DNA from: Sulfurospirillum diekertiae
GTDB lineage: Bacteria; Campylobacterota; Campylobacteria; Campylobacterales; Sulfurospirillaceae
DNA: 64,000 nucleotides
Reading direction: 5' to 3'
Assembly (NCBI RefSeq): GCF_002162315.1
Contig: NZ_CP021416.1
Span: forward strand, 992,001-1,056,000
Of the stretch, positions 1 through 64,000 are shown piece by piece (positions within the stretch are counted from its first letter, which is position 1; each line of letters begins with the position of its first letter). A program made the translations under genes and the position numbers. The notes beneath the pieces are model-generated. The model was not told the origin of the DNA. It saw only the letters and a list, made by a program, of their open reading frames with translations, and made no database searches.

Positions 1-81
1 AATACAAAACTCACAGGTAACATTTTTAACTTCAGCATTTTTATGAGGAATGGGTAGTCTATCGTTTAAAGTTAGTGCCAT
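1..81 (-). CDS. aioA: Arsenite oxidase large subunit AioA, N-terminal 27 residues only
   Basis: Only the first 27 codons are inside the window; the gene continues off the left edge. The peptide contains DRLPIP followed by a Cys-x-x-Cys, which matches the start of AioA, the molybdopterin catalytic subunit of periplasmic arsenite oxidase, where the cysteines belong to the CxxCxxxC iron-sulfur site. An AAGGAG ribosome site precedes the ATG, overlapping the aioB stop region. Translational coupling with the Rieske subunit just upstream supports the call. Related molybdoenzymes cannot be excluded from 27 residues, but the Rieske neighbour makes AioA the best reading. Confidence 0.75.
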   Translation of the reverse strand, partial: MALTLNDRLPIPHKNAEVKNVTCEFCI

Positions 82-91
82 GTTTTTCTCC

Positions 92-577
92 TTAACCTAC
101 GTTGTTGTTGATGCGGCCAAAAATAAGACCATCGACGCCAATGGCAAAGATGTCATCGCCATTGATCTCTAAAAGCACACGTGGCAGTCCGCCTGTCGCA
201 TGACCGATGACCATTTGTCCATCTTTTTTTGCGTCATACTTTGTAAAGTGACAAGGGCACTCAAACATTGCTTTCTCTTGATTGTAAACGGTTGGACAGC
301 CTTTATGTGTGCAGATAATGCTGTACGCTTTGACTTCATTATTAACATAGACAGCTTTACACAAAGCGTTTCCATCAGGATAAGAAAAATCAAGCTCACC
401 TTCTTTTTTGAGTTGCGCCAAGGAGCCAACTCTATTTTTTGTGTAACCTCCATACACAGACATTGTAGGGTGTGCATCACCTGCAATGAGTGCGGGGGCA
501 GCCACTACTGCGCTAAGTCCCAAAGCAGAGAATTTTAAAAATCCTCTTCTGCTTTTTTTCTCTTCTATACTCACCAT
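92..577 (-). CDS. aioB: Arsenite oxidase small (Rieske) subunit AioB with Tat signal
   Basis: A 161-residue protein with a twin-arginine leader (SRRGFLKF near residues 9-16), a hydrophobic stretch and a Rieske [2Fe-2S] site: C89-T-H91-K-G-C94 and C107-P-C109-H110. C89, H91, C107 and H110 are the expected cluster ligands; C94 and C109 are placed to form the stabilising disulfide that some AioB proteins lack. AioB is exported folded with AioA, takes electrons from arsenite oxidation and passes them to a cytochrome or azurin. The ATG is preceded by TAAGGAG. Gene order aioB-aioA is the usual one. It diverges from the ars genes, which fits arsenic control. Confidence 0.88.
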   Translation of the reverse strand: MVSIEEKKSRRGFLKFSALGLSAVVAAPALIAGDAHPTMSVYGGYTKNRVGSLAQLKKEGELDFSYPDGNALCKAVYVNNEVKAYSIICTHKGCPTVYNQEKAMFECPCHFTKYDAKKDGQMVIGHATGGLPRVLLEINGDDIFAIGVDGLIFGRINNNVG

Positions 578-885
578 GTGTTTCTCCTTAGTGTGTTGTC
601 CTTTTTAGGCTATAGCGATTTTTATAAAGAAAATCTAAAAAGCAAAACTTAAACTATAAATATTTGTTATAATCAAACTTATTTAAAGCTTTAAAATAGA
701 AGAGGCATGTGTTACGATACTGGTAGTTCGTTTTTATATTTAGATAAATAAAAATAATATAAATTTTTTCGTCAATTTGTGTGTAACATTTTAGTTACAT
801 TTTTACACATTAAAAAGGCTTGTAACCATTTTGTAAATTTTATTGTGTACGCTTTGAGCACTTGCAAAAAAAATAAACAGGAGAA
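578..885. promoter_or_regulatory. Divergent aioB / arsC regulatory region with repeated TGTAAM half-sites
   Basis: This 308-bp gap has no supportable gene. It holds a perfect inverted repeat TGTAAC-ATTTTA-GTTACA at 782-799, and further TGTAAC or TGTAAA half-sites in either orientation near 801-807, 821-826 and 832-837, so about five half-sites lie within 60 bp. That clustering suggests binding of a dimeric regulator to one or both divergent promoters. The ArsR-type box found at arsR and arsD is not present here, so a different regulator is implied. No regulator identity can be given from the sequence. Confidence 0.45.
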
Positions 886-1371
886 ATGATGATCAAGGTT
901 TTATTTGTATGTATTCACAATAGTGCACGTAGTCAAATAGCAGAAGAGCTGCTCAAAAAATACGGTGGAGAGAACTTTGGTGTCCAAAGTGCAGGCTTGG
1001 AACCTGGTATTTTAAATCCTTTAGCGGTTGAAGTACTTAAAGAAGAAGGTATTGATATAACAGGTAAACAAACGCAATCAGTGTTTGATATTTTTAAAGA
1101 AGGAAAATTGTTTAACTATGTTGTTACAGTATGTGATGAAGGGAATAGCCAGAGATGTCCAATTTTCCCAGGTCAAACAAGTCGTATTCATTGGAGTTTT
1201 AAAGACCCTAGTAGTTTTACAGGAACGTATGAAGAAAATTTAGCGCAAACTAGAGCAGTGAAAGAGGAGATTAAAGAAGCGGTTTTAGCGTTTATTGAGA
1301 TGATTGACATAAAAACTAAACGCATACAACAAAGATGCGTTTTTAATTTAGAAACTATTCAATTATTTTAA
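886..1371 (+). CDS. arsC: Arsenate reductase, low-molecular-weight phosphatase type (first copy)
   Basis: Cytoplasmic reductase of arsenate to arsenite. The N-terminus carries the CX5R phosphate loop C9-IHNSA-R15, and the two further redox cysteines C83 and C91 sit at the spacing of thioredoxin-coupled ArsC (positions 10, 82 and 89 in the staphylococcal enzyme). It starts at ATG 886 behind AGGAG. The protein is 161 residues, about 20 longer than usual: the last residues are encoded by a hairpin (1318-1342) that looks like an intrinsic terminator, so the tail is probably non-essential. It is a separate unit upstream of arsR and is only distantly similar to the second ArsC at 5306. Confidence 0.85.
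   Translation: MMIKVLFVCIHNSARSQIAEELLKKYGGENFGVQSAGLEPGILNPLAVEVLKEEGIDITGKQTQSVFDIFKEGKLFNYVVTVCDEGNSQRCPIFPGQTSRIHWSFKDPSSFTGTYEENLAQTRAVKEEIKEAVLAFIEMIDIKTKRIQQRCVFNLETIQLF
1318..1346 (+). terminator. Terminator-like hairpin inside the 3' end of arsC
   Basis: The arms AAACGCAT (1318-1325) and ATGCGTTT (1335-1342) are perfectly complementary with a 9-nt loop and run into TTAA. It lies about 30 nt upstream of the in-frame stop. A terminator inside a reading frame implies that the C-terminal extension is recent or that the hairpin does another job. Confidence 0.4.
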
Positions 1372-1411
1372 ATCAATATATCTTGATATAAAAGAGATAT
1401 TGTGTTACACT
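1372..1411 (+). promoter_or_regulatory. arsR promoter with ArsR-type operator
   Basis: The operator ATCAATATATCTTGAT (1372-1387) has perfect ATCAA/TTGAT arms. Its right arm is part of a -35 TTGATA (1383-1388), followed by exactly 17 bp and a -10 TACACT (1406-1411). The same 16-mer and the same spacing occur at arsD (3082-3123). Binding of a repressor here would occlude RNA polymerase, as expected for autoregulation by ArsR. Confidence 0.7.
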
Positions 1412-1458
1412 CTTTGTAATGATTTATAATATATCGTAATAATAATGAAGGTGACATC

Positions 1459-1773
1459 ATGGATGTTTTTTTAAAGACCGTTGGAGCGCTCAACGATGAG
1501 ACACGCGTTCAAATTTTAGCGTTTATTGCACATAAGGGCGAGGTATGCGTATGCGACATCGAAAGTTCGTTTAATATGATTCAATCACGCATCTCAAGAC
1601 ACTTGAAAATTCTCAAAGATGCAGGGTTTTTAAAGGTAGATAGGCGAGGGAAATGGGCGTATTACGCTATTCGCTCACCTCTGGATCGTTTTCGTTTGGC
1701 ATGTTTAGAGGAGATAAGCTACCTTGAATTAAACCTGCCTCAAAATAGTTCTACATGTAAAGGTGTATCATGA
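1459..1773 (+). CDS. arsR: ArsR-family arsenite-responsive repressor
   Basis: A 104-residue winged-helix repressor of the ArsR/SmtB family. The metalloid site EVCVCD (C30 and C32 with E28 and D33 around them) matches the ELCVCD motif of arsenite and antimonite sensors, and a recognition helix follows (SRISRHLKIL). A GAAGGTG ribosome site precedes ATG 1459. The stop overlaps the arsB start by 4 nt (ATGA), so the two are co-translated. A promoter with a matching operator lies 50-90 bp upstream. It probably also controls the arsD and minus-strand RND operons, which carry near-identical boxes. Confidence 0.92.
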   Translation: MDVFLKTVGALNDETRVQILAFIAHKGEVCVCDIESSFNMIQSRISRHLKILKDAGFLKVDRRGKWAYYAIRSPLDRFRLACLEEISYLELNLPQNSSTCKGVS

Positions 1774-3020
1774 TTTTAGCGTCTCTTATTTTTTTAATCA
1801 CATTGGTGTTTGTCATTTGGCAACCAAGAGGATTGCAAATTGGCACAACTGCTGTCATCGGAGCACTTTGTGCACTTCTTGTAGGTGTCGTTAGTTTTTC
1901 AGACGTGCTGATCGTTACAGGCATTGTTTGGGATGCAACGTTAGCATTTATTGGGATTATTATTCTCTCCATGGTACTTGATGAGATCGGCTTTTTTGAG
2001 TGGTGTGCGATACAAATGGCAAAACTTTCTGGTGGTAATGGACATTTGATGTTTGTCTATTCCATTCTTTTAGGATCTTTCATCTCAGCACTGTTTGCAA
2101 ATGATGGTGCCGCACTTATATTAACACCTATTTTATTGGCACAAATGCGAATTTTAAAACTGGGTGCTAAAGCGATTATCGCGTTTTTACTCGCAGGTGG
2201 ATTTATTAGCGATTCGGCTTCACTTCCTTTTGTCTTTTCAAATCTCACAAACATCGTAACCGCTAATTATTTTCATATCGGATTTACAAAGTACCTAAGT
2301 GTAATGTTTGTACCATATATTGCAAGTACTCTTATTTCGATTATTGTTCTATGGTTTTTTCTGCGAAAAGACATTGTTGCGCAAGTGGATATCTCTTTAC
2401 TGAAAAATCCTGATGATGCTCTCAAGAGTAAGCCACTTTTTTACATTGCATGGTTATTTTTAGCACTTCTTTTGGCAAGTTATTTTGTGGGTGATTTATA
2501 TCATCTTCCAATTTCTGTATTTGCGCTTGGGGGCGGTCTTTTATTCTTGGTTATTGCCAACGCATTTAAAGTTGTGCATCCTAAAAAAATTATCACTACG
2601 GCTCCATGGCAAGTAGTGTGGTTTAGTATAGGGCTTTATATCGTAGTGTATGGGCTGAAAAATGCAGGATTAACCGAGTATCTCACATTCATTCTCAAAG
2701 ACTTAAATACAAGAGGCGATACCATCGCCATTGTCGGGACAGGCTTTATCGCCGCTGCTCTGAGTGCAGTGATGAACAATATGCCTACGGTTATGATTAT
2801 GGATATTGCACTACAAGATATTCCTAATACCGCTTTAGCCTACGCCAATATCATTGGGTGCAACCTAGGACCTAAAATGACACCATTTGGCTCTTTGGCG
2901 ACGCTTTTGTGGTTACATGTTTTGGCACAAAAAGGGGTGAAAATCGCTTTTTGGGAATACTCAAAGTTTGGACTTTTAGTCACACCTCCCATATTGCTTT
3001 TGGTATTGCTCAGTTTATAA
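1770..3020 (+). CDS. arsB: ArsB-type arsenite efflux permease
   Basis: A 416-residue polytopic inner-membrane protein with about 11-12 hydrophobic segments, in the ArsB / ion transporter superfamily. Recognisable stretches are the FANDGAALILTPI and NNMPTVMI motifs near the two pseudo-symmetric substrate regions. It expels arsenite or antimonite, alone or with an ArsA ATPase; an arsA lies downstream in the next unit. Its ATG overlaps arsR, and its ribosome site AAAGG forms part of the CTACATGTAAAGG repeat variant. Length and motifs are normal and I see no defects. Confidence 0.92.
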   Translation: MILASLIFLITLVFVIWQPRGLQIGTTAVIGALCALLVGVVSFSDVLIVTGIVWDATLAFIGIIILSMVLDEIGFFEWCAIQMAKLSGGNGHLMFVYSILLGSFISALFANDGAALILTPILLAQMRILKLGAKAIIAFLLAGGFISDSASLPFVFSNLTNIVTANYFHIGFTKYLSVMFVPYIASTLISIIVLWFFLRKDIVAQVDISLLKNPDDALKSKPLFYIAWLFLALLLASYFVGDLYHLPISVFALGGGLLFLVIANAFKVVHPKKIITTAPWQVVWFSIGLYIVVYGLKNAGLTEYLTFILKDLNTRGDTIAIVGTGFIAAALSAVMNNMPTVMIMDIALQDIPNTALAYANIIGCNLGPKMTPFGSLATLLWLHVLAQKGVKIAFWEYSKFGLLVTPPILLLVLLSL

Positions 3021-3037
3021 AGATAAACACAGATAAA

Positions 3038-3072
3038 CTATAAACATGAGAATTGAATTTTCATGTTTATAG
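3038..3072 (+). terminator. Hairpin between arsB and arsD
   Basis: The arms CTATAAACATGA (3038-3049) and TCATGTTTATAG (3061-3072) pair perfectly over 12 bp with an 11-nt loop. There is no strong T run, so efficiency is uncertain. It separates arsRB from the arsD promoter that follows directly. Confidence 0.5.
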
Positions 3073-3081
3073 TAGAAATAC

Positions 3082-3123
3082 ATATCAATATATCTTGATA
3101 TAAAGATAAATTTATGCTACACT
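3082..3123 (+). promoter_or_regulatory. arsD operon promoter with ArsR-type operator
   Basis: ATATCAATATATCTTGATAT (3082-3101) is a near-perfect dyad containing the same 16-mer as the arsR operator. The -35 TTGATA (3095-3100), a 17-bp spacer and the -10 TACACT (3118-3123) repeat the arsR architecture base for base in spacing. It drives the long arsD to thioredoxin run. An exact TTACATGTAA palindrome follows at 3134 in the 5' leader. Confidence 0.72.
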
Positions 3124-3175
3124 TTCACTATCGTTACATGTAAAGATTGATAGTATTAAAATTAACAAGGAGAAA

Positions 3176-3544
3176 ATGATGAAACGATTAGAGATATTTG
3201 ATCCGGCGATGTGTTGCTCAACAGGCGTATGTGGACCTTCTATTGATTCCGAATTGATGAGAATATCAACAACGATTAATTCACTTAAAGAAAAACGCAT
3301 TGTGATTAAACGACATGGTCTCTCTACGGAGCCACAAGATTTTGTGAGCAATAAAACCATGAATGCACTTCTCCAAAAAGAGGGAGTGGATATTTTACCT
3401 GTCACGCTTTTAGATGGTGAAGTGGTGAAAACAAAAACGTATCCTACCAATGAAGAGTTATCACAATGGTTGGAAGTAAAAATAGCAAGCGAATCACCAT
3501 GGAAATCAAACAGTTCATGTTGCGGACCGAAAGGATGTTGTTAA
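3176..3544 (+). CDS. arsD: ArsD arsenic metallochaperone
   Basis: A 122-residue cytoplasmic protein with the ArsD cysteine triad C13-C14 and C19 and the two C-terminal vicinal pairs C115-C116 and C121-C122. ArsD hands arsenite or antimonite to the ArsA ATPase and acts as a weak repressor in some systems. An AAGGAG site precedes a double ATG, so the start could be 3176 or 3179. arsA begins one base after its stop, the usual ArsD-ArsA pairing. Confidence 0.92.
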   Translation: MMKRLEIFDPAMCCSTGVCGPSIDSELMRISTTINSLKEKRIVIKRHGLSTEPQDFVSNKTMNALLQKEGVDILPVTLLDGEVVKTKTYPTNEELSQWLEVKIASESPWKSNSSCCGPKGCC

Positions 3545-3545
3545 G

Positions 3546-5309
3546 ATGAAACCCATTATTTATGAAACATTTGGGCTAGAAAAGCTACTTCTTACCAAAT
3601 ACCTGTTTTTCACAGGAAAAGGTGGTGTTGGCAAAACCTCCACCGCGTGTGCCGTAGCGGTTTCTTTAGCAGATAGTGGTAAAAAAGTTCTCCTAATTAG
3701 CACCGATCCTGCATCTAATTTGCAAGATGTTTTTAATACAGAACTTGACGGCAAAGGGGTAGCAATTGCAGGTGTAACAGGGTTGATGGTGGCAAATCTC
3801 AATCCAGAAGAAGCCGCAAGGCAGTACCGAGAATCGGTTGTCGCACCTTACCGTGGAAAGTTGCCACAAAGCGTGATTGAAAATATGGAAGAGCAGTTAT
3901 CAGGTTCTTGTACGGTTGAAATTGCAGCCTTTGATCAATTTTCTAACTTTATAACCGATGAAAAAACAGAGCAGTTGTATGACCATATCATCTTTGATAC
4001 GGCGCCAACTGGGCATACGCTTCGTATGTTGCAGTTGCCTTCAGCATGGAGTAATTTCATCAGTGAAAGTACCCATGGTGCATCGTGTTTAGGACAATTA
4101 TCAGGGCTTGAAGATAAAAAAAATATCTATAAAGAGGCTGTTTTAAATCTTGCAGATAAAACCAAAACAACACTCATTTTGGTTTCAAGACCTGAAGAAA
4201 CTCCTTTACTTGAAGCGGAGCGTTCCAGCCTTGAGCTTAGTGAGTTAGGGATCAATAACCAGATTTTAATTATCAATGGAGTGCTTGGTGAAGCCAGTGA
4301 TGAAGTATCGCAACAATTATTAGATAAACACCAAAATGCTCTTGCAAAAATGCCTGAGGGGTTGAAAAAACTAGGAATTTTCTTGATTCCACTGCGTTCT
4401 TACAATATTTTAGGGCTTGAAAATATCCGAGCTTTTTTTAAACGTGATGATTATGCCAAAGCAGCTTCCTATGCTAAACCTGTTGGATTGCAAGGCTTAG
4501 ACGTTCTGATTGACGATATTTACACAACAGGTAAAAAAGTTATCTTTACGATGGGAAAAGGGGGCGTGGGTAAAACGACCATTGCCGCAAGTATTGCTTT
4601 AGCGCTTTCGCAAAAAGGCGTTAAAGTGCATCTGACCTCCACTGACCCAGCCAATCATCTTAAGTACAGTATCGAAGGTGCACCTTTAATAACATTGAGC
4701 AAGATAGATGAAAAACAAGAGTTGTTAAACTATCAAAACGAAGTCCTAAGCAAAGCCAGAGAGAGCATGAGTGAAGAAGATGTTGCGTATGTTGAAGAAG
4801 ATTTACGCTCTCCTTGTACCCAAGAGATCGCTGTGTTTAGAGCCTTTGCCGAGATAGTTGATAAAGCACAAAATGAAGTGGTCATCATCGATACCGCACC
4901 CACTGGACATACACTTTTACTGCTTGATTCGACGCAAAGTTACCATAAAGAGGTTCAACGTACCAAAGGGGAAACACCGCTTAGTGTGCAAAGACTCTTG
5001 CCACGACTTCGTGATGTGGCGCAAACCGAGGTGATTATTGTGACATTGCCTGAAGCAACACCTGTTTTTGAAGCGCAGAGGTTACGTGAAGACTTAACCA
5101 GAGCAGGTATTCACAATAAATGGTGGGTCGTTAATCAGTGTTTATCCATGACCAATACTCAAAACCCCATGTTGATAGCAAGAGCTGTTGCTGAGTATCA
5201 ATGGCTTGAAAAAGTAAAGAATATTAGTCAAGGGAATGTTGTAGCATTACCATGGCTTGAAAACGCATCTATCGAGAATATTAATCTTACATGTAAAGGT
5301 GAAAAATGA
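3546..5309 (+). CDS. arsA: ArsA arsenite-stimulated pump ATPase
   Basis: A 587-residue protein made of two homologous halves, each with a deviant Walker A GKGGVGKT (about residues 24-31 and 337-344) and the DTAPTGHT signature downstream. Conserved cysteines in SGSCTVEIA and RSPCTQEIA correspond to two of the metalloid-site cysteines of plasmid ArsA. It energises ArsB. The full two-domain length is intact. Its 3' end contains an exact TTACATGTAA palindrome (5287-5296) and overlaps arsC2 by 4 nt. Confidence 0.93.
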   Translation: MKPIIYETFGLEKLLLTKYLFFTGKGGVGKTSTACAVAVSLADSGKKVLLISTDPASNLQDVFNTELDGKGVAIAGVTGLMVANLNPEEAARQYRESVVAPYRGKLPQSVIENMEEQLSGSCTVEIAAFDQFSNFITDEKTEQLYDHIIFDTAPTGHTLRMLQLPSAWSNFISESTHGASCLGQLSGLEDKKNIYKEAVLNLADKTKTTLILVSRPEETPLLEAERSSLELSELGINNQILIINGVLGEASDEVSQQLLDKHQNALAKMPEGLKKLGIFLIPLRSYNILGLENIRAFFKRDDYAKAASYAKPVGLQGLDVLIDDIYTTGKKVIFTMGKGGVGKTTIAASIALALSQKGVKVHLTSTDPANHLKYSIEGAPLITLSKIDEKQELLNYQNEVLSKARESMSEEDVAYVEEDLRSPCTQEIAVFRAFAEIVDKAQNEVVIIDTAPTGHTLLLLDSTQSYHKEVQRTKGETPLSVQRLLPRLRDVAQTEVIIVTLPEATPVFEAQRLREDLTRAGIHNKWWVVNQCLSMTNTQNPMLIARAVAEYQWLEKVKNISQGNVVALPWLENASIENINLTCKGEK

Positions 5310-5704
5310 AAAAAGTACTAATTTTATGCACAGGAAACAGTTGTCGAAGCATCATTGCTGAAGCTTTGGTCAATGCTCGATTAGAAGGCATTGAAGCTTA
5401 CAGTGCGGGTGTACGTGCGAGTGGTAAAGTGAATGCTTATGCGAAACAAGTTTTAGAAGAAGAGGGCATTTGGAAAGAAGAATATCACTCTAAAGCATTG
5501 GATGAAGTCATCAATCTTGACTTCGACTTAGTGGTTACCGTGTGCGATCATGCCAACGAAACGTGCCCAATGTTTCCTAAACCCATTCCTAAAATTCATG
5601 TGGGATTTGCTGATCCTGATGGTAAAGATTATGGGGCATTCGTTCTCACTTATAAGGCGATTGAAGCTGAGTTATTGCCGATTATCAAAGAAAAACTCTC
5701 ATGA
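5306..5704 (+). CDS. arsC: Arsenate reductase, low-molecular-weight phosphatase type (second copy)
   Basis: A 132-residue thioredoxin-dependent type arsenate reductase with the CX5R loop C8-TGNSC-R14 and redox cysteines C80 and C87. Unlike the copy at 886 it keeps the canonical CTGNSCRS loop. It overlaps arsA upstream and the CcdA-like gene downstream by ATGA overlaps. The next genes encode redox proteins that could supply its reducing power. The ribosome site AAAGGTG is part of the palindrome repeat. Confidence 0.9.
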   Translation: MKKVLILCTGNSCRSIIAEALVNARLEGIEAYSAGVRASGKVNAYAKQVLEEEGIWKEEYHSKALDEVINLDFDLVVTVCDHANETCPMFPKPIPKIHVGFADPDGKDYGAFVLTYKAIEAELLPIIKEKLS

Positions 5705-6408
5705 ATTTGGAGCAGATGCTCATTGAAATGACCTCGCAGTTTGGGGCATGGGCGATTGTTGCCTCGTTTGGTATTGGTCTTTTAACCTCGCTGGCTCCAT
5801 GTTCCATCATCACCTTGCCTCTGCTTGCTGGTAGTGCTTTGGGACTTTCAGGCGATCTCAGTTCAAAGCAGAAAAAAATCTTTATTTACCAATACTCTCT
5901 CCTGTTTGTTTTGGGGTTGGTCATCAGTTTTTCACTGTTGATGCTTCTTGTCTCGAAAATGGGCATGATGCTCTCCCTTGCCCCCTTTTGGGCGTATTTG
6001 CTCGCGGCACTTGCGACATTTACGGTGGTGGCGTATGCGCTTGGATGGATTCAAGGCTTTGATAAAGACAAAGTGGCACGAAAATTTTTACGATTTAAAC
6101 TTTTTGGAGCCGTCATCATTGGGCTGATTTTTGGACTGGTGAGTACACCCTGTGCGTCTGCACCTTTGGTAGCCATTATCACTATCGCCTCTCAAAGCGG
6201 TTGGGTTTATTCGTATGTGTTGGTTTTGGCGTTTGCATTGGGACATGGCATGTTGCTCTTGGTGGCAGGAACTTCGCTTGGATTTACGCAAAGTGTGGTT
6301 TCCAGTAAAAAAATAAGCACACTTAGCCGCTTTATCAATAGCTTTTTTATTGTGGTCTTGGTGGGGATTGGCGTTTATTTTCTCTACCAAACGTATCTTG
6401 TATTTTAG
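5701..6408 (+). CDS. CcdA/DsbD-type transmembrane thiol-disulfide carrier
   Basis: A 235-residue inner-membrane protein with about six transmembrane helices and the two proline-adjacent cysteines of the CcdA family, in LAPCSI (helix 1) and STPCASAP (helix 4). CcdA proteins move reducing equivalents from cytoplasmic thioredoxin to periplasmic thiol proteins. It overlaps arsC2 by ATGA and is followed by a thioredoxin-like lipoprotein, its likely periplasmic client. Presence in an ars operon is uncommon and suggests an extracytoplasmic thiol step linked to arsenic handling. Confidence 0.82.
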   Translation: MNLEQMLIEMTSQFGAWAIVASFGIGLLTSLAPCSIITLPLLAGSALGLSGDLSSKQKKIFIYQYSLLFVLGLVISFSLLMLLVSKMGMMLSLAPFWAYLLAALATFTVVAYALGWIQGFDKDKVARKFLRFKLFGAVIIGLIFGLVSTPCASAPLVAIITIASQSGWVYSYVLVLAFALGHGMLLLVAGTSLGFTQSVVSSKKISTLSRFINSFFIVVLVGIGVYFLYQTYLVF

Positions 6409-6416
6409 GAAAAAAG

Positions 6417-6861
6417 ATGAAAAAAAAAGATTATTTTAGCCGTATTAACGCTTCTTTTAGTCGGTTGTGGTGAGGCAAAGGTAGAAGATAAAAAGCCTAT
6501 AGCTTCTCCTTTAACACAGACAAAAAAGGTTTCACAAGGGGTTTTAGAAGCGACGCCTTATGCACAGATAGCCACGCAGATAGGTACAAAACCGATGCTT
6601 TTAGAGTTTGGCTCGACCAGTTGTGCTTCGTGTGTGGAGATGGGAAAATTGCTGTACCGCGCGAAGCAAGAGTATCCGCAAAGTGCGATCTATTTTGTCG
6701 AGGTTTACAATGACCAACAAGCGACGCGTGATTATAGAATACAGATGATTCCAACACAAATTTATCTCGATGCTAAAGGCTCTGAGTCTGAAAGACACAT
6801 TGGTGCGGTCAATTATGAATTACTCATTGCTAAACTTAAAGAGCAAAAAATTATTTTCTAA
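6417..6861 (+). CDS. Thioredoxin-like lipoprotein, start separated from body by an A9 frameshift
   Basis: As written, the ATG at 6417 reads through nine A (6420-6428) and stops after about 18 codons. Removing one A gives a 147-residue protein with a lipoprotein signal (MKKKIILAVLTLLLVGC), a linker and a thioredoxin-like domain with CASC (FGSTSCASCVEMGK) and the cis-proline stretch MIPTQIY. Without correction only an 88-residue body from ATG 6595 is open and it has no ribosome site. The protein is a probable outer- or inner-membrane-anchored periplasmic partner of the CcdA protein. The tract may be a sequencing overcall, a slippage site or a phase switch. Confidence 0.72.
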
Positions 6862-6871
6862 GGAGAAGACA

Positions 6872-7240
6872 ATGGATAACTATATTCGTAGCCTCGATAT
6901 GAAGGCTATTGTGAGTGCAAAAGTGGAAGCGGATAGCTTTATAGAAATGTACAACAAAGGCGAGGCGATTTTGCTGGATGTGCGTTATGGCTTTGAGCAT
7001 AAAGTATGGGGACTTCCTTTTACATGTAACATTCCTCTCAATGAACTTCCTGATCGTTTAGGTGAACTTCCAAACGATAAAATCATTGTGTGTGCTTGCC
7101 CAGAATCATGTCGTTCTAATATTGCCAAACAGTATCTTTCACTCAAAGGATTCAATGCTAAAATCCTTACCTGTGGAATGCTTACATTGATGGAGCGTCT
7201 TAAAGGTGGCAAAGCCAAAGACCTTCATTTGGAAGCTTAG
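6872..7240 (+). CDS. Rhodanese-like domain protein, cytoplasmic
   Basis: A 122-residue single rhodanese domain. The start is ATG 6872, which has AAGGAG upstream; an earlier in-frame ATG lies inside the preceding gene and is rejected. Family landmarks are LLDVRYGFEHKVWG and NIPLNELPDRL, and the candidate active-site loop is CACPESCRS, with two cysteines near the catalytic position. Rhodaneses carry persulfide sulfur. It resembles the secreted rhodanese at 15292 in several stretches (IPLNELP, RLGELP), so the two probably arose by duplication within this operon. Confidence 0.8.
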   Translation: MDNYIRSLDMKAIVSAKVEADSFIEMYNKGEAILLDVRYGFEHKVWGLPFTCNIPLNELPDRLGELPNDKIIVCACPESCRSNIAKQYLSLKGFNAKILTCGMLTLMERLKGGKAKDLHLEA

Positions 7241-7242
7241 AC

Positions 7243-7977
7243 GTGGAGTATTTACTCTATTTTGGGATCACATTGGTGGTCTCAACTCTCTTTTCCATCG
7301 GAGGGGTAGGCTCTTCTGTGGCACTCATTCCTATGCTTAGTTTTTTAGGTGTAGGATTTGATATCGCCAAAGCGGTTGGTCTGTTTGCCAACACGGCTTC
7401 TACGCTAGGTGCATCGGTTATGAATGTATTGCGTAAAAGCATTGATGTCAAGCAGGTCTTACCGTTTGTCTTTATGTCGGTTGCCTGTGCGCCTTTGGGT
7501 GCTTACAGTGCAACACAAATGGATACGTATTATGTCAAATGTGCTTTTGCACTTTTTTTTATTTTTAGTGCTACGATGATGCTAAAGCAAAAGAAAAAAG
7601 GTGCTGTTACGTATAAGAAAGCATGGGTGATGCTAGTCATGGGCGGCATTGTTGGATTTTTAGCGGGGCTTTTGGGAATTGGTGGGGGAGCGATTATTAT
7701 CCCTTTGCTTATTTATTTGGGATATGATGCTAAACAGACGGCGATAACCGTTAGTTTTATGATTCCTTTTTCGACCCTTTCCGCTTTCTTGACCTATGTT
7801 TATTTGATAGAAATTGATTGGATTCTCTTAGGCGTGGTTGCCGTTGCGGCAGCCCTTGGTGGTGTGCTTGGCAATCACATTATGATTTTTAAACTCAGTG
7901 TGGAACAGACGCGAAAGTTTATTGCTCTATCGCTTTATTTGATTGGCATTAAAATGATTTGGAGTTTAATCTTATGA
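7243..7977 (+). CDS. TauE/SafE-family membrane permease
   Basis: A 244-residue protein with about eight hydrophobic segments and the glycine-rich motif GLLGIGGGAIIIPLL of the TauE/SafE (sulfite/sulfonate exporter) family, repeated in weaker form near the N-terminus (FSIGGVGSSVALIPML). It starts with GTG at 7243, two bases after the rhodanese stop, and its end overlaps the next gene by ATGA. Substrate is unknown; with a rhodanese next door, a sulfur anion such as sulfite is a reasonable inference. Confidence 0.82.
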   Translation: MEYLLYFGITLVVSTLFSIGGVGSSVALIPMLSFLGVGFDIAKAVGLFANTASTLGASVMNVLRKSIDVKQVLPFVFMSVACAPLGAYSATQMDTYYVKCAFALFFIFSATMMLKQKKKGAVTYKKAWVMLVMGGIVGFLAGLLGIGGGAIIIPLLIYLGYDAKQTAITVSFMIPFSTLSAFLTYVYLIEIDWILLGVVAVAAALGGVLGNHIMIFKLSVEQTRKFIALSLYLIGIKMIWSLIL

Positions 7978-9272
7978 AAAAAAATAAGCATGGTTGTATT
8001 TTTTGGGGAATAGTGTGTTTAGCCTCATTTGCTTTTGCTAAGGAGATGACGATTGGTGATTGGCTCGAAGCTGCCAAACAAGCTTCGATGCAAAAAGTGA
8101 TAGACCTCACACTCAAAGACAGCAACCTTAAAGAAGAGGCAGCCCTTGCCAAGTTTTATCCAAAAATTGCGTTAATAGGCACGGTCGAGACATACAATTC
8201 TCCTACCAACGCTCAGCCCGTCCCTCCAACAGAGAGTGCACAAATCACGAAAGAGAATGGCGGCTTTCCTTTTAGTAAAACACTTGAAGGCTATGGTGCC
8301 AAAGTCTCTATGCCTGTTTTTGTCAAGTCATTAATGACACAAGTGGATATAGCACAACAAAGTGCGCAAACACAAAGAATAAAGCATCATATCAGTACTG
8401 CACAAAAAGAGGCGACAATTATTGCAGGAGATGCTAAACTAATCTATATTGAAAATTTAGATTTAGCTCTCAAGGCGAAGCTCGCATCACTTCAAAATAC
8501 GAGAGAATCGGTCCTTATCAAGGTTCATAATGGACGATTGCCAGAAGTGGAACTCATACGCATTGATGAGCAGATCAATCAAATTGCTCTTAAACAAGAA
8601 GAGAATGCTATTGCTAAATCACAAATTCAAAAATTACTCACTTCTATCTTAGAAATTCCTATTGAGCATTCTGTTCCTCTGACATTGATGAGCGATGATT
8701 TGCCTCAAAATCAAGATCCTTTAGATGTCCAATTACAAAAAGAAGATCTTTTGGTTGCCAAGCTTAGTGCACAAGCCGCCAAAGAGAATTTATATCCAAC
8801 CGTAAATGCCAATGCTTTTTGGCAACGGAAATATGGCGAATCTTATAACAATGGGGAAAATTTTAACAGAGATTATAGTGGTGTCTCTTTGAGCCTTACA
8901 ATACCGCTCTATGATAAAGAAAGCTATGTTGCGATTGAACAAAGTAGGGTTAAACAGATGCAAGCCAGTGAGCTTCTAAAACAGACCGAAAATACCATTA
9001 ATGCGACGCTAAATGCGCTCACTAATGAATATGGCATGCTTCAAAAGTCCAAAGTATTGGCACAAAAAAGTGTTGATAATTATGAGGCTTTACTCAATGC
9101 TTCTAAGGTTTCGTATCTCAATCAACGCATGACACAAGAAGAGTACTTGCGTTATGAAGAGGCGCTGGTAAGTGCGAAAGCGAGTTTATACGCGACACAA
9201 ATGCAACTGTGGGAAAATCTTGCAACCCACGCTGCTCTGTTAGGAAAAGATTTTAAAAGGATTGTACAATGA
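7974..9272 (+). CDS. TolC-family outer-membrane efflux protein
   Basis: A 432-residue protein with an N-terminal signal peptide (hydrophobic stretch ending SFAFAK) and two long alpha-helical/coiled regions typical of TolC-type channels. The ATG at 7974 overlaps the upstream stop (ATGA) and is preferred over the 5-codon upstream in-frame start. It is followed by an ATGA-overlapped adaptor and an RND pump, so it forms the outer-membrane part of a tripartite exporter belonging to the ars operon. Confidence 0.85.
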   Translation: MKKNKHGCIFWGIVCLASFAFAKEMTIGDWLEAAKQASMQKVIDLTLKDSNLKEEAALAKFYPKIALIGTVETYNSPTNAQPVPPTESAQITKENGGFPFSKTLEGYGAKVSMPVFVKSLMTQVDIAQQSAQTQRIKHHISTAQKEATIIAGDAKLIYIENLDLALKAKLASLQNTRESVLIKVHNGRLPEVELIRIDEQINQIALKQEENAIAKSQIQKLLTSILEIPIEHSVPLTLMSDDLPQNQDPLDVQLQKEDLLVAKLSAQAAKENLYPTVNANAFWQRKYGESYNNGENFNRDYSGVSLSLTIPLYDKESYVAIEQSRVKQMQASELLKQTENTINATLNALTNEYGMLQKSKVLAQKSVDNYEALLNASKVSYLNQRMTQEEYLRYEEALVSAKASLYATQMQLWENLATHAALLGKDFKRIVQ

Positions 9273-10339
9273 AAAAAATCATCTCCATTATCATCGCACT
9301 TGTGCTTATTGTAGGCGCAGGATTGTTGCTTAAAAAGAAAGCAATGCAAAATGCGCAAATCCCTCCCGCTCAAAATTTTGGTATGGTTGTACAAACTATG
9401 ACACCTCACAAAAGCTCTGTAGTGCTTACAACGCCGATTTTAGCGATGGTAAAAAACGATAATGACATCACGCTGAGTTCAAAATTTGCCGCCAATGTTG
9501 AAAAAATTGTTCCAGTCGGAACGGTTGTTAAAAAAGGAGATATGCTCGTAGAACTTGATGCAAGAGATCTTTTGGCTAAGAAAATTGCTCTTCAAACAGC
9601 TTTAATCGCTGCGAAAGAAGAAGAGAGAGCTAAAAAAATTGGCTTAATGCATGAAGAGGAGTCTCATCAAAGAACGCTAGAGCTTTTACATGTAAAGGCA
9701 GCTTCCATTGAACAATCCGATGCTGAAATCAGTAAAATTGAACTACTCAAAGCAGATTTAAGCGGTGTTGCATCAAAACAACAACAGATTAAAAGCGATC
9801 TTGAACAAACGGATATTTTAATCGGTTATGCCAAGCTAAAATCCCCTATTGATGGCATTGTAGGTCAGGTTTTAACCACACAAGGAGAGATGGCAACGCT
9901 AGGAAAACCACTTTTGGCACTCAAAGCCAATTCGGGTTCTTACCTGTGGGTAAAAGCACCTTTGGAAACAAAGGCAAACAGTTTGATATATGGTGGCACA
10001 AAAGCACCTTTGGTTTTTTTACAAAATAGCAATGGGCTCAATGAATATAGAGCCAATATGTCACTTAATTTACCGAGCGGTGCGCGTGTTGAGGCTAAGT
10101 TAGTTTCTTTTGATGGGGAAGGTATTTTGTTGCCCAAAGAAGCGATATTACAAAAAGATAATCAATCATTTTATTTTAGTGCAGAGGGCACGAAAGCGGT
10201 TCCTAAAGAAGTGAATATCATTGCTCAAGGGGATGAGGGCTTTGTTGTCAATGATATGCCTGAGGCGAAAATTATTGTAGCCAAGCCTGATATTTTATTG
10301 AAGTTGCTTGGATCAACTTCTATTATCATTAAAGAGTAA
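9269..10339 (+). CDS. RND efflux periplasmic adaptor (HlyD/MFP family)
   Basis: A 356-residue membrane fusion protein: N-terminal membrane anchor (about residues 4-22), two half-lipoyl segments flanking a coiled-coil hairpin (KIALQTALIAAKEEERAK onwards, and AKLKSPIDGIVGQV) and a beta-barrel domain. It connects the inner-membrane RND pump encoded just downstream (gap 3 nt) to the TolC protein upstream. An exact palindrome copy at 9686 encodes LLHVK within the coiled-coil part. Confidence 0.85.
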   Translation: MKKIISIIIALVLIVGAGLLLKKKAMQNAQIPPAQNFGMVVQTMTPHKSSVVLTTPILAMVKNDNDITLSSKFAANVEKIVPVGTVVKKGDMLVELDARDLLAKKIALQTALIAAKEEERAKKIGLMHEEESHQRTLELLHVKAASIEQSDAEISKIELLKADLSGVASKQQQIKSDLEQTDILIGYAKLKSPIDGIVGQVLTTQGEMATLGKPLLALKANSGSYLWVKAPLETKANSLIYGGTKAPLVFLQNSNGLNEYRANMSLNLPSGARVEAKLVSFDGEGILLPKEAILQKDNQSFYFSAEGTKAVPKEVNIIAQGDEGFVVNDMPEAKIIVAKPDILLKLLGSTSIIIKE

Positions 10340-10342
10340 GGG

Positions 10343-13300
10343 ATGTTTGAATTTTTCTATAAGCGCCCCTATTTTATAGTGGCCATGGTTTTATTGATGT
10401 CCTTTACAGGTATTGTGGGGCTTTCAACACTGCCTAAAAACCTTTTTCCTGATGCGGAGAGACCTACAGTTGTTGTGATCACGCAATCCCCTGGAATGAC
10501 CGCAAAAGTGGCGGCGAGTAGTGTTTCTAAACCTATCGAAGAAGAGGTGGCAAGACTGGGAAAGATTAGAACGGTAAGTTCTATCAATCTTGCCAACTTT
10601 TCGATTGTCAAAGCAGAATTTGAGTACGCCAAAAGTCTTGATGGCGCTGCGGTAGATGTGAGTAATGCTATAGCAACGGCAAAATCAAAACTTCCTGAAG
10701 GGGTAAATCCAACGGTTTATGTGACGGGATCCTTCACAGCACCTGTTGAAGTTATCTCTATTAGCCCAAAAGATGAAACACTCTCTTTGGTGGATGTTCG
10801 TAAAATTGCCGATAGTTTTATCAAGCCAAAGTTGCTCTCAACTAAGGGCGTTGGTAATGTGGAAGTTTTTGGCGGGCATCAAAGTGCACTTACGATCAAA
10901 GTAGATAGCATCAAAGTGGTCAATAATGGACTTGATATGGGCACATTGGCTAAAACGATTGCTTCCATTGATAAAGATATGCCTATGGGCTTTATCAAAA
11001 ATCAAGATGGCGTGACGACATTTACCTACTATGGGGAAAAAAGTAGTGTCAAGAGTTTAAATGGGCTCAAAATTGCTCCCAATGTAACTTTGGGTGATAT
11101 CGCAACCGTTGCGTGGAGTGAAGTTGAAAATATGAGTGTTTTTTTAGGCAATGGTAAAGAAGGCATTGCTCTGTCTGTGCAGCGTTCTCCTGGAGGTAGT
11201 GTTCTTGAGACGAGCAAAGCCACCAGAGGGCAGATCGAGCTTTTACAAAAAGAGTACCCCAAACTCTCTTTTGAGATTGTTGATACCCAAAGAGACTTGA
11301 TAGAAACTGCCAATACGAACATGTTAGAAGCGTTAAGGGATGCGATTATCTTCACACTTTTTGTTTTACTTTTCTTTTTAGGCAACCTAAAAGCGATTGC
11401 GGCAGCGGCCATTTCAATACCGCTTGTTTTCTTAGGGACTATTGGCGTGATTTGGTTGGGTGGTGGTGAACTAAACATCGTTATTTATACAGCTGTTATT
11501 TTAGCGCTTGGTATGCTTGTCGATGATGCCGTTGTTGTTTTGGAAAATATCGAGAGACACTTAGTTGAACTGCATGAGAATCTAGAACAATCTGTGTTTA
11601 AGGGCACACAAGAGGTTGTTATGCCTGTTTTTGCCGGGACTATTGCAACCATTGTCATGATAGCACCCTTAATGTTTGTGGGTGATTTTCCGCAAACGAT
11701 TTATCGTCCTCTTATTTCAACGTTGATTATTGCACTGATTATTTCATATGTTTTATCTATCACGCTGGTCCCAAAATTTTCAGCCTATCTTTACCGCAAC
11801 GGGGTCAATAAAAATCGTTTTGAAGTGATGTTTGAAAAGATCTATGAAAACAGTTTAGGTAGAGCTATTATCCCATATGAGTCCGTTTTAAAATTTTCAA
11901 ATACAGGTAGAACGATTTTACGAAAAATAGTACTCTTTCTAGGGGTGATTCTTCTGCTTATTTTTAGTGTTAAAGGCGTTATGCCTCTTATTGGAAAAGA
12001 TGCGATGCCTCCGATGGATACGGGTATCATTAAAGCCAAAGTTGCTTTTAGCGTGAACAGTAAAGTGGAAGAAGTGCAAGCCAAAATGAAGCCTTTTTTT
12101 GTGTGGCTTAATGGGCAAAATTTTGTTAAAACAAGTTCAACTGCTTTTGGTGGTGAAGCGGGTGTTTTATCGATTGGAAGCGGTAATTTGCCAACTGAAG
12201 TTTCAATGACGATTTTATGTAAAAATCGATTTGAGAGAGATCAAACGATTTGGCAAATAGAAGATGCAATACGCGCTAAACTAAATGCACTAGATGGTGT
12301 AAAATCTGTCGATGTCTACGACTTTGGTGCAACGGCAAACTCGTCTATTAAAGCAGCACTTGATGTGCGAATGACGGCTAGTGTTCCTGATGCGTTGTAT
12401 GAAAATAGCAAAAAAGTCACTAAAACTCTTTTACATGTAAGGGGTTTGACAAGCGTCACACCCAGTTGGTTAGACGATCTTTTTGAAGTCGAAGTCGTAA
12501 TTGATCAAAATAAAGCACTTTCCTATGGACTAAGCCCGATGGGAATAGTCTCTCAAATTCCTATTCGTGGTGAAATTGTAGCCGTTAGTGGAAATTTAGC
12601 TTCCATGAATAATCAGCCTGTGCGACTTTATCTTTCAGGTAGTTTTCAAGAGCATCTTGTCTCGCTTCAAAATTTGCCTATCATGTCCAATGGTGGTCTA
12701 ATTCCTTTAGGTGCTGTGGCTGAGCTTAAAGGGAATTTTACGCCCTCTAAAATCGAGAGAGATGGTTTGCTCTATAGTCTTGATGTCAATGGTTATCGAT
12801 CAAAAAGAGCCATTAGCCATATTACCGACGATGCAGATAGTGCATTAAAATCTTTACAACTTGGAGATATCACCATCACGCAACAAGGTGACATTGTGCA
12901 ACTTAACGACTCTTCTGCTCGCATGCTTCGTGCCATTGGTATTGGAACGGCACTTTTATTTGTCTCTTTGATGGCAATTTATGGCTCTGCTGTGATGTCT
13001 TTGGTCATGATATTGGTTCTTCCTTTGTCTTTAATTGGTGCTGCTTGGGGAATGCTTATATTTGATAAGCCTAGTTGTATGCCATCTATGCTTGGTATTT
13101 TATTGCTTTTTGGCATTATCATTAAAAATTCCATTTTATTGATGGATTTTTATAGAACAAAGCGTCAAACACATCCGCCATTTGAAAGTGCACTTGAGTC
13201 GATGAAGGTACGCTTTCGTCCCGTTATGATGACGGCATTTGGTACGATTGCGGGAATGCTTCCTATTGCCTTTGAGTGGGCAGTTGGATTGGAGAGACTC

Positions 13301-13411
13301 TCTCCTTTGGCGGATGTTGCTATTGGAGGGTTGTTGGTAGGAACGATATTAACACTGATTTATGTACCACTTCTTGCTTATAGTACCGATAGAAATAAAA
13401 AGGAGCGTTAA
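10343..13411 (+). CDS. RND-family inner-membrane efflux pump
   Basis: A 1022-residue proton-driven pump with the RND layout: TM1 near residues 11-30, a large periplasmic loop, a TM block around 335-480, a second loop and a TM block at the C-terminus. The TM4-equivalent segment contains GMLVDDAVVVLENIER, the proton-relay aspartates of hydrophobe and metal exporters. Substrate cannot be set from sequence; the setting beside ArsR-controlled genes and a CDF transporter favours metal or metalloid efflux. Ribosome site AAGGG overlaps the adaptor end. Confidence 0.88.
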   Translation: MFEFFYKRPYFIVAMVLLMSFTGIVGLSTLPKNLFPDAERPTVVVITQSPGMTAKVAASSVSKPIEEEVARLGKIRTVSSINLANFSIVKAEFEYAKSLDGAAVDVSNAIATAKSKLPEGVNPTVYVTGSFTAPVEVISISPKDETLSLVDVRKIADSFIKPKLLSTKGVGNVEVFGGHQSALTIKVDSIKVVNNGLDMGTLAKTIASIDKDMPMGFIKNQDGVTTFTYYGEKSSVKSLNGLKIAPNVTLGDIATVAWSEVENMSVFLGNGKEGIALSVQRSPGGSVLETSKATRGQIELLQKEYPKLSFEIVDTQRDLIETANTNMLEALRDAIIFTLFVLLFFLGNLKAIAAAAISIPLVFLGTIGVIWLGGGELNIVIYTAVILALGMLVDDAVVVLENIERHLVELHENLEQSVFKGTQEVVMPVFAGTIATIVMIAPLMFVGDFPQTIYRPLISTLIIALIISYVLSITLVPKFSAYLYRNGVNKNRFEVMFEKIYENSLGRAIIPYESVLKFSNTGRTILRKIVLFLGVILLLIFSVKGVMPLIGKDAMPPMDTGIIKAKVAFSVNSKVEEVQAKMKPFFVWLNGQNFVKTSSTAFGGEAGVLSIGSGNLPTEVSMTILCKNRFERDQTIWQIEDAIRAKLNALDGVKSVDVYDFGATANSSIKAALDVRMTASVPDALYENSKKVTKTLLHVRGLTSVTPSWLDDLFEVEVVIDQNKALSYGLSPMGIVSQIPIRGEIVAVSGNLASMNNQPVRLYLSGSFQEHLVSLQNLPIMSNGGLIPLGAVAELKGNFTPSKIERDGLLYSLDVNGYRSKRAISHITDDADSALKSLQLGDITITQQGDIVQLNDSSARMLRAIGIGTALLFVSLMAIYGSAVMSLVMILVLPLSLIGAAWGMLIFDKPSCMPSMLGILLLFGIIIKNSILLMDFYRTKRQTHPPFESALESMKVRFRPVMMTAFGTIAGMLPIAFEWAVGLERLSPLADVAIGGLLVGTILTLIYVPLLAYSTDRNKKER

Positions 13412-13412
13412 A

Positions 13413-14327
13413 ATGGAAGAACATCATCACGATCACAAAGTAACAGGGAAAAATCTTTTCTTGACCATCGTGCTTAATGTTTTTATCACCACAGCACAGG
13501 TTATTGGAGGCGTGGTATCGGGTTCTTTAGCGCTTTTAAGTGATGCGCTTCATAATTTTTCAGATGTTATGGCACTGTTTATCGCATGGTGGGCAAATAA
13601 AGTCTCTTCAAAAGAGAGCAGTGAAGAGAAAACCTTTGGTTATAAAAGAGCTGAAATCGTCGCGGCATTGTTTAATGCTTCGGTATTGGTGGGTATTGGT
13701 GTTTATTTAATCGTTGAGGGGGTGGCAAAGTTGATGCATCCTCATGTGATTGACTCGGATATTGTTATTTACTTAGCAATTCTTGGTATTGTCTTTAACT
13801 TTGTCAGTGTTCTTCTTCTTCAAAAAGATGCCAAAGAGAACCTCAATATGAAAGCAGCATACCTGCACCTTCTCAGTGACACAATGACCTCGGTCGCAGT
13901 TCTTATCGGAGGTCTTGGTATGAAATACTATGGTGCGTATTGGATAGACCCGCTGATTACCATTGCGATTGCATTTTATCTCATTCTTACCTCATTTTCA
14001 CTCATCAAAGAGACGATGGCGATTTTGATGCAATTTAGTCCAAAAGGTTTACATGTAAAAGATATAGAAAAATCTGTTTTAGCGTTTGAGGGAGTTGAAA
14101 ATCTCCACCATTTACATCTTTGGAGACTTAATGACAAAGAGATTCATTTTGAAGCACATGTGGACTTTAAAGAGAATTTGCCTTTGTCTGAGGCGACATG
14201 TGTTATTGCTAGTATCGAAAAGGAATTAGAAGAGCATTTTGGTATTTCTCATGTGACGTTGCAAGCGGAGTTTGAGAGTGCTGATCTTAAAGAATTAATT
14301 TACAATAAAGGATGCTGTCATGTTTGA
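13413..14327 (+). CDS. Cation diffusion facilitator (CzcD/ZitB-like)
   Basis: A 304-residue CDF transporter starting at ATG 13413 behind AGGAG; an upstream in-frame ATG lies within the RND gene. It has a histidine-rich N-terminus (EEHHHDH), six transmembrane helices with the metal-site pairs SDALHNFSD (TM2) and HLLSDTMTS (TM5), and a C-terminal cytoplasmic metallochaperone-like domain. It exports Zn, Cd or Co with proton antiport in characterised relatives. The stop overlaps arsP by 8 nt. Confidence 0.9.
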   Translation: MEEHHHDHKVTGKNLFLTIVLNVFITTAQVIGGVVSGSLALLSDALHNFSDVMALFIAWWANKVSSKESSEEKTFGYKRAEIVAALFNASVLVGIGVYLIVEGVAKLMHPHVIDSDIVIYLAILGIVFNFVSVLLLQKDAKENLNMKAAYLHLLSDTMTSVAVLIGGLGMKYYGAYWIDPLITIAIAFYLILTSFSLIKETMAILMQFSPKGLHVKDIEKSVLAFEGVENLHHLHLWRLNDKEIHFEAHVDFKENLPLSEATCVIASIEKELEEHFGISHVTLQAEFESADLKELIYNKGCCHV

Positions 14328-15280
14328 TTGGTGGGAAAGAATCGTTGATGCTTTGGTAGCGGATGTATTTGGAATGGATAAAGCATCTCAAGCAGGAGGT
14401 GCCATTCACTTCTTTATCTATGATACCATCAAAATATATATGTTGTTGGTACTGATAATTTTTGCGGTGAGTTTTTTAAGAACGTACTTTAACACTGAAA
14501 AAGTTAGGGTTTATCTGCAAGGTAAAAGTGAATTTACAGGCAATATCTTAGCGGCTCTTTTTGGCATTATCACGCCATTTTGCAGTTGCTCTGCGATTCC
14601 TCTGTTTTTAGGATTTATGCAAGCGCGGATTCCGCTTGGTATTACCTTTAGTTTTCTGATCTCTAGTCCTATGAATAACGAGATTGCCATTGCACTTTTG
14701 TTTGGACTTTTTGGCTGGAAAGTGACCGCTCTTTACATCGGCTTTGGGCTTTTGGTCGCCATCATTGGTGGTTTTGTAGTAGGTCGTCTGGGCATGGAAA
14801 AATACGTGCTGATTCCAGTCGTACCGATGAGTGGTGATTTGGAAGATGTCGAGATTAAACTTACGATGAAAAAAAGAGTGAAAGAGTCGTGGGCATACAC
14901 GATGGATATTTTGCAGAAGATTTATCTTTATGTGATGATTGGTGTGGGCATTGGAGCGTTTATTCATGGCTACATCCCAACCGAATTTATCGTGAAATAT
15001 GCCGGAAGCGATGCATGGTACAGCGTGCCTTTAGCGGTAATTTTGGGCGTTCCGATGTACTCTAACGCCGCAGGCGTCATGCCGTTGATCGAGGTTTTGA
15101 CCTCTAAAGGAATGCTTCTTGGAACAGCACTGAGCTTTATGATGGCAATCACAGCCCTTAGTTTGCCTGAAGCACTTATTCTCAAACGCATTTTACATGT
15201 AAAGCTGATTGCGACTTTTTTTTGGCATCGTGGCGGTAGGTATTATGGGTATAGGGTATCTGTTTAACGCGATTTTATAA
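14320..15280 (+). CDS. arsP: ArsP-type permease (DUF318), last residues frameshifted at a T8 tract
   Basis: A polytopic permease of the ArsP/permease_3 family, known in Campylobacter for export of trivalent organoarsenicals. The signature TPFCSCSAIPLF (near residue 88) holds the conserved cysteines and is followed by ISSPMNNEIA. As written the frame ends at 15267 with a hydrophilic tail (WHRGG...). Removing one T from eight (15216-15223) instead gives a membrane helix ending GIGYLFNAIL and a stop at 15278-15280, just before the next ribosome site. The corrected form is almost certainly the functional one. Confidence 0.82.
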
Positions 15281-15291
15281 AAGGAGAAAAA

Positions 15292-15747
15292 ATGAAAAAA
15301 GTGATGTGTATCCTGTTGGTACTTGCAGGACTCATTCAAGCGGCGGAGCTTAAAAAAGTGAGTTTTGATGAGTATCTTTCAAAATTTGATTATAAAGAGC
15401 GCGAAAATATGAAAATCAAAACGCCCGATATGTTAGCCCTTGTTGAAGAGGGGAAAGCTATTTTGTTGGACATTCGATTTCGTGAAGAATTTGAAGTATG
15501 GCATATGAATTTTGCCATAAATATTCCGTTAAATGAATTACCAAAACGCTTAGGAGAGCTTCCTAAAGATAAGCTCATCATCACAGCATGTCCACATTAT
15601 GACCGCTCTAGTATGGCTAGAATTTATTTAACATTGAATGGTTACAATGCAAAATACCTGAATGATGGGCTGCTTAAAACAGCAGACTTTTTGCGTGGCG
15701 ATAATGCTAAAGAATTTCTAGAAGAGTACAAAAAGAATCTAAAATAA
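15292..15747 (+). CDS. Secreted rhodanese-like protein
   Basis: A 151-residue protein with a cleavable signal peptide (cleavage near AEL at 19-20) and a rhodanese domain (AILLDIRFREEFEVWHM, NIPLNELPKRLGELP). The candidate active-site loop is ACPHYDRSS. It therefore acts in the periplasm, whereas its relative at 6872 is cytoplasmic. AAGGAG precedes ATG 15292. Together they could move or sense sulfane sulfur on both sides of the membrane in an arsenic/sulfide habitat; this is inference. Confidence 0.8.
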   Translation: MKKVMCILLVLAGLIQAAELKKVSFDEYLSKFDYKERENMKIKTPDMLALVEEGKAILLDIRFREEFEVWHMNFAINIPLNELPKRLGELPKDKLIITACPHYDRSSMARIYLTLNGYNAKYLNDGLLKTADFLRGDNAKEFLEEYKKNLK

Positions 15748-15766
15748 GGGATTAAATGGGATATTT

Positions 15767-16135
15767 ATGTTGCGCTTTATAGGTTTAATAGCAGTGTTAA
15801 TAGGGATTGCTTGGGCCTGCACGTCTGATTGTACTTCTTGCCATCCAACATTAAATATTGTAAGTGATGTAAGGCATCAGCCCCTTCAAACATGCCTAGA
15901 GTGTCATCCACCAGAGAGTTTAAAAGATACTCCGATGGGCACGGGATGTGGAACCGATTGTTTTGTGTGTCATTCAACCGATAAACTAGTTGCTATGCCT
16001 CAGCATGAAGTGATTCAAGGATGTATCGAATGTCATAAAGGAATGGATAAAAAGCCTTTTACGAAAGAACCAATAACGATAACAAAAACAAAAGAAAATG
16101 AATTAAAAAATCTATTTTTAAAGGATACAAAATGA
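15767..16135 (+). CDS. Small periplasmic tetraheme cytochrome c
   Basis: A 122-residue protein with a signal sequence (about residues 1-17) and four CXXCH sites: CTSCH, CLECH, CFVCH and CIECH, with extra histidines that can act as distal ligands (HQPL, MPQHEVI). The rest is a Lys-rich C-terminal tail without obvious domain. It overlaps the small thioredoxin gene by ATGA, so it belongs to the ars-linked operon. It may pass electrons in the periplasm; I recognise no specific family name. Confidence 0.8.
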   Translation: MLRFIGLIAVLIGIAWACTSDCTSCHPTLNIVSDVRHQPLQTCLECHPPESLKDTPMGTGCGTDCFVCHSTDKLVAMPQHEVIQGCIECHKGMDKKPFTKEPITITKTKENELKNLFLKDTK

Positions 16136-16416
16136 AGATTGAAGTCTTAGGAACAGGATGCTCAAAATGCCAAGCATTAACAGAAGCGACTAAAAAAGCG
16201 GTGGCTCAAAAAGGAATTTTTGCAGAGATTGTGAAAGTAGAAGACATTATGAAAATCATGGAGTACGGTGTGACATCAACACCTGCTTTGGTGGTAGATG
16301 GTAAGGTTGTAAGCAGTGGCAAAGCGCTGAGTGTTGAAGATGTGGTTGCCCTTTTGGAAGGTGGTGGATCAGATACTCCTAAACAAGGTGGATGCGGTTG
16401 CGGAGGTAAGTGCTAA
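16132..16416 (+). CDS. Small thioredoxin-fold redox-active disulfide protein
   Basis: A 94-residue protein of the MTH895/TRX_SO_0444-like family: beta strand then GTGCSKCQAL with the CXXC active site, the TPALVVDGKV cis-proline segment and a glycine/cysteine-rich tail (GGCGCGGKC) that could bind metal. No signal peptide, so cytoplasmic. Proteins of this type are often encoded beside DUF318/ArsP-like permeases, as here. It is the last gene of the operon, directly before a strong hairpin. Confidence 0.82.
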   Translation: MKIEVLGTGCSKCQALTEATKKAVAQKGIFAEIVKVEDIMKIMEYGVTSTPALVVDGKVVSSGKALSVEDVVALLEGGGSDTPKQGGCGCGGKC

Positions 16417-16453
16417 GTAAGTAAAAGAGGGAAATTCCCTCTTTTACTTACTT
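16415..16453. terminator. Bidirectional terminator between convergent operons
   Basis: A 39-nt near-perfect palindrome with 17 or more paired bases (AAGTAAGTAAAAGAGGG against its complement) and a short AAATT loop. It overlaps the stop codons of the thioredoxin gene on the plus strand and of the outer-membrane efflux lipoprotein on the minus strand, so it serves both. Confidence 0.85.
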
Positions 16454-17833
16454 TAAAGTCTGATTCCATCCTCCACCTAAAGCTTTAAAAAGTTCTGCTT
16501 GTGAAGAGAGAAGTGTTTGTTTAGTTGTGACATGAGTGAGAGATGCGTTTAAGAGGCTTTTTTGAGAGTCAAGCACTTCTAACCAGTTTGCAGCACCATC
16601 TTCAAAACGCGTTGTCGTAATGTAAAGCATTTTTTGATAAGACTTTATCTCATTTTCGTTAAACGAGAGTCGATTTTGAATTAGCACTTGTTTAGAGAGC
16701 GCATCATAAACCTCTTTATACGCTTTTTTTACCGTTTGCTCATAGCTGATCAACGCACTTTGTAAATCCGTTTTTGACATCTCAACTTTGGTATTGATTT
16801 TCCCAAAATCAAAAATAGGCAAAGTAAATGTAGGTCCAAAACCCCATTTAGTGGCAGTTGATTGAAAAAGGTTGCCTGAGTTTTCACTTTGTTGTCCGTA
16901 GCTTCCTGTGAGGCTAATGCTGGGGAAATAAGCAGAACGCTCCACCCCGATGAGGGCATTTTTACTTTTTAAACTCATCAGTGCTTCTTGGACATCGGGT
17001 CTATTTTCAAGCAAATCGGAGGAAACGCCATTGGGTACAACAATAGGGGAAGGCAGGTGGGTTATCAACGGTTTTTCTCCCTCAAAAAGCTCTTTAGGAG
17101 ATTTTCCTAGAAGCAGTGCTAAGGCACTTTGTTGAGCTATTTTGGTTTCAAGCAACACTCCTTTGGTTGCACTGGCATTGTTGTATTGTGCTAAAGATTG
17201 GGTTGCAAGCAGTTCATTGATACTTCCTGCTTGGTGTTGTTTACTTCTAAATTCATAGCTTTGACGATAATTTTCAATGGTTTCATTAAGAATTTTGATA
17301 CGCTCTTCCAATGAGGCAAGATTTAAATACGCTTGAATAATATCATTGATGAGGGTATTGGTCACCGTTTGGCGTGCCATTTCACTTCCAAGATATAAAG
17401 ACCAATTGGACTCGGCTTGGTTGCTTAGTTTTCCCCAAAAGTCTATCTCATATTGTAACGAGAGACCTAAGGAATACTCTGTATAGGCATTTTCTTTCTT
17501 TTGATAGGTTTCCCCGCTGGTTTGTTGTTTGCTAAAAGATCCTGTGGCATTGAGTGTCGGGTAAAGATTGGCATCACTGAGCCCATATGTTTGTTTGGCT
17601 TTAAGAATGCGAAGTGCAGAGAGTTTGAGATCATCGTTATGAATTAAAGCCTCTTCAATAAGGCTATTAAGCGTTGTATCGCCAAAAATTTCCCACCATT
17701 TTTCTTTTACATGTAAAACACTCTCCTGTTTTGTAGGTTGCTCAATTGTAGGCACTTGTAAGGTAGGAGCCAGTGAACATCCTGATAAGATAAGCGTTGT
17801 AAGTAAGGATATGTTGATGAAATTACGCTTCAT
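16448..17833 (-). CDS. NodT/TolC-family outer-membrane efflux lipoprotein
   Basis: A 461-residue protein starting at ATG 17833, preceded by AAAGGAG; a six-codon longer frame is rejected. It has a lipoprotein signal (LLTTLILSGCSLAP, lipobox LSGC) and two outer-membrane efflux protein repeats with long helical stretches. It closes a three-gene RND operon with the pump (11-nt overlap upstream) and adaptor. The stop lies in the shared terminator. An exact palindrome (17707) encodes VLHVK near the mature N-terminus. Confidence 0.87.
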   Translation of the reverse strand: MKRNFINISLLTTLILSGCSLAPTLQVPTIEQPTKQESVLHVKEKWWEIFGDTTLNSLIEEALIHNDDLKLSALRILKAKQTYGLSDANLYPTLNATGSFSKQQTSGETYQKKENAYTEYSLGLSLQYEIDFWGKLSNQAESNWSLYLGSEMARQTVTNTLINDIIQAYLNLASLEERIKILNETIENYRQSYEFRSKQHQAGSINELLATQSLAQYNNASATKGVLLETKIAQQSALALLLGKSPKELFEGEKPLITHLPSPIVVPNGVSSDLLENRPDVQEALMSLKSKNALIGVERSAYFPSISLTGSYGQQSENSGNLFQSTATKWGFGPTFTLPIFDFGKINTKVEMSKTDLQSALISYEQTVKKAYKEVYDALSKQVLIQNRLSFNENEIKSYQKMLYITTTRFEDGAANWLEVLDSQKSLLNASLTHVTTKQTLLSSQAELFKALGGGWNQTLK

Positions 17834-20800
17834 GGGAAGCTCCTTTGCCATAAAATTTCTCTTTCATGCGCATAATCAGATAAAAAAAGAGTGGTACAAA
17901 AACAATACCAATTACGGTAAGTGTGACCATCCCTCCCACAATCGTTGTGCCCAAAACATGGCGACTATTGGCTCCCGCACCAGAGCTTAGGGCTAAAGGT
18001 AATGTTCCTGCGATAAACGCCAAAGAGGTCATAACGATAGGTCGAAAACGAATTTTTGCCCCTTCAATCGTCGCTTCTAACAAAGGCGTGCCATTTTTAA
18101 TGCGTTGCATAGCAAATTCGACCATTAAAATGGCATTTTTAGCCGAAAGACCTATGAGGGTTACAAGTCCAATTTGGAAATAAATATCGTTTTGCAAACC
18201 TCGCGTTAAGGTAAACAAAGCAGAACCAAAGAGAGCAAAAGGGATTGCAAACAAAACAGCAAAGGGAATTGTCCAGCTTTCATATAGAGCTGCTAGAATC
18301 AAAAAGACAAAAACAATAGCATAAAGCAAGGCATCGTTTCCCTCTTTTTCAAGGCGTTTTTCTTGAAATGAAGCCCCACCCCATGCTAAAGTGTAGCCGC
18401 TTGGTAAAATTTCTTGCGCGATACTTTGGATGATTTGCATGGCTTGCCCTGTGGTATATCCCATTGCAGGTTCGCCTAAAACTTGGGCTGATGGGAACAT
18501 ATTGAAGCGTTGGGTGACACTAGGACTTACCATAGGGGTTAATGTTGCCAAATCACTCACAGGGATGAGATTGCCATCGCTTGAGCGTACAAATACATCA
18601 CTGTAATTATCGGCACCTTCTCGAAATAATCTTGTTGATTGAACATTGACTTTGTACGTACGACCAAAAAGATTAAAGTCATTGACATAGACATTGCCAA
18701 ATGTAGCTTGAAGGGTTGTGTAAATATCGGATATTTCGACATTATAAGCTTTTGCCTTTTTTGTATCAACGGAGATGGCGTATTGAGGTACATTGGTATT
18801 GAGCGTTGTTCGAACCGCTTTAAGCTCCTCTCTTTCGGAGGCTTTTTGGACGATCTCTTTGACATAATTGTTCAAGACAATATAACCAGAGCCTGTACGG
18901 TCTTGTACATACATTTCAAATCCACCTGTGACGCTTAGTCCCATAATCGGCGGTGGTGTTACGGCAACAATACGCGCTTCTTTATTTTTTGAAAATTTAG
19001 CCGTCAAATCTTTAGCAATCACATCCAAACTTTGGTTGGCATCTTTTCGCTGACTCCAATCAGCCAATCGCACATAACTGTACCCTGCATCTGTTTTATA
19101 GGCTTTTGAGCTAAAATCAGTGCCTGAAAAACCGCCCACTTTAGTCACAAGAGGATTTTTAAGTGCAATGGAAGCAATGTCTTGATTCACGCTCAATGTT
19201 CGACTCAGTGCAGAGCCTGGGGGAAGTGTGCTAACCGCAAAAAATGTACCTTTGTCTTCTTTGGGAATAAGTCCTGTGGGGATTTTCTGCAAAATGATAT
19301 ACGTAGCACCCATCATAATTCCAAAGAGAAGAACACTGATAAAACTTAAACGAATCGCGCGTCCAACGATTGTCCCGAAACCTTCTGTTAATGCGTCAAA
19401 GAAGCGATTAAATTTTTGAATCGGCCAAAACGGTTCTTGTGTCTCGTGTTTTAAAATTAAAGCGCACAATGCAGGGGTTAAAGTGAGTGCAACCAGTCCT
19501 GAGATAGAGACTGAAATAACAATAGTGATAGCAAATTGTCTGGACATAACGCCACTCATACTGTTGGAGAAAGCTGAGGGTATAAAAACGGCGCAAATCA
19601 CAAGCACTATGGCAATAACAGGACCTGTGATCTCTTGCATGGCTTTAATGGTTGCATCCTTGACGCTAAGAGCCTCTTCTCTTAAAATACGCTCTACATT
19701 TTCAATGACAATAATTGCATCATCGACCACCAGCCCAATGGCAAGCGTGAGTCCAAAAAGCGTTAAAAGATTGATGGAAAAGCCCATAGCATAAAAGCCT
19801 GCAAACGTTCCAACGATGGAGACAGGAATGGCTAAGAGTGGAATAATGGTTGCTCTGATATTGCCCAAAAAAAGATAAACGACCAATACAACCAACACCA
19901 CCGCTTCTAGTAAAGTCATAATGACTTCTTTGATGGAAGCTTGGACAAATGTGGTAGGATCATACGCTGCATCAAGCTTTAAATCACTTGGAAAAGTTTT
20001 GGAGAGTTCGGCTATCTTTTCATCTAACTGTTTGGAAACATCCAGTGCATTGGCTTGTGAGGTTAAAAAAATTCTAATAGCAGACATAGGTTCACCATTA
20101 AAAAGACCTGCGAAGAAGTAGCTTTCAGACCCTAGTTCCACCGTCGCAACATCGCCCACCGTTAAAGCAGAGCCATCGGGATTGGATTTGAGTATAATCT
20201 CTTTAAACTCTTCTGGTTTTTGAAGTCTGCCTTTTGATGCTATGGTATAGGTAAATGCAGCTGATTGGCTGATGGGTTCTTGTGCTATTTGCCCAGAGGG
20301 GTATTTTTCATTTTGATTTCGAATGGCACTGAGAACTTCTGCCGTGGTAACTTGGTAAAAAGAGAGCTTTTGAGGGTCAAGCCATACGCGAATGGAGTAG
20401 TCTTTATTGCCAATAATACTCGCATCAGCAACACCAGGAATACGCTTAAACTCTTCAATGATATTGTTAATAGCATAGTTTGCGATATAGGTGGTATCGT
20501 GGACACCCTCTTTTGACGTGAGTGCGATAACACGAAGCACATCAGGCGATTTTTCGGTAACATCTACTCCTTGTTTTTTCACAGGATCAGGGAGTTTGTT
20601 AGACGCCATTTGAACACGGTTATTGACATCTATCTTTGCTTGGGCAATATCCGTCCCTACTTCAAAAAAGAGATAGATATTAAAGGCTCCACTAGGTGAT
20701 GTGGTGGAGACCATATAAATCATATTTTCTAGCCCATTGAGTTGTTGTTCAAGCGGTGCTGCAACGGTCTCTTCGAGTGTTTTAGCATCAGCCCCTGGGT

Positions 20801-20948
20801 AGGTTGTAGAGAGAATAATTTGAGGAGGAACAACATTGGGATACTCTTGTACAGGAAGTGTCTTAATGGCGACAATCCCTGCAATCAGGATGATAAGAGA
20901 AATAACCGATGCAAAAATCGGTCTTTCAATAAAGAATTTTGAAAACAT
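17823..20948 (-). CDS. RND multidrug/metalloid efflux pump (AcrB/HAE1 type)
   Basis: A 1041-residue AcrB-like pump beginning FSKFFIERPIFASVI, with the typical LPVQEYPNVVPP loop, TM4 relay LAIGLVVDDAIIVIENVER and a C-terminal TM block ending in GIVFVPLFFYLI. It has full length with no defects. It is distinct from the first RND pump (10343), which is shorter and heavy-metal-like. It is cotranscribed with an adaptor and an outer-membrane lipoprotein from a promoter that carries the ArsR-type box. Confidence 0.92.
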   Translation of the reverse strand: MFSKFFIERPIFASVISLIILIAGIVAIKTLPVQEYPNVVPPQIILSTTYPGADAKTLEETVAAPLEQQLNGLENMIYMVSTTSPSGAFNIYLFFEVGTDIAQAKIDVNNRVQMASNKLPDPVKKQGVDVTEKSPDVLRVIALTSKEGVHDTTYIANYAINNIIEEFKRIPGVADASIIGNKDYSIRVWLDPQKLSFYQVTTAEVLSAIRNQNEKYPSGQIAQEPISQSAAFTYTIASKGRLQKPEEFKEIILKSNPDGSALTVGDVATVELGSESYFFAGLFNGEPMSAIRIFLTSQANALDVSKQLDEKIAELSKTFPSDLKLDAAYDPTTFVQASIKEVIMTLLEAVVLVVLVVYLFLGNIRATIIPLLAIPVSIVGTFAGFYAMGFSINLLTLFGLTLAIGLVVDDAIIVIENVERILREEALSVKDATIKAMQEITGPVIAIVLVICAVFIPSAFSNSMSGVMSRQFAITIVISVSISGLVALTLTPALCALILKHETQEPFWPIQKFNRFFDALTEGFGTIVGRAIRLSFISVLLFGIMMGATYIILQKIPTGLIPKEDKGTFFAVSTLPPGSALSRTLSVNQDIASIALKNPLVTKVGGFSGTDFSSKAYKTDAGYSYVRLADWSQRKDANQSLDVIAKDLTAKFSKNKEARIVAVTPPPIMGLSVTGGFEMYVQDRTGSGYIVLNNYVKEIVQKASEREELKAVRTTLNTNVPQYAISVDTKKAKAYNVEISDIYTTLQATFGNVYVNDFNLFGRTYKVNVQSTRLFREGADNYSDVFVRSSDGNLIPVSDLATLTPMVSPSVTQRFNMFPSAQVLGEPAMGYTTGQAMQIIQSIAQEILPSGYTLAWGGASFQEKRLEKEGNDALLYAIVFVFLILAALYESWTIPFAVLFAIPFALFGSALFTLTRGLQNDIYFQIGLVTLIGLSAKNAILMVEFAMQRIKNGTPLLEATIEGAKIRFRPIVMTSLAFIAGTLPLALSSGAGANSRHVLGTTIVGGMVTLTVIGIVFVPLFFYLIMRMKEKFYGKGASHEA

Positions 20949-22070
20949 TTATTTGCCCTCTTGATTGATGATTTTGTCAATTTTTACAGGCGCATTTTGT
21001 TTGATTTTTAAGAGATTGTTGACAATGAGTTTATCACCTTCCTTAAGCCCTGATTCGATGATGGCATTGCCATTGCTTATCTCTCCGACTACCACATTTT
21101 TAAGTACTGCTTTATCATCTTCTATAATATAAACATTGGTTCCTAAAGGATTTTGCACTAATGCTTTTTGGGGGATTTGTACTACATTGTTGCGTACTAA
21201 TCCTGTGAGTGAAATTGTGACAAATTGATTGGGTAAAAGTTCTTTCGTACTATTTTTAAAAGTCGCTCTCGCTCTTAGTGAACCCGTTTTGGCGTTGATA
21301 GTGTTATCGATAAAATCAACCACACCTATCTCTTTGTAGTTTAGTTTCCCTACCGTTAAAGTAGCTTTGAGTTTGCCATCGGTTGGGTTTGACCATTTGC
21401 CATTTTTGATATTGTATTTTTCTTTAATGAGATCAATATTGGGGATGGAAAATTCTACATGTAAAGGATCAATTTGCGTAATTTCTACTAACGCAGTTCC
21501 CTCACTTACAAGAGCACTTACATCAATGAGTTTTGCTCCAGTAATCCCACTCATAGGAGCTTTAATCGTTGTTCTATCCAAATTAATAACTGCAATATCC
21601 AACGAAGCTTTAGCGCTTTCTAATGCGCTCTTGGCACTCTCATATGCCCAATAAGCGGTATCTCTATCTTGTTCGCTGGAGGCTCCTTTGTCAAAAAGAG
21701 ATTTGACACGACTCCACTCTTTACTCGTTTTTTGTACCTGAATGTCAAGAGAAGCAACATTGGCTTTAGCTAGCTTCTGTGCAGCGATATAGCTCTCAGG
21801 CTCTATTTTATAAAGCACATCGCCTTTCTTAACGAAGTCACCTTCCATAAATTTTTTTTCAAGTAAAAGGCCATTGGCTCTAGCCTTTAGCGTTGTCGTC
21901 TGAGAACTCAGTGTTTTAGCTGGATAATTTAAGGTAATGGCCTCTTCTTGGGGAGCACCTACCTTGAAAATATCAACAGACGTTGATTTCTGCATTTCAT
22001 TTGCAGAGACAAATGATGAAGAAAAAGCCAATAATACGTAGAAGAAGAGCTTTTTTGAAAGTAAAAACAT
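20949..22070 (-). CDS. RND efflux periplasmic adaptor
   Basis: A 373-residue membrane fusion protein starting at ATG 22070, which follows AGGATTC at good spacing; an earlier in-frame ATG at 22115 would overlap the promoter and is rejected. Signal sequence (residues 1-22 ending SANE), half-lipoyl stretches LKARANGLLLEKKF and IKAPMSGITGAKLID flank a coiled-coil hairpin, then a beta-barrel domain. The stop is directly followed by the pump ATG. Confidence 0.88.
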   Translation of the reverse strand: MFLLSKKLFFYVLLAFSSSFVSANEMQKSTSVDIFKVGAPQEEAITLNYPAKTLSSQTTTLKARANGLLLEKKFMEGDFVKKGDVLYKIEPESYIAAQKLAKANVASLDIQVQKTSKEWSRVKSLFDKGASSEQDRDTAYWAYESAKSALESAKASLDIAVINLDRTTIKAPMSGITGAKLIDVSALVSEGTALVEITQIDPLHVEFSIPNIDLIKEKYNIKNGKWSNPTDGKLKATLTVGKLNYKEIGVVDFIDNTINAKTGSLRARATFKNSTKELLPNQFVTISLTGLVRNNVVQIPQKALVQNPLGTNVYIIEDDKAVLKNVVVGEISNGNAIIESGLKEGDKLIVNNLLKIKQNAPVKIDKIINQEGK

Positions 22071-22091
22071 GATGAATCCTTTTATTTTCCT

Positions 22092-22133
22092 AGTATAATT
22101 AGTATAAATAAACATATTAATATATGTCGATAT
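22092..22133 (-). promoter_or_regulatory. Promoter of the second RND operon with ArsR-type operator
   Basis: Reading the minus strand, a dyad (22114-22133) matches the arsD operator at 17 of 20 positions. Its inner arm forms a -35 TTAATA, followed by exactly 17 bp and a -10 TATACT (plus-strand 22092-22097). This is the same layout as at arsR and arsD, so this pump is a likely third member of the ArsR regulon. Start codon 22070 lies about 20 bp downstream of the -10. Confidence 0.62.
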
Positions 22134-22158
22134 ATTGTTTATGTAATCTTACATGTAA

Positions 22159-22656
22159 AGTGTGAATGAAGTGTTAATATTGCTCTTTGTTTATGAACCT
22201 TAAAAATGATCACAGGCTTTTTCACTGAGGCAAGCGTAAAATAGATTTGAAACATTATTAATGAGATTATTAACTATTTAAGGTGCTATTTCGTTTATAA
22301 AACATAATAATCATGGGTAATGTGTCAGACGAAGTGCAATTTTTTGCATGTATGATTTTGTTAAAAGCCTAAACAAAGGGGATAGTTTTAAAAAACATAT
22401 GCCTAGTTCTTCACTTCCTTTGACACGGAGAATGGCAAAGTTGGAAAAATAGTATTTTATTAACGCTATTATACTGTTATAAAAACAGTAATATAATCAC
22501 CAGTCATTTAGAAGTGACTACGAGATTTCTCTCACAAATAACTGATTGGTTCCAGACAAAGCACCACTCTAGCCATAAAATTCTCTTATAAGCTTAAAAA
22601 AAGAGCAGATATCTTTAAAAATATATGATTCTTTACTTTGTTTGATAACATGTCCT
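22159..22656. other. Intergenic region at the left edge of the mobile island
   Basis: No convincing gene is seen in about 500 bp. A 34-codon open frame (22348-22452, beginning MYDFVKSLNKG and ending MAKLEK) has no good ribosome site and may be a gene remnant. Short A+T-rich dyads occur (for example AGTCA/TGACT around 22503-22520). The stretch separates the arsenic region from the serine recombinase and probably holds the left junction of the island. Confidence 0.35.
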
Positions 22657-23292
22657 TTAACTTAATTTGCTCAAAACTTTGTCATTTTCCATAAAATATC
22701 TCAGTGATGTCATTGAAATAGGCTTTTCAAGTTGCGAATTGATAATCTTTAAAATACTAGTTTGGCTTAAATACATCTCCAAATATTTTTTAATCTCGTC
22801 TTTGTATGGATCCAAGATTCTTTCTTTATTCTTAGCTCCTTTCGGTCTTCCTAGTATTTTCCCTTGCGCTTTTGCTGCACTTAGTCCTTGTTTTGTACGT
22901 TCGCTTATAATTTCTCGCTCTGTTTGAGCAAAATACCCATAGATAGCTAAAAGTAATTTTGAAAGTGATTCATTTTGGTTAGTAGAGAGTTCTGGCTGAT
23001 TAGTAAATATGAGTTTGATACCATGAGAATTGAATTTTTCTATGAGGTTTAAAATCTCCAACATATTCCGTCCAAGGCGAGACAGTTCTGTGCAAATTAA
23101 AATATCTCCCTCTTGCATCTTGATAAATAAATCATCGAGCAATCTTGCTTTTTGTGATTTTTTGGAAGAGATTTCAATTTCGATAAATTCATCTACAATA
23201 ATTTTCTTTTGTTGGGCAAATTCTAAAATTTTATGTTTTTGATTAAGAACTGATTGTGACTCTGTACTCACCCTAATATAGCCTAAAACCAT
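22657..23292 (-). CDS. Serine recombinase (resolvase/invertase family)
   Basis: A 211-residue small serine recombinase. The N-terminal catalytic domain has GYIRVSTESQSVLNQ with the nucleophilic serine (in RVST), the LSRLGRN stretch with catalytic arginines and the long E-helix (YFAQTEREIISERTKQGL), followed by GRPKGAKN and a C-terminal helix-turn-helix region. It is of normal length. ATG 23292 is chosen over a TTG one codon earlier. Such enzymes resolve or invert DNA at nearby sites; the AATAGTATT/AATACTATT repeat just upstream is a candidate. Confidence 0.88.
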   Translation of the reverse strand: MVLGYIRVSTESQSVLNQKHKILEFAQQKKIIVDEFIEIEISSKKSQKARLLDDLFIKMQEGDILICTELSRLGRNMLEILNLIEKFNSHGIKLIFTNQPELSTNQNESLSKLLLAIYGYFAQTEREIISERTKQGLSAAKAQGKILGRPKGAKNKERILDPYKDEIKKYLEMYLSQTSILKIINSQLEKPISMTSLRYFMENDKVLSKLS

Positions 23293-23314
23293 CAAAAATC
23301 CTTTTTTACTATGA

Positions 23315-23355
23315 AATAGTATTTAAACAATTATTTTATAAAGTATAATACTATT
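23315..23355. repeat. Inverted repeat upstream of the recombinase, candidate res or operator site
   Basis: AATAGTATT (23315-23323) and AATACTATT (23347-23355) are exact inverted copies with a 23-bp A+T-rich spacer, next to shorter dyads. Size and position resemble subsites recognised by small serine recombinases, or an operator for the recombinase gene. No crossover core can be assigned by eye. Confidence 0.35.
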
Positions 23356-23592
23356 ATATCCAAGTATTAATATAAAATATATAGATATAATATAATGGTC
23401 ATTAAATTAGTAAAAATACTGCATTGAAATTCAATTTGTATTTGATTTATCTAAAATACTCCAATCAGGAGTTGGATAAAGCGTTGGAAAATGCAAACGC
23501 AAGGCTTTAAAGTATGTGAAATTTTTCATAAAAGATTTTTTTAATTTCTTTTAAATAAATGTTGTGTAAGATTGTGTATTGAAAGGGCGTGG

Positions 23593-23823
23593 ATGAGTAA
23601 AAAAGATAAGCTTTTGCAAGCGATGAAAAACAACCCAAAAGATATCCCATTTGAGGATATTAAGAAGCTTTTAGAAGGTTATGGCTACACCTGTCAGAAT
23701 AGTGGTGGTAGTCATTATGTGTTTCGTAAAGAGTTTTGTGAACATATTGTGATCCCTTATCATAAGCCTATAAAAGCTATTTACGTCAAACATGTTTTAG
23801 AGATATTAGGAGAACTAAAATGA
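23593..23823 (+). CDS. hicA: HicA-family mRNA interferase toxin
   Basis: A 76-residue HicA toxin with a dsRBD-like fold. The segment GYTCQNSGGSHYVFRK contains the catalytic histidine (GGSH) and the C-terminal IPYHKPIKAIYVKHVL is typical. ATG 23593 (after GTGG) is preferred to an earlier in-frame ATG because the HicA fold begins there. It overlaps hicB by 4 nt. It lies in the mobile island beside a serine recombinase, a usual place for such modules. Confidence 0.87.
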   Translation: MSKKDKLLQAMKNNPKDIPFEDIKKLLEGYGYTCQNSGGSHYVFRKEFCEHIVIPYHKPIKAIYVKHVLEILGELK

Positions 23824-24179
23824 AAAAGAACCTTGATTATTATATGAACTTAGATTATGAGATTATTGTTAAAAAAGTTAAACCAGAAGACGGTGCTGGC
23901 TGGTTTGCTTACTATAAAGACTTTAAAGGCGTTATGGGTGATGGTGAAAGTGCTGATGAGGCATTACAATCTGCCCAAGAAGCATTTAAAGCTTTTGTAA
24001 CGGTTATGCTTGAGAGTAAAGAAAGTATCGCTGAACCTAATGAAGCGGACAAAAGCCTTCGTATTAACATCTCTATGCCAGAACGATTGGTAAAAAAGAT
24101 TGATGATTTTATTGCGCCTTTGCATCTTACACGCTCAGCTTTTTTACAAAAAGTTGCCATGAAGGAGATAGGGGCATAA
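23820..24179 (+). CDS. hicB: HicB-family antitoxin
   Basis: A 119-residue antitoxin. The N-terminal degraded RNase H-like domain (KPEDGAGWFAYYKDFKGVMGDGESADEALQSAQEAF) is followed by a C-terminal ribbon-helix-helix (RINISMPERLVKKIDDFIAPLHLTRSAFLQKVA) that binds the operator. It neutralises HicA and represses the operon. It overlaps hicA (ATGA). A small dyad ACTCC-N5-GGAGT at 23458-23472 lies upstream of the operon and could be its operator. Confidence 0.88.
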   Translation: MKKNLDYYMNLDYEIIVKKVKPEDGAGWFAYYKDFKGVMGDGESADEALQSAQEAFKAFVTVMLESKESIAEPNEADKSLRINISMPERLVKKIDDFIAPLHLTRSAFLQKVAMKEIGA

Positions 24180-24395
24180 AAATATATTTTGTGTGACTCC
24201 CCTTAAATTATAATATTTACTACACTTCCGGTTGTAGTGACCAAGTATTTCGTTGAATATAATCTGCATGGTTAAAGCATTGCATCGTGCTTTGATAGTG
24301 AGTTTCCCACATATCGACCTTAAATGAAGGTAGGCGCTTCATGCAGCTCATGTGCATAAAAAGTGGGTGCATACTCTACGCATTACAACCCATAG

Positions 24396-24561
24396 CTAAG
24401 CAGCTATATAACAAGAATCTTTATATTAGAAGATGGTGAAAGTATAGCACTAAACAAAGATGCTCTTGCATTTTTACCCGTTTTGGTATGAAGAGAAAAG
24501 AGCAGTTTTAAGTGCCGAAAAGTACCATGCTATCGAACTTCTTAAAAACAGTGCGCATTGA
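24396..24561 (+). pseudogene. C-terminal remnant of an unidentified gene
   Basis: An open stretch reads ITRIFILEDGESIALNKDALAF and then, after a one-base shift near the T5/C3 tracts at 24470-24480, YPFWYEEKRAVLSAEKYHAI and ends at TGA 24559. Neither frame has a start codon with a ribosome site; a TAG precedes the first part. The codon pattern looks protein-like, so this is a decayed gene end. The surrounding 24180-24668 otherwise holds no gene, only a small hairpin at the ACTACA/TGTAGT dyad near 24219-24238. Confidence 0.45.
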
Positions 24562-24627
24562 ATTAAAAAATGAAATTCAACGGTTAAATTCAACAATTTT
24601 TCAACGTTTTTCATTTTGGTTTCAATA

Positions 24628-25203
24628 AAAAACGAATAGTAGTATCTCAATTTTAAAAGGATACTGCTATGAAACACGTTTCTTCCAAACAATTGTTGCA
24701 TCTGCTTGCCAGAATGCCAGAGCCTCTCCAGCAGGAAGCGCTAGAAAAAACATTTGAACGTTTTTACACCCTGAAAAGTAGAAACACTGAAGGTCTTAAT
24801 CGTTCAATGCTTTACCATCAAGCATTGCTGTTTGTTCTTGAAAACTATTATGATACGTTAACGATTGGTTCACTTAAAAAGAACTCTAAAGAACTTGATA
24901 GCCTGAATGAAAAAACCAAACTGCAACTTAAAATGTTTGATACTTCCAAAAAAAGAATTCCCAAAAAACGCTCCAAACTGCTTAATCAGTATGCTCCTCT
25001 TATTTATCAGTTAAAAGAGGAAAAGGGACAAAGTTATTCTCAGATCTGTCTCCATCTCGCAAAATCAAAAAAATTAAAAGTTGACAGAACGTACATCTGC
25101 AAAATCTATCCAAAAATAAAACAAAAGGTTGAAGATCTTAAGGCAATTTCTTTACAAGAAAACAGTATTTTTTAAAAGTCCATCATTGAAAAACGAATAG
25201 TAG
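24628..25203. repeat. 15-bp direct repeat flanking an unrecognised gene
   Basis: AAAAACGAATAGTAG occurs at 24628-24642 and again at 25189-25203, bracketing the gene at 24669-25175 and each time preceding the next gene by tens of bases. It could be a shared promoter/operator element for the two genes or a duplicated junction. Only these two copies were noticed. Confidence 0.5.
24669..25175 (+). CDS. Unrecognised basic protein with helix-turn-helix-like C-terminus
   Basis: A 168-residue lysine-rich protein with no family that I recognise. The first half is helical (LLHLLARMPEPLQQEALEKTF). The second half contains KRIPKKRSKLLNQYAPLIYQL, then YSQICLHLAKSKKLKVDRTYICKIY, a layout resembling helix-turn-helix regions of plasmid and mobile-element DNA-binding proteins. 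AAAAGG precedes the ATG. It is bracketed by a 15-bp direct repeat and lies between HicAB and an IS21 element, so a plasmid or island function is likely but unproven. Confidence 0.6.
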   Translation: MKHVSSKQLLHLLARMPEPLQQEALEKTFERFYTLKSRNTEGLNRSMLYHQALLFVLENYYDTLTIGSLKKNSKELDSLNEKTKLQLKMFDTSKKRIPKKRSKLLNQYAPLIYQLKEEKGQSYSQICLHLAKSKKLKVDRTYICKIYPKIKQKVEDLKAISLQENSIF

Positions 25204-25253
25204 CTGTAAGACATTTTGTTTTACAGCCATTTTTATCATCACAAGGAGTTTAT

Positions 25254-25583
25254 ATGCAGTTAGTTGTTATTCCTCTTATACAGAAGCTCTATCTGGTTGC
25301 CGATAGGATTGAAGTTCCAGAGAATAGAGTAGTCCCCATATCTATTAGTGATTCGGGCAAAATTTTAAAGGCTAAATTGTTTGAGAAATCTCATGATTAT
25401 TTTTTTATTCATTCAATTTTTTGGGAAGAGACACGAATTGTAAAGGGAATCTTTATTTACCATTTTAATGAAATCTTGAATGGATTTGTCACTAATAAAC
25501 TACGTCTTGGACAAGAGCATCTCATTTGGAATACAGAATATGGAGATGGTGTCAAGCGAAGCGCAGAACTGGTCAGTTTTTAG
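25254..25583 (+). CDS. Unrecognised protein, 3' end replaced by IS21 terminus
   Basis: A 109-residue frame behind AAGGAG. The first 98 or so residues look like native coding sequence (beta-rich: LYLVADRIEVPENRVVPISI); the last ten (VKRSAELVSF) are encoded by the left inverted repeat of the IS21-family element that starts at 25550. The gene is therefore truncated and chimeric; its original C-terminus is not found on the other side of the element. Function unknown. Confidence 0.6.
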   Translation: MQLVVIPLIQKLYLVADRIEVPENRVVPISISDSGKILKAKLFEKSHDYFFIHSIFWEETRIVKGIFIYHFNEILNGFVTNKLRLGQEHLIWNTEYGDGVKRSAELVSF

Positions 25584-25607
25584 TGTAAAAAAGTTGCGAA
25601 TTGAAAC

Positions 25608-26427
25608 TTAAACCACCTCTTGATTTTGACCTTCTATGTTTGAAGATTTAGCTTCAAACTTATAGATTTCTGAGTGTAAAACTCCTGTTTGTTTCTTCTC
25701 TTTAAGTCGGTAGCTATCTCCTTGAATATTGATGATATGTGAGTGATGTAACACTCGATCTAATATAGCGGTTGTAACGATTTTATCTCCTGCAAAGACT
25801 TGAACCCATTTACTAAATACAAGATTTGAAGTAAAAATGGTAGAGCTTTTTTCATAGCGTTTAGAAATAATTTGAAAAAAGTGATTGGCTTCTTCTTTGC
25901 TCATATTGAAATATCCAATCTCATCAATGACAAGTACCGATGGAGAGGCGATAGATTTCAAGAAGCTATCATATTTTTTCTCTTTTTTGGCTCTATTTGC
26001 ATTACTTAAAAGCTCACTTATGGTGGTAAATCTTACTTTATAGCGATGTTGCACCGCTTTGAGTGCTAGCGCAATAGCAAGATGTGTTTTACCCACACCA
26101 CTTTCACCTAAGAGGATGATGTTCTCATACTTTTTAACAAATATTAGGCTTGAGAGTTCTTCAATCTGTTTACGGTTCACGCCAACGGAGAAAGTGTAAT
26201 CAAACTGCTCTAATGTCTTAATAACTGGGAATCCTGCGAGTTTGGTCAACATATTTTTAGACCTTCCTAGTCTATTATCTACTTCCACTCGTAATACCTC
26301 CTCCAAGAACTGTGTATATTGCCAATTCTCTTTAGCTGCCATACTGGCAATATCATGATATTTTTTCGCCTATGATAGAGAGCTTGAGTTCTTTACATAA
26401 CTCATCGATAGAGGTATCTAACTCCAT
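25608..26427 (-). CDS. istB: IstB-like IS21 helper ATPase, frameshifted near the N-terminus
   Basis: AAA+ ATPase that helps IstA choose targets. Walker A LGESGVGKTH and Walker B VLVIDEIGYF are intact. The natural start is ATG 26425-26427 (beginning MELDTSIDELCKEL), overlapping istA, but that frame stops after about 24 codons. Removing one base from the six-T tract (26361-26366, A6 on the coding strand) joins it to the open 244-residue body through EKYHDIASMAAKENW. As written the usable frame begins at 26342 and lacks the N-terminal domain. Confidence 0.83.
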
Positions 26428-27506
26428 AATGCACCACCATAAAATCCAACAGGAAGGATGATGTTTGCAACCATGGGTATAAACTCATCGTAACATTGAA
26501 TGTCTCTATTGGGGATATATAATTTTTCCAAGTCTTTGTGAGAATTGATTGGGGAATATTTTTTAGCTACACTTTCAATCAAAGCTTTAGGGTGGATTCC
26601 TTGATAGGCTTTAGGCACAGGAAGTAGCTGTAACTGCTCCTGTGCTAACAACTCAAATGGCATCTGTAATGTCGTTTGGTGGATGCGTTTATTGGCGGTA
26701 TTGTCCAACCATTTTAGAACTTCCGCATTTGCATTATCAAGCGTTAATGTGTAATGTTTCATAGAGAGTCGCACCCGTAATCCATTGTGAAAGTTATACC
26801 GCAGATAATGGTTAAATCTCTCAACTTTTCCTTTGGTCTTAGCACGATAGGGTTTGCATACTTTGATACTGAATCCACAATGTTTAGCAAAGTCAGCAAA
26901 CAAGGGATTGAATCTATGATCACCTTTGCTATAGTCATTGCGCGACAATATAACCGTTTTCATATTGTCATAGAGACAGTTCCTAGAAACACCGCCAAAG
27001 TAGGCAAAAGCGTTCATATGGCACCCTATTAAGGTCTCAATCTTCTCATTATTAACGTATTCCACATAAGATGCCCTAGAGTAACCCATCGTCGCCACAA
27101 AGGCGGATAAATTATCCTTGGGAAACTCTACCCAGTCGACCTGCATTTGCTGGGCTGGTTTGGTTTCAAAGCGTATAATAGGCTCATCTAATTTGGCTCG
27201 AGCTCTAAGCTCATATCTTAGTATGACTTGTTGAAGCCACCTCAGACTTCCATCGTATCCTAGCTTCTTAATCTCTTCGTAAATAACAGTTAATGGTATT
27301 TCACTTTTCTGCTGCTCTGCCGTCTCTAACATCTTGGCAATATGTGGCAAATAAGGATCAACACTGTTAATCACAGGAGGTCTATTGATATGGGGAATAT
27401 AATCATCTGGAAGATTGGCATAGCGCCTTACAGTTTCTCTTGAAATACCTAACTTTCTAGCAATGGCACTTTTACTAAAACCTTCAGCTAAAAACTTCTT
27501 TATCAT
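26418..27506 (-). CDS. istA: IstA-like IS21 transposase
   Basis: A 362-residue DDE-type transposase. N-terminal helix-turn-helix (FSKSAIARKLGISRETVRRY), then the rve/integrase core with QMQVDWVEF (first Asp), YDNMKTV (second Asp) and a downstream KTKGKVERFNHYL (Glu). It is intact and of nearly full length for a short IS21 member, and overlaps the restored istB start by 10 nt. Confidence 0.9.
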   Translation of the reverse strand: MIKKFLAEGFSKSAIARKLGISRETVRRYANLPDDYIPHINRPPVINSVDPYLPHIAKMLETAEQQKSEIPLTVIYEEIKKLGYDGSLRWLQQVILRYELRARAKLDEPIIRFETKPAQQMQVDWVEFPKDNLSAFVATMGYSRASYVEYVNNEKIETLIGCHMNAFAYFGGVSRNCLYDNMKTVILSRNDYSKGDHRFNPLFADFAKHCGFSIKVCKPYRAKTKGKVERFNHYLRYNFHNGLRVRLSMKHYTLTLDNANAEVLKWLDNTANKRIHQTTLQMPFELLAQEQLQLLPVPKAYQGIHPKALIESVAKKYSPINSHKDLEKLYIPNRDIQCYDEFIPMVANIILPVGFYGGALWS

Positions 27507-27658
27507 TTTAATTTCACCTTTTTTTTAACACTCAACTCCTTTCCAAAAATTTGAAAATGGAGTTTAACCAATTTAACTTGGTTCTTTAAGGTTTTAAATA
27601 AAAATGCAACTCTCAAATTACATTTTCTACTGACCAGTTTAGCAGTTCGTTTGACACC

Positions 27659-27751
27659 CTCAAAGGATTATCGACAGATATCATGTATCAAGATTGGGGA
27701 AAAGATGCCAATGGACATGACTTCTGGTTTAAAGCAAATTACAAATTCTAA
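27659..27751 (+). pseudogene. 3' stub of an outer-membrane porin gene
   Basis: Directly right of the IS21 element an open frame without start reads LSTDIMYQDWGKDANGHDF and ends WFKANYKF then TAA. Alternating residues and the terminal phenylalanine are the signature of the last beta strands of an outer-membrane barrel, similar to Campylobacterota porins. The rest of the gene is not present on the left of the element, so it was deleted or moved. Confidence 0.6.
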
Positions 27752-27776
27752 GTCATTGCGTTTTGAATATCTTCAT

Positions 27777-27803
27777 GAGACAGTGGTTATCAACTGCTGT
27801 CTC
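27777..27803 (+). terminator. Hairpin after the porin stub
   Basis: GAGACAG (27777-27783) pairs with CTGTCTC (27797-27803), with further pairing possible inside (CAGT/ACTG), followed by TTATTTG. It sits 25 bp after the porin stop, as expected for the original terminator of that gene. Confidence 0.5.
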
Positions 27804-27876
27804 TTATTTGCTTAATCAAGCAATTTCAATGCTGAAATTATAAGTTTAGTAGTTTATTTGATGAATGGAGTATCGT

Positions 27877-29484
27877 ATGTTACAAACGATTCGTGGAAAA
27901 TTAGTATTTTTGTTAGTTATTTTTCTATTAGGCTTAAGTGGGCTCACATTTTTACTTATTTCCAATACACACAATGCAGAACACGTTGCAAAGAAAATTG
28001 AAATGATTGGTAATTTAAGGATGGCCAATGCGATGTTGCCAGTATTTGTTTTAAGCTATCAGATAAGTTACGATAAAGAGAATTTAAATTTTTATAATGG
28101 TGCTTTAAAGGAATTTCGAGACTATATCAATCAATTGAAAGTTCAAATGCATGAAGAGCAGAAAATACTTTCAGTTTTAGATAAAGCGATTGAAGAGTTA
28201 ACACTTTATAATAACCTAACGCAAGAAAGATTTAAAATAATCGACCAATATCAGCATACATTACATACAAAAGAATTTGTCAATACTCATGAAGAAAAAC
28301 AATTTAAGGATATCGTTTTACAAATAAGAGATCATCATCGAGCAATGAAGGTTATTATTGAAGATATTAACAAGTCAATACAAGAAGATGGATTTAAGAT
28401 ACTCGAAAATGCCAAAATAATAGGGCTATGTATAGCTATTCTTATTGCCTTTATCGTAACACTTCTTTTTTGGATTACCATCCGTAAAATTCGTTCTTCT
28501 ATTCGTATGGCCGTGAAGGGGTGTGATTATATTTCCACACATAAAGATCTTTGCTACACCATAGAAACTGGTAGTCATGACGAAATATCACAAATGATGA
28601 AAACCGTCAATCAACTTCTATTGGCGCTTTCAAAAGCATTAGATAATGCTAAAAATACAGCACATGAAAATGCCGCTGTGGCAGAAGAATTGGCCAGTAC
28701 CTCTATGCAAATAGGTATTTGTACAGAAAATGCTGCGAAAGAAGTAAACGAAACAACCAATGAAACAGAGGCAGTTGTCTCTATTTTAGAATCAAGCGAG
28801 AAAAGTTCGACACAATCAGGGAGTGTTATTGCCAATGTTACTGCCGAATTGCATCATGCGGCGGAGGAAGTTCTGTCTGTTTCAAGTAATCTTCAAGGCG
28901 TTGTTGTGAGCCAAACAGATCTTTCTTCACGATTGGAACATCTCGATCAAGAAGTTGGGCAAGTTCAACAAATTCTTTCTGTGATTGCAGATATAGCAGA
29001 ACAAACGAATCTTTTAGCCCTTAATGCTGCCATTGAAGCCGCTCGTGCGGGTGAACATGGTCGCGGTTTCGCTGTTGTCGCAGATGAAGTTAGAAAACTT
29101 GCAGAACGTACGCAAAAGAGTTTAGTCGAAAGTAATGCTACCGTAACAATCATAGTCCAATCCGTTTATACGGCTACAGAGATGATGAGGGTTAGTTCGC
29201 AAGAAATAAAAAGTCTTGGGGAACGAGCAGAAACAACGCAAAAATTAATGCGCAGTACCGTTATTAATATCAATACGGCTAAAGAGATCGCTTTGGATAA
29301 TGCACAAGAAGCTAAGCTAGGTCGAGAAAAAACGATGAATGTTATAGAGCGTATCCGAAATATCAGTCATATCTCAAATACCAATGCGAGAAATGTGGAA
29401 GAAATTGCTTCTGCTGCAGAACATCTTGCTAAATTGTCTGAAGAATTAAATGTTTCACTATCAGCGTTTAATACTGCTCTTTAA
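27877..29484 (+). CDS. Methyl-accepting chemotaxis protein
   Basis: A 535-residue MCP with TM1 (about 7-28), a periplasmic helical sensor of roughly 155 residues, TM2 (about 186-206), a HAMP-like linker and a cytoplasmic signalling domain containing the hairpin tip [20 protein letters not shown] and [16 protein letters not shown]. No CheR-docking pentapeptide at the C-terminus. ATG 27877 has GGAG six bases upstream and is preferred over 27865. The ligand is unknown. It is the first intact gene right of the mobile island. Confidence 0.9.
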
Positions 29485-29606
29485 AATGAATAATATGTAT
29501 TCAATAACTAAAATGACGTTTTGTCGAGCATAAAAAATGATCTATTAAACAACAAAAGCTATAATCAAGCTATGGAAAATTGTTATCTCAAAGGAGTAGA
29601 TTATGC

Positions 29607-30095
29607 TTGATAGTACGAAAAAAGTTGTATCGCTTAGCAATCGCTTTAGGATGTTTAGTTTCAGTGGCGGCATTCGCAGAAGAGATTGGATCGGTTGATA
29701 CAGCTTTTGTTTTTTTAGGGGCAAATCATAAGATTGTGATTGAAGCATTTGATGACCCTAAGGTGCCTGGTGTTTCCTGTCATCTTTCTCGTGCAAAGAC
29801 GGGAGGAGTAAAAGGTACTTTTGGTATCGCTGAAGATACTTCTGATGCTTCTATTGCATGCCGACAAACAGGCATTATTACATTACCGCAAGAGATTCAA
29901 TCCAAAAAGAGTGATGGAGAACGTGTTTTTAGAGAATCTACATCGCTGTTATTTAAACATATGCAGGTGGTTCGATTTTATGATGTAAAACGCAATACGC
30001 TGATTTATTTAACGTATTCTGATAAACTCATTGATGGTTCACCCAAGAATTCTATCTCAACCGTACAGATTACAAATTCTATTTTTGAAAAATAG
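29607..30095 (+). CDS. creA: CreA-family periplasmic protein
   Basis: About 162 residues with a signal peptide ([20 protein letters not shown]) and the conserved CreA body: [28 protein letters not shown] and ACRQTG. Function is poorly known. The strong AAGGAG (29591) points to ATG 29603, but that frame is wrong; the CreA frame can start at TTG 29607, or the ATG becomes in frame if one A is removed from the six-A tract at 29618-29623. This is another possible homopolymer overcall. Confidence 0.8.
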
Positions 30096-30127
30096 ATGAA
30101 GTTATAGATGATGGTTAACATAACGTA

Positions 30128-30165
30128 CGAGCATGTATTTTTAGAGACATGCTCGCTTTTTTATT
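30128..30165 (+). terminator. Intrinsic terminator after creA
   Basis: CGAGCATGT (30128-30136) and ACATGCTCG (30147-30155) form a 9-bp stem with a 10-nt loop, followed by CTTTTTTATTT. It is a classic rho-independent terminator on the plus strand. Confidence 0.85.
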
Positions 30166-30193
30166 TCACTTAACAGCTCTTTCAAACATGAGG

Positions 30194-30805
30194 TTATTTG
30201 TGCATCTGTATCCAAATGCCATCATCGGCGCGATGAATCACATAATCCACAATTCCCACACTTTTTAAAAGGGCATCATAGTCACGCTTCATGCCATCTC
30301 CATGCATTTTATTCATCGCTTCTCGATCGATTTCTTGACCTCTTTGGCGCATATTTTCTTCAATCTGCTCTTTGATTTCAGGCGTGCCTTTGCCTCCGCC
30401 CACAAACGTGGTCCCACCTTTTTTAAGTACGCGGTAAATCTCTTTGAAAGCTAATGCAGGCTCTTCCCAAAAAGGAAGCGAACCTCTGGATATCATTAAA
30501 TCCATTGTCTCATTTTCCAGAGGAATGGCATGCACATCCCCCAAAAGAATAGCGCCTCGCTCTTCTAAGTCATCTTCAATGAGGTGTAAAGCAGCTTTAT
30601 CCAGTGCCTCTTGGGAGAGATCAAAAAACGTTACATGTAAACGGGTTATTTTTGCAAGTTCAAGCCCCAAATACCCTCCACACGAGCCAATATCCAGACA
30701 CTTTCCCTCCGTGACATTTGTATATGTTTTTATCTTGTTGGCATAGTATTCATACAAAGGGCGTTTTACTGTTCGTGACTGTTCATCGTAGTGTTCAACA
30801 TCCAT
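30194..30805 (-). CDS. Class I SAM-dependent methyltransferase
   Basis: A 203-residue methyltransferase with motif I LDIGSCGGYLGLELA (SAM-binding glycine loop), an acidic residue after beta-2 (FFDLS), GDVHAIPLENETMDLMISRG (motifs II-III region) and a post-motif loop EIYRVLKKGG. The substrate is not evident. Its ribosome site AAGGA is fused to an exact TTACATGTAA palindrome (30815). It lies downstream of the TonB receptor gene but beyond a terminator, so joint function with the uptake genes is possible, not shown. Confidence 0.82.
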   Translation of the reverse strand: MDVEHYDEQSRTVKRPLYEYYANKIKTYTNVTEGKCLDIGSCGGYLGLELAKITRLHVTFFDLSQEALDKAALHLIEDDLEERGAILLGDVHAIPLENETMDLMISRGSLPFWEEPALAFKEIYRVLKKGGTTFVGGGKGTPEIKEQIEENMRQRGQEIDREAMNKMHGDGMKRDYDALLKSVGIVDYVIHRADDGIWIQMHK

Positions 30806-30822
30806 CGTTAATCCTTACATGT

Positions 30823-30850
30823 AAAAAAGCGCTCAGTTTTTTGAGCGCTT
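30823..30850 (-). terminator. Intrinsic terminator of the TonB receptor operon
   Basis: On the minus strand, AAGCGCTCA and TGAGCGCTT form a 9-bp stem (30827-30835 with 30842-30850) with a 6-nt loop, followed by a six-T run. It ends the receptor transcript and precedes the methyltransferase gene. Confidence 0.82.
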
Positions 30851-30857
30851 ACAATAG

Positions 30858-32945
30858 TTAATATTTGAGTGTTAGATCAAGACCAAAAACACGACCACGA
30901 TCATAGTAATACCCCGTTGTATAACGTGTTGCATAATGCTCATCGGTGAGGTTTCTGACATATAGCGTAACCGTTGTTGTGGTATTGCCTGCTTTAAAGT
31001 CCCGCATAATATTGGTATCAACGCGCGTAAAATCACCTAGATCAACATTATACGCTGTTCCCATTGCCGAGGTTGAGGTATGCCAGCCACTCTCTTTTTG
31101 GATGGAAAGGTTGGCTCGGTATTTGTCCCACTCTTGCGTAATCAACAAAGTGTACAAATCCTCTGGGTTGCTGTTCCCCACATTATCGGTTGTAACGCCA
31201 CTACTGGCGATAGCGTCATACTGCAAAAGATGTGTCCAGCTTGCTTTGTAGCTTGTACCTGTTGAAAACTGTCCTTTGAGAAGAAGCTCAAGGCCATTTC
31301 GTTTTGTATCAGATTCGGTATAGTAATAGTAGGTTTGACCATTTAGCACGTACGTATTGGTTGCGGAAGTATCTTGCGCTTTTTCATTGTCTGTTTTGAC
31401 GCTAAACCACGTTACCATCGGGTTAAAGGCTTTATCGTAATTGGCTTCCAGACTGGTCTCGAAACGTTCTTGTGTTTCAGCATGAAGAGTACCTGTTTTG
31501 GATTTAACATCAAAATCGCCCATCGTTCCTTCATCACCGTGATAATATCGTGTACTGATGTTATAAATTGGGGTCATTTGCCATTTTGCACCTAAGGCAT
31601 AAATCTTTGCAGGCGCCATATCGGTATCGTTATTGGTACTATTTTTAGTCGCACTGGTACTTGAGTAGTCGATATGTTTTTGATCTTGTCGATAACCGCC
31701 ATCAAGAATGACTTGCCCATCAAACAATTTTTGTTCAACCGTTCCTGCCCAACCTAAAACATTGACATCAAAGCGGTTATAACTAGCACTATTGTTGGCA
31801 CCATATCCTGAACTATCGGTAGATTGCACTCCCAACATAACGGTTGTGTCACCATAACGCATATTGTGGCGCAAACTAAAACCGTCTGTTTTTTCCCAAT
31901 AAGGTTTTGGATTTCCTATAGTTGTTGCGGGTGTTGTTCCCCCAAAGGATTCATTACTGTACTCGGTATGCTCGTAGCGTGTACCAAACATCGAAGCCAG
32001 TGTTGCGTGATTTTCACTCCATTGTAGGGTTGCATCACCACTGATAATCTGTGTCGTGATAGGATCATAATACCATTTTGAATTATCTAAAGTGCCTAAA
32101 ACTGTGACACCTCTTTGCATATCAAACGTTCCCGTATCTTTATAGGCTAAGAGTTTTGCGCTCAAATTTTTATAGGTAAATCCTGTATTGGCCATTTTAA
32201 CATCGGCGGTCTGTTTATCAAACCATGTATCATTGGTTCGTTGATTAAGTCCTGACCACATACCTCCGACAAAGGCGCTTGAATCATCGTTTGCAACACG
32301 CGACCCTACATAAAGATTTTCTTTATTGGTTCCAGGAATACCTTCTGTTTTTTCAAGTGTACCTGACAAAATCGCTTCCGTTTTTTCGGGTTGTTTCGTT
32401 TTGATAATGATATAACCCACATTCAATCCTGAACCCGATGTGGATGAGCCGATGTTAATCGATGGTCCTAAGGTCAAGGATGAAGAACCTCTCACTATTT
32501 GAATCTCTTCAATCGCATTGAGTGGAAGCTTTTGGAGAATTTTGTTGGCGGTAGACGGTAAAATAGCACCATCAATAATGTAGGTGAGCGATCCGCCACC
32601 CCTGACATTGACAAAATAGGGACTTTTCCGACCTTGATACGTGACATCAACACCCGTAGCATGACCAAGAAGATCGAACATATCTTTAGGCGCAAGGTCT
32701 TTAATATCTTCTTGTGTAAAGATTTCAACGCCCGCTTGAGAGCTGCTTTCTACTTTGTGAGGATTGAGTATGCTGGTAGGATTCAAATCCTCACGTACAA
32801 CATGCGATGATCCATTGTTGTTATTGCCCGTAGCGCTAATGGGATCAAGTTCATAAACGGTATCAGCTCCAATGAGCGATAATGGAAAGACGAGAGATGC
32901 TGTGACGAGGCTGAGAGTGCCAAGCCATTTCTGGGACGAAGACAT
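30858..32945 (-). CDS. TonB-dependent outer-membrane receptor
   Basis: A 695-residue receptor: signal peptide (to about residue 28), an N-terminal plug with IFTQEDIKDLAPKDMFDLLG, VDVTYQGR, VNVRGGGSLTYIIDG and IEEIQIVRGSSS, and a beta barrel ending in the typical RNLTDEHYATRY ... LDLTLKY. ATG 32945 has AAAGGAG. It is cotranscribed with a metal-chelate-type binding protein (1-nt gap) behind a ModE-like operator, so molybdate or tungstate chelates are a possible cargo; iron siderophore or cobalamin remain alternatives. Confidence 0.88.
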   Translation of the reverse strand: MSSSQKWLGTLSLVTASLVFPLSLIGADTVYELDPISATGNNNNGSSHVVREDLNPTSILNPHKVESSSQAGVEIFTQEDIKDLAPKDMFDLLGHATGVDVTYQGRKSPYFVNVRGGGSLTYIIDGAILPSTANKILQKLPLNAIEEIQIVRGSSSLTLGPSINIGSSTSGSGLNVGYIIIKTKQPEKTEAILSGTLEKTEGIPGTNKENLYVGSRVANDDSSAFVGGMWSGLNQRTNDTWFDKQTADVKMANTGFTYKNLSAKLLAYKDTGTFDMQRGVTVLGTLDNSKWYYDPITTQIISGDATLQWSENHATLASMFGTRYEHTEYSNESFGGTTPATTIGNPKPYWEKTDGFSLRHNMRYGDTTVMLGVQSTDSSGYGANNSASYNRFDVNVLGWAGTVEQKLFDGQVILDGGYRQDQKHIDYSSTSATKNSTNNDTDMAPAKIYALGAKWQMTPIYNISTRYYHGDEGTMGDFDVKSKTGTLHAETQERFETSLEANYDKAFNPMVTWFSVKTDNEKAQDTSATNTYVLNGQTYYYYTESDTKRNGLELLLKGQFSTGTSYKASWTHLLQYDAIASSGVTTDNVGNSNPEDLYTLLITQEWDKYRANLSIQKESGWHTSTSAMGTAYNVDLGDFTRVDTNIMRDFKAGNTTTTVTLYVRNLTDEHYATRYTTGYYYDRGRVFGLDLTLKY

Positions 32946-32946
32946 A

Positions 32947-33990
32947 TTACTCCTTTGTAATGAAAGATTGTGGTGCTAAGATTACATGTAAAGCTTTTTC
33001 ATCCAATGTTACACCCATAAAAAGAGCGTAAAAATTTTTAGTTTCTTCACGGATGTCGATGGGATACTCAGCGGGATACAAAAGATTTGCTAACCATTGA
33101 AGCCCTAAAAAGCGCATAAAAGAGGGTGGTCTGTCAAACCAGTTAAACGGTATTGTAGGAATAAGATAGATGCGATTTTCTTGAACCGCTTTGATGTTTT
33201 TCCACATGGGGTGTGATTTAACAGTATTTAAAAAATTCTCTTCTTGGGTAATGATCACATCAGGGTTGTAAAGAATCACTTGCTCCATCGTAAGTTTTTC
33301 AAACCCTTTGTGATTGGATGTATGACAGCGATGGACATTGACATCGCCTAATAGTTTTAAAATCTCAACGTGAATGGAGTCATCGCATTCGGTACTGAGT
33401 CCATCAGTGCCTTCTGCGTAATAGACTTTGGGACGCTTCTCTTGGGGGATATCACTGACAACCTTTTTGACATCCTCTAAAATACTTTGAGTACGTTTTG
33501 AAAGCATATCTCCGCGTTTTTCTTGATGTAAAAGACGTCCTAAAAATTGAAAAACTTTGGGATAATCTTCCATGGATTCAGCCACCGCATAAACATAGGG
33601 TATATTAAACTGCTCTAGTTTTTGGTTGATATTACCGATGGGGCTCAGTGACGAAGTAGACCACATAAGCAGTAGATCGGGCTTTTGCACAAAGAGTGTT
33701 TCGATGTTGGAGGTTTGCGCCCCTCCACTCATAGAACCTACAACGGGTAAGTCTCTGCTACTGGGGGCAAGAAAAGGCTTGTTCTTCTCTTGTACCGCAA
33801 TGACCCATCCCGCCATAATCGAAGGATCCATCGCATATAAAATATAACTCCCATAAGGAGAGGTGGCGTAGATTTTATGGATGGATTCAGGCAGTGTGAC
33901 TTCTCTTCCCGCCATATCGGTGATTGTAGTGGCATGTAGAGACATTGAAAAAATAGCTCCTAAAATAAGTTTACATGTAAGATGTTTCAT
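32947..33990 (-). CDS. Periplasmic binding protein of the FecB/BtuF/MolA (class III) type
   Basis: A 347-residue binding protein: signal peptide (MKHLTCKLILGAIFSMSLHA), then TDMAGREVTLPESIHKIYA, the usual opening of class III binding proteins for chelates and cobalamin, and oxyanions in MolA. ATG 33990 follows GGGAG; an upstream TTG is rejected. No ABC permease or ATPase is encoded nearby. The ModE-like box directly upstream suggests a molybdate/tungstate role by analogy with MolA; this is inference. Confidence 0.85.
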   Translation of the reverse strand: MKHLTCKLILGAIFSMSLHATTITDMAGREVTLPESIHKIYATSPYGSYILYAMDPSIMAGWVIAVQEKNKPFLAPSSRDLPVVGSMSGGAQTSNIETLFVQKPDLLLMWSTSSLSPIGNINQKLEQFNIPYVYAVAESMEDYPKVFQFLGRLLHQEKRGDMLSKRTQSILEDVKKVVSDIPQEKRPKVYYAEGTDGLSTECDDSIHVEILKLLGDVNVHRCHTSNHKGFEKLTMEQVILYNPDVIITQEENFLNTVKSHPMWKNIKAVQENRIYLIPTIPFNWFDRPPSFMRFLGLQWLANLLYPAEYPIDIREETKNFYALFMGVTLDEKALHVILAPQSFITKE

Positions 33991-34004
33991 GGCGTCTCCC
34001 TTCA

Positions 34005-34032
34005 AACGTTATATTATAATATATATAACGAT
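34005..34032. promoter_or_regulatory. ModE-like operator upstream of the TonB/binding-protein operon
   Basis: AACGTTATATT (34005-34015), six bases, TATATAACGAT (34022-34032). The right half matches the ModE consensus half-site as I remember it (TATATAACGAT) at all 11 positions, the left half matches its complement at most positions, and the N6 gap is as expected. The core CGTTATAT/ATATAACG is a perfect dyad. It sits 15 bp upstream of the binding-protein start. No modE gene is in the window. Confidence 0.55.
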
Positions 34033-34315
34033 AACTGTGCAAATTTTATTCCTTCATTGACTCATAAATATCTTGTTAGTCGTTATAAAAAGTGAAAGGA
34101 AATCCATTTTTTGGAAGATAAAACTAAAAAAAAAGAGATATAGCTCAATTTCATATCATATGGTTAGTTGTTATTTGTGAAGCAAAGAAATAGGGATGTA
34201 TTTTTAAAAATTTATTATTAAATACGTCGATAATAAAAGAATTTGATATGCATAAAACTGTCAGCTTACCTAATCCAATATGGAAGTATTTGATAAACAA
34301 TTTAGTTTTATATTG

Positions 34316-34970
34316 TTACGATGATACGGTTGTCCATTCTTTTAGTTTTGGTAGATTTTTGATAATGTAGCAGGTACTATTTTTCTTTTCTAATATATTT
34401 TTTTTTCAGAAATTCATTAAAAATCGTTGATGTGGTTTGTCTTTTGGATCCAATAAATGCAGATAATTCTTTAACAGAGAGTTTTAGTGTAATGCTTGAG
34501 TTATTTTCAATATTATTACCATTTTGAGCCGCTGCAACCTCCAGTAAAAAAGAGGCTAATTTATTTTTACAACTTTTAAAAACAAGGTTTTTAATAATAC
34601 GTCTTTCCATCACGGCACGTTGTTTCAAAGAAGCAATAACAGCTGTTGAGAATTTTTCATTTCTAAAAAAATGAGAGAATTTTTCTGCGTCAATAAGATA
34701 GACTTCACTCTCCTCTAAAAATTCGATGACACATGACTCTTCAGGGATAATGATATTGTCTTTAATTAGATAATATAAGATAAATTCTTCGTCATTTTCA
34801 TAAATAATAGCTTTAGCTTTTCCACTTTTAAATACATAAAGTACCAGCGATTTATTGTCATAAGCAAGATTTCCCTTATGAAATTTCTTAATCGGAATAG
34901 ATTTAAATTCATCATTTGAAAGAATAGATGAAAGATTAATTGAATCTATTCTTATTCTACTAGACTCCAT
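34316..34970 (-). CDS. Crp/Fnr-family regulator, C-terminus frameshifted at an A9 tract
   Basis: N-terminal cyclic-nucleotide-binding-like beta roll (about 1-110) and a C-terminal winged helix LSVKELSAFIGSKRQTTSTIF. As written it ends at 34377 after KKKYIRKEK (197 residues). Removing one base from the nine-T tract (34398-34406, A9 in coding sense) continues to a stop at 34316 with LKKNILEKKNSTCYIIKNL, the normal wing and last helix of the family. No FNR cysteine cluster is apparent. It diverges from the formate dehydrogenase/hydrogenase operon and is its likely regulator. Confidence 0.78.
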
Positions 34971-35248
34971 TTTTAACCTTTTTGATAAGAATTAGCGTAG
35001 CATATCCTATGATTTCTGAAAGACATATAAATAAGTATGCTTCATAGCATTGTATATAAAATCCATAAAATAGGCATTTAGATAATTCTATAAAAAGTGT
35101 CATATAGCTGACAGTATTTATTTTCGAGTTGTGCTACTATTTTTCCATAAAATTTAAAAGTAAATATATTTTTTAATATTAAATTTATAATATGAAAATA
35201 TAGGTATATCTTTGAATTTGAAAGTGAATATTTTAGGAAAGGATTGAT
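34971..35248. promoter_or_regulatory. Divergent promoter region of the regulator and formate dehydrogenase 1
   Basis: About 280 bp, very A+T-rich, no gene. A perfect dyad TGTCA-TATAGC-TGACA (35098-35113) has the arm length and 6-bp gap of Crp-type sites and is the best candidate operator. A TATAAT-like -10 lies near 35187 for the rightward operon. No sigma-54 type GG-N10-GC element was recognised, unlike E. coli hyf/hyc. Confidence 0.5.
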
Positions 35249-37486
35249 ATGAAAAAGTTTCAGACGACATGTCCATATTGTGGCACTGGCTGTAATATAG
35301 ATTTATTAGTTGAAAATAATAAAATCGTCAAGGCAGAGCCCACAAAACATCATCATGTGAATGATGGTGAATTGTGCTTGAAAGGACTTTATGGTTGGGA
35401 ATATGTTCATTCTCCAAGGAGACTTACCAAACCATTGATACGAAAAAAAGACGGTGTTTTTTCAAAACAGGGTGAATTGGTTGAGGTAAGCTTTGAAGAG
35501 GCATACGATTTTGTGGCTTCTCGCATGAAAGCTTCTGTTGAAGAATATGGCCCCAATAGCATCATGGGATTTTCTTCTGCTAGATGCACCAATGAAGACA
35601 ATTATGCTTTTCAAAAACTCTTTAGAGTACAAGGAACCAATAATATAGATCACTGCGCTCGTCTTTGACATGGCCCTACAGTAGTCGGTTTGACTAAAAC
35701 ATTAGGTAATGGCACCATGACAAACGATCTTACAGAGTTTGCTACCGATACAGACGTTCTTTTTTTAATTGGAACCAATACAAGCGAATGCCACCCAATT
35801 ATCGCCATGCAAATGTTGCGAGGATTAGAGCGTGGAGCTAAAATGATTGTCATCGATCCCAAAGAGACGGATATGGCCAAAAAAGCGGACATATTTCTTC
35901 AAATCCCTGTGGGTTATAACATTCCACTTCTCAATGCAATGATTCATCATATTATTGAAAATAATCTGTTTGATAAAGAATTTGTTGAAAACTATGCAGT
36001 TGGTTTTGATTATGTGAAATATGCAGTCAAAGATTTTACACCTGAACGTGTTGAACAAGAGACAGGTATCGCGGCAAGTCTTGTGATAGAGGCAGCTGAA
36101 ATGTATGCTCGTGCAGGTGCAGCAGCTATTTGTTATACCATGGGTATGACACAATTTATTGATGGAACGTCCAATATATTCTCTCTCTCCAATCTTGCCA
36201 TTCTCACAGGAAATCTAGGTAAAAAAGGTGCAGGTGTTAACCCCCTTCGTGGACAAAACAATGTACAAGGTGCCTGCGATATGGGTGCTCTTCCAAACTG
36301 GGTGCCTAATGGCATGGTGACCAGTGAAGCCGTACGTTTACATGTAAAAGAAATTTGGGGATACGACATCAGTCCCAATATTGGTTATAAACTTACCGAA
36401 GTACCGCACAAAATAGAAGAGGGTGACATTAAATTCCTTTATGTCTTTGGCGAAAATCCTGTCATGAGTGATCCTTGGACAGAGCATTTCGTTGAGGCGG
36501 TTGCGCATCTTGAAACAATGGTAGTCCAAGATATATTCCTCACTGAAACTGCACAAAAAGCAGATGTTGTCTTGCCTGCTGCTTCTTGGGGTGAAAAAGA
36601 GGGAACATTCATTAATACTTCTCGTCGCATTCAAATGGTGGCAAAAGCCATTGAACCTAGTGAGGGCATTGAGCCAGATTGGAAAGTCATTTGTCATATT
36701 GCACAAAGAATTGGTTTAGAAGGTTTTGATTTTTATAAACCAGAAGAGCTATGGGAAGAGGTTCAAGCACTGAACCCACACTTCTTTGGCGGTGCGACGT
36801 ATCCTCGCCTTAAAAAAGAGAATGGTATTAGTTGGCCATGTCCGCATGAGACACATCCAGGGACACCTGTTTTGTATGAAGATAAAAAATCAATGTTACC
36901 AGATGGCAAATTTAGATTAACACCTGTTATCTATACTGATGATAAAACCAAACGGGTAGAACTTGAAAATGAACTTATTGCAAAACTCAATATTCCAAGT
37001 GACTATCCAGTCGGTTCTGGTGCTCTCAGTGAAAAAGTGAATGCGCTTTATCCGTGCCTCTTTACGACCGGACGTAAAGTATACCACTATCATACGGGTA
37101 CGATGACGAGGGAATGTAAACCATTGGAAATGGGTGCTGATTTTATGGGTGCTGCGATAGAAGTGAGTTTAGATATTGCAGAGGCGAGAGATTTACAAGA
37201 AGATTGTTATGCCCTTGTTGAAAATAAACGTGGGAAAATTGCTGCGAAAGTGAAAATAAATCGAGACCTTCGTCATGGCACGATTTTTACGACATTTCAT
37301 TATGCAGAAGCGGATGGAAATGAACTCGCAAATGCTGAAGATAAAGACCCCCTCTCTGGTATGAATCCTCTCAAAATGACGATAGCGGCAATTCGAAAAA
37401 TTTCTGAAGAAGAGTATTTAATGGTTCGTAATCAGACAGATATGCACATGCACCCGTCCGAGCAGTATCGTACGGTAAGGAGATAA
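35249..37486 (+). CDS. fdhF: Selenocysteine formate dehydrogenase catalytic subunit (FdhF type), copy 1
   Basis: A 745-residue molybdopterin enzyme interrupted by an in-frame TGA at 35666-35668, read as selenocysteine 140 in the conserved context DHCARL-U-HGPTVVGL. N-terminal 4Fe-4S motif CPYCGTGC with a downstream CLKG cysteine, MGD-binding and dinucleotide domains follow, ending with the C-terminal cap. It matches E. coli FDH-H in length and Sec position. Formate is oxidised to CO2 and electrons pass to the HyfA ferredoxin encoded 4 nt downstream. A SECIS-like hairpin lies 13 nt after the TGA. Confidence 0.92.
35666..35696 (+). promoter_or_regulatory. Bacterial SECIS element for FDH 1
   Basis: The UGA is followed after 13 nt by a hairpin TAGTC-GGTTT-GACTA (35682-35696) with a GG-starting loop, similar in place and loop to the fdhF SECIS. 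The second FDH has TAGCC-GGTTT-GGCTA at the same distance, a compensatory pair change that preserves the stem. Confidence 0.8.
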
Positions 37487-37489
37487 ATC

Positions 37490-38062
37490 ATGAATGAGTT
37501 AAGAGTCAATAAATTTGTTATTGCCAATCCTAAGGTATGTATAGGATGTGCTACATGTATGGCTGCATGTTATGAGTCGTCTTATAAGCGTGGAAAGTTG
37601 GCAGTTCCTCGCTTGATTGTAACACGAACCCTTAGTGGTACGATGCCAAACCAATGCCGACAATGTGATGATGCCCCTTGTGCAAATGTCTGTCCTGTTG
37701 GGGCATTACGTTTTGGGGAAAACAGCATCGAATTGCATGAAGAGATTTGTATCGGCTGTAAGATGTGTACACTTGCCTGTCCTTTTGGCGCTATTCGTGC
37801 GGGGGCTGAGATTATGCCTTCCATTAATTACACGATGGAGCCAAAATACAATTTAGGCTTAGAATCAGAAATAGGGGCAAAAAGCATCGCCATTAAGTGT
37901 GATTTGTGTAATGGCAGAGTGGAAGGTCCTTCGTGTGTTGAAGTTTGTCCAACAGGTGCATTAATGTTTATTGACGCTAGAAACTTTGAAAATAAAGTTA
38001 TTAGTGAAAAAGCAAATGGTAGTGTTGAAGCATTCGTTCAGCATATGATTAAATATACTTAA
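37490..38062 (+). CDS. hyfA: HycB/HyfA-type polyferredoxin
   Basis: A 190-residue cytoplasmic electron-transfer subunit with four 4Fe-4S clusters: CIGCATCMAAC, CRQCDDAPCANVCP, CIGCKMCTLACP and CDLCNG...CVEVCP. It links formate dehydrogenase to the hydrogenase membrane arm in formate hydrogenlyase. ATG 37490 lies 3 nt after the FDH stop. Length equals E. coli HycB/HyfA. Confidence 0.87.
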   Translation: MNELRVNKFVIANPKVCIGCATCMAACYESSYKRGKLAVPRLIVTRTLSGTMPNQCRQCDDAPCANVCPVGALRFGENSIELHEEICIGCKMCTLACPFGAIRAGAEIMPSINYTMEPKYNLGLESEIGAKSIAIKCDLCNGRVEGPSCVEVCPTGALMFIDARNFENKVISEKANGSVEAFVQHMIKYT

Positions 38063-38075
38063 TGAAGGATATGTG

Positions 38076-40037
38076 ATGACAGATGTATATCTCTTATACG
38101 TACTAGGAAGCGTTGTTTCCCTTTTACTGTATAAATTTAACGCACTTGCGTCTAAAATAGGCTTTGGTATCTCCACCATCGCCTCTGGATACGGTGCGTA
38201 TTATTTTTTTATGCATATTGGCGAAAAAGCGCAGTTCACAACCAATATAGCCCTTCTTTATAATCCAACATTCTCGATTGACCCTGTTGGAAACTTTTTT
38301 TTCTTTGTCATAACACTGATTGCGTTTGCATCATCCATGTATGCGATTCAGTATTCGCAAGGGTATGCAAACAAGGGAAGTCTGGGGGTTATGGCATCCT
38401 TATTTAACCTGTTTGTACTGAGTATGCTGATGGTTGTTTCTGCATCCGATGTCTTTTGGTTTATGATTTGTTGGGAATTAATGACAATTATCTCAGCATT
38501 CTTGATTTGCTTTAATGACTCAAAGTCTTCGATGAAAGCAATTATGGTTTATTTAGGAATCGCACACCTTGGTGGTATGTGTATTTTATCTGCTTTCCTT
38601 CTTTTAGCACATCAATCAGGATCACTGGAGTTTAGCTCTTTTGCCTCTATCAAAATGTCACCATGGCTTGCAAGTATTACGTTTTTACTTGCATTCATTG
38701 GCTTTGGCTCAAAAGCAGGCATGTTTCCTTTTCATGTTTGGCTTCCCAAAGCTCACCCTGCAGCACCTACGAATGTATCTGCTTTGATGAGTGGTGTCAT
38801 GATTAAAGTGGCACTTTTTGGAATTATCAAGTTTTGTCTCTGGCTTCCTGTGATGCCATGGTGGGGGCTTTTGATTATTATCATTGGGGCACTTTCGTCT
38901 CTCTTAGGTGTTTTATACGCACTCATTCAACACGATTATAAAGCGCTTTTGGCGTATCACTCTGTTGAAAACATTGGCATTATTTTATTAGGTCTTGGAA
39001 CAGGTGTTTATGGTATTGCGATCAATTCACCTACTTTGGCAACCGTAGGTTTCTTGGCGGGGCTTTACCATACTGTTAACCATGCCATCTTTAAAGGGTT
39101 ACTCTTTTTAGGCGCAGGTAGTGTTTTACATGCAACACACACCAGAGAAATTGAAGCACTCGGTGGTTTGGCTAAAAAGATGCCATACACTGCTTTTGCG
39201 ATGTTTATTGGTGTTATGGGTATTGCTGCATTGCCACCTTTAAATGGCTTTGTCAGTGAATGGTTTACCTACCAAGGTATGATGCAAGGAGCCCTTGGAG
39301 AAGGAATTCTTCCTCGATTTATCTTTACATTCTCTGTTGTAGCGCTTGCTTTAACGGGTGTTTTGGTTGTCATCCACTTAAAACTCTATGCGGTTATTTT
39401 TGCAGGAACACCACGCCACAAAGACATTTTTGATCAAGCCAAAGAAGCACCTATTAGTATGGTCTTAGGCATGATGTTCCTTGTCCTTGGTTGTTTTGCC
39501 TTTGGTATTGGGGCTAACATTGTGACCGATAATATTATGACAGTGGTTACCTCTTTTAGTGGTGTGTATCAAGCAGCACCAGCGGGCGGATACATTGCTT
39601 CTCCGATTGGATCAACCATCTCGCTTCCTCTCATTGCGATGATCATTTCAGGTGCAATGTCCTTGCCATTCTTAATTATTGTCATTATGAAAGCCAACAG
39701 AACGAAACCTCGAGAAACGGATCCTTGGGCATGTGGTTTCAAATACAGTAATCGTATGCAAATTACAGCAGGACCTTTTACGGGTGATCTTAGACGTTTG
39801 ATGGAGTGGTTATTTCAAAGTAAGCCAACGGTAGAAGACCAAGGTTATTTTAAACCCGTTATTTACACTGATCATCCTAAAGATATTTGGTGGAATATTT
39901 TTTATCAACCTGTCATCAATGCTGTGACATATGCCGTTGAAAAAATTGCAGTCATGCAAAATGGTAGCACAGGTGCTTATGCTGCTTATATTTTGGGAGG
40001 TTTATGTCTTTTCTTAGCCATAAGCCATCTCATATAG
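38076..40037 (+). CDS. hyfB: HyfB/HycC-type proton-translocating membrane subunit
   Basis: A 653-residue NuoL/MrpA-like membrane protein with about 14-16 helices. Antiporter landmarks are FGSKAGMFPFHVWLPKAHPAAPTNVSALMSG, HDYKALLAYHSVENIG and a histidine-containing LYHTVNHAIFKGLLF. It starts at ATG 38076 behind GAAGGA. It forms part of the ion-pumping arm of a group 4 hydrogenase. Confidence 0.9.
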   Translation: MTDVYLLYVLGSVVSLLLYKFNALASKIGFGISTIASGYGAYYFFMHIGEKAQFTTNIALLYNPTFSIDPVGNFFFFVITLIAFASSMYAIQYSQGYANKGSLGVMASLFNLFVLSMLMVVSASDVFWFMICWELMTIISAFLICFNDSKSSMKAIMVYLGIAHLGGMCILSAFLLLAHQSGSLEFSSFASIKMSPWLASITFLLAFIGFGSKAGMFPFHVWLPKAHPAAPTNVSALMSGVMIKVALFGIIKFCLWLPVMPWWGLLIIIIGALSSLLGVLYALIQHDYKALLAYHSVENIGIILLGLGTGVYGIAINSPTLATVGFLAGLYHTVNHAIFKGLLFLGAGSVLHATHTREIEALGGLAKKMPYTAFAMFIGVMGIAALPPLNGFVSEWFTYQGMMQGALGEGILPRFIFTFSVVALALTGVLVVIHLKLYAVIFAGTPRHKDIFDQAKEAPISMVLGMMFLVLGCFAFGIGANIVTDNIMTVVTSFSGVYQAAPAGGYIASPIGSTISLPLIAMIISGAMSLPFLIIVIMKANRTKPRETDPWACGFKYSNRMQITAGPFTGDLRRLMEWLFQSKPTVEDQGYFKPVIYTDHPKDIWWNIFYQPVINAVTYAVEKIAVMQNGSTGAYAAYILGGLCLFLAISHLI

Positions 40038-40049
40038 AAAGGTGAACCC

Positions 40050-40973
40050 ATGAGTAGTCTATTTTTTATGATTTTACAAGTCGTCGTTATTATCCTTGTT
40101 GCACCATTTTTTGATGGTGTCGCAAGAGTTTTAAGGGCGAGATTACAATCACGCCGTGGTGCGCCAGATTTTTTCCAAACCTATCGAGATATTATCAAAT
40201 ATTTTAAACGAAGTCGTACGGTTCCTCATTGTTCACACTGGGTATTTCGTTATGGACCTTATACACTGTTTGGAGCTGGCGCTGCTCTTTTAGCGGTCAT
40301 GCCTATTAGTTATGGTTCACATACTTTAGCAGCTTCATGTTCGGATGTGTTTGTCGTACTCTATATTGCGGCGATGTTACGTTTCATCTTCGGAGCAGCA
40401 TCTATTGACTCAGGTAATCCTTTTGCAGGTGTGGGTGGTAGTCGTGAGCAGATGCTTGCTGTATTTGTAGAACCTGTCATGATGACAAGCCTTTTAGTCG
40501 TGATGCTACTAGCGCATACGAGTAATTTGGGCGAGATTCAAGAGATGGTGAGAAGTGGTGTCATTGGATACCAAATTCCAGCATTTGCCGTTGCTTCCAT
40601 CTCTTTCTTATGGGCAATGTATGTTGAAAGTGGCAGAAATCCTTACGACTTAGCAGAGGCCGAACAAGAGCTCCAAGAGGGCGTCTTAAGTGAGTATTGT
40701 GGTGCTGATTTTAGCATTGCACATGCTGGTTTGATTCTAAAACAGTTTGCCATGATTGGTATGTTTTTAACTATTTTTGAACCATGGAGTTTTGAAAATC
40801 CATTTTTAGCCTTGATTGTCTTTGTTTTAAAAGCAGGTATTTTTTTATATAGCTGCTGTTTTATTGATAACTTTGGACCACGACACAAGCTTCTTACAAG
40901 CTTTAGATCAAATGCAATAGCAGCGCTTGGTGTATCGTTTGTAGCGCTTGTCTTGTATGTTGTAGGAGCATAA
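40050..40973 (+). CDS. hyfC: HyfC/HycD-type membrane subunit (NuoH-like)
   Basis: A 307-residue integral protein of the NuoH/HycD family with about eight helices and the conserved stretch ESGRNPYDLAEAEQELQEG that faces the hydrogenase small subunit. It anchors the hydrophilic domain to the membrane arm. AAAGGTG precedes ATG 40050. Confidence 0.9.
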   Translation: MSSLFFMILQVVVIILVAPFFDGVARVLRARLQSRRGAPDFFQTYRDIIKYFKRSRTVPHCSHWVFRYGPYTLFGAGAALLAVMPISYGSHTLAASCSDVFVVLYIAAMLRFIFGAASIDSGNPFAGVGGSREQMLAVFVEPVMMTSLLVVMLLAHTSNLGEIQEMVRSGVIGYQIPAFAVASISFLWAMYVESGRNPYDLAEAEQELQEGVLSEYCGADFSIAHAGLILKQFAMIGMFLTIFEPWSFENPFLALIVFVLKAGIFLYSCCFIDNFGPRHKLLTSFRSNAIAALGVSFVALVLYVVGA

Positions 40974-40974
40974 T

Positions 40975-41622
40975 ATGATTGATCTATTAAGTCTTTTATC
41001 CATAGCAATGATTTTGACATCATTGATTGTTTTTGGACTCAGAAATTATAAGGCAGCGATTTTGACGTATGGATTGCAAACAGCACTCTTAGTCTCTATT
41101 TTTCTGCTTTTATCAACAACCCATTTGGCGGAGCAATTGTGTACATGGGCATTCATTGCACTTTTTACTAAAGTGCTTTTTATCCCTTTTATTTTGCTTC
41201 GTTTGGTCAAAAAATTGGGGGTGGTCAGTGAAGATGAACCCGTGGGTGGCTTTTTCGTAAGCCCCATTATTGCTATCAGTTTTTCACTTGCGATTGCCAT
41301 GTCGGTTTATCCTATTTACATGAAATTTTCGTTAATTCATGAGAGCATTCCACTGATTGCCTCCATTACGATTTTTATGATTGGAATTTTTGGTTTCATT
41401 TTACGAAATTCAGTCATTAAACAGATTTTGGCGTACTGCATGTTTGAAAATGGCATTCATCTCTCTTTAGCGTTAATGGCGTATAACTTACCTGAAATTG
41501 CGGAGCTTGGAATCTTAACCGATGCTATCTTTGCCGTCATTATCATGTCAGTGCTCGCTCAAAGATTTCATCATTATTTTGGTTCTTTAGATGTCTCTAA
41601 AGCCACTGAATTGAAAGGTTAG
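40975..41622 (+). CDS. hyfE: HyfE-type membrane subunit
   Basis: A 215-residue NuoK-like hydrophobic protein with about seven helices (FENGIHLSLALMAYNLPEIAE contains the NuoK-type charged residue). HyfE distinguishes Hyf (hydrogenase 4) from the simpler Hyc complex, so this is a hydrogenase-4 type enzyme. No separate hyfD gene is present between hyfC and hyfE. GTAGGAG precedes the ATG. Confidence 0.85.
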   Translation: MIDLLSLLSIAMILTSLIVFGLRNYKAAILTYGLQTALLVSIFLLLSTTHLAEQLCTWAFIALFTKVLFIPFILLRLVKKLGVVSEDEPVGGFFVSPIIAISFSLAIAMSVYPIYMKFSLIHESIPLIASITIFMIGIFGFILRNSVIKQILAYCMFENGIHLSLALMAYNLPEIAELGILTDAIFAVIIMSVLAQRFHHYFGSLDVSKATELKG

Positions 41623-41631
41623 GGAAGAAAC

Positions 41632-43116
41632 ATGGACATGCAACAACTCTTTACATTACTTTTAGCGGTACCTGTCTTGGCATCGCTTATTATCTGGTTT
41701 GCGCCTACTCAATTTAAGCTTCTAAGCACTTTACATGTAATCGCTTCAATGGCGAGTTCAGCGCTTGCTTTAAGCGCAGTTATGAAAGTCATGAATGGCA
41801 AAATATTTTTTGCTTTTCACGATATGCTTTTCATTGATGCTCTTGGTGGCGTCTTTTTGTCGCTCATTGGTGTGACGGGATTATTAGTCAATTTATATTC
41901 TGTCAAATATATGCAGTGGGAAGTTGAAAAAGGCGAAATTACCACCAAAGATGCCAAACTCTTTTTTGCCCTTTCGCATCTTTTTGTCTTCACAATGACG
42001 TTCTCCGTCCTTGCAAATAACATTGTGTTGATGTGGGTTGCGATTGAGGCGACAACTTTATCTTCTGTTTTTATGGTTGCCTTGCATAAAGGCAAAAAAT
42101 CAACAGAAAGTGGTTGGAAATATATTGTTATTTGTAGTATTGGTTTAGCCTTTGCGCTTTACGCAACGGTATTGCTTTACAGTGCAGGATTCGCCGTTAT
42201 CAAAGACAGTCATAGCATGATGCTTTGGAGTACCTTGATGGCGCATGCGAAGGAGATCAATCCTGACATCTTAAAACTCATCTTTGTCTTTGCCCTCATT
42301 GGTTTTGGAACCAAAGCAGGACTTGCCCCTACGCACACATGGTTACCTGATGTTCACTCCGAAGGACCAGCACCTGCGTCTGCAATGCTTTCTGGTATTT
42401 TGCTTAAATGTGCGATCTTAGGACTTATTCGTTATTACGCGATTGTGGGGAACTCAATGGTTGGGTTCGAGTACGTACAGACTGTGATGCTCGTCAGTGG
42501 TCTTTTGACCATCTTCATTGCGGCACTCTTCTTAATGCGTCAACACGATGTTAAAAGAATGTTTGCGTACCACTCTATTGCACACATGGGTGTTATTGCT
42601 TTTGGTTTAGGTGTTGGTGGATTTTTCGGTCTTTTTGCCGCACTCTTTCATGCTTTAGCACACTCTGTAACCAAAGCACTCGCTTTTTGTGTCACTGGTA
42701 ATATGGTTCAAATTTATGGAACACGAGATATGACCAAAATGGGTGGACTCATCAAAATCGCGCCTATTACGGCTATTTTATTTGGTATTTCCATCTGTTC
42801 ATTGGTGGGTGTGCCAGGTTTTGCAATTTTTGTGAGCGAATTTTGGATGGTGCAAGAGTCATTTAATACAGCACTTTACATCCCTGTCATTTTGTTTATC
42901 ATCGGTTTGATCATTATCTTTATCGCAGATTTTTCTCACTTCTTTTTGGCAACGTTTGGTGAAAGCCAATCAAAAATTCTCTCACGAGAAGTTGCTTGGA
43001 GTGCGAATTTACCACTCATTGGTCTTGCTGCACTGATCATTATATTTGGCGTATTCTCTGTTGAGGGATGGGTCACATTGCTTAACAGCGCAGTCAAAAT
43101 TATCGTTGCGGCATAA
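41632..43116 (+). CDS. hyfF: HyfF-type proton-translocating membrane subunit
   Basis: A 494-residue NuoN/M-like protein with about 14 helices. Key segments FGTKAGLAPTHTWLPDVHSEGPAPASAMLSG and HDVKRMFAYHSIAHMG contain the transmembrane lysine and conserved histidines. With HyfB it gives two antiporter-like subunits where E. coli Hyf has three (HyfB, D, F). Confidence 0.88.
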   Translation: MDMQQLFTLLLAVPVLASLIIWFAPTQFKLLSTLHVIASMASSALALSAVMKVMNGKIFFAFHDMLFIDALGGVFLSLIGVTGLLVNLYSVKYMQWEVEKGEITTKDAKLFFALSHLFVFTMTFSVLANNIVLMWVAIEATTLSSVFMVALHKGKKSTESGWKYIVICSIGLAFALYATVLLYSAGFAVIKDSHSMMLWSTLMAHAKEINPDILKLIFVFALIGFGTKAGLAPTHTWLPDVHSEGPAPASAMLSGILLKCAILGLIRYYAIVGNSMVGFEYVQTVMLVSGLLTIFIAALFLMRQHDVKRMFAYHSIAHMGVIAFGLGVGGFFGLFAALFHALAHSVTKALAFCVTGNMVQIYGTRDMTKMGGLIKIAPITAILFGISICSLVGVPGFAIFVSEFWMVQESFNTALYIPVILFIIGLIIIFIADFSHFFLATFGESQSKILSREVAWSANLPLIGLAALIIIFGVFSVEGWVTLLNSAVKIIVAA

Positions 43117-43126
43117 GGAGAACACG

Positions 43127-44869
43127 ATGCTTAAAGGTGAAATTTTTATTAATCAAGTAAAACAAAGAATAACGATTCAAAGTGTTGAAAGGCAACCTGA
43201 AGATCAAATTACCATTACCGTGGATCGCAATGATCTGCCTGAAGCGGTTCGAATGCTCTATTACGATATGGGTGGTTGGCTTTCAACGATGATTCCTAAT
43301 GACGAGCGACAACTCAATGGTAATTTCGCTCTCTATTATGTTCTTTCCATGGAAGGTGGAAAGATGACAGCAGAGGATGAAGTTGCTCAAGATGAAAAAT
43401 GTTGGATTACCGTAAGAGCCCTTGTTCCAGCGGCAGATCCTACCTTCCCATCCGTTACATGTAAAGTTCCAGCAGCGGTATGGTATGAGCGTGAAGCATT
43501 CGATCTTTTTGGTCTTCGTGCCATTGGATTACCCGATCCAAGACGTTTAGTGCTTGCGGATGATTGGCCTGCTAATCTTCATCCTTTACGCAAAGATGCA
43601 ATGGATTATAGGTATCGACCTGATCCTGTTGCCCATCAAGATGAGCCCGATTATGAGTTCATGCACCCAAAAGGCTCAGGTGGTGTTGTGGATGTTCCTC
43701 TTGGACCATTGCATATTACCAGCGATGAGCCAGGTCACTTTAGGTTGTACTGCGATGGCGATACGATTATTGATGCGGACTTTAGACTTTTCTATCAACA
43801 TCGTGGTATGGAAAAGTTAGCAGAAAATAGAATGAACTACGATCAGATGGGCTATTTGGCAGAGCGTGTTTGTGGTATTTGTGGGTATGCCCATGCCATT
43901 TCGTGCATCGAAGCTGCTGAGCGTGCGATTGGCTTAGAGATTCCACTCCGTGCTCAAGCGATGCGTGTCATCTGTTTAGAAATTGAGAGATTGCATTCGC
44001 ACCTTTTGAACATTGGTCTTGCATGCGAAGTCACGGGTAATGTGAATGCCTTTATGCACATCTTTAGAATTCGTGAATTTTCAATGGAGCTCGCACAATT
44101 TGTTACAGGTGGTCGTAAAACCTATGGCAACGTTGTTATGGGAGGACTTCGTCGTGACATGAGTGGTGTGGAGATCAAAAAGAGTTTAGACCTTTTAAAA
44201 ATCATTGAAAAGCAACTCAAAGAAGTTTGGGAAGCAGTTATGGATGATAGCGCACAAGTGGGTCGTTGGAAAGGTGTAGGTATCTTAGATCCAAAAGTTG
44301 CACGTGATTTTTCTCCTGTTGGTCCGAATGTTCGTGGTAGTGGATTTAAACGTGATTCTCGCTATGACCATCCGTATGATTTCTTCGACAAAATTGAATT
44401 TAATGTGGCTGTTGAGCATGGTTGCGATGTATTTTCCCGTGAAATGGTTCGTTATCGAGAACTGTTAGAGTCTATCTCTATTATTCGCCAATGTTTTGAA
44501 ATGATGCCAGGCGGTCAAACGATCATCTCTCCACAAACCATGATCAAACCAGGGGCGTATGCGCTTGGTAATGACGAAGCGCCTAGAGGAGAAAATATGC
44601 ACTGGATTATGCACGGTAATGCTCAAAAAGTCTATAGATGGAGATGTCGGGCGGCTACGTATAATAACTGGCCATCCCTTCGTTACCAATTTAGAGGTAA
44701 TACCATTGCCGATGCGGCTTTAATTGTCTGTTCTTTAGACCCATGTTACTCCTGCACAGAGCGTGTCACGGTTGTGGATGTTAAAAGCCATAAGTCAAAA
44801 GTGCTCACCCATCAAGATTTGAAACGTTATTCTCAAACCTTGAAAAATTCTCCTTTAAAAAACATGTAG
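43127..44869 (+). CDS. hyfG: Group 4 [NiFe] hydrogenase large subunit (HyfG/HycE)
   Basis: A 580-residue fusion of an N-terminal NuoC-like domain (to about 180) and a NuoD-like catalytic domain. Ni-Fe ligands are in RVCGICGYAH (about residue 247) and DPCYSCTER (about 538); after the second motif 38 residues follow, ending SPLKNM, which the maturation protease HycI would remove. ATG 43127 follows AAGGAG; an upstream in-frame ATG lies in hyfF and is rejected. Confidence 0.93.
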   Translation: MLKGEIFINQVKQRITIQSVERQPEDQITITVDRNDLPEAVRMLYYDMGGWLSTMIPNDERQLNGNFALYYVLSMEGGKMTAEDEVAQDEKCWITVRALVPAADPTFPSVTCKVPAAVWYEREAFDLFGLRAIGLPDPRRLVLADDWPANLHPLRKDAMDYRYRPDPVAHQDEPDYEFMHPKGSGGVVDVPLGPLHITSDEPGHFRLYCDGDTIIDADFRLFYQHRGMEKLAENRMNYDQMGYLAERVCGICGYAHAISCIEAAERAIGLEIPLRAQAMRVICLEIERLHSHLLNIGLACEVTGNVNAFMHIFRIREFSMELAQFVTGGRKTYGNVVMGGLRRDMSGVEIKKSLDLLKIIEKQLKEVWEAVMDDSAQVGRWKGVGILDPKVARDFSPVGPNVRGSGFKRDSRYDHPYDFFDKIEFNVAVEHGCDVFSREMVRYRELLESISIIRQCFEMMPGGQTIISPQTMIKPGAYALGNDEAPRGENMHWIMHGNAQKVYRWRCRAATYNNWPSLRYQFRGNTIADAALIVCSLDPCYSCTERVTVVDVKSHKSKVLTHQDLKRYSQTLKNSPLKNM

Positions 44870-44878
44870 GAGTATGTG

Positions 44879-45415
44879 ATGAAACTATTAGATATGACAC
44901 GAAAATATGGTAACGCAACCTATGGTTATCCCTTGGAACCCTATGAGGTTCCAGAAGGATTCCGTGGGAAGCCTTCGTATGATTATGAAAAATGTATTGG
45001 CTGTACCGCATGCGCAGTCGCTTGTCCTTCCAATGCAATCAATGTCAAACTCAATGCCAAAAAAGACAAATTGGTTTGGGAATTTGATTGTGCGAGGTGC
45101 ATTTTTTGTGGACGTTGTGACGAAGTCTGTCCTACCAATGCCGTGATGCTCTCAAAAGAGTTTGAAATAGCTGTGAAGTTTAACAAAGAGGACTTGAAGG
45201 AACGAGGTGAACTTGAGCTACAGAATTGTGAGGTTTGTCACAAGCCTTTTACGACTAAAAAGCTTATTGCTTATGATCTTGAACGCCTCAAAAGAGTAGG
45301 GTGGAGTGAAGAAACACTTGATGCAAAAACGCACTACATTCGTACGTGTCAAGAGTGCAAAAAGAACATTGTGGTTGAACAGACTAATAGATCGTTTGGA
45401 AAGGCTCAAAAATGA
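44879..45415 (+). CDS. hyfH: HyfH/HycF-type 4Fe-4S subunit
   Basis: A 178-residue NuoI-like ferredoxin with two cluster motifs CIGCTACAVACPSNAI and CIFCGRCDEVCPTNAV, plus a C-terminal zinc-ribbon-like pair CEVC...CQEC. It carries electrons between HyfA and the hydrogenase small subunit. ATG 44879 with TAGGAG is preferred over a GTG one codon upstream. It overlaps hyfI by ATGA. Confidence 0.87.
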   Translation: MKLLDMTRKYGNATYGYPLEPYEVPEGFRGKPSYDYEKCIGCTACAVACPSNAINVKLNAKKDKLVWEFDCARCIFCGRCDEVCPTNAVMLSKEFEIAVKFNKEDLKERGELELQNCEVCHKPFTTKKLIAYDLERLKRVGWSEETLDAKTHYIRTCQECKKNIVVEQTNRSFGKAQK

Positions 45416-46236
45416 GTAAAACATATATTGTGCCCGATGAAATAGCGCTCGCTAATTCAGTAGAAGCAAAATTAGAGCATCTTAAAAATATCAAAGGAAG
45501 CTTTAGCGTTTATAGAGTGGATTGCGGTTCATGCAATGGGTGTGAGATCGAAATTTTTGCGGCGATTACCCCGATGTGGGACCCTGAACGTTTTGGATTT
45601 AAGCTTGTACCAAGTCCAAGACATGCGGATATCTTAGTGTGCACTGGACCTTTAACGCGTCAGATGTATTATCCACTTTTACGTGCTTATGAAGCAACCC
45701 CTGATCCGAAAGTGGTGGTTGCTATAGGAGCGTGTGGGAGCAGTGGTGGCATATTTCATGATGCGTACAGCGTTTGGGGTGGTATTGATAAAGTAATTCC
45801 TGTGGATGTTTATATCCCTGGCTGTCCGCCGCATCCCGCAACCATTATTCATGGATTAGCAACGGCTTTGGGTATTTTGGATCAAAAATTATCATACAAA
45901 ATGCACGCAAATGGTTCCAATCAATCGCCTGCAATCCAAATGTCTCTCTTGGGTGATATTTTATTTGAACGTGATGTCCTAGCGGAAGCAAAATTACTGA
46001 TGGGTTATCTTTTTGGGCGCAAACTGTATGACAAATACATTGCAGCACTCAAAGAGTCTCCAGATATTAAAGATACCGTCAAAACACGCATAGCAATGGA
46101 GCGTTTGGTGCGTGAAGAGGAAGACAAAAGGTATCAGGAGTGTATGCAAACGATTCATAATAAAATTTACCTTTCTCACATGCGAAAGTTTCAAGCGATT
46201 GATGATGGCGATCGTATGGATTTAAACAACAATTAG
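45412..46236 (+). CDS. hyfI: Group 4 [NiFe] hydrogenase small subunit (HyfI/HycG, NuoB-like)
   Basis: A 274-residue subunit with the proximal 4Fe-4S ligands CGSCNGCEIEI, TGPLTR, GACGSSGGIF and GCPPHPATI. It passes electrons to the Ni-Fe site of HyfG. It has no Tat signal, so the enzyme faces the cytoplasm. Its C-terminal extension of about 100 residues beyond the cluster region is charged. Confidence 0.9.
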   Translation: MSKTYIVPDEIALANSVEAKLEHLKNIKGSFSVYRVDCGSCNGCEIEIFAAITPMWDPERFGFKLVPSPRHADILVCTGPLTRQMYYPLLRAYEATPDPKVVVAIGACGSSGGIFHDAYSVWGGIDKVIPVDVYIPGCPPHPATIIHGLATALGILDQKLSYKMHANGSNQSPAIQMSLLGDILFERDVLAEAKLLMGYLFGRKLYDKYIAALKESPDIKDTVKTRIAMERLVREEEDKRYQECMQTIHNKIYLSHMRKFQAIDDGDRMDLNNN

Positions 46237-46254
46237 AGAGATGAAGGAAATAAG

Positions 46255-46602
46255 ATGATTAATGTATGCAGATTAACCAGAAGACATACCGATGCTACTT
46301 CTCAAAATATGCCTAGAGAGTTAGAACAGGTCAAGATCTTTTCCCTCAGCATTGGGCATGGAATTGGAACGGTTGATTTTGTGGAAACGATTGAAACGAT
46401 TGAAGAAGAGGCATATGATCAAATGCTAAAGGAGTGTGGAGCGTATGCACAATTCAAGTTAGGAAATTTGAGTCAATATTTTGAAATAGAGGTTTTCCCA
46501 GAACATGCACAGAAGCTGTACCATGAAATGCCAGAGTGCTTTTTAAAAGAGCTTTTTGGAACACTGCATGAAGGGTATGTCATTTTAAGGAAAAGTTTAT
46601 GA
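46255..46602 (+). CDS. HycH/HyfJ-like formate hydrogenlyase accessory protein
   Basis: A 115-residue soluble protein between the hydrogenase small subunit and the maturation protease. Features such as VKIFSLSIGHGIGTVDF and the YAQFKLGNLSQYFEIEVFPEHA segment fit the HycH/HyfJ family, whose members act in maturation of formate hydrogenlyase. I rely partly on gene order. The stop overlaps the next gene by 4 nt. Confidence 0.65.
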   Translation: MINVCRLTRRHTDATSQNMPRELEQVKIFSLSIGHGIGTVDFVETIETIEEEAYDQMLKECGAYAQFKLGNLSQYFEIEVFPEHAQKLYHEMPECFLKELFGTLHEGYVILRKSL

Positions 46603-47057
46603 AGAAAGCACTTTTAACCATTGGAAATACATTACGCGGTGATGATGGTGTAACAACGTATCTGGGGCATCTTGTAGAAAAAGAAAAAATAGGGTGGAAC
46701 GTCTTTTATGGAGACGACACTCCTGAGAGTCAATTTCATACTTTGCGAGCATTTGCTCCCGATGTTATCGTGGTTGCAGATGCAATGACAGGGATAAATG
46801 TAGGCAGTGTTGAGGTCATTGATATCAGCGATGATCGTGATTACATGTACTCAACGCATAATTTACCGATGCCTATACTTTTAAGTTATTTAAGGGGCTT
46901 TTGTGATGTTGTCCTTTTTTTAGGACTCAATGTAGATATTGAAAAGGTACTCGAAATCAACCCTTCACTTTCAGAAGAGGCACAAGCAACCGCTCGAAGA
47001 GCTTTAATCAAAATGCTTGAAATAGATGCAATTTTCGATGAACAAATGATTAGCTAA
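46599..47057 (+). CDS. hycI: Hydrogenase maturation endopeptidase (HycI family)
   Basis: A 152-residue protease with the N-terminal GNTLRGDDGV (nickel-binding aspartate in the family), VADAMTGINVGSVEVI and the HNLPMPILLSYL segment with the conserved histidine. It removes the C-terminal extension of the HyfG precursor after nickel insertion. It overlaps the HycH-like gene (ATGA). Confidence 0.87.
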   Translation: MKKALLTIGNTLRGDDGVTTYLGHLVEKEKIGWNVFYGDDTPESQFHTLRAFAPDVIVVADAMTGINVGSVEVIDISDDRDYMYSTHNLPMPILLSYLRGFCDVVLFLGLNVDIEKVLEINPSLSEEAQATARRALIKMLEIDAIFDEQMIS

Positions 47058-47068
47058 AGGAGTTTAAT

Positions 47069-47923
47069 ATGTTATCACCAGCAGAAACAGCACAGTCCTT
47101 ATCAGGTGGACTTAGCCATAAAGCATTAATGCCTTTAATCAGTGTTACTTTTTTATCGATCATGGCGGGAAGTTCAATTGCCTTAGGTGACATTTTTTGG
47201 GCACATTCAACCGTCGGTGTTGCCAAAGCAGCCGGTCCTGGTATCGCCAATTTTATTGGTGGTATTGCCTTCTCTGTCGGTTTGATGATGGTTGTTTTTT
47301 TTGGAGGACATCTCTTCACGAGTTCTGTCATGTCAGGTGTTTCGACGTATGATCGCAAATTACCGATTGGCAAAATGGCCGCTTATTGGGTTTGGGTTTG
47401 GGTTTTTAACTTTGTTGGCGCGCTTTTGACGGCTTATATGTACTATGAATCTCGTTTACCTCTCAATTATGATGGGGAGATTTTAAAGCATTTTGTAGCG
47501 CTTGGGTCTGGGAAAATGACGCTTAGTTTTGAAGCCGCTTTTATCCGAGGTATTTTTTGTAATGTTTTTGTGTGTATGGCTATTTGGGCCTCTACTGCAG
47601 CTGAAGATACTGCCGGTAAAATCCTTGCTATCTGTTTTATTGTCGGTGCCTTTGTTGCTTCTGGATATGAGCACTGCGTTGCTAACATGTTTATTGTTTC
47701 CGAAGCTCTTTTCGCAAAAGCACATTATCTTCTCGCGGTAGGGGGTGACATGGAAGCACTTTCTCATTTGACGCATACCTCTATTGCTAATCTTGAAGCG
47801 CTGAATATAACAAACTTTTTTGTTAAAAATTTACTTCCAGTCACCTTAGGCAATATCTGTGGCGGTCTTTTCTTTGTTGGATTAATTGGATTTATGTCTC
47901 ATAAATCAGATATGAATCATTAA
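47069..47923 (+). CDS. focA: Formate/nitrite family channel FocA
   Basis: A 284-residue pentameric channel protein with six helices. Motifs are GGIAFSVGLMMVVFFGGHLFTSSVM (the omega-loop region after TM2) and ASGYEHCVANMF with the gating histidine of FNT channels. It probably imports formate for the flanking formate dehydrogenases. AAGGAG precedes the ATG and a strong terminator follows. Confidence 0.9.
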   Translation: MLSPAETAQSLSGGLSHKALMPLISVTFLSIMAGSSIALGDIFWAHSTVGVAKAAGPGIANFIGGIAFSVGLMMVVFFGGHLFTSSVMSGVSTYDRKLPIGKMAAYWVWVWVFNFVGALLTAYMYYESRLPLNYDGEILKHFVALGSGKMTLSFEAAFIRGIFCNVFVCMAIWASTAAEDTAGKILAICFIVGAFVASGYEHCVANMFIVSEALFAKAHYLLAVGGDMEALSHLTHTSIANLEALNITNFFVKNLLPVTLGNICGGLFFVGLIGFMSHKSDMNH

Positions 47924-47924
47924 T

Positions 47925-47952
47925 GCTAAAGCCCTCTTATGAGGGCTTTAGC
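47925..47952 (+). terminator. Intrinsic terminator after focA
   Basis: GCTAAAGCCCTC (47925-47936) and GAGGGCTTTAGC (47941-47952) pair over 12 bp with a TTAT loop. The trailing sequence is A-rich rather than T-rich, so it might also stop transcription coming from the right. Confidence 0.8.
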
Positions 47953-47976
47953 AAAATATAAAAGTGAGAAATAACA

Positions 47977-48222
47977 ATGTTTGAGCAAGCACTTTATGTC
48001 AAAGAAAATCAAAAAGTTCACGCTCATGTGATGCGTGAGACTCTTTTTATCTCCCTTTTAGCAATGTACCCAATAGCTAAGGAAGATGGCATTAAAAGTT
48101 ACTCTACGCATAACATAGATAGAGGTTCGTACAATAAGTTTTATCACTACAGTGTTGATAAAAATAAACGCCAAAAAATAGAGATATTGAATAAAAAATA
48201 TGCACTCAATTCATGCTTCTAG
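47977..48222 (+). CDS. Small unrecognised protein between focA and FDH 2
   Basis: An 81-residue soluble, mixed-charge protein beginning MFEQALYVKENQKVHAHVMRE, with no signal peptide or membrane segment and one cysteine near the end. No family recognised. It has only a weak ribosome site (GAGAAATAAC). It is followed by an 18-bp perfect palindrome around TTACATGTAA (48223-48240) with a T run, which could end its transcript. Real gene status is likely from codon pattern but not certain. Confidence 0.5.
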   Translation: MFEQALYVKENQKVHAHVMRETLFISLLAMYPIAKEDGIKSYSTHNIDRGSYNKFYHYSVDKNKRQKIEILNKKYALNSCF

Positions 48223-48274
48223 ATCTTTACATGTAAAGATTTTTAAATAGCAGACAGTGCATGAACTTTTGAGC

Positions 48275-48301
48275 ATAAATATGCCAATTTTGCATATTTA
48301 T
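48275..48301. promoter_or_regulatory. 10-bp dyad upstream of FDH 2
   Basis: ATAAATATGC (48275-48284) and GCATATTTAT (48292-48301) are perfect inverted arms with a 7-nt spacer, followed by GAGGAGG and a start-stop ATGTAA (48316-48321) and an 11-codon frame (48321-48356). It may be an operator or a leader hairpin for the formate dehydrogenase gene. Confidence 0.45.
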
Positions 48302-48370
48302 AAGAGGAGGCGTGGATGTAATGAAACCTGAACTAATAAGTCAAAAAATTAAATGAATGAAAGGGAAAAA

Positions 48371-50614
48371 ATGAGTACATCACGTGTTATATGTCCTTAT
48401 TGTGGAACTGGGTGTAATGTTGATTTACATGTAGAAAACAATAAAATTATGAGTGCAAATGGTACCAAAGACCATCCTGTTAATGACTCACAATTGTGTC
48501 TTAAAGGACTTTATGGTTGGGATTATGTCGGCGCGAACGATCGGTTGAAAAACCCATTGATTCGTAAAAAAGACGGTAAATTTTCCAGAGACGGAGAATT
48601 TGTCGAAGCTTCATGGGATGAGGCACTTGATTTGGTTGTATCCAAATTTAAAGAATCCATTGAAAAATATGGCAAACGCTCCATTGCAGGTAACTTTTCA
48701 GCGCGCTGTACATTAGAAGAAAATTATGTCTCACAAAAATTGATGAGAGTCGCCATAGGAAATAATAATGTAGACCACTGTGCTCGCGTTTGACATGCAC
48801 CTACAGTAGCCGGTTTGGCTAAAACAATAGGTAACGGTGCAGCAACCAACAGCTTTACAGAAATTGGTTTATACAGTAATTGTATCTTAATGATAGGCTC
48901 AAATCCAGAGAATGGTCATCCGATTGCAGCAATGCATATTCAAAGAGCATTAGACCGAGGCGCTAAACTGATTGTCATTGATCCGATATTAACCGAAATG
49001 GCACAAAAAGCAGATGTGCATATTCAATTGCCACCTGAGCATAACATTCCGATTATCAATGCGATACTTCATTACATCATTGCCAATGATCTATGTGATA
49101 ATGATTTTATTGCGAAGTATACAACGGGATTTGATTATGTTAAAGAGACCGTTCAAGGGTATAGTCCTGAGTCAGTCTCAAAAATGACAGGTGTGCCTCA
49201 AGCGTTAATTGAAAAAGCGGCGCATCTTTATGCGACTATCAAACCAGCAGCACTGACGCATGGTATGGGTGTAACCCATTTTAATCATGGTGTGGGTAAT
49301 GTGTATGATGTATCGAATTTGTTTTTATGTACGGGAAATATTGGAGAACTGGGTTCTGGGGATTATCCACTTCGTGGGCAACAAAATGTACAAGGTGCAT
49401 GCGATATGGCCGTACTTCCTAACATTTTTCCGAACCTAAAACCTGTGACAGACCCAGAAGCACGTGCATTTTTTGAAAAAATGTGGGAGTGTAAACTCGA
49501 TGATAAAATTGGTGTGCATAAAACACAAGTGCCTGATGCTATTATGAGTGGTGAAGTGAAAGTGTTCTATACCATTGGCGAAAATCCAGTAATTTCAGAA
49601 CCTAATACGAATCACTTCTTAAAAGGGTTAGCACATCTTGATTTTTACGTGGTGCAAGATATCTTTTTAACCGAAACCGCTCTTAAAGCAGATGTTGTGC
49701 TTCCCGCGGTGTGTGGTCCAGAAAAAGATGGCTGTTATGCCAATGCAGAACGTCGTGTTCAACGTAACCATAAAGCGGTTGATGCGGTGGGTAATGTCAA
49801 ACAAGATTGGCAAATTATTTGTGAAATCGCCAAACGTTTAGGTGCGAAAGGCTTTGATTATAAAAATCCTGAAGAGATTTGGGAAGAGGTAAGGCAAGCC
49901 GATCCTGCACGCTATGGCGGTATGAGTTACGATCGTTTGGAGAAAGAGCATGGGTTGCATTGGCCGTGTCCAACGTTGGTTCATCCCGGTACGCCTTCGA
50001 TGTATATGGATAAAAAATTCTATACACCCGATCAAAAGGCGCGTTTTGCACCGGTTGTCTTTGTGGACGATAAAAGTAAAATTCCAGCTGCGCAAAAAGC
50101 ATTGGCTGAAAAGCTTAACCTTCCTGAGGGATATCCACATATGGCAGGTTCTGTGGATGAAAAGACCGATAGCACCTACCCAATAGAGCTTTTAACGACA
50201 CGAAAAGTGTATCAATATACGGTTGGTACGATGACACGAAAGTCTCCTGCTCTTGAGTGTGGAGCAGATCTTCATGGTCCAGCAGCAGAAATCAATCCCG
50301 CAACTGCGGCAGAGTATGATGTGGAAGAAGGCGATTTTGTGGCGATAGAAAGCAGGTATGGCTCGATTGCCATTAAGGTCGAAGTCACTGAAGTCGTTCC
50401 TAAAAATGTGATGCAAATGGCATTCCACTATTGGGAGGGACACTCTAATGAGCTCACCAGTAATGGTGTTGATCCTATCTCTTTAACGCCAACCTATAAA
50501 GCGGCAGTGAAGATGAAAAAGATCACGTCAGAGGAGTATTTTGCGACGTTAATGGAAAAAAGAGAGAAGTTTTATTCTCAAAAAATTATCTATTTCGATG
50601 CACATCATCATTAA
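48371..50614 (+). CDS. fdhF: Selenocysteine formate dehydrogenase catalytic subunit (FdhF type), copy 2
   Basis: A 747-residue paralogue of copy 1 with TGA 48791-48793 read as selenocysteine 141 in DHCARV-U-HAPTVAGL. CPYCGTGC 4Fe-4S motif, QLCLKG, and GQQNVQGACDM and GENPVISEP stretches are conserved. ATG 48371 with AAAGGG is preferred over 48353. No ferredoxin partner follows, so it either shares HyfA or works with a partner elsewhere. It has its own upstream region after the focA terminator, suggesting separate regulation. Confidence 0.92.
48791..48821 (+). promoter_or_regulatory. Bacterial SECIS element for FDH 2
   Basis: UGA 48791-48793, a 13-nt spacer and a hairpin TAGCC-GGTTT-GGCTA (48807-48821). 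The spacing and loop equal those of FDH 1 while one stem pair is changed on both sides, so the structure rather than the codons is conserved. Confidence 0.8.
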
Positions 50615-50624
50615 GCTTTGAACA

Positions 50625-50651
50625 ATGTGAGATACCGTGTGTATCTCACAT
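50625..50651. terminator. Hairpin after FDH 2
   Basis: ATGTGAGATAC (50625-50635) and GTATCTCACAT (50641-50651) form an 11-bp stem with a 5-nt loop. There is no T run. The rest of the gap to 50817 is A+T-rich and holds no gene. Confidence 0.55.
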
Positions 50652-50816
50652 ATATAGCATGATAGTGTCTCAACGATGGTATCTTTCAAAAATAAAATTT
50701 ACATTCAAGAAAAAAAAGAGATTACTCCCACATCAATTTTTTTATAAGCTTTGTTGCGTTAACATACTTCAAAATCAGATTCTTAAAATTATGTTAAATA
50801 ATAAAAATAATAAAAT

Positions 50817-51521
50817 ATGGTTGATCCTATGAGCGAGTGCAATCTTTTAGATGTGTTATCCAATAAAAAAGTGCTATGTGTCGAAGATGAAGCCTGTATT
50901 TTGAATAATATCATGGAATCATTGGAGCTTTTTTTTGGCAAAGTTGTGGGAGTCAGAGATGGTGTTGAAGCACTAGACGAAGCCCAAAGTAATCTTTATG
51001 ATGTTCTCATGCTCGACATATCCATTCCTCATATGGATGGATTAGAAGTGGTGAAGAAGATTCGCGAATTTGACAAAAAAATTCCCATTATTATTCTCTC
51101 CGCCCACACAGAGCAAGATTATCTTTGGCGGGCAGTTGAGCTTAAAATTACACGTTATTTGGTTAAGCCTTACGATAAAAACACACTCATTAAAGCGCTA
51201 GAAGATGTGGCAATGGAACTCATTGGACATACCCCTATGTTTCAAATAACCGTTACATGTAAATATGATTTTTGTAAAAAAACTGTTTTTCACACAGAAG
51301 GTGAGTTAGCCCATTTATCCAAAAGTGAGAGTAGGCTATTGGAATACTTTTTAAAACGTCCCAATCAAACCGTAACGTATGAACAGCTTTTTGATTATAT
51401 GTGGGAGTTTGAACAACCAAGTAAAGAAGCACTCAAGTCTATTGTCAAGGAATTGCGTAAGAAAATAGACAACAACTTTATCAAAAACCTTTACGGCGTT
51501 GGGTACTTGTGTGAAATATAG
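50817..51521 (+). CDS. mccR: Response regulator, MccR-like
   Basis: An OmpR-type regulator of about 234 residues: receiver domain with acidic pocket EDE (21-23), phospho-acceptor in LMLDISIP (near D61) and the YLVKPYD lysine; C-terminal winged helix HLSKSESRLLEYF ... KSIVKELRKKID ... VGYLCE. The start may be 50817 or ATG 50829; neither has a strong ribosome site. It precedes a heme-containing kinase and the mcc operon, matching MccR of Wolinella by position. Confidence 0.85.
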   Translation: MVDPMSECNLLDVLSNKKVLCVEDEACILNNIMESLELFFGKVVGVRDGVEALDEAQSNLYDVLMLDISIPHMDGLEVVKKIREFDKKIPIIILSAHTEQDYLWRAVELKITRYLVKPYDKNTLIKALEDVAMELIGHTPMFQITVTCKYDFCKKTVFHTEGELAHLSKSESRLLEYFLKRPNQTVTYEQLFDYMWEFEQPSKEALKSIVKELRKKIDNNFIKNLYGVGYLCEI

Positions 51522-52926
51522 TTTTAAGGTTATCATAGCGCTCTTTGTGGTCCTTTATGCGATCATTACACTGCTTTTTTTTAATTTTTACCGCGAACTG
51601 GCGATGAAAGATGCCAGACAAGAGGGCATTTTTATTTTAGATACGATGAATGCGATTCGTGACTATATCTCGACAGTACAACGCCCTTTGATCGAAGAGC
51701 TTAAAGAGAAAAAGATGCTTGTGGAAGACTTTTTTGATCCACGGTTGCTTTCAGCTTCCTATATTACCCGCGAAATTTACAACATACAGCTTGCAAAAGA
51801 TACCATTAATTATGACTATAAGTTGGTGGCAACTGACCCTCTAAATCCTGAACATAAGGGCAATGAATTTGAAAATGAGGTTTTAGAAACACTTAAAGAG
51901 GGAAAAGCTAAAGAGTTTTCAAAAATCATTCAAGAGAACAATAAATCGTATTTTTTTGTAGGACTCCCGATTCGCAACAGTCAAGAGTCTTGCTTGCAGT
52001 GTCATACGACGACGAATGCCCCTAAAGGCATGATGGAGCAGTACCATCATATTCCCACCTTTGAGAGTAAAGTAGGCGATGTGATTGCAATGTTGTCTCT
52101 TAAAATTCCCGTTTACAGTATTTTGACCTATCACATCAAAGAGTTTGTTGTCGGCGGCTCGGTGATGTTTATAGTGTTTGTCATTTTTATCTTGTTTATT
52201 TATAAAATTTACAGAAATGAACAACGCCTTCAAGAGAAGACAACTATGCTGATGATGAGTCAAAACCGGCTAGCTTCCATGGGTGAAATGATTGGCAATA
52301 TTTCGCATCAATGGCGGCAACCTCTCGCTCAAGTGGGTTCTATTTTGATCAATCTTGAACTGCACAGCGACAAAGATAAGCTCACCAAAGAGAAGTTAAC
52401 GCAAAAGATTAAAGAAGCCAATGAACAACTCTCTTTTATGTCAAGTACCATAGACGATTTTAAAAATTTCTTTGCACCAAGCACATCGAAAAAAGAGTTT
52501 AGTGCCCAAGAGGTTATTTACAGAGCTCAAAAGCTTCTGAGTGCTTCGTTAGAAAAGTATGCGATTCAGGTATGCACTGACATTCAAAATAATTTTATAC
52601 GGTATGGGCATTCCAATGAGATTGTGCAAGTGCTGATTAATATTATGAACAATGCAAAAGAGGCATTTTTGACACATGAAATCAAAGAGAGAAAAATTGA
52701 AATAACAGCTTTTTTACAAAATGGTGTACCTGTAATCACGCTTCAAAATAATGCAGGGTGTATTGACGAAACGGTAATTGATAAAATTTTTGATCCTTAT
52801 TTTACGACAAAAGAGTCTAGTAGTGGGCTAGGGCTTTATATGAGTAAGATGATTATCGAAAAAAATAGTGCTACCATTCGTGTTGAAAATAGTAATGATG
52901 GCGTTATCTTTACAATTATTTTTTAG
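51511..52926 (+). CDS. mccS: Sensor histidine kinase with heme c-type DUF3365 sensor, MccS-like
   Basis: About 471 residues, starting at GTG 51511 that overlaps the regulator stop. TM1 (about 7-27), a periplasmic DUF3365-type sensor containing one CXXCH (C161-L-Q-C164-H165), TM2 (about 212-235), a HisKA segment with NISHQWRQPLAQVGS and an HATPase domain (NIMNNAKEAF, DPYFTTKESSSGLGLYMSK). The heme attachment site in the sensor suggests that ligand or redox state, plausibly sulfite, is read at a periplasmic heme. It is the partner of the regulator upstream. Confidence 0.87.
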   Translation: MKYSFKVIIALFVVLYAIITLLFFNFYRELAMKDARQEGIFILDTMNAIRDYISTVQRPLIEELKEKKMLVEDFFDPRLLSASYITREIYNIQLAKDTINYDYKLVATDPLNPEHKGNEFENEVLETLKEGKAKEFSKIIQENNKSYFFVGLPIRNSQESCLQCHTTTNAPKGMMEQYHHIPTFESKVGDVIAMLSLKIPVYSILTYHIKEFVVGGSVMFIVFVIFILFIYKIYRNEQRLQEKTTMLMMSQNRLASMGEMIGNISHQWRQPLAQVGSILINLELHSDKDKLTKEKLTQKIKEANEQLSFMSSTIDDFKNFFAPSTSKKEFSAQEVIYRAQKLLSASLEKYAIQVCTDIQNNFIRYGHSNEIVQVLINIMNNAKEAFLTHEIKERKIEITAFLQNGVPVITLQNNAGCIDETVIDKIFDPYFTTKESSSGLGLYMSKMIIEKNSATIRVENSNDGVIFTIIF

Positions 52927-52952
52927 TTTTCTTATTTAACACAATTTTAATA

Positions 52953-52979
52953 CTTCCCCCTTTTCCCCCCTTTTTTCCT
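52953..52979 (+). repeat. Polypyrimidine tract upstream of mccA
   Basis: A run of 27 pyrimidines with C5, T4, C6 and T6 blocks in the mccS-mccA gap, striking in such an A+T-rich context. It may affect transcription or act as a slippage-prone tract; it lies about 130 bp before the mccA start. The remainder of the gap (52980-53104) contains a TATGAT-like -10 near 53068 and the AAAGGAGG ribosome site. Confidence 0.5.
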
Positions 52980-53104
52980 GATAGTATTCTCCATAAGGCA
53001 TTAGTGCTGGTTGATCTTTAAAGAATTTAAGTTGTATGTGTCAGTTTAAAGACTGTTTCCATAGGCTTATATGATTTGAGATTCAATTTTTCAAAGGAGG
53101 AAAC

Positions 53105-55181
53105 ATGAAAAAATTGGGACAAGTTGTTACTTGGTTTGTTCATGGGTATCAGTATCTTCGCTACAGGGGCACTTGCTTCTGACGAGGGCGGGCATACGAT
53201 GCAAATGACTAAGGAAGCGCGGGATGTCATTGCTAATCCTAAGGGGACAAAGGAAAGCAGAGGCGTTGTCTCGTTGCAAGACTACATTGTAGAAGAGCAG
53301 GCTATGTATGACTGGCTCTTTAAAAACCATCCTATTTTTACCAAATACGGTGGCAAAACGGTTGGCAAACTTGTTGTTGCAGATCGTGGACATGAGTGGC
53401 TAGCAGAAGGTCATGGTAAAGACATGTCTAAAGCGAGTAAACGTGGCGCAGATGCTCTTAGTTCTATGATGTACAGAGTAGCAAGAACATCAACACTCTC
53501 TTATCCAAATAAGTTCATTGGACCAGAGAAATGTGGTGAGTGTCACCCTGCACAATACGAGACATGGAGCAGATCACGACATGCAACAACCGTACGTTTT
53601 CCGGGTGAGCATCCAGAGGTCAACAACAAGTTGAATGACCCTGTATTCTCAAGCGATTCAGCATCTATCTTACCACAAGGTATTACGCCAGATGTTATCT
53701 ACTGTACAATTGGGCATTTACGAACTAAACTGGGCTTCTTTGATGCTTGGTTGCTTCGTGGTACTTACCATGTAGAAGGTGGTCTTCTTAAAAATGGTAC
53801 AGGTCAAATCACCGCGGGTGCAAACCAATTCCAACGAACATGGGCACTCAATCTTACGCCTGAAGTTGCACAAAAAATCAAAAAATATGTCCCTGATTTT
53901 CCTGTAACACTAGCAGACTATGGTGTAAATGGTGGTTATGTAAGAGGTCTTGCTTCGTATGCAGCTAAATATAAAACAGAGATGGCTTTCCAAGCATCTA
54001 CTTCCTATTGTGAAGTATGTCATCCATGGAAATTCGATTTCAAAAGTTCAGCAGAGTTCTACGGCGCACTTGGTAATGCGAAAGAGCTTCAAAAACACAC
54101 GATCTCTAAAGGAGTTTCTTGTGAAGAATGTCATGGTGCTGGCGGTCACTTAGAGGGTAGTTCAGGACTTCTCTATTCTGATTGTGAGCGTTGTCATCAA
54201 CGATTTGACTATAGCCCAGACTTAGCTAAAAATCCTGCAATCGCGGGTAAACCAGATTTGGCACTTAGTTCCAAATTCAAATCAATGGGACCTGGATGTG
54301 GAACTGAAGGTGCGCAATCTTACTTTACGGCACACTACGATAAAGGTATGAGATGTACAACCTGTCATGATCCTCATGATGTTACAGGACCTGTTACGGG
54401 CGAAAAAGACCTTAAAGGTACGGTTAACTACAATTCAGAGCAAGGCTATTTGAGTTCACTTTACACGAAGCCAAAACTCAAAAAGAATTGTGCAGATTGT
54501 CACAAAGAAGCAGCGTATATTCAGTCAAAATCTGATACGCACAGTAAAAACAGTTGTCAAAGTTGTCACATGCCATATATGATGAGCTGTGAAAACTTCT
54601 ATGCAATCCAATTCCAAGATCAAGCGGGATTTGATACACAACGAAGATCACATATCTGGAAAATTGATGTTGATCCTAAACACAAAACTTTGGTACCAGG
54701 TTCAAAAGCTACCGGTCCTAGAGATGCAAAAGATTGGCATTTTGAACGTGACGATAAAGGTCATAATTTTGTTGACTTGATGTGGTCATGTGCACGTACC
54801 AGTTGGGCTGATAAAGAACAAATTGATGCTAAAGGTTGCCATAGTATCGTTCAATCAGAACTCAAAGAGACACTTCACTTCAAAGACCAAAAACAAGTCT
54901 ATGATGAAGTTATGGGATGGCAAACACCTGTCAAAGACAAATATACACAGGTCAAAGTGGGCATCCAAGGTCTTTATGCAATGCTTGAAGTCAAAAAACT
55001 CACTCCATCTGATAAGACAAGAGTCTATGAGTTGATTGAAAAAGCGCAAGAGGCCGTTGATCTTCTTGAAAAAGATGGTTCATGGGGTATGCATGGATTT
55101 AAATATACCAAACAAAGAATTGATGCAGCAGTTGAGTATATTACTGAAGCACAAAGAATTGTGGGTAAAAATGTTAAGTAG
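53105..55181 (+). CDS. mccA: Octaheme cytochrome c sulfite reductase MccA, start shifted by an A6 tract
   Basis: Periplasmic sulfite reductase of about 690 residues. It has seven CXXCH sites (CGECH, CEVCH, CEECH, CERCH, CTTCH, CADCH, CQSCH) and a C-terminal CX15CH site (CARTSW...AKGCH) that holds the eighth, catalytic heme, the diagnostic feature of MccA. A strong AGGAGG points to ATG 53105, but that frame is lost; removing one A from 53108-53113 gives a good signal peptide (MKNWDKLLLGLFMGISIFA). As written, the long frame begins at 53124 with TTG and no ribosome site. Confidence 0.9.
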
Positions 55182-55266
55182 TGGTGTCACACTTCATTAG
55201 AGGGTGACTTTGAAAATGGGCTATGGCTTCATAGCCCATTTATATCAACAACATAAGGGTATTGCG

Positions 55267-56052
55267 ATGAGAAGTAAAAAAATTTCTATAGGATTATTTG
55301 TATTTATTTGTTTGGTTTCTCAAGGTTTTGCTGGTGAGCTAAAAACACAAGTACAAAAAGAGTCATATAGTATTGGTGTTTCCACCGGAAGCTATATTTC
55401 CAATCAACTTTTTGAACAATCTGAAATGGGTGCAAAAGTAGATGTCAATGCCGTTATTGACGGTTTTGTTGATGCACTCAAAAAGCAACAAAAATTGAGC
55501 GATGAAGAGATTATTACCAATTTAAATAATCGTGCTGAAGTCTTAAACAAAGTCAGCCAAGAAAAATTCAAACAAGCGTTAGATAAAAATATTGCTGATG
55601 GCAAAAAATATTTAGCCAATAATGCTAAAAATAAAAATGTTAAAACAACAAAATCAGGATTGCAATACGAAGTGCTCACGCTTGGTGCGGGTGCTAAGCC
55701 ACAAAAAGAGAGCATTGTCCTTATTAATTATAAAGCGTATTTAGTAGATGGTAAAGTGTTTGATGATACTTATGCGCGTAAAGAGCCAGCGCATCTTTCC
55801 ATGATTAATATTGTGGATGGATTACAAGAAGGATTGATGCTCATGAATGAGGGCTCTAAATATAAGTTGGTTATTCCAAGTGAACTTGCGTATGGAAATG
55901 CAGATATGCAAGAGATTCCTGGAGGCTCAACGGTTATTTTTGAGGTAGAGTTGACGAAGGTACTTAAACCGGGTGAACTTGCTAACAGTGCAAAACCACT
56001 CAGTGAAGAGGAAATGAAACAAGCTCATGGGGTTGAGAAAAAGAAACTGTAG
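55267..56052 (+). CDS. mccB: FKBP-type peptidyl-prolyl isomerase MccB
   Basis: A 261-residue exported protein: signal peptide (ending SQGFAGE), N-terminal dimerisation domain of the FkpA/Mip type and a C-terminal FKBP domain (VLINYKAYLVDGKVFDDTY, LQEGLMLMNEGSKYKLVIPSELAYG). ATG 55267 behind AAGGG is chosen; the longer frame starts in the mccA 3' region. mccB follows mccA in Wolinella too and probably assists folding of MccA. Confidence 0.87.
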   Translation: MRSKKISIGLFVFICLVSQGFAGELKTQVQKESYSIGVSTGSYISNQLFEQSEMGAKVDVNAVIDGFVDALKKQQKLSDEEIITNLNNRAEVLNKVSQEKFKQALDKNIADGKKYLANNAKNKNVKTTKSGLQYEVLTLGAGAKPQKESIVLINYKAYLVDGKVFDDTYARKEPAHLSMINIVDGLQEGLMLMNEGSKYKLVIPSELAYGNADMQEIPGGSTVIFEVELTKVLKPGELANSAKPLSEEEMKQAHGVEKKKL

Positions 56053-56088
56053 AGCTTGTGATTCAGCTACACAAAATTGGAGGGGAAG

Positions 56089-56760
56089 ATGGAAAATGAC
56101 GGGAAAAGAAGAGCCTTTCTAAAATATATAGGTTTGGGTTCTGTTACATTGGGCACTGCGGGTTACAGTGTCGCATTGGAAACAGAAAAAAAAGAGAAGA
56201 AACCACATTACGGGATGATTTTTGATCAAAACAAATGTGTGGGCTGTACGGATTGTGAAGTAGCGTGCCGAAAAGTAAATGCTGTACCCGAAGGGCAAGT
56301 AAGGCTTTACGTTGAAAATAAAACAGACCCAGCAACACCGATGGAAAAACGCTATGTACGTGTTTCGTGTCAGCAGTGTGAAGATGCACCCTGTGTTGCA
56401 GTGTGCCCTAGTAAAGCATGTCATCGAGACGGCAAAACGGGTATTGTTACCATGAATCCAGATGATTGTATCGCCTGTAAATACTGCATCGTAGCGTGTC
56501 CGTATGATGTTCGTTTTATCAATGAAAAAACAAAAGCAGCGGAGAATTGTAATTTCTGTCTTAATACCAACTTGGCTAAAGGGCAAGCGCCAGGTTGTGT
56601 GGAAGCGTGTAAATATAAAGCATTGGTATTTGGTGATTTAAACGATGAGAATTCGTACATCAACCAAATCTTACAGGTCAAAGATTCTGTTCGCATGAAG
56701 CCGACGTATGGAACAAAACCGAGCTTGCGATACATACCTGTTGTAAAGGTGGGGGTGTGA
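56089..56760 (+). CDS. mccC: MccC iron-sulfur subunit (NrfC-like)
   Basis: A 223-residue 4Fe-4S protein with a twin-arginine-like leader (KRRAFLKYIG) and four clusters: CVGCTDCEVACR, CQQCEDAPCVAVCP, CIACKYCIVACP and CNFC...CVEAC. It carries electrons from the quinol-oxidising MccD to periplasmic MccA. ATG 56089 has GGAGGGG; a TTG four codons upstream is rejected. Confidence 0.9.
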   Translation: MENDGKRRAFLKYIGLGSVTLGTAGYSVALETEKKEKKPHYGMIFDQNKCVGCTDCEVACRKVNAVPEGQVRLYVENKTDPATPMEKRYVRVSCQQCEDAPCVAVCPSKACHRDGKTGIVTMNPDDCIACKYCIVACPYDVRFINEKTKAAENCNFCLNTNLAKGQAPGCVEACKYKALVFGDLNDENSYINQILQVKDSVRMKPTYGTKPSLRYIPVVKVGV

Positions 56761-56761
56761 T

Positions 56762-57724
56762 ATGAATGGAGCTATTAATTTTACACACGGATTTTCACAT
56801 GGCGTTGAGTGGGGTTGGCCGATCGCGGTTTATCTTCTGCTTGCAGGTATCTCAGGTGGTGCGCTTATTGTTGCATTATTGGTACGTTTCTATAAAAAAC
56901 AACAGGTTGATACACCATTGCTCAAAGCAGCTTCTTTAGTCTCCTTTGTGACGATTGCGTTTGGTATGGTCTTTTTGGTGGGCGATCTTGAAAAACCACT
57001 TTATTTTTGGAAAATTTTGATTCATTATAATTTCACATCGGTCATGTCTATTGGTGTTATGGCGATTTCGATCTATATTCCACTCACATTGATTATGTGC
57101 CTTTATATGTTTGAGAAAGAAATTTCGATGGTGTTGGCAAAGAAGAGCCAATTGGTGAGCTATTTTGCGATGATTATGGCTATTTTGACTAAAATCCGCC
57201 CTTTCATTGAAGTGTTAAGTGTTATCTTTGCAGTCGTTATTTGTGCCTATACTGGTTTTTTAATTTCTGTTTTGGTACGCTTTCCTATTCTCAATACAGC
57301 GATTCTTCCAGCACTTTTTGTGGTTTCGGGGCTTTCCGCTGGAACGGCGTCGGCTGGTATGGTGGCTTCGTATCTGTTCAAAGAAGACACGCACTCATCT
57401 GATCTTAAAACACTCCATACGATCGAATGGCCTATTATGGCGGTTGAGATTATGTTGATTGCGATGTTGTTTGTCTCTTTATTGGTGGGCAATGAGTTTC
57501 AACAAACGACCACCGTTGCGTTTAAAAGCGGTGTGTTTGCCAACCTCTTTTGGTTCGGTGTGATGGGAGTTGGTTTTGGACTTCCTCTAGTTCTTAACTT
57601 TGCTTTAGGCAAAAAAATGGCTTCGACACACATGGCATTTTACCTCTCTGGTATGGCAAATGTGCTAGGTGTTTTATGCCTTAGAATGTTTATTATTTAC
57701 GCTGGACAAACGTTTGGCGTGTAA
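56762..57724 (+). CDS. mccD: MccD membrane quinol dehydrogenase (NrfD-like)
   Basis: A 320-residue polytopic protein of the NrfD/PsrC family with about eight to ten helices (opening WGWPIAVYLLLAGISGGALIVA). It takes electrons from menaquinol and gives them to MccC. The start follows the mccC stop directly; the ribosome site GGGGGTG lies in the mccC end. Confidence 0.9.
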   Translation: MNGAINFTHGFSHGVEWGWPIAVYLLLAGISGGALIVALLVRFYKKQQVDTPLLKAASLVSFVTIAFGMVFLVGDLEKPLYFWKILIHYNFTSVMSIGVMAISIYIPLTLIMCLYMFEKEISMVLAKKSQLVSYFAMIMAILTKIRPFIEVLSVIFAVVICAYTGFLISVLVRFPILNTAILPALFVVSGLSAGTASAGMVASYLFKEDTHSSDLKTLHTIEWPIMAVEIMLIAMLFVSLLVGNEFQQTTTVAFKSGVFANLFWFGVMGVGFGLPLVLNFALGKKMASTHMAFYLSGMANVLGVLCLRMFIIYAGQTFGV

Positions 57725-57754
57725 GACGTATCAATTTAATTTTAAAGGTTTAGC

Positions 57755-60448
57755 ATGAAGTTCATATCCATTTTAGGGAAACTCTTTTTTTCGTACAAGT
57801 TTATCCTCTTCATGTTATTTCTCTTAGGTTTGGGTGCGGGTGTTGCGACGTTTGTTGAGAGTGCTTACGACACCCAAACCGCCAAAGTGTTAGTCTATGA
57901 TGCTTTCTGGTATGAAGCGGTGATGCTTTTATTGACACTTGCCCTTATAGGGATTATCTACAAAAATAAAATGTGGAAAAAGCCGGGTGCTTTTATTTTG
58001 CATCTTGCATTCATCGCCATTCTCATAGGTGCGGGATTGACGCGTTACATGGGATATGAGGGCATTATTCACATCAGAGAGGGACTCAGTGAAAATGAGA
58101 TGCTCAGTGTTAAAGCCTACTTACAAATTAAGACCGAAAAAGAATCATTTGAATATCCGCTAGCCTTAGCACAAATGGGCAATAACAGCTTTTCCTATCG
58201 TGAAATAATCGATGGGAAACCTTTACATGTAAACTATAAAAGCTATCATGCAGGCGCCAAAGGTGAACTTGGTACGCTCTTGGTGGAAGTCACCTATGAT
58301 AATAAAACAAAAACAGCCAAGATAGAAGGTGGTGCAGGGTGGATTGAACCTCCAATACTGCTTCATTTTGATAATGTTGAAATAGCGCTCGCTTGGGGTT
58401 CAAAAGTCGTTGAACTTCCTTTTACTCTCAAGCTGGTTGATTTTCAATTAGAGCGATATGCCGGTTCTCAAAGTCCTTCTTCGTATGCTAGTGAAATTGA
58501 AGTACAAGACAAAGCAGAAGAGCGCACCTTGCCATACCGTATTTTTATGAACCATCCTTTACACTATAAAGGGTATACCTTTTTTCAATCTTCCTACGAT
58601 ACCGACGAAAAAGGAACGATTTTGGAAGTCAATAAAGACCCTGGCAAATGGCCAACTTATTTTGGGTATTTGCTGCTTTGTATAGGATTTATCGGTAATT
58701 TTTTTACCAAAGGGAGCCGATTTTTAAAATTGCGTTCATTCCTTCAAAAAAGTGCTTTAGCACTTTTCTTACCGCTTCTGCTCTGTTCATCTACTTTTTT
58801 AAAAGCAGATACCACCGATTCCCTTGAGCAGTTTCGCAAAAACTCGCGTGATCATGCTAATGGAGCGTTTAGTGCTTTATTGGTGCAAGATTATATGGGG
58901 CGCATTAAGCCTATTAGCACTGAAGCGGTTGAAATTGTCAATAAAATAGCGGGCAAAAGCTTTCTTTTTGGACTTACACCTGAGCAGGTGATTCTAGGGA
59001 TGAGCTCAAACGCCGTTCTTTGGCAAGAACTCCCTATCATCAAACTCTCCAATGCAAACATTAAAAAAGCGCTCAATCTACCTCCTGAAACAGAGTATGT
59101 AAGTTTTGCTTCTATGTTCGATACAGAAGGCTACTATAAACTGGCAAAACAGGTGGCGAGTGCCAATCAAAAAACGCAAAAAAGACGGGATACCTTTGAT
59201 ACCGATGTCATTAAATTTGATGAAAAACTCAATGTCGCTTATCTTACTTTAAAAGGTGTCTTTTTTAAATTTATTCCGATTCCAAATGATCCTGCGCATA
59301 AATGGATCGCTCCGAATGACGCTTTTGACAATCCTATGATTAGTAGTGATGTTAAAAGCATGCTTAATGACTACTTTGTAGCGCTTCAAGACGGTGTGAC
59401 AAATAACCACTGGGAGAGTGCCAACATAGCACTTGCGAAGCTCAAAGAAAATCAACGCACAACCAGCGGTGATATTTTGCCAAGCGATACACGCGTACAG
59501 GCTGAAGTGCTTTACAACCATATGGGGCTGTTTCAAAAACTTGTTGGATTTTACTTTGTGCTTGGCATCGGCGCATTCATTTTAGCGGTCTTTTCTATCT
59601 TTACATGTAAAAGTTATCCAAAGCTTGAAAAGGGTGTTTTATACTTCTTTATGGCGGGATTTATCGTACATACATTAGGGTTAGCATTGAGATGGTATAT
59701 CTCAGGACATGCCCCATGGAGTGACTCGTACGAGTCGATGGTTTACATCGGTTGGTCAGCAAGTTTCGCAGGTGTGATGGTCTTTCGCAAATCCATTCTC
59801 TCCCTCTCCGCGGCTGCCATACTTGCTGCCATCGTGATGCTGGTCGCACACATGAGTTTTGTCAATCCACAAATCACCAATCTTGTTCCTGTTTTAAAAT
59901 CGTACTGGCTGACGATTCATGTCTCTGTTATTACCGCCAGTTATGGCTTTTTGGGTATGGGTGCACTGCTTGGTTTAATGGCTTTAGTGTTGATGCTCTT
60001 TAAAAATAAGAAAAATGCGTTACGCATTAATGAGCAGATCAGGCATATCGCTGCAATCAATGAAATCAGCCTTATCATCGGGCTTTCCATGCTAACGGTT
60101 GGAAACTTCTTTGGGGGTATTTGGGCGAATGAGTCATGGGGACGTTACTGGGGTTGGGATCCTAAAGAGACATGGGCATTTGTTTCTATCATTGTGTATG
60201 CCATAATCGTGCATCTTCGTTTTATTCCAAAATTGAACTCCATCTATGTCTTTTCCATCGCGTCACTTTTGGGTTATACTTCCATCATTATGACCTATTT
60301 TGGGGTGAATTTTTATCTGACAGGTATGCACTCGTATGCCGCAACGGGTGAAAGTCCTGATGTTCCAAGTTTTGTTTATTATACGTTGATCATTCTTCTG
60401 AGTCTTTGTGCGTTGGCGTATAAAGGTAGAGATGTGAAAACCGTTTAA
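57755..60448 (+). CDS. ccsA1: CcsA1 cytochrome c synthase for the CX15CH heme site
   Basis: An 897-residue CcsBA-type fusion heme lyase: ResB/CcsB part at the N-terminus, periplasmic domain and the CcsA/CcmF part with the WWD-type heme-handling motif WGRYWGWDPKETWAF and flanking histidines in LGLALRWYISGHAPWSD. In Wolinella the dedicated CcsA1 attaches the unusual MccA heme; its place at the end of the mcc operon supports the same role here. Two exact palindromes (58223, 59601) encode LHVN and FTCK. Confidence 0.9.
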   Translation: MKFISILGKLFFSYKFILFMLFLLGLGAGVATFVESAYDTQTAKVLVYDAFWYEAVMLLLTLALIGIIYKNKMWKKPGAFILHLAFIAILIGAGLTRYMGYEGIIHIREGLSENEMLSVKAYLQIKTEKESFEYPLALAQMGNNSFSYREIIDGKPLHVNYKSYHAGAKGELGTLLVEVTYDNKTKTAKIEGGAGWIEPPILLHFDNVEIALAWGSKVVELPFTLKLVDFQLERYAGSQSPSSYASEIEVQDKAEERTLPYRIFMNHPLHYKGYTFFQSSYDTDEKGTILEVNKDPGKWPTYFGYLLLCIGFIGNFFTKGSRFLKLRSFLQKSALALFLPLLLCSSTFLKADTTDSLEQFRKNSRDHANGAFSALLVQDYMGRIKPISTEAVEIVNKIAGKSFLFGLTPEQVILGMSSNAVLWQELPIIKLSNANIKKALNLPPETEYVSFASMFDTEGYYKLAKQVASANQKTQKRRDTFDTDVIKFDEKLNVAYLTLKGVFFKFIPIPNDPAHKWIAPNDAFDNPMISSDVKSMLNDYFVALQDGVTNNHWESANIALAKLKENQRTTSGDILPSDTRVQAEVLYNHMGLFQKLVGFYFVLGIGAFILAVFSIFTCKSYPKLEKGVLYFFMAGFIVHTLGLALRWYISGHAPWSDSYESMVYIGWSASFAGVMVFRKSILSLSAAAILAAIVMLVAHMSFVNPQITNLVPVLKSYWLTIHVSVITASYGFLGMGALLGLMALVLMLFKNKKNALRINEQIRHIAAINEISLIIGLSMLTVGNFFGGIWANESWGRYWGWDPKETWAFVSIIVYAIIVHLRFIPKLNSIYVFSIASLLGYTSIIMTYFGVNFYLTGMHSYAATGESPDVPSFVYYTLIILLSLCALAYKGRDVKTV

Positions 60449-60550
60449 GCACCAAAGGTGCGTGTGGGCTCACTGCCGAAGTGAACCCAGTGTTAACGTA
60501 GCTTGTAGCGCTTTGCTTTAAAAGCGTGTTTAGAGTTCTGCAAGAACTCT
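60449..60550 (+). other. Array of four small hairpins between ccsA1 and the Sel1 gene
   Basis: In 102 nt four stems follow each other: GCACC/GGTGC (60449-60461), GGG-TCACT/AGTGA-CCC (60466-60488), CGCTTT/AAAGCG (60509-60526) and AGAGTTCT/AGAACTCT (60532-60550). The block starts right after the ccsA1 stop and ends before the ribosome site of the next gene. It is richer in G+C than its surroundings. It could be a terminator cluster, mRNA-stabilising spacer or small RNA. Confidence 0.5.
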
Positions 60551-60575
60551 AGGTTTAATTAAAAAAGGAAGAAAA

Positions 60576-61415
60576 ATGAAAAAAGAGCTACTGATCTTAA
60601 TAGCTTGTGCCGTGATGGCGCAAGCAGGTTTTATCAAAGAGGGTATGGAAGCAAAAGAGAGTGGCGACCATCAAAAATTGGTCGAGATTTACGACAAAGC
60701 GTGCAATGAAGGCAAAGCTTCAGGGTGTTATAACCTTGCGGTACTTTATGCAGAAGGTACTGGCAATGTCACGAAAGATTTTACAAAAGCGGTTAAACTC
60801 TATGAAAAAGCGTGCGATGGCAACTTTGCATCCGCTTGTTATAACCTAGCGCTATTATATGCGGGTGGCACAGACGGTGTAAAGCAAGACTTTACAAAAG
60901 CAAGTGAACTGTATGAAAAATCATGCGCTGAAAATGAAGGATGTACCAATTTAGGACTCTTGTATGCCAATGGTGCAGGTGTCAAACAAAGCTATGCTAA
61001 AGCGGCAGAACTTTACACAAAAGCGTGTAAGAATGAAGATTTGATGGGATGCAATAACCTAGGCTTCCTGTATGCTGGTGGAAAAGGTGTGACACAAGAT
61101 TATAAGAAAGCAAGTGAATACTACCAAAAAACCTGTGATGGCAATGTGGCGGTAGGATGCGATAATCTAGGGCTTTTATACGCTGCAGGAAAAGGGGTTG
61201 CACAAGATTATAAAAAATCAAGTGAATTATACGAAAAAGCTTGCAAGAGCGGTTATGATCAAGGCTGTAATAATCTTGGCATTTTATACGCAGAAGGTAA
61301 AGGTGTAAGTGTGGATAACGCAAAAGCTAAAGAGCTTTTTAAAGGCACATGCGACAAAGGATTGCAAGTCGGTTGTGAAAATGCTCAACTCTTAGAAAAA
61401 ATAACCAAAAAATAA
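60576..61415 (+). CDS. Secreted Sel1-repeat (Hcp-like) cysteine-rich protein
   Basis: A 279-residue protein with a signal peptide (to about 17) and about seven Sel1-like repeats of 36 residues, each with the pattern AxELYEKAC...GCNNLGxLYAxGKGV and a cysteine pair. It resembles Helicobacter cysteine-rich proteins, which act as scaffolds or in redox and envelope stress. AAAAGGAAG precedes the ATG. The repeats are very similar in DNA as well, so the gene can change repeat number by recombination. Confidence 0.87.
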   Translation: MKKELLILIACAVMAQAGFIKEGMEAKESGDHQKLVEIYDKACNEGKASGCYNLAVLYAEGTGNVTKDFTKAVKLYEKACDGNFASACYNLALLYAGGTDGVKQDFTKASELYEKSCAENEGCTNLGLLYANGAGVKQSYAKAAELYTKACKNEDLMGCNNLGFLYAGGKGVTQDYKKASEYYQKTCDGNVAVGCDNLGLLYAAGKGVAQDYKKSSELYEKACKSGYDQGCNNLGILYAEGKGVSVDNAKAKELFKGTCDKGLQVGCENAQLLEKITKK

Positions 61416-61437
61416 GTTTACATGTAAGGAAAAGCAG

Positions 61438-62298
61438 ATGATGTTACGGGCGGTTTTAATTTTATTTTTTTTACTCAATATTTCTTATGCACAGATGTTT
61501 CAAACCGTTCCTGAAGCCAATGCAACCCTTATCCAATCTGGAAACGATAAATATTCATGTCCGAATTGTGGGATGCATTTGGTCAAGTTTTACAAAACCA
61601 GTCATACGCATGCAAACCATCAGTATTGCTCGATCCATTGCCTTTATGAAGCAACCCAAGGGATCATTCCTGAAGATGCTAAAGTAGTCGATACGATCAC
61701 GTTAGAGCTCATTGATGTCAAAAAAGCGTTCTATGTTGTAGGAAGTAAGGTACGAGGCACGATGACACGCACGAGCAGTTACGCCTTTGGAAGCGAAAAA
61801 GATGCGCAGACGTTTGCTACGGACAATGGCGGTCAAATCATGAATTTTGAACAAACGTATGCGGTTGCAGCCGAAGATTTTCCTAAAGATTTTGCCAAAC
61901 CAACGTCTTCAAAACTAGCTCCAAGTGCTAAAATCGAAGTACCACAAGATGCCAAATGCCCTGTATGCGGGATGTTTGTTGCCAAATACCCTCAATGGGT
62001 TGCGATGATTGCGGGTGAAAAAGCGTTCTATTTTGATGGTGTCAAAGATATGATGAAGTTCTATTTTGCACAAAAAATTGCTTCGGATAAACTCTTTGTG
62101 AGTGATTATTATAAGCTCTTAAAACTCGAAGCCACCAAAGCGTTTTACGTGAAAGGCTCCAATGTGTATGGACCGATGGGCAGTGAACTCATCCCGTTTG
62201 CGACCCAAGAAGAAGCACTCAGTTTTGCGCGTGATCATGACGGTCAAAAAGTGCTCACTTTTGAAGAAATCACCGAAATGATGGTCAAAAACCTATGA
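61438..62298 (+). CDS. Exported protein with two NosL-like domains
   Basis: A 286-residue protein with a signal peptide (ending ISYAQ) and two tandem NosL-type modules, each with a Cys-x-x-Cys-Gly-Met: CPNCGMHL (near 41) and CPVCGMFV (near 178). NosL proteins bind Cu(I) for nitrous oxide reductase assembly. The duplication suggests a copper or other metal chaperone rather than classic NosL. No nosZ is in view. It is followed by a small membrane protein and an ABC exporter. The ribosome site is fused to a TTACATGTAA palindrome (61418). Confidence 0.8.
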   Translation: MMLRAVLILFFLLNISYAQMFQTVPEANATLIQSGNDKYSCPNCGMHLVKFYKTSHTHANHQYCSIHCLYEATQGIIPEDAKVVDTITLELIDVKKAFYVVGSKVRGTMTRTSSYAFGSEKDAQTFATDNGGQIMNFEQTYAVAAEDFPKDFAKPTSSKLAPSAKIEVPQDAKCPVCGMFVAKYPQWVAMIAGEKAFYFDGVKDMMKFYFAQKIASDKLFVSDYYKLLKLEATKAFYVKGSNVYGPMGSELIPFATQEEALSFARDHDGQKVLTFEEITEMMVKNL

Positions 62299-62483
62299 AA
62301 TTTTTAGCGATGCTTGCCGCCTCTTTTTCCATCCTCTATCTGGTTTTGGTGGTCCATGCATTGCGTTATCCCAGCCAACAAAAAGCCGAAGAGCTCACCG
62401 CACTTTCGTTACATGTAAAAGACACCAAGCCCTCTTTGAGCTTTCCAACACCTGCGTATCAAAGGTTTGTGTATGCCCAGTAA
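62295..62483 (+). CDS. Small single-span membrane protein
   Basis: A 62-residue protein with one N-terminal hydrophobic segment (MKFLAMLAASFSILYLVLVVHAL) and a short soluble tail. It overlaps the NosL-like gene (ATGA) and the permease gene, so it is translated as part of the operon. No family recognised. Confidence 0.6.
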   Translation: MKFLAMLAASFSILYLVLVVHALRYPSQQKAEELTALSLHVKDTKPSLSFPTPAYQRFVYAQ

Positions 62484-63585
62484 AAATTTTATAGAGTATG
62501 CGATTTTACTGCTCTTTAAAGACCGAAATGACCATCTTTTTAGTTTTTTGATTTTCTCTTTTATTGTCTTTATCCTAAGTTCAGTGCTTTTTATCTCTGA
62601 CTCGTTGCAATACGATCTGATTCAAAGCATCAAGTCGCATCCTCAGATTGTGGTTGAAAATATGAGAGCGGGACGCGCGTATGAGATGCACGATGGCTAT
62701 GTCTATGATATAACACAGATTACGGGTGTGAGCAACGTCGAAGGTGCTGTGGATGGTTACTATTATTTTGCTCAAAAACGGGTTTGGTTTCATGTCATTG
62801 GCGACGCTCATTTAGCCAAAGATGAGATGGTGATAGGTCAAGGCGTGCAAAAAGAGATGGCAGAGCTTTACTACAAAGATGTGTTTCATTTTCTCAATGA
62901 AGAGCGCATGATCGCCGTCAAAATCGATAAAATTGCCCCCAAAGGTACGAACATCATCTCCAACGATGCAATTTACTTAAACCCCAACACCGCACGTGCC
63001 GTTTTAGGCATGGAGATGGATGAATACTCAAAGCTCTATGTCACCGTTCCAAACCCGAATGAGGTGAGCGAAATCGCACTTAAAATTGTGCAGCTTTACC
63101 CTAGTGTCAAAGCCACTTCGCAAGCCGATGCCATCGGTGCTGTACGCCATTTGTACTATTACAAAGGGGGCATTTTCATGATTCTTTACGTGATTGCGAT
63201 GGTTTCGTTTTTCATTCTGCTTAAAAATCAGGTCGGGTTAGTCTATGGCGAAAAGAAAAAAGAGATTGCGATTTTACGCAGCCTTGGTTTTTGTATCAAA
63301 GACATTATTACGCTCAAATTTATTCAAAATGCAGTGGTTTCGATCAGTGCCTATCTTTTGGGAGTTGCTGGGGCATATATCTACGTTTTTATGGCAAATG
63401 CGCCTTATCTGCGCAACATCTTTCTTGGAAGTGAGCTTGAAAACAGCGTCTCACTCACCCCAGTGGTCGACATCAATCTGCTCTTTTTAATCTTCCTTTT
63501 TGGCGTGATTCCATTTTTGGCCTTTGTCATTTTACCTGCCTGGAAAATCGCCATCAGCGACATGAGTGAGGCGGTGAAATCATGA
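62473..63585 (+). CDS. FtsX/MacB-like ABC transporter permease
   Basis: A 370-residue permease with TM1 (about 20-42), a periplasmic domain of some 200 residues and three C-terminal helices with the FtsX-family stretch EKKKEIAILRSLGFCIKDII. Starts at ATG 62473 behind AAAGG. Permeases of this type often move lipoproteins or act mechanically rather than import solutes. It overlaps the ATPase gene (ATGA). Confidence 0.82.
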   Translation: MPSKNFIEYAILLLFKDRNDHLFSFLIFSFIVFILSSVLFISDSLQYDLIQSIKSHPQIVVENMRAGRAYEMHDGYVYDITQITGVSNVEGAVDGYYYFAQKRVWFHVIGDAHLAKDEMVIGQGVQKEMAELYYKDVFHFLNEERMIAVKIDKIAPKGTNIISNDAIYLNPNTARAVLGMEMDEYSKLYVTVPNPNEVSEIALKIVQLYPSVKATSQADAIGAVRHLYYYKGGIFMILYVIAMVSFFILLKNQVGLVYGEKKKEIAILRSLGFCIKDIITLKFIQNAVVSISAYLLGVAGAYIYVFMANAPYLRNIFLGSELENSVSLTPVVDINLLFLIFLFGVIPFLAFVILPAWKIAISDMSEAVKS

Positions 63586-64000
63586 GTAAAATTCTGATTC
63601 AAAACTTGCACAAGCTTTATAACCCCAATAAACCCAATGCCTTTTACGCGCTGAAAAATATTCACTTAAACATCGACGATGGGGAAATCATGATCTTAAA
63701 AGGGGTCAGTGGCAGTGGGAAAAGTACGCTGCTTTCATTGATAGGTGGGCTTAGTAAGCCAAGCGAAGGAGAGATTTTGGTCAATGAGCAAAATATTGCC
63801 AAACTGCCCGACATCATGAGTTCAGCTTTCCGTCACCAAGAGATAGGTTTCATCTTTCAGTCGTTCAATCTTTTAGAGGGGCTTAGTGTTTACCAGAACA
63901 TTTTAGCGCCCTTGTCACTCACGATTCTGAGCAAAGAGGCGATCCACGAAAACGTAAGTCGAGCGATGCAACTTGCTAATATTGAGCACAAAAAAGATCA
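63582..64000 (+). CDS. ABC transporter ATPase (LolD/MacB-like), cut by the window end
   Basis: The first about 139 residues are present. Walker A GVSGSGKSTLLSLIGGL and the Q-loop FIFQSFNLLEGLSVYQNI are typical of LolD/MacB/FtsE ATPases. It pairs with the permease upstream. The signature motif and Walker B lie outside the window. Confidence 0.87.
   Translation, partial: MSKILIQNLHKLYNPNKPNAFYALKNIHLNIDDGEIMILKGVSGSGKSTLLSLIGGLSKPSEGEILVNEQNIAKLPDIMSSAFRHQEIGFIFQSFNLLEGLSVYQNILAPLSLTILSKEAIHENVSRAMQLANIEHKKD

Follow-up and report, generated by a model that had tools for sequence, protein, structure and literature searches.

In the conventional view, molybdate and tungstate pass porins by diffusion and are taken up by ModABC, TupABC or WtpABC. 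The catecholate molybdophores of Azotobacter provide a different model, in which a chelator carries molybdenum through a TonB receptor. The MolABC system of Haemophilus influenzae (HI1470-HI1472) combines a class III binding protein with a BtuCD-type importer, and is also linked to modA and modD (PMC3928620). The operator of the Escherichia coli regulator ModE follows the consensus ATCGnTATATA-N6-TATATAnCGAT (PMC545781). Here we analyze an operon of Sulfurospirillum diekertiae located in a window of 64,000 nucleotides (bases 992001-1056000 of the single-contig 2.88 Mb genome). We consider it likely that this operon constitutes the outer-membrane and periplasmic half of a ModE-repressed, TonB-dependent system for molybdenum or tungsten scavenging, with an inner-membrane step that, as in MolABC, would pair a class III binding protein with a BtuCD-type importer. 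The features of the locus, in window positions, are as follows.

34005..34032, plus strand: ModE-type box, a 28-bp imperfect palindrome, AACGTTATATT-ATAATA-TATATAACGAT, from pattern scan and weight matrix
34007-34030: 24-bp core of the box, CGTTATATTATAATATATATAACG
34013..34041, minus strand: predicted sigma-70 promoter, -35 TGCACA and -10 TATAAT, from a consensus scan
32947..33990, minus strand: SBPw, class III (Peripla_BP_2) substrate-binding protein of 347 aa with a signal peptide (PF01497, 8.5e-15)
30858..32945, minus strand: TBDRw, TonB-dependent outer-membrane receptor of 695 aa (Plug PF07715, 9.7e-12)
30827-30850: terminator-like hairpin between TBDRw and MTw
30194..30805, minus strand: MTw, class I SAM methyltransferase, third gene of the module

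The genes are arranged on the minus strand in the order SBPw, TBDRw, a 52-bp gap and MTw, with TBDRw starting 1 nt past the stop of SBPw. A preliminary description of this DNA had drawn the locus from 30858 to 34032 as a receptor and a binding protein; both genes are there (with Plug and Peripla_BP_2 domains, respectively), but that extent omits the module member MTw. The likely start of SBPw is ATG 33990, which yields a signal peptide and has a ribosome-binding site, and a TTG at 34005 is probably not used. TBDRw is full length, carries the Plug domain and ends in LDLTLKY with a terminal aromatic Y; the barrel model PF00593 gave no match, and a sequence search returned no solved TonB receptor close to it. 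Full-length orthologues of TBDRw occur in Campylobacterota and Desulfobacterota. The nearest solved structure to MTw is a putative methyltransferase (3dlc), and homologues of MTw were found in many distant loci.

The same description had proposed a ModE-like box with a perfect right half at 34005-34032, a proposal borne out by consensus comparison, genome scan and weight matrix. Relative to the E. coli consensus, the right half has no mismatch and the left half has two, at the 2nd and 11th bases. In the 2.88 Mb genome the box was the sole occurrence of CGTTATAT-N8-ATATAACG without mismatches. The plain ModE pattern with up to 3 mismatches was uninformative genome-wide (24 sites versus 23 for a control), and since it is no commoner than the control, only strong sites count. 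A weight matrix trained on 45 boxes from other promoters of the related cluster, with the 34005-34032 site left out, gave this box a score of 30.1, compared to 8.7 for the second best site in the window and 19.4 for the top of 200 shuffled windows; the training sites were picked by likeness to the consensus, which introduces a mild circularity. Genome scan and matrix together rule out a chance match, and we conclude that 34005-34032 is a real ModE-type box and a putative operator. The ~75 bp directly upstream of the SBPw start codon, box included, are nearly identical in S. diekertiae JPD-1, the nearest named relative in the scan (SBPw itself is 95% identical), and the box is unchanged; farther upstream, indels and substitutions separate the two.

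The 24-bp core ends 16 nt upstream of ATG 33990. The predicted promoter matches the consensus at 10 of 12 positions, which puts it joint first in the region scanned, and its -10 element, as placed by the consensus scan, falls within the box. ModE activates some operons in E. coli, and in S. diekertiae a box also precedes a formate-dehydrogenase-like operon, so that ModE could be imagined to activate the operon when molybdenum is plentiful, supplying something else that molybdoenzymes need. However, with the predicted -10 inside the box and 16 nt from the box end to the start codon, the layout is that of a repressor site, and the spacing from box to start is equally tight at the promoter of MTm, a methyltransferase gene of a sister cluster. 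On these grounds we regard activation as very unlikely and favor repression.

The preliminary description had named the absence of modE as decisive against its proposal. Three full-length modE genes were found, one adjoining modA-mop-modB-modC at 983 kb, one adjoining a second mod operon at 2145 kb, and one inside the sister cluster at 2549 kb. The call at 2145 kb is based on a pair of TOBE domains and the length of the open frame, and the other two also on domain scans; the sister-cluster ModE scores 99.5 bits against TIGR00637 (cut-off 98.5). The search for other boxes, which combined a pattern search with selected genome stretches, was likewise productive: strong sites were located upstream of a mop gene (1978007) and of the formate-dehydrogenase-like operon (2571585), and at several promoters of the sister cluster at 2.54 Mb. 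The two modABC operons (~983 kb and 2145 kb), each with its own modE, are without a strong box of the type seen at the TonB cluster, and the three ModE proteins may therefore differ in operators or metals. The genome holds six Peripla_BP_2 genes, and the two outside cluster and window have no listed box nearby. A further site, 2475441, lies directly upstream of another TonB receptor (genome 2473325-2475464) composed of a 530-aa frame followed by an overlapping ORF, which may be frameshifted. Another, 2164841, lies between genes for a two-partner-secretion/GLUG exoprotein and a LysE exporter (genome 2160893-2165631).

The sister cluster, in genome positions, is composed of the following features.

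2540-2554 kb, strand one: ExbB, ExbD, TonB, globin, luciferase-like monooxygenase, SBPm1, FecCD permease, ATPase, TBDRm
2540-2554 kb, other strand: ModE, globin, SBPm2, radical SAM/binding-protein chimera, methyltransferase MTm
2551675-2553456, plus strand: the radical SAM/binding-protein chimera

Box-like sites recur across the genus, in most relatives examined, at the ExbB/ModE, ModE-Glb2, MTm and TBDRm promoters. Neither an ABC permease nor an ATPase was found at the window locus, and because the genome holds only two strong FecCD genes, one in this cluster and one at 1541 kb, the window operon most likely shares the sister-cluster permease. The nearest solved match of this permease is MolB (HI1471, 8.7e-63), followed by FhuB (3.7e-45) and BtuC (1.6e-41). 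In S. cavolei UCH003, Sulfurospirillum UBA4058 and a Sulfurospirillaceae MAG, the SBPw-TBDRw-MTw trio lies within the main cluster, with MTw directly following TBDRw and with ExbB, ExbD or TonB, FecCD and ATPase genes adjoining it. The larger cluster in these relatives also contains more receptors and binding proteins, the radical SAM/binding-protein chimera and its own modE. The placement of the trio in these three relatives leads us to read the window operon as a displaced module of the sister cluster, or the reverse.

In Sulfuricurvum and Sulfurovum this cluster lies next to modD, mop, modB or modC; in Sulfuricurvum the linked genes are modD (281.8 bits, cut-off 178.85), mop, modB and modC. 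Outside the genus we collected 68 loci, chosen by two peptide motifs. Their intergenic regions hold 22 E. coli-type boxes with up to 2 mismatches, compared to 2 for a control pattern, and the loci include a TonB receptor in 54 cases, ModA or ModB in 12 and a ModE-like gene in 13.

The window also contains two formate dehydrogenase alpha genes, as the preliminary description had stated, each with an in-frame TGA that is consistent with selenocysteine.

35249-37486: formate dehydrogenase alpha gene
48353-50614: formate dehydrogenase alpha gene

The first adjoins hydrogenase-4-type genes. The implication that the operon mainly serves the molybdoenzymes nearby found no special support, the module being placed elsewhere in other species. 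As a separate observation, a palindrome, TTTACATGTAAA, has 792 copies in the genome versus 0 for the reversed control, and TTACATGTAA occurs at 22 sites in the window versus 0.11 expected (e.g., 30631, 30815, 32982 and 33971), 16 of them inside genes. This palindrome is also present in other Sulfurospirillum stretches and resembles a highly iterated palindrome or uptake-type sequence.

SBPw is a class III binding protein with the BtuF/MolA fold, as indicated by domain and sequence matches and by an AF2 model (pLDDT 87.8). Its strongest sequence match is 4pag (3e-75), an ABC solute-binding protein of S. deleyianum whose structure title names no ligand or function; SBPm2 is the orthologue of 4pag (E 2e-193), and SBPw and SBPm2 are paralogues with 38% identity. 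Among functionally characterised proteins, the best sequence match of SBPw is the molybdate binder MolA (HI1472; 3psa, 1.7e-15), at ~23% identity. In the structure search the model gave VIA Z values of 35.0 for 4pag, 25.4 for MolA and 24.1 for the siderophore binder YiuA, so close that MolA and YiuA are not clearly separable as the nearest functional model.

This proximity to YiuA bears on the possibility that the operon serves siderophore (iron) uptake and that ModE only co-regulates it, for example because catecholate-type carriers also bind molybdate. Peripla_BP_2 proteins, FecCD permeases and TonB receptors are classically components of siderophore systems, and TBDRm scores best against TonB-siderophore and hemin receptor models, all below cut-off. 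We nevertheless consider this reading unlikely given that the permease is nearest to MolB, that ModE boxes recur across the genus, that the Sulfuricurvum cluster is linked to modD, mop, modB and modC, and that a search of the window promoter with an E. coli-type Fur consensus gave at best 7 of 19 mismatches, the level of shuffled sequences. Uptake of cobalamin, another corrinoid or heme, in which methyltransferases and globins would handle the tetrapyrroles and ModE control would be indirect, would fit the globins of the sister cluster and its methyltransferase with a weak corrinoid-protein-associated match. Matches to BtuF, BtuC and IsdE models are sub-threshold and far below curated cut-offs, there was no equivalog-level BtuF, BtuC or BtuB match above cut-off, MolB and MolA are closer, and an Rfam scan of the window and the sister cluster turned up no riboswitch, for B12 or otherwise; we judge this alternative very improbable. 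Fur or B12/Moco riboswitch control was set aside, nothing having been found in the box and riboswitch searches.

The proposed control by molybdenum or tungsten status is supported by the three modE genes, the recurring boxes, the MolB-like permease, the modD-mop-modBC neighborhood in Sulfuricurvum and the lack of a Fur or B12 signal. The evidence for a molybdenum or tungsten cargo (permease, SBPw match, Sulfuricurvum neighborhood and distant loci) is concordant and largely independent of the window box. Counted against this reading are the lack of an ABC permease or ATPase in the window, a Z value for MolA hardly above that for YiuA, the siderophore-like scores of TBDRm, the mod operons without a strong box, and the finding of a box, mod gene or modE in only 30 of the 68 distant loci.

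The box, the three modE genes and the membership of the operon in a larger ModE-boxed cluster, all read from sequence, suggest how scavenging could proceed. When molybdenum (or tungsten) is plentiful, oxyanion-bound ModE would occupy 34005-34032, a site that overlaps the -10 element and immediately precedes the ribosome-binding site, and repress transcription; when the metals are scarce, repression would lift. TBDRw would then move a molybdenum- or tungsten-bearing complex across the outer membrane, energised by ExbB-ExbD-TonB, SBPw would bind the complex on the periplasmic side, and transport of the cargo across the inner membrane would fall to the MolB-like permease and ATPase of the 2.54 Mb cluster. 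We infer both the metal (molybdenum or tungsten) and its form (chelate or oxyanion); the presence of a TonB receptor hints at a complex larger than molybdate or tungstate, both of which are small. MTw may make, modify or strip the carrier ligand.

The chimera of the sister cluster has its radical SAM domain at the N terminus, fused to the C-terminal half of a MolA-like class III binding protein. The eight copies aligned from the genus all show this fusion layout, at a mean column identity of 84%; so do several copies from Desulfobacterota and other phyla. In the predicted model (pLDDT 84, pTM 0.87), one part matches binding proteins and the other PFL-activase and NifB. We hypothesize that the chimera could process chelates. 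A more speculative possibility, which we consider less likely than not, is a dedicated molybdophore or tungstophore pathway. Its receptors would import a molybdenum or tungsten complex of an organic ligand; the cytoplasmic chimera would hold on to this complex and, acting with the methyltransferases and the luciferase-like monooxygenase, attack or assemble the ligand. Such a protein would be a metal-release or ligand-tailoring enzyme, its binding-protein lobe positioning the metal chelate before the radical SAM center.

Our literature search found no account of TonB-dependent molybdate uptake, and a mention in the ModE-box paper of Studholme and Pau or in regulon databases is possible. If the proposed system operates, many anaerobes would actively scavenge complexed molybdenum or tungsten, as others scavenge iron. 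The putatively ModE-controlled TonB system of Campylobacterota has relatives in many Desulfobacterota, several beside mod genes, and offers a concrete operon for the question of whether dedicated molybdenum or tungsten metallophores exist in anaerobes. It also suggests a class of ligand for 4pag, which is the nearest structure to SBPw and the orthologue of its paralogue SBPm2.

The system shares with the molybdophore systems of Azotobacter the idea of a molybdenum chelator passing through a TonB receptor, but differs from them in that no NRPS or catechol genes are among the sister-cluster genes identified. It resembles MolABC of H. influenzae in that HI1471 is the best solved match of the cluster permease and HI1472 the best functionally characterised match of SBPw. 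It differs from MolABC in its TonB receptors, its dedicated ExbB-ExbD-TonB, its additional binding proteins, its methyltransferases and its radical SAM chimera. The MolB-like permease and ATPase are encoded at 2.54 Mb instead of at the window locus. The ModE regulon of E. coli is matched in the sequence and layout of the operator and in a ModE with a helix-turn-helix and two TOBE domains; in S. diekertiae, however, the box fronts TonB-dependent uptake instead of a modABC operon.
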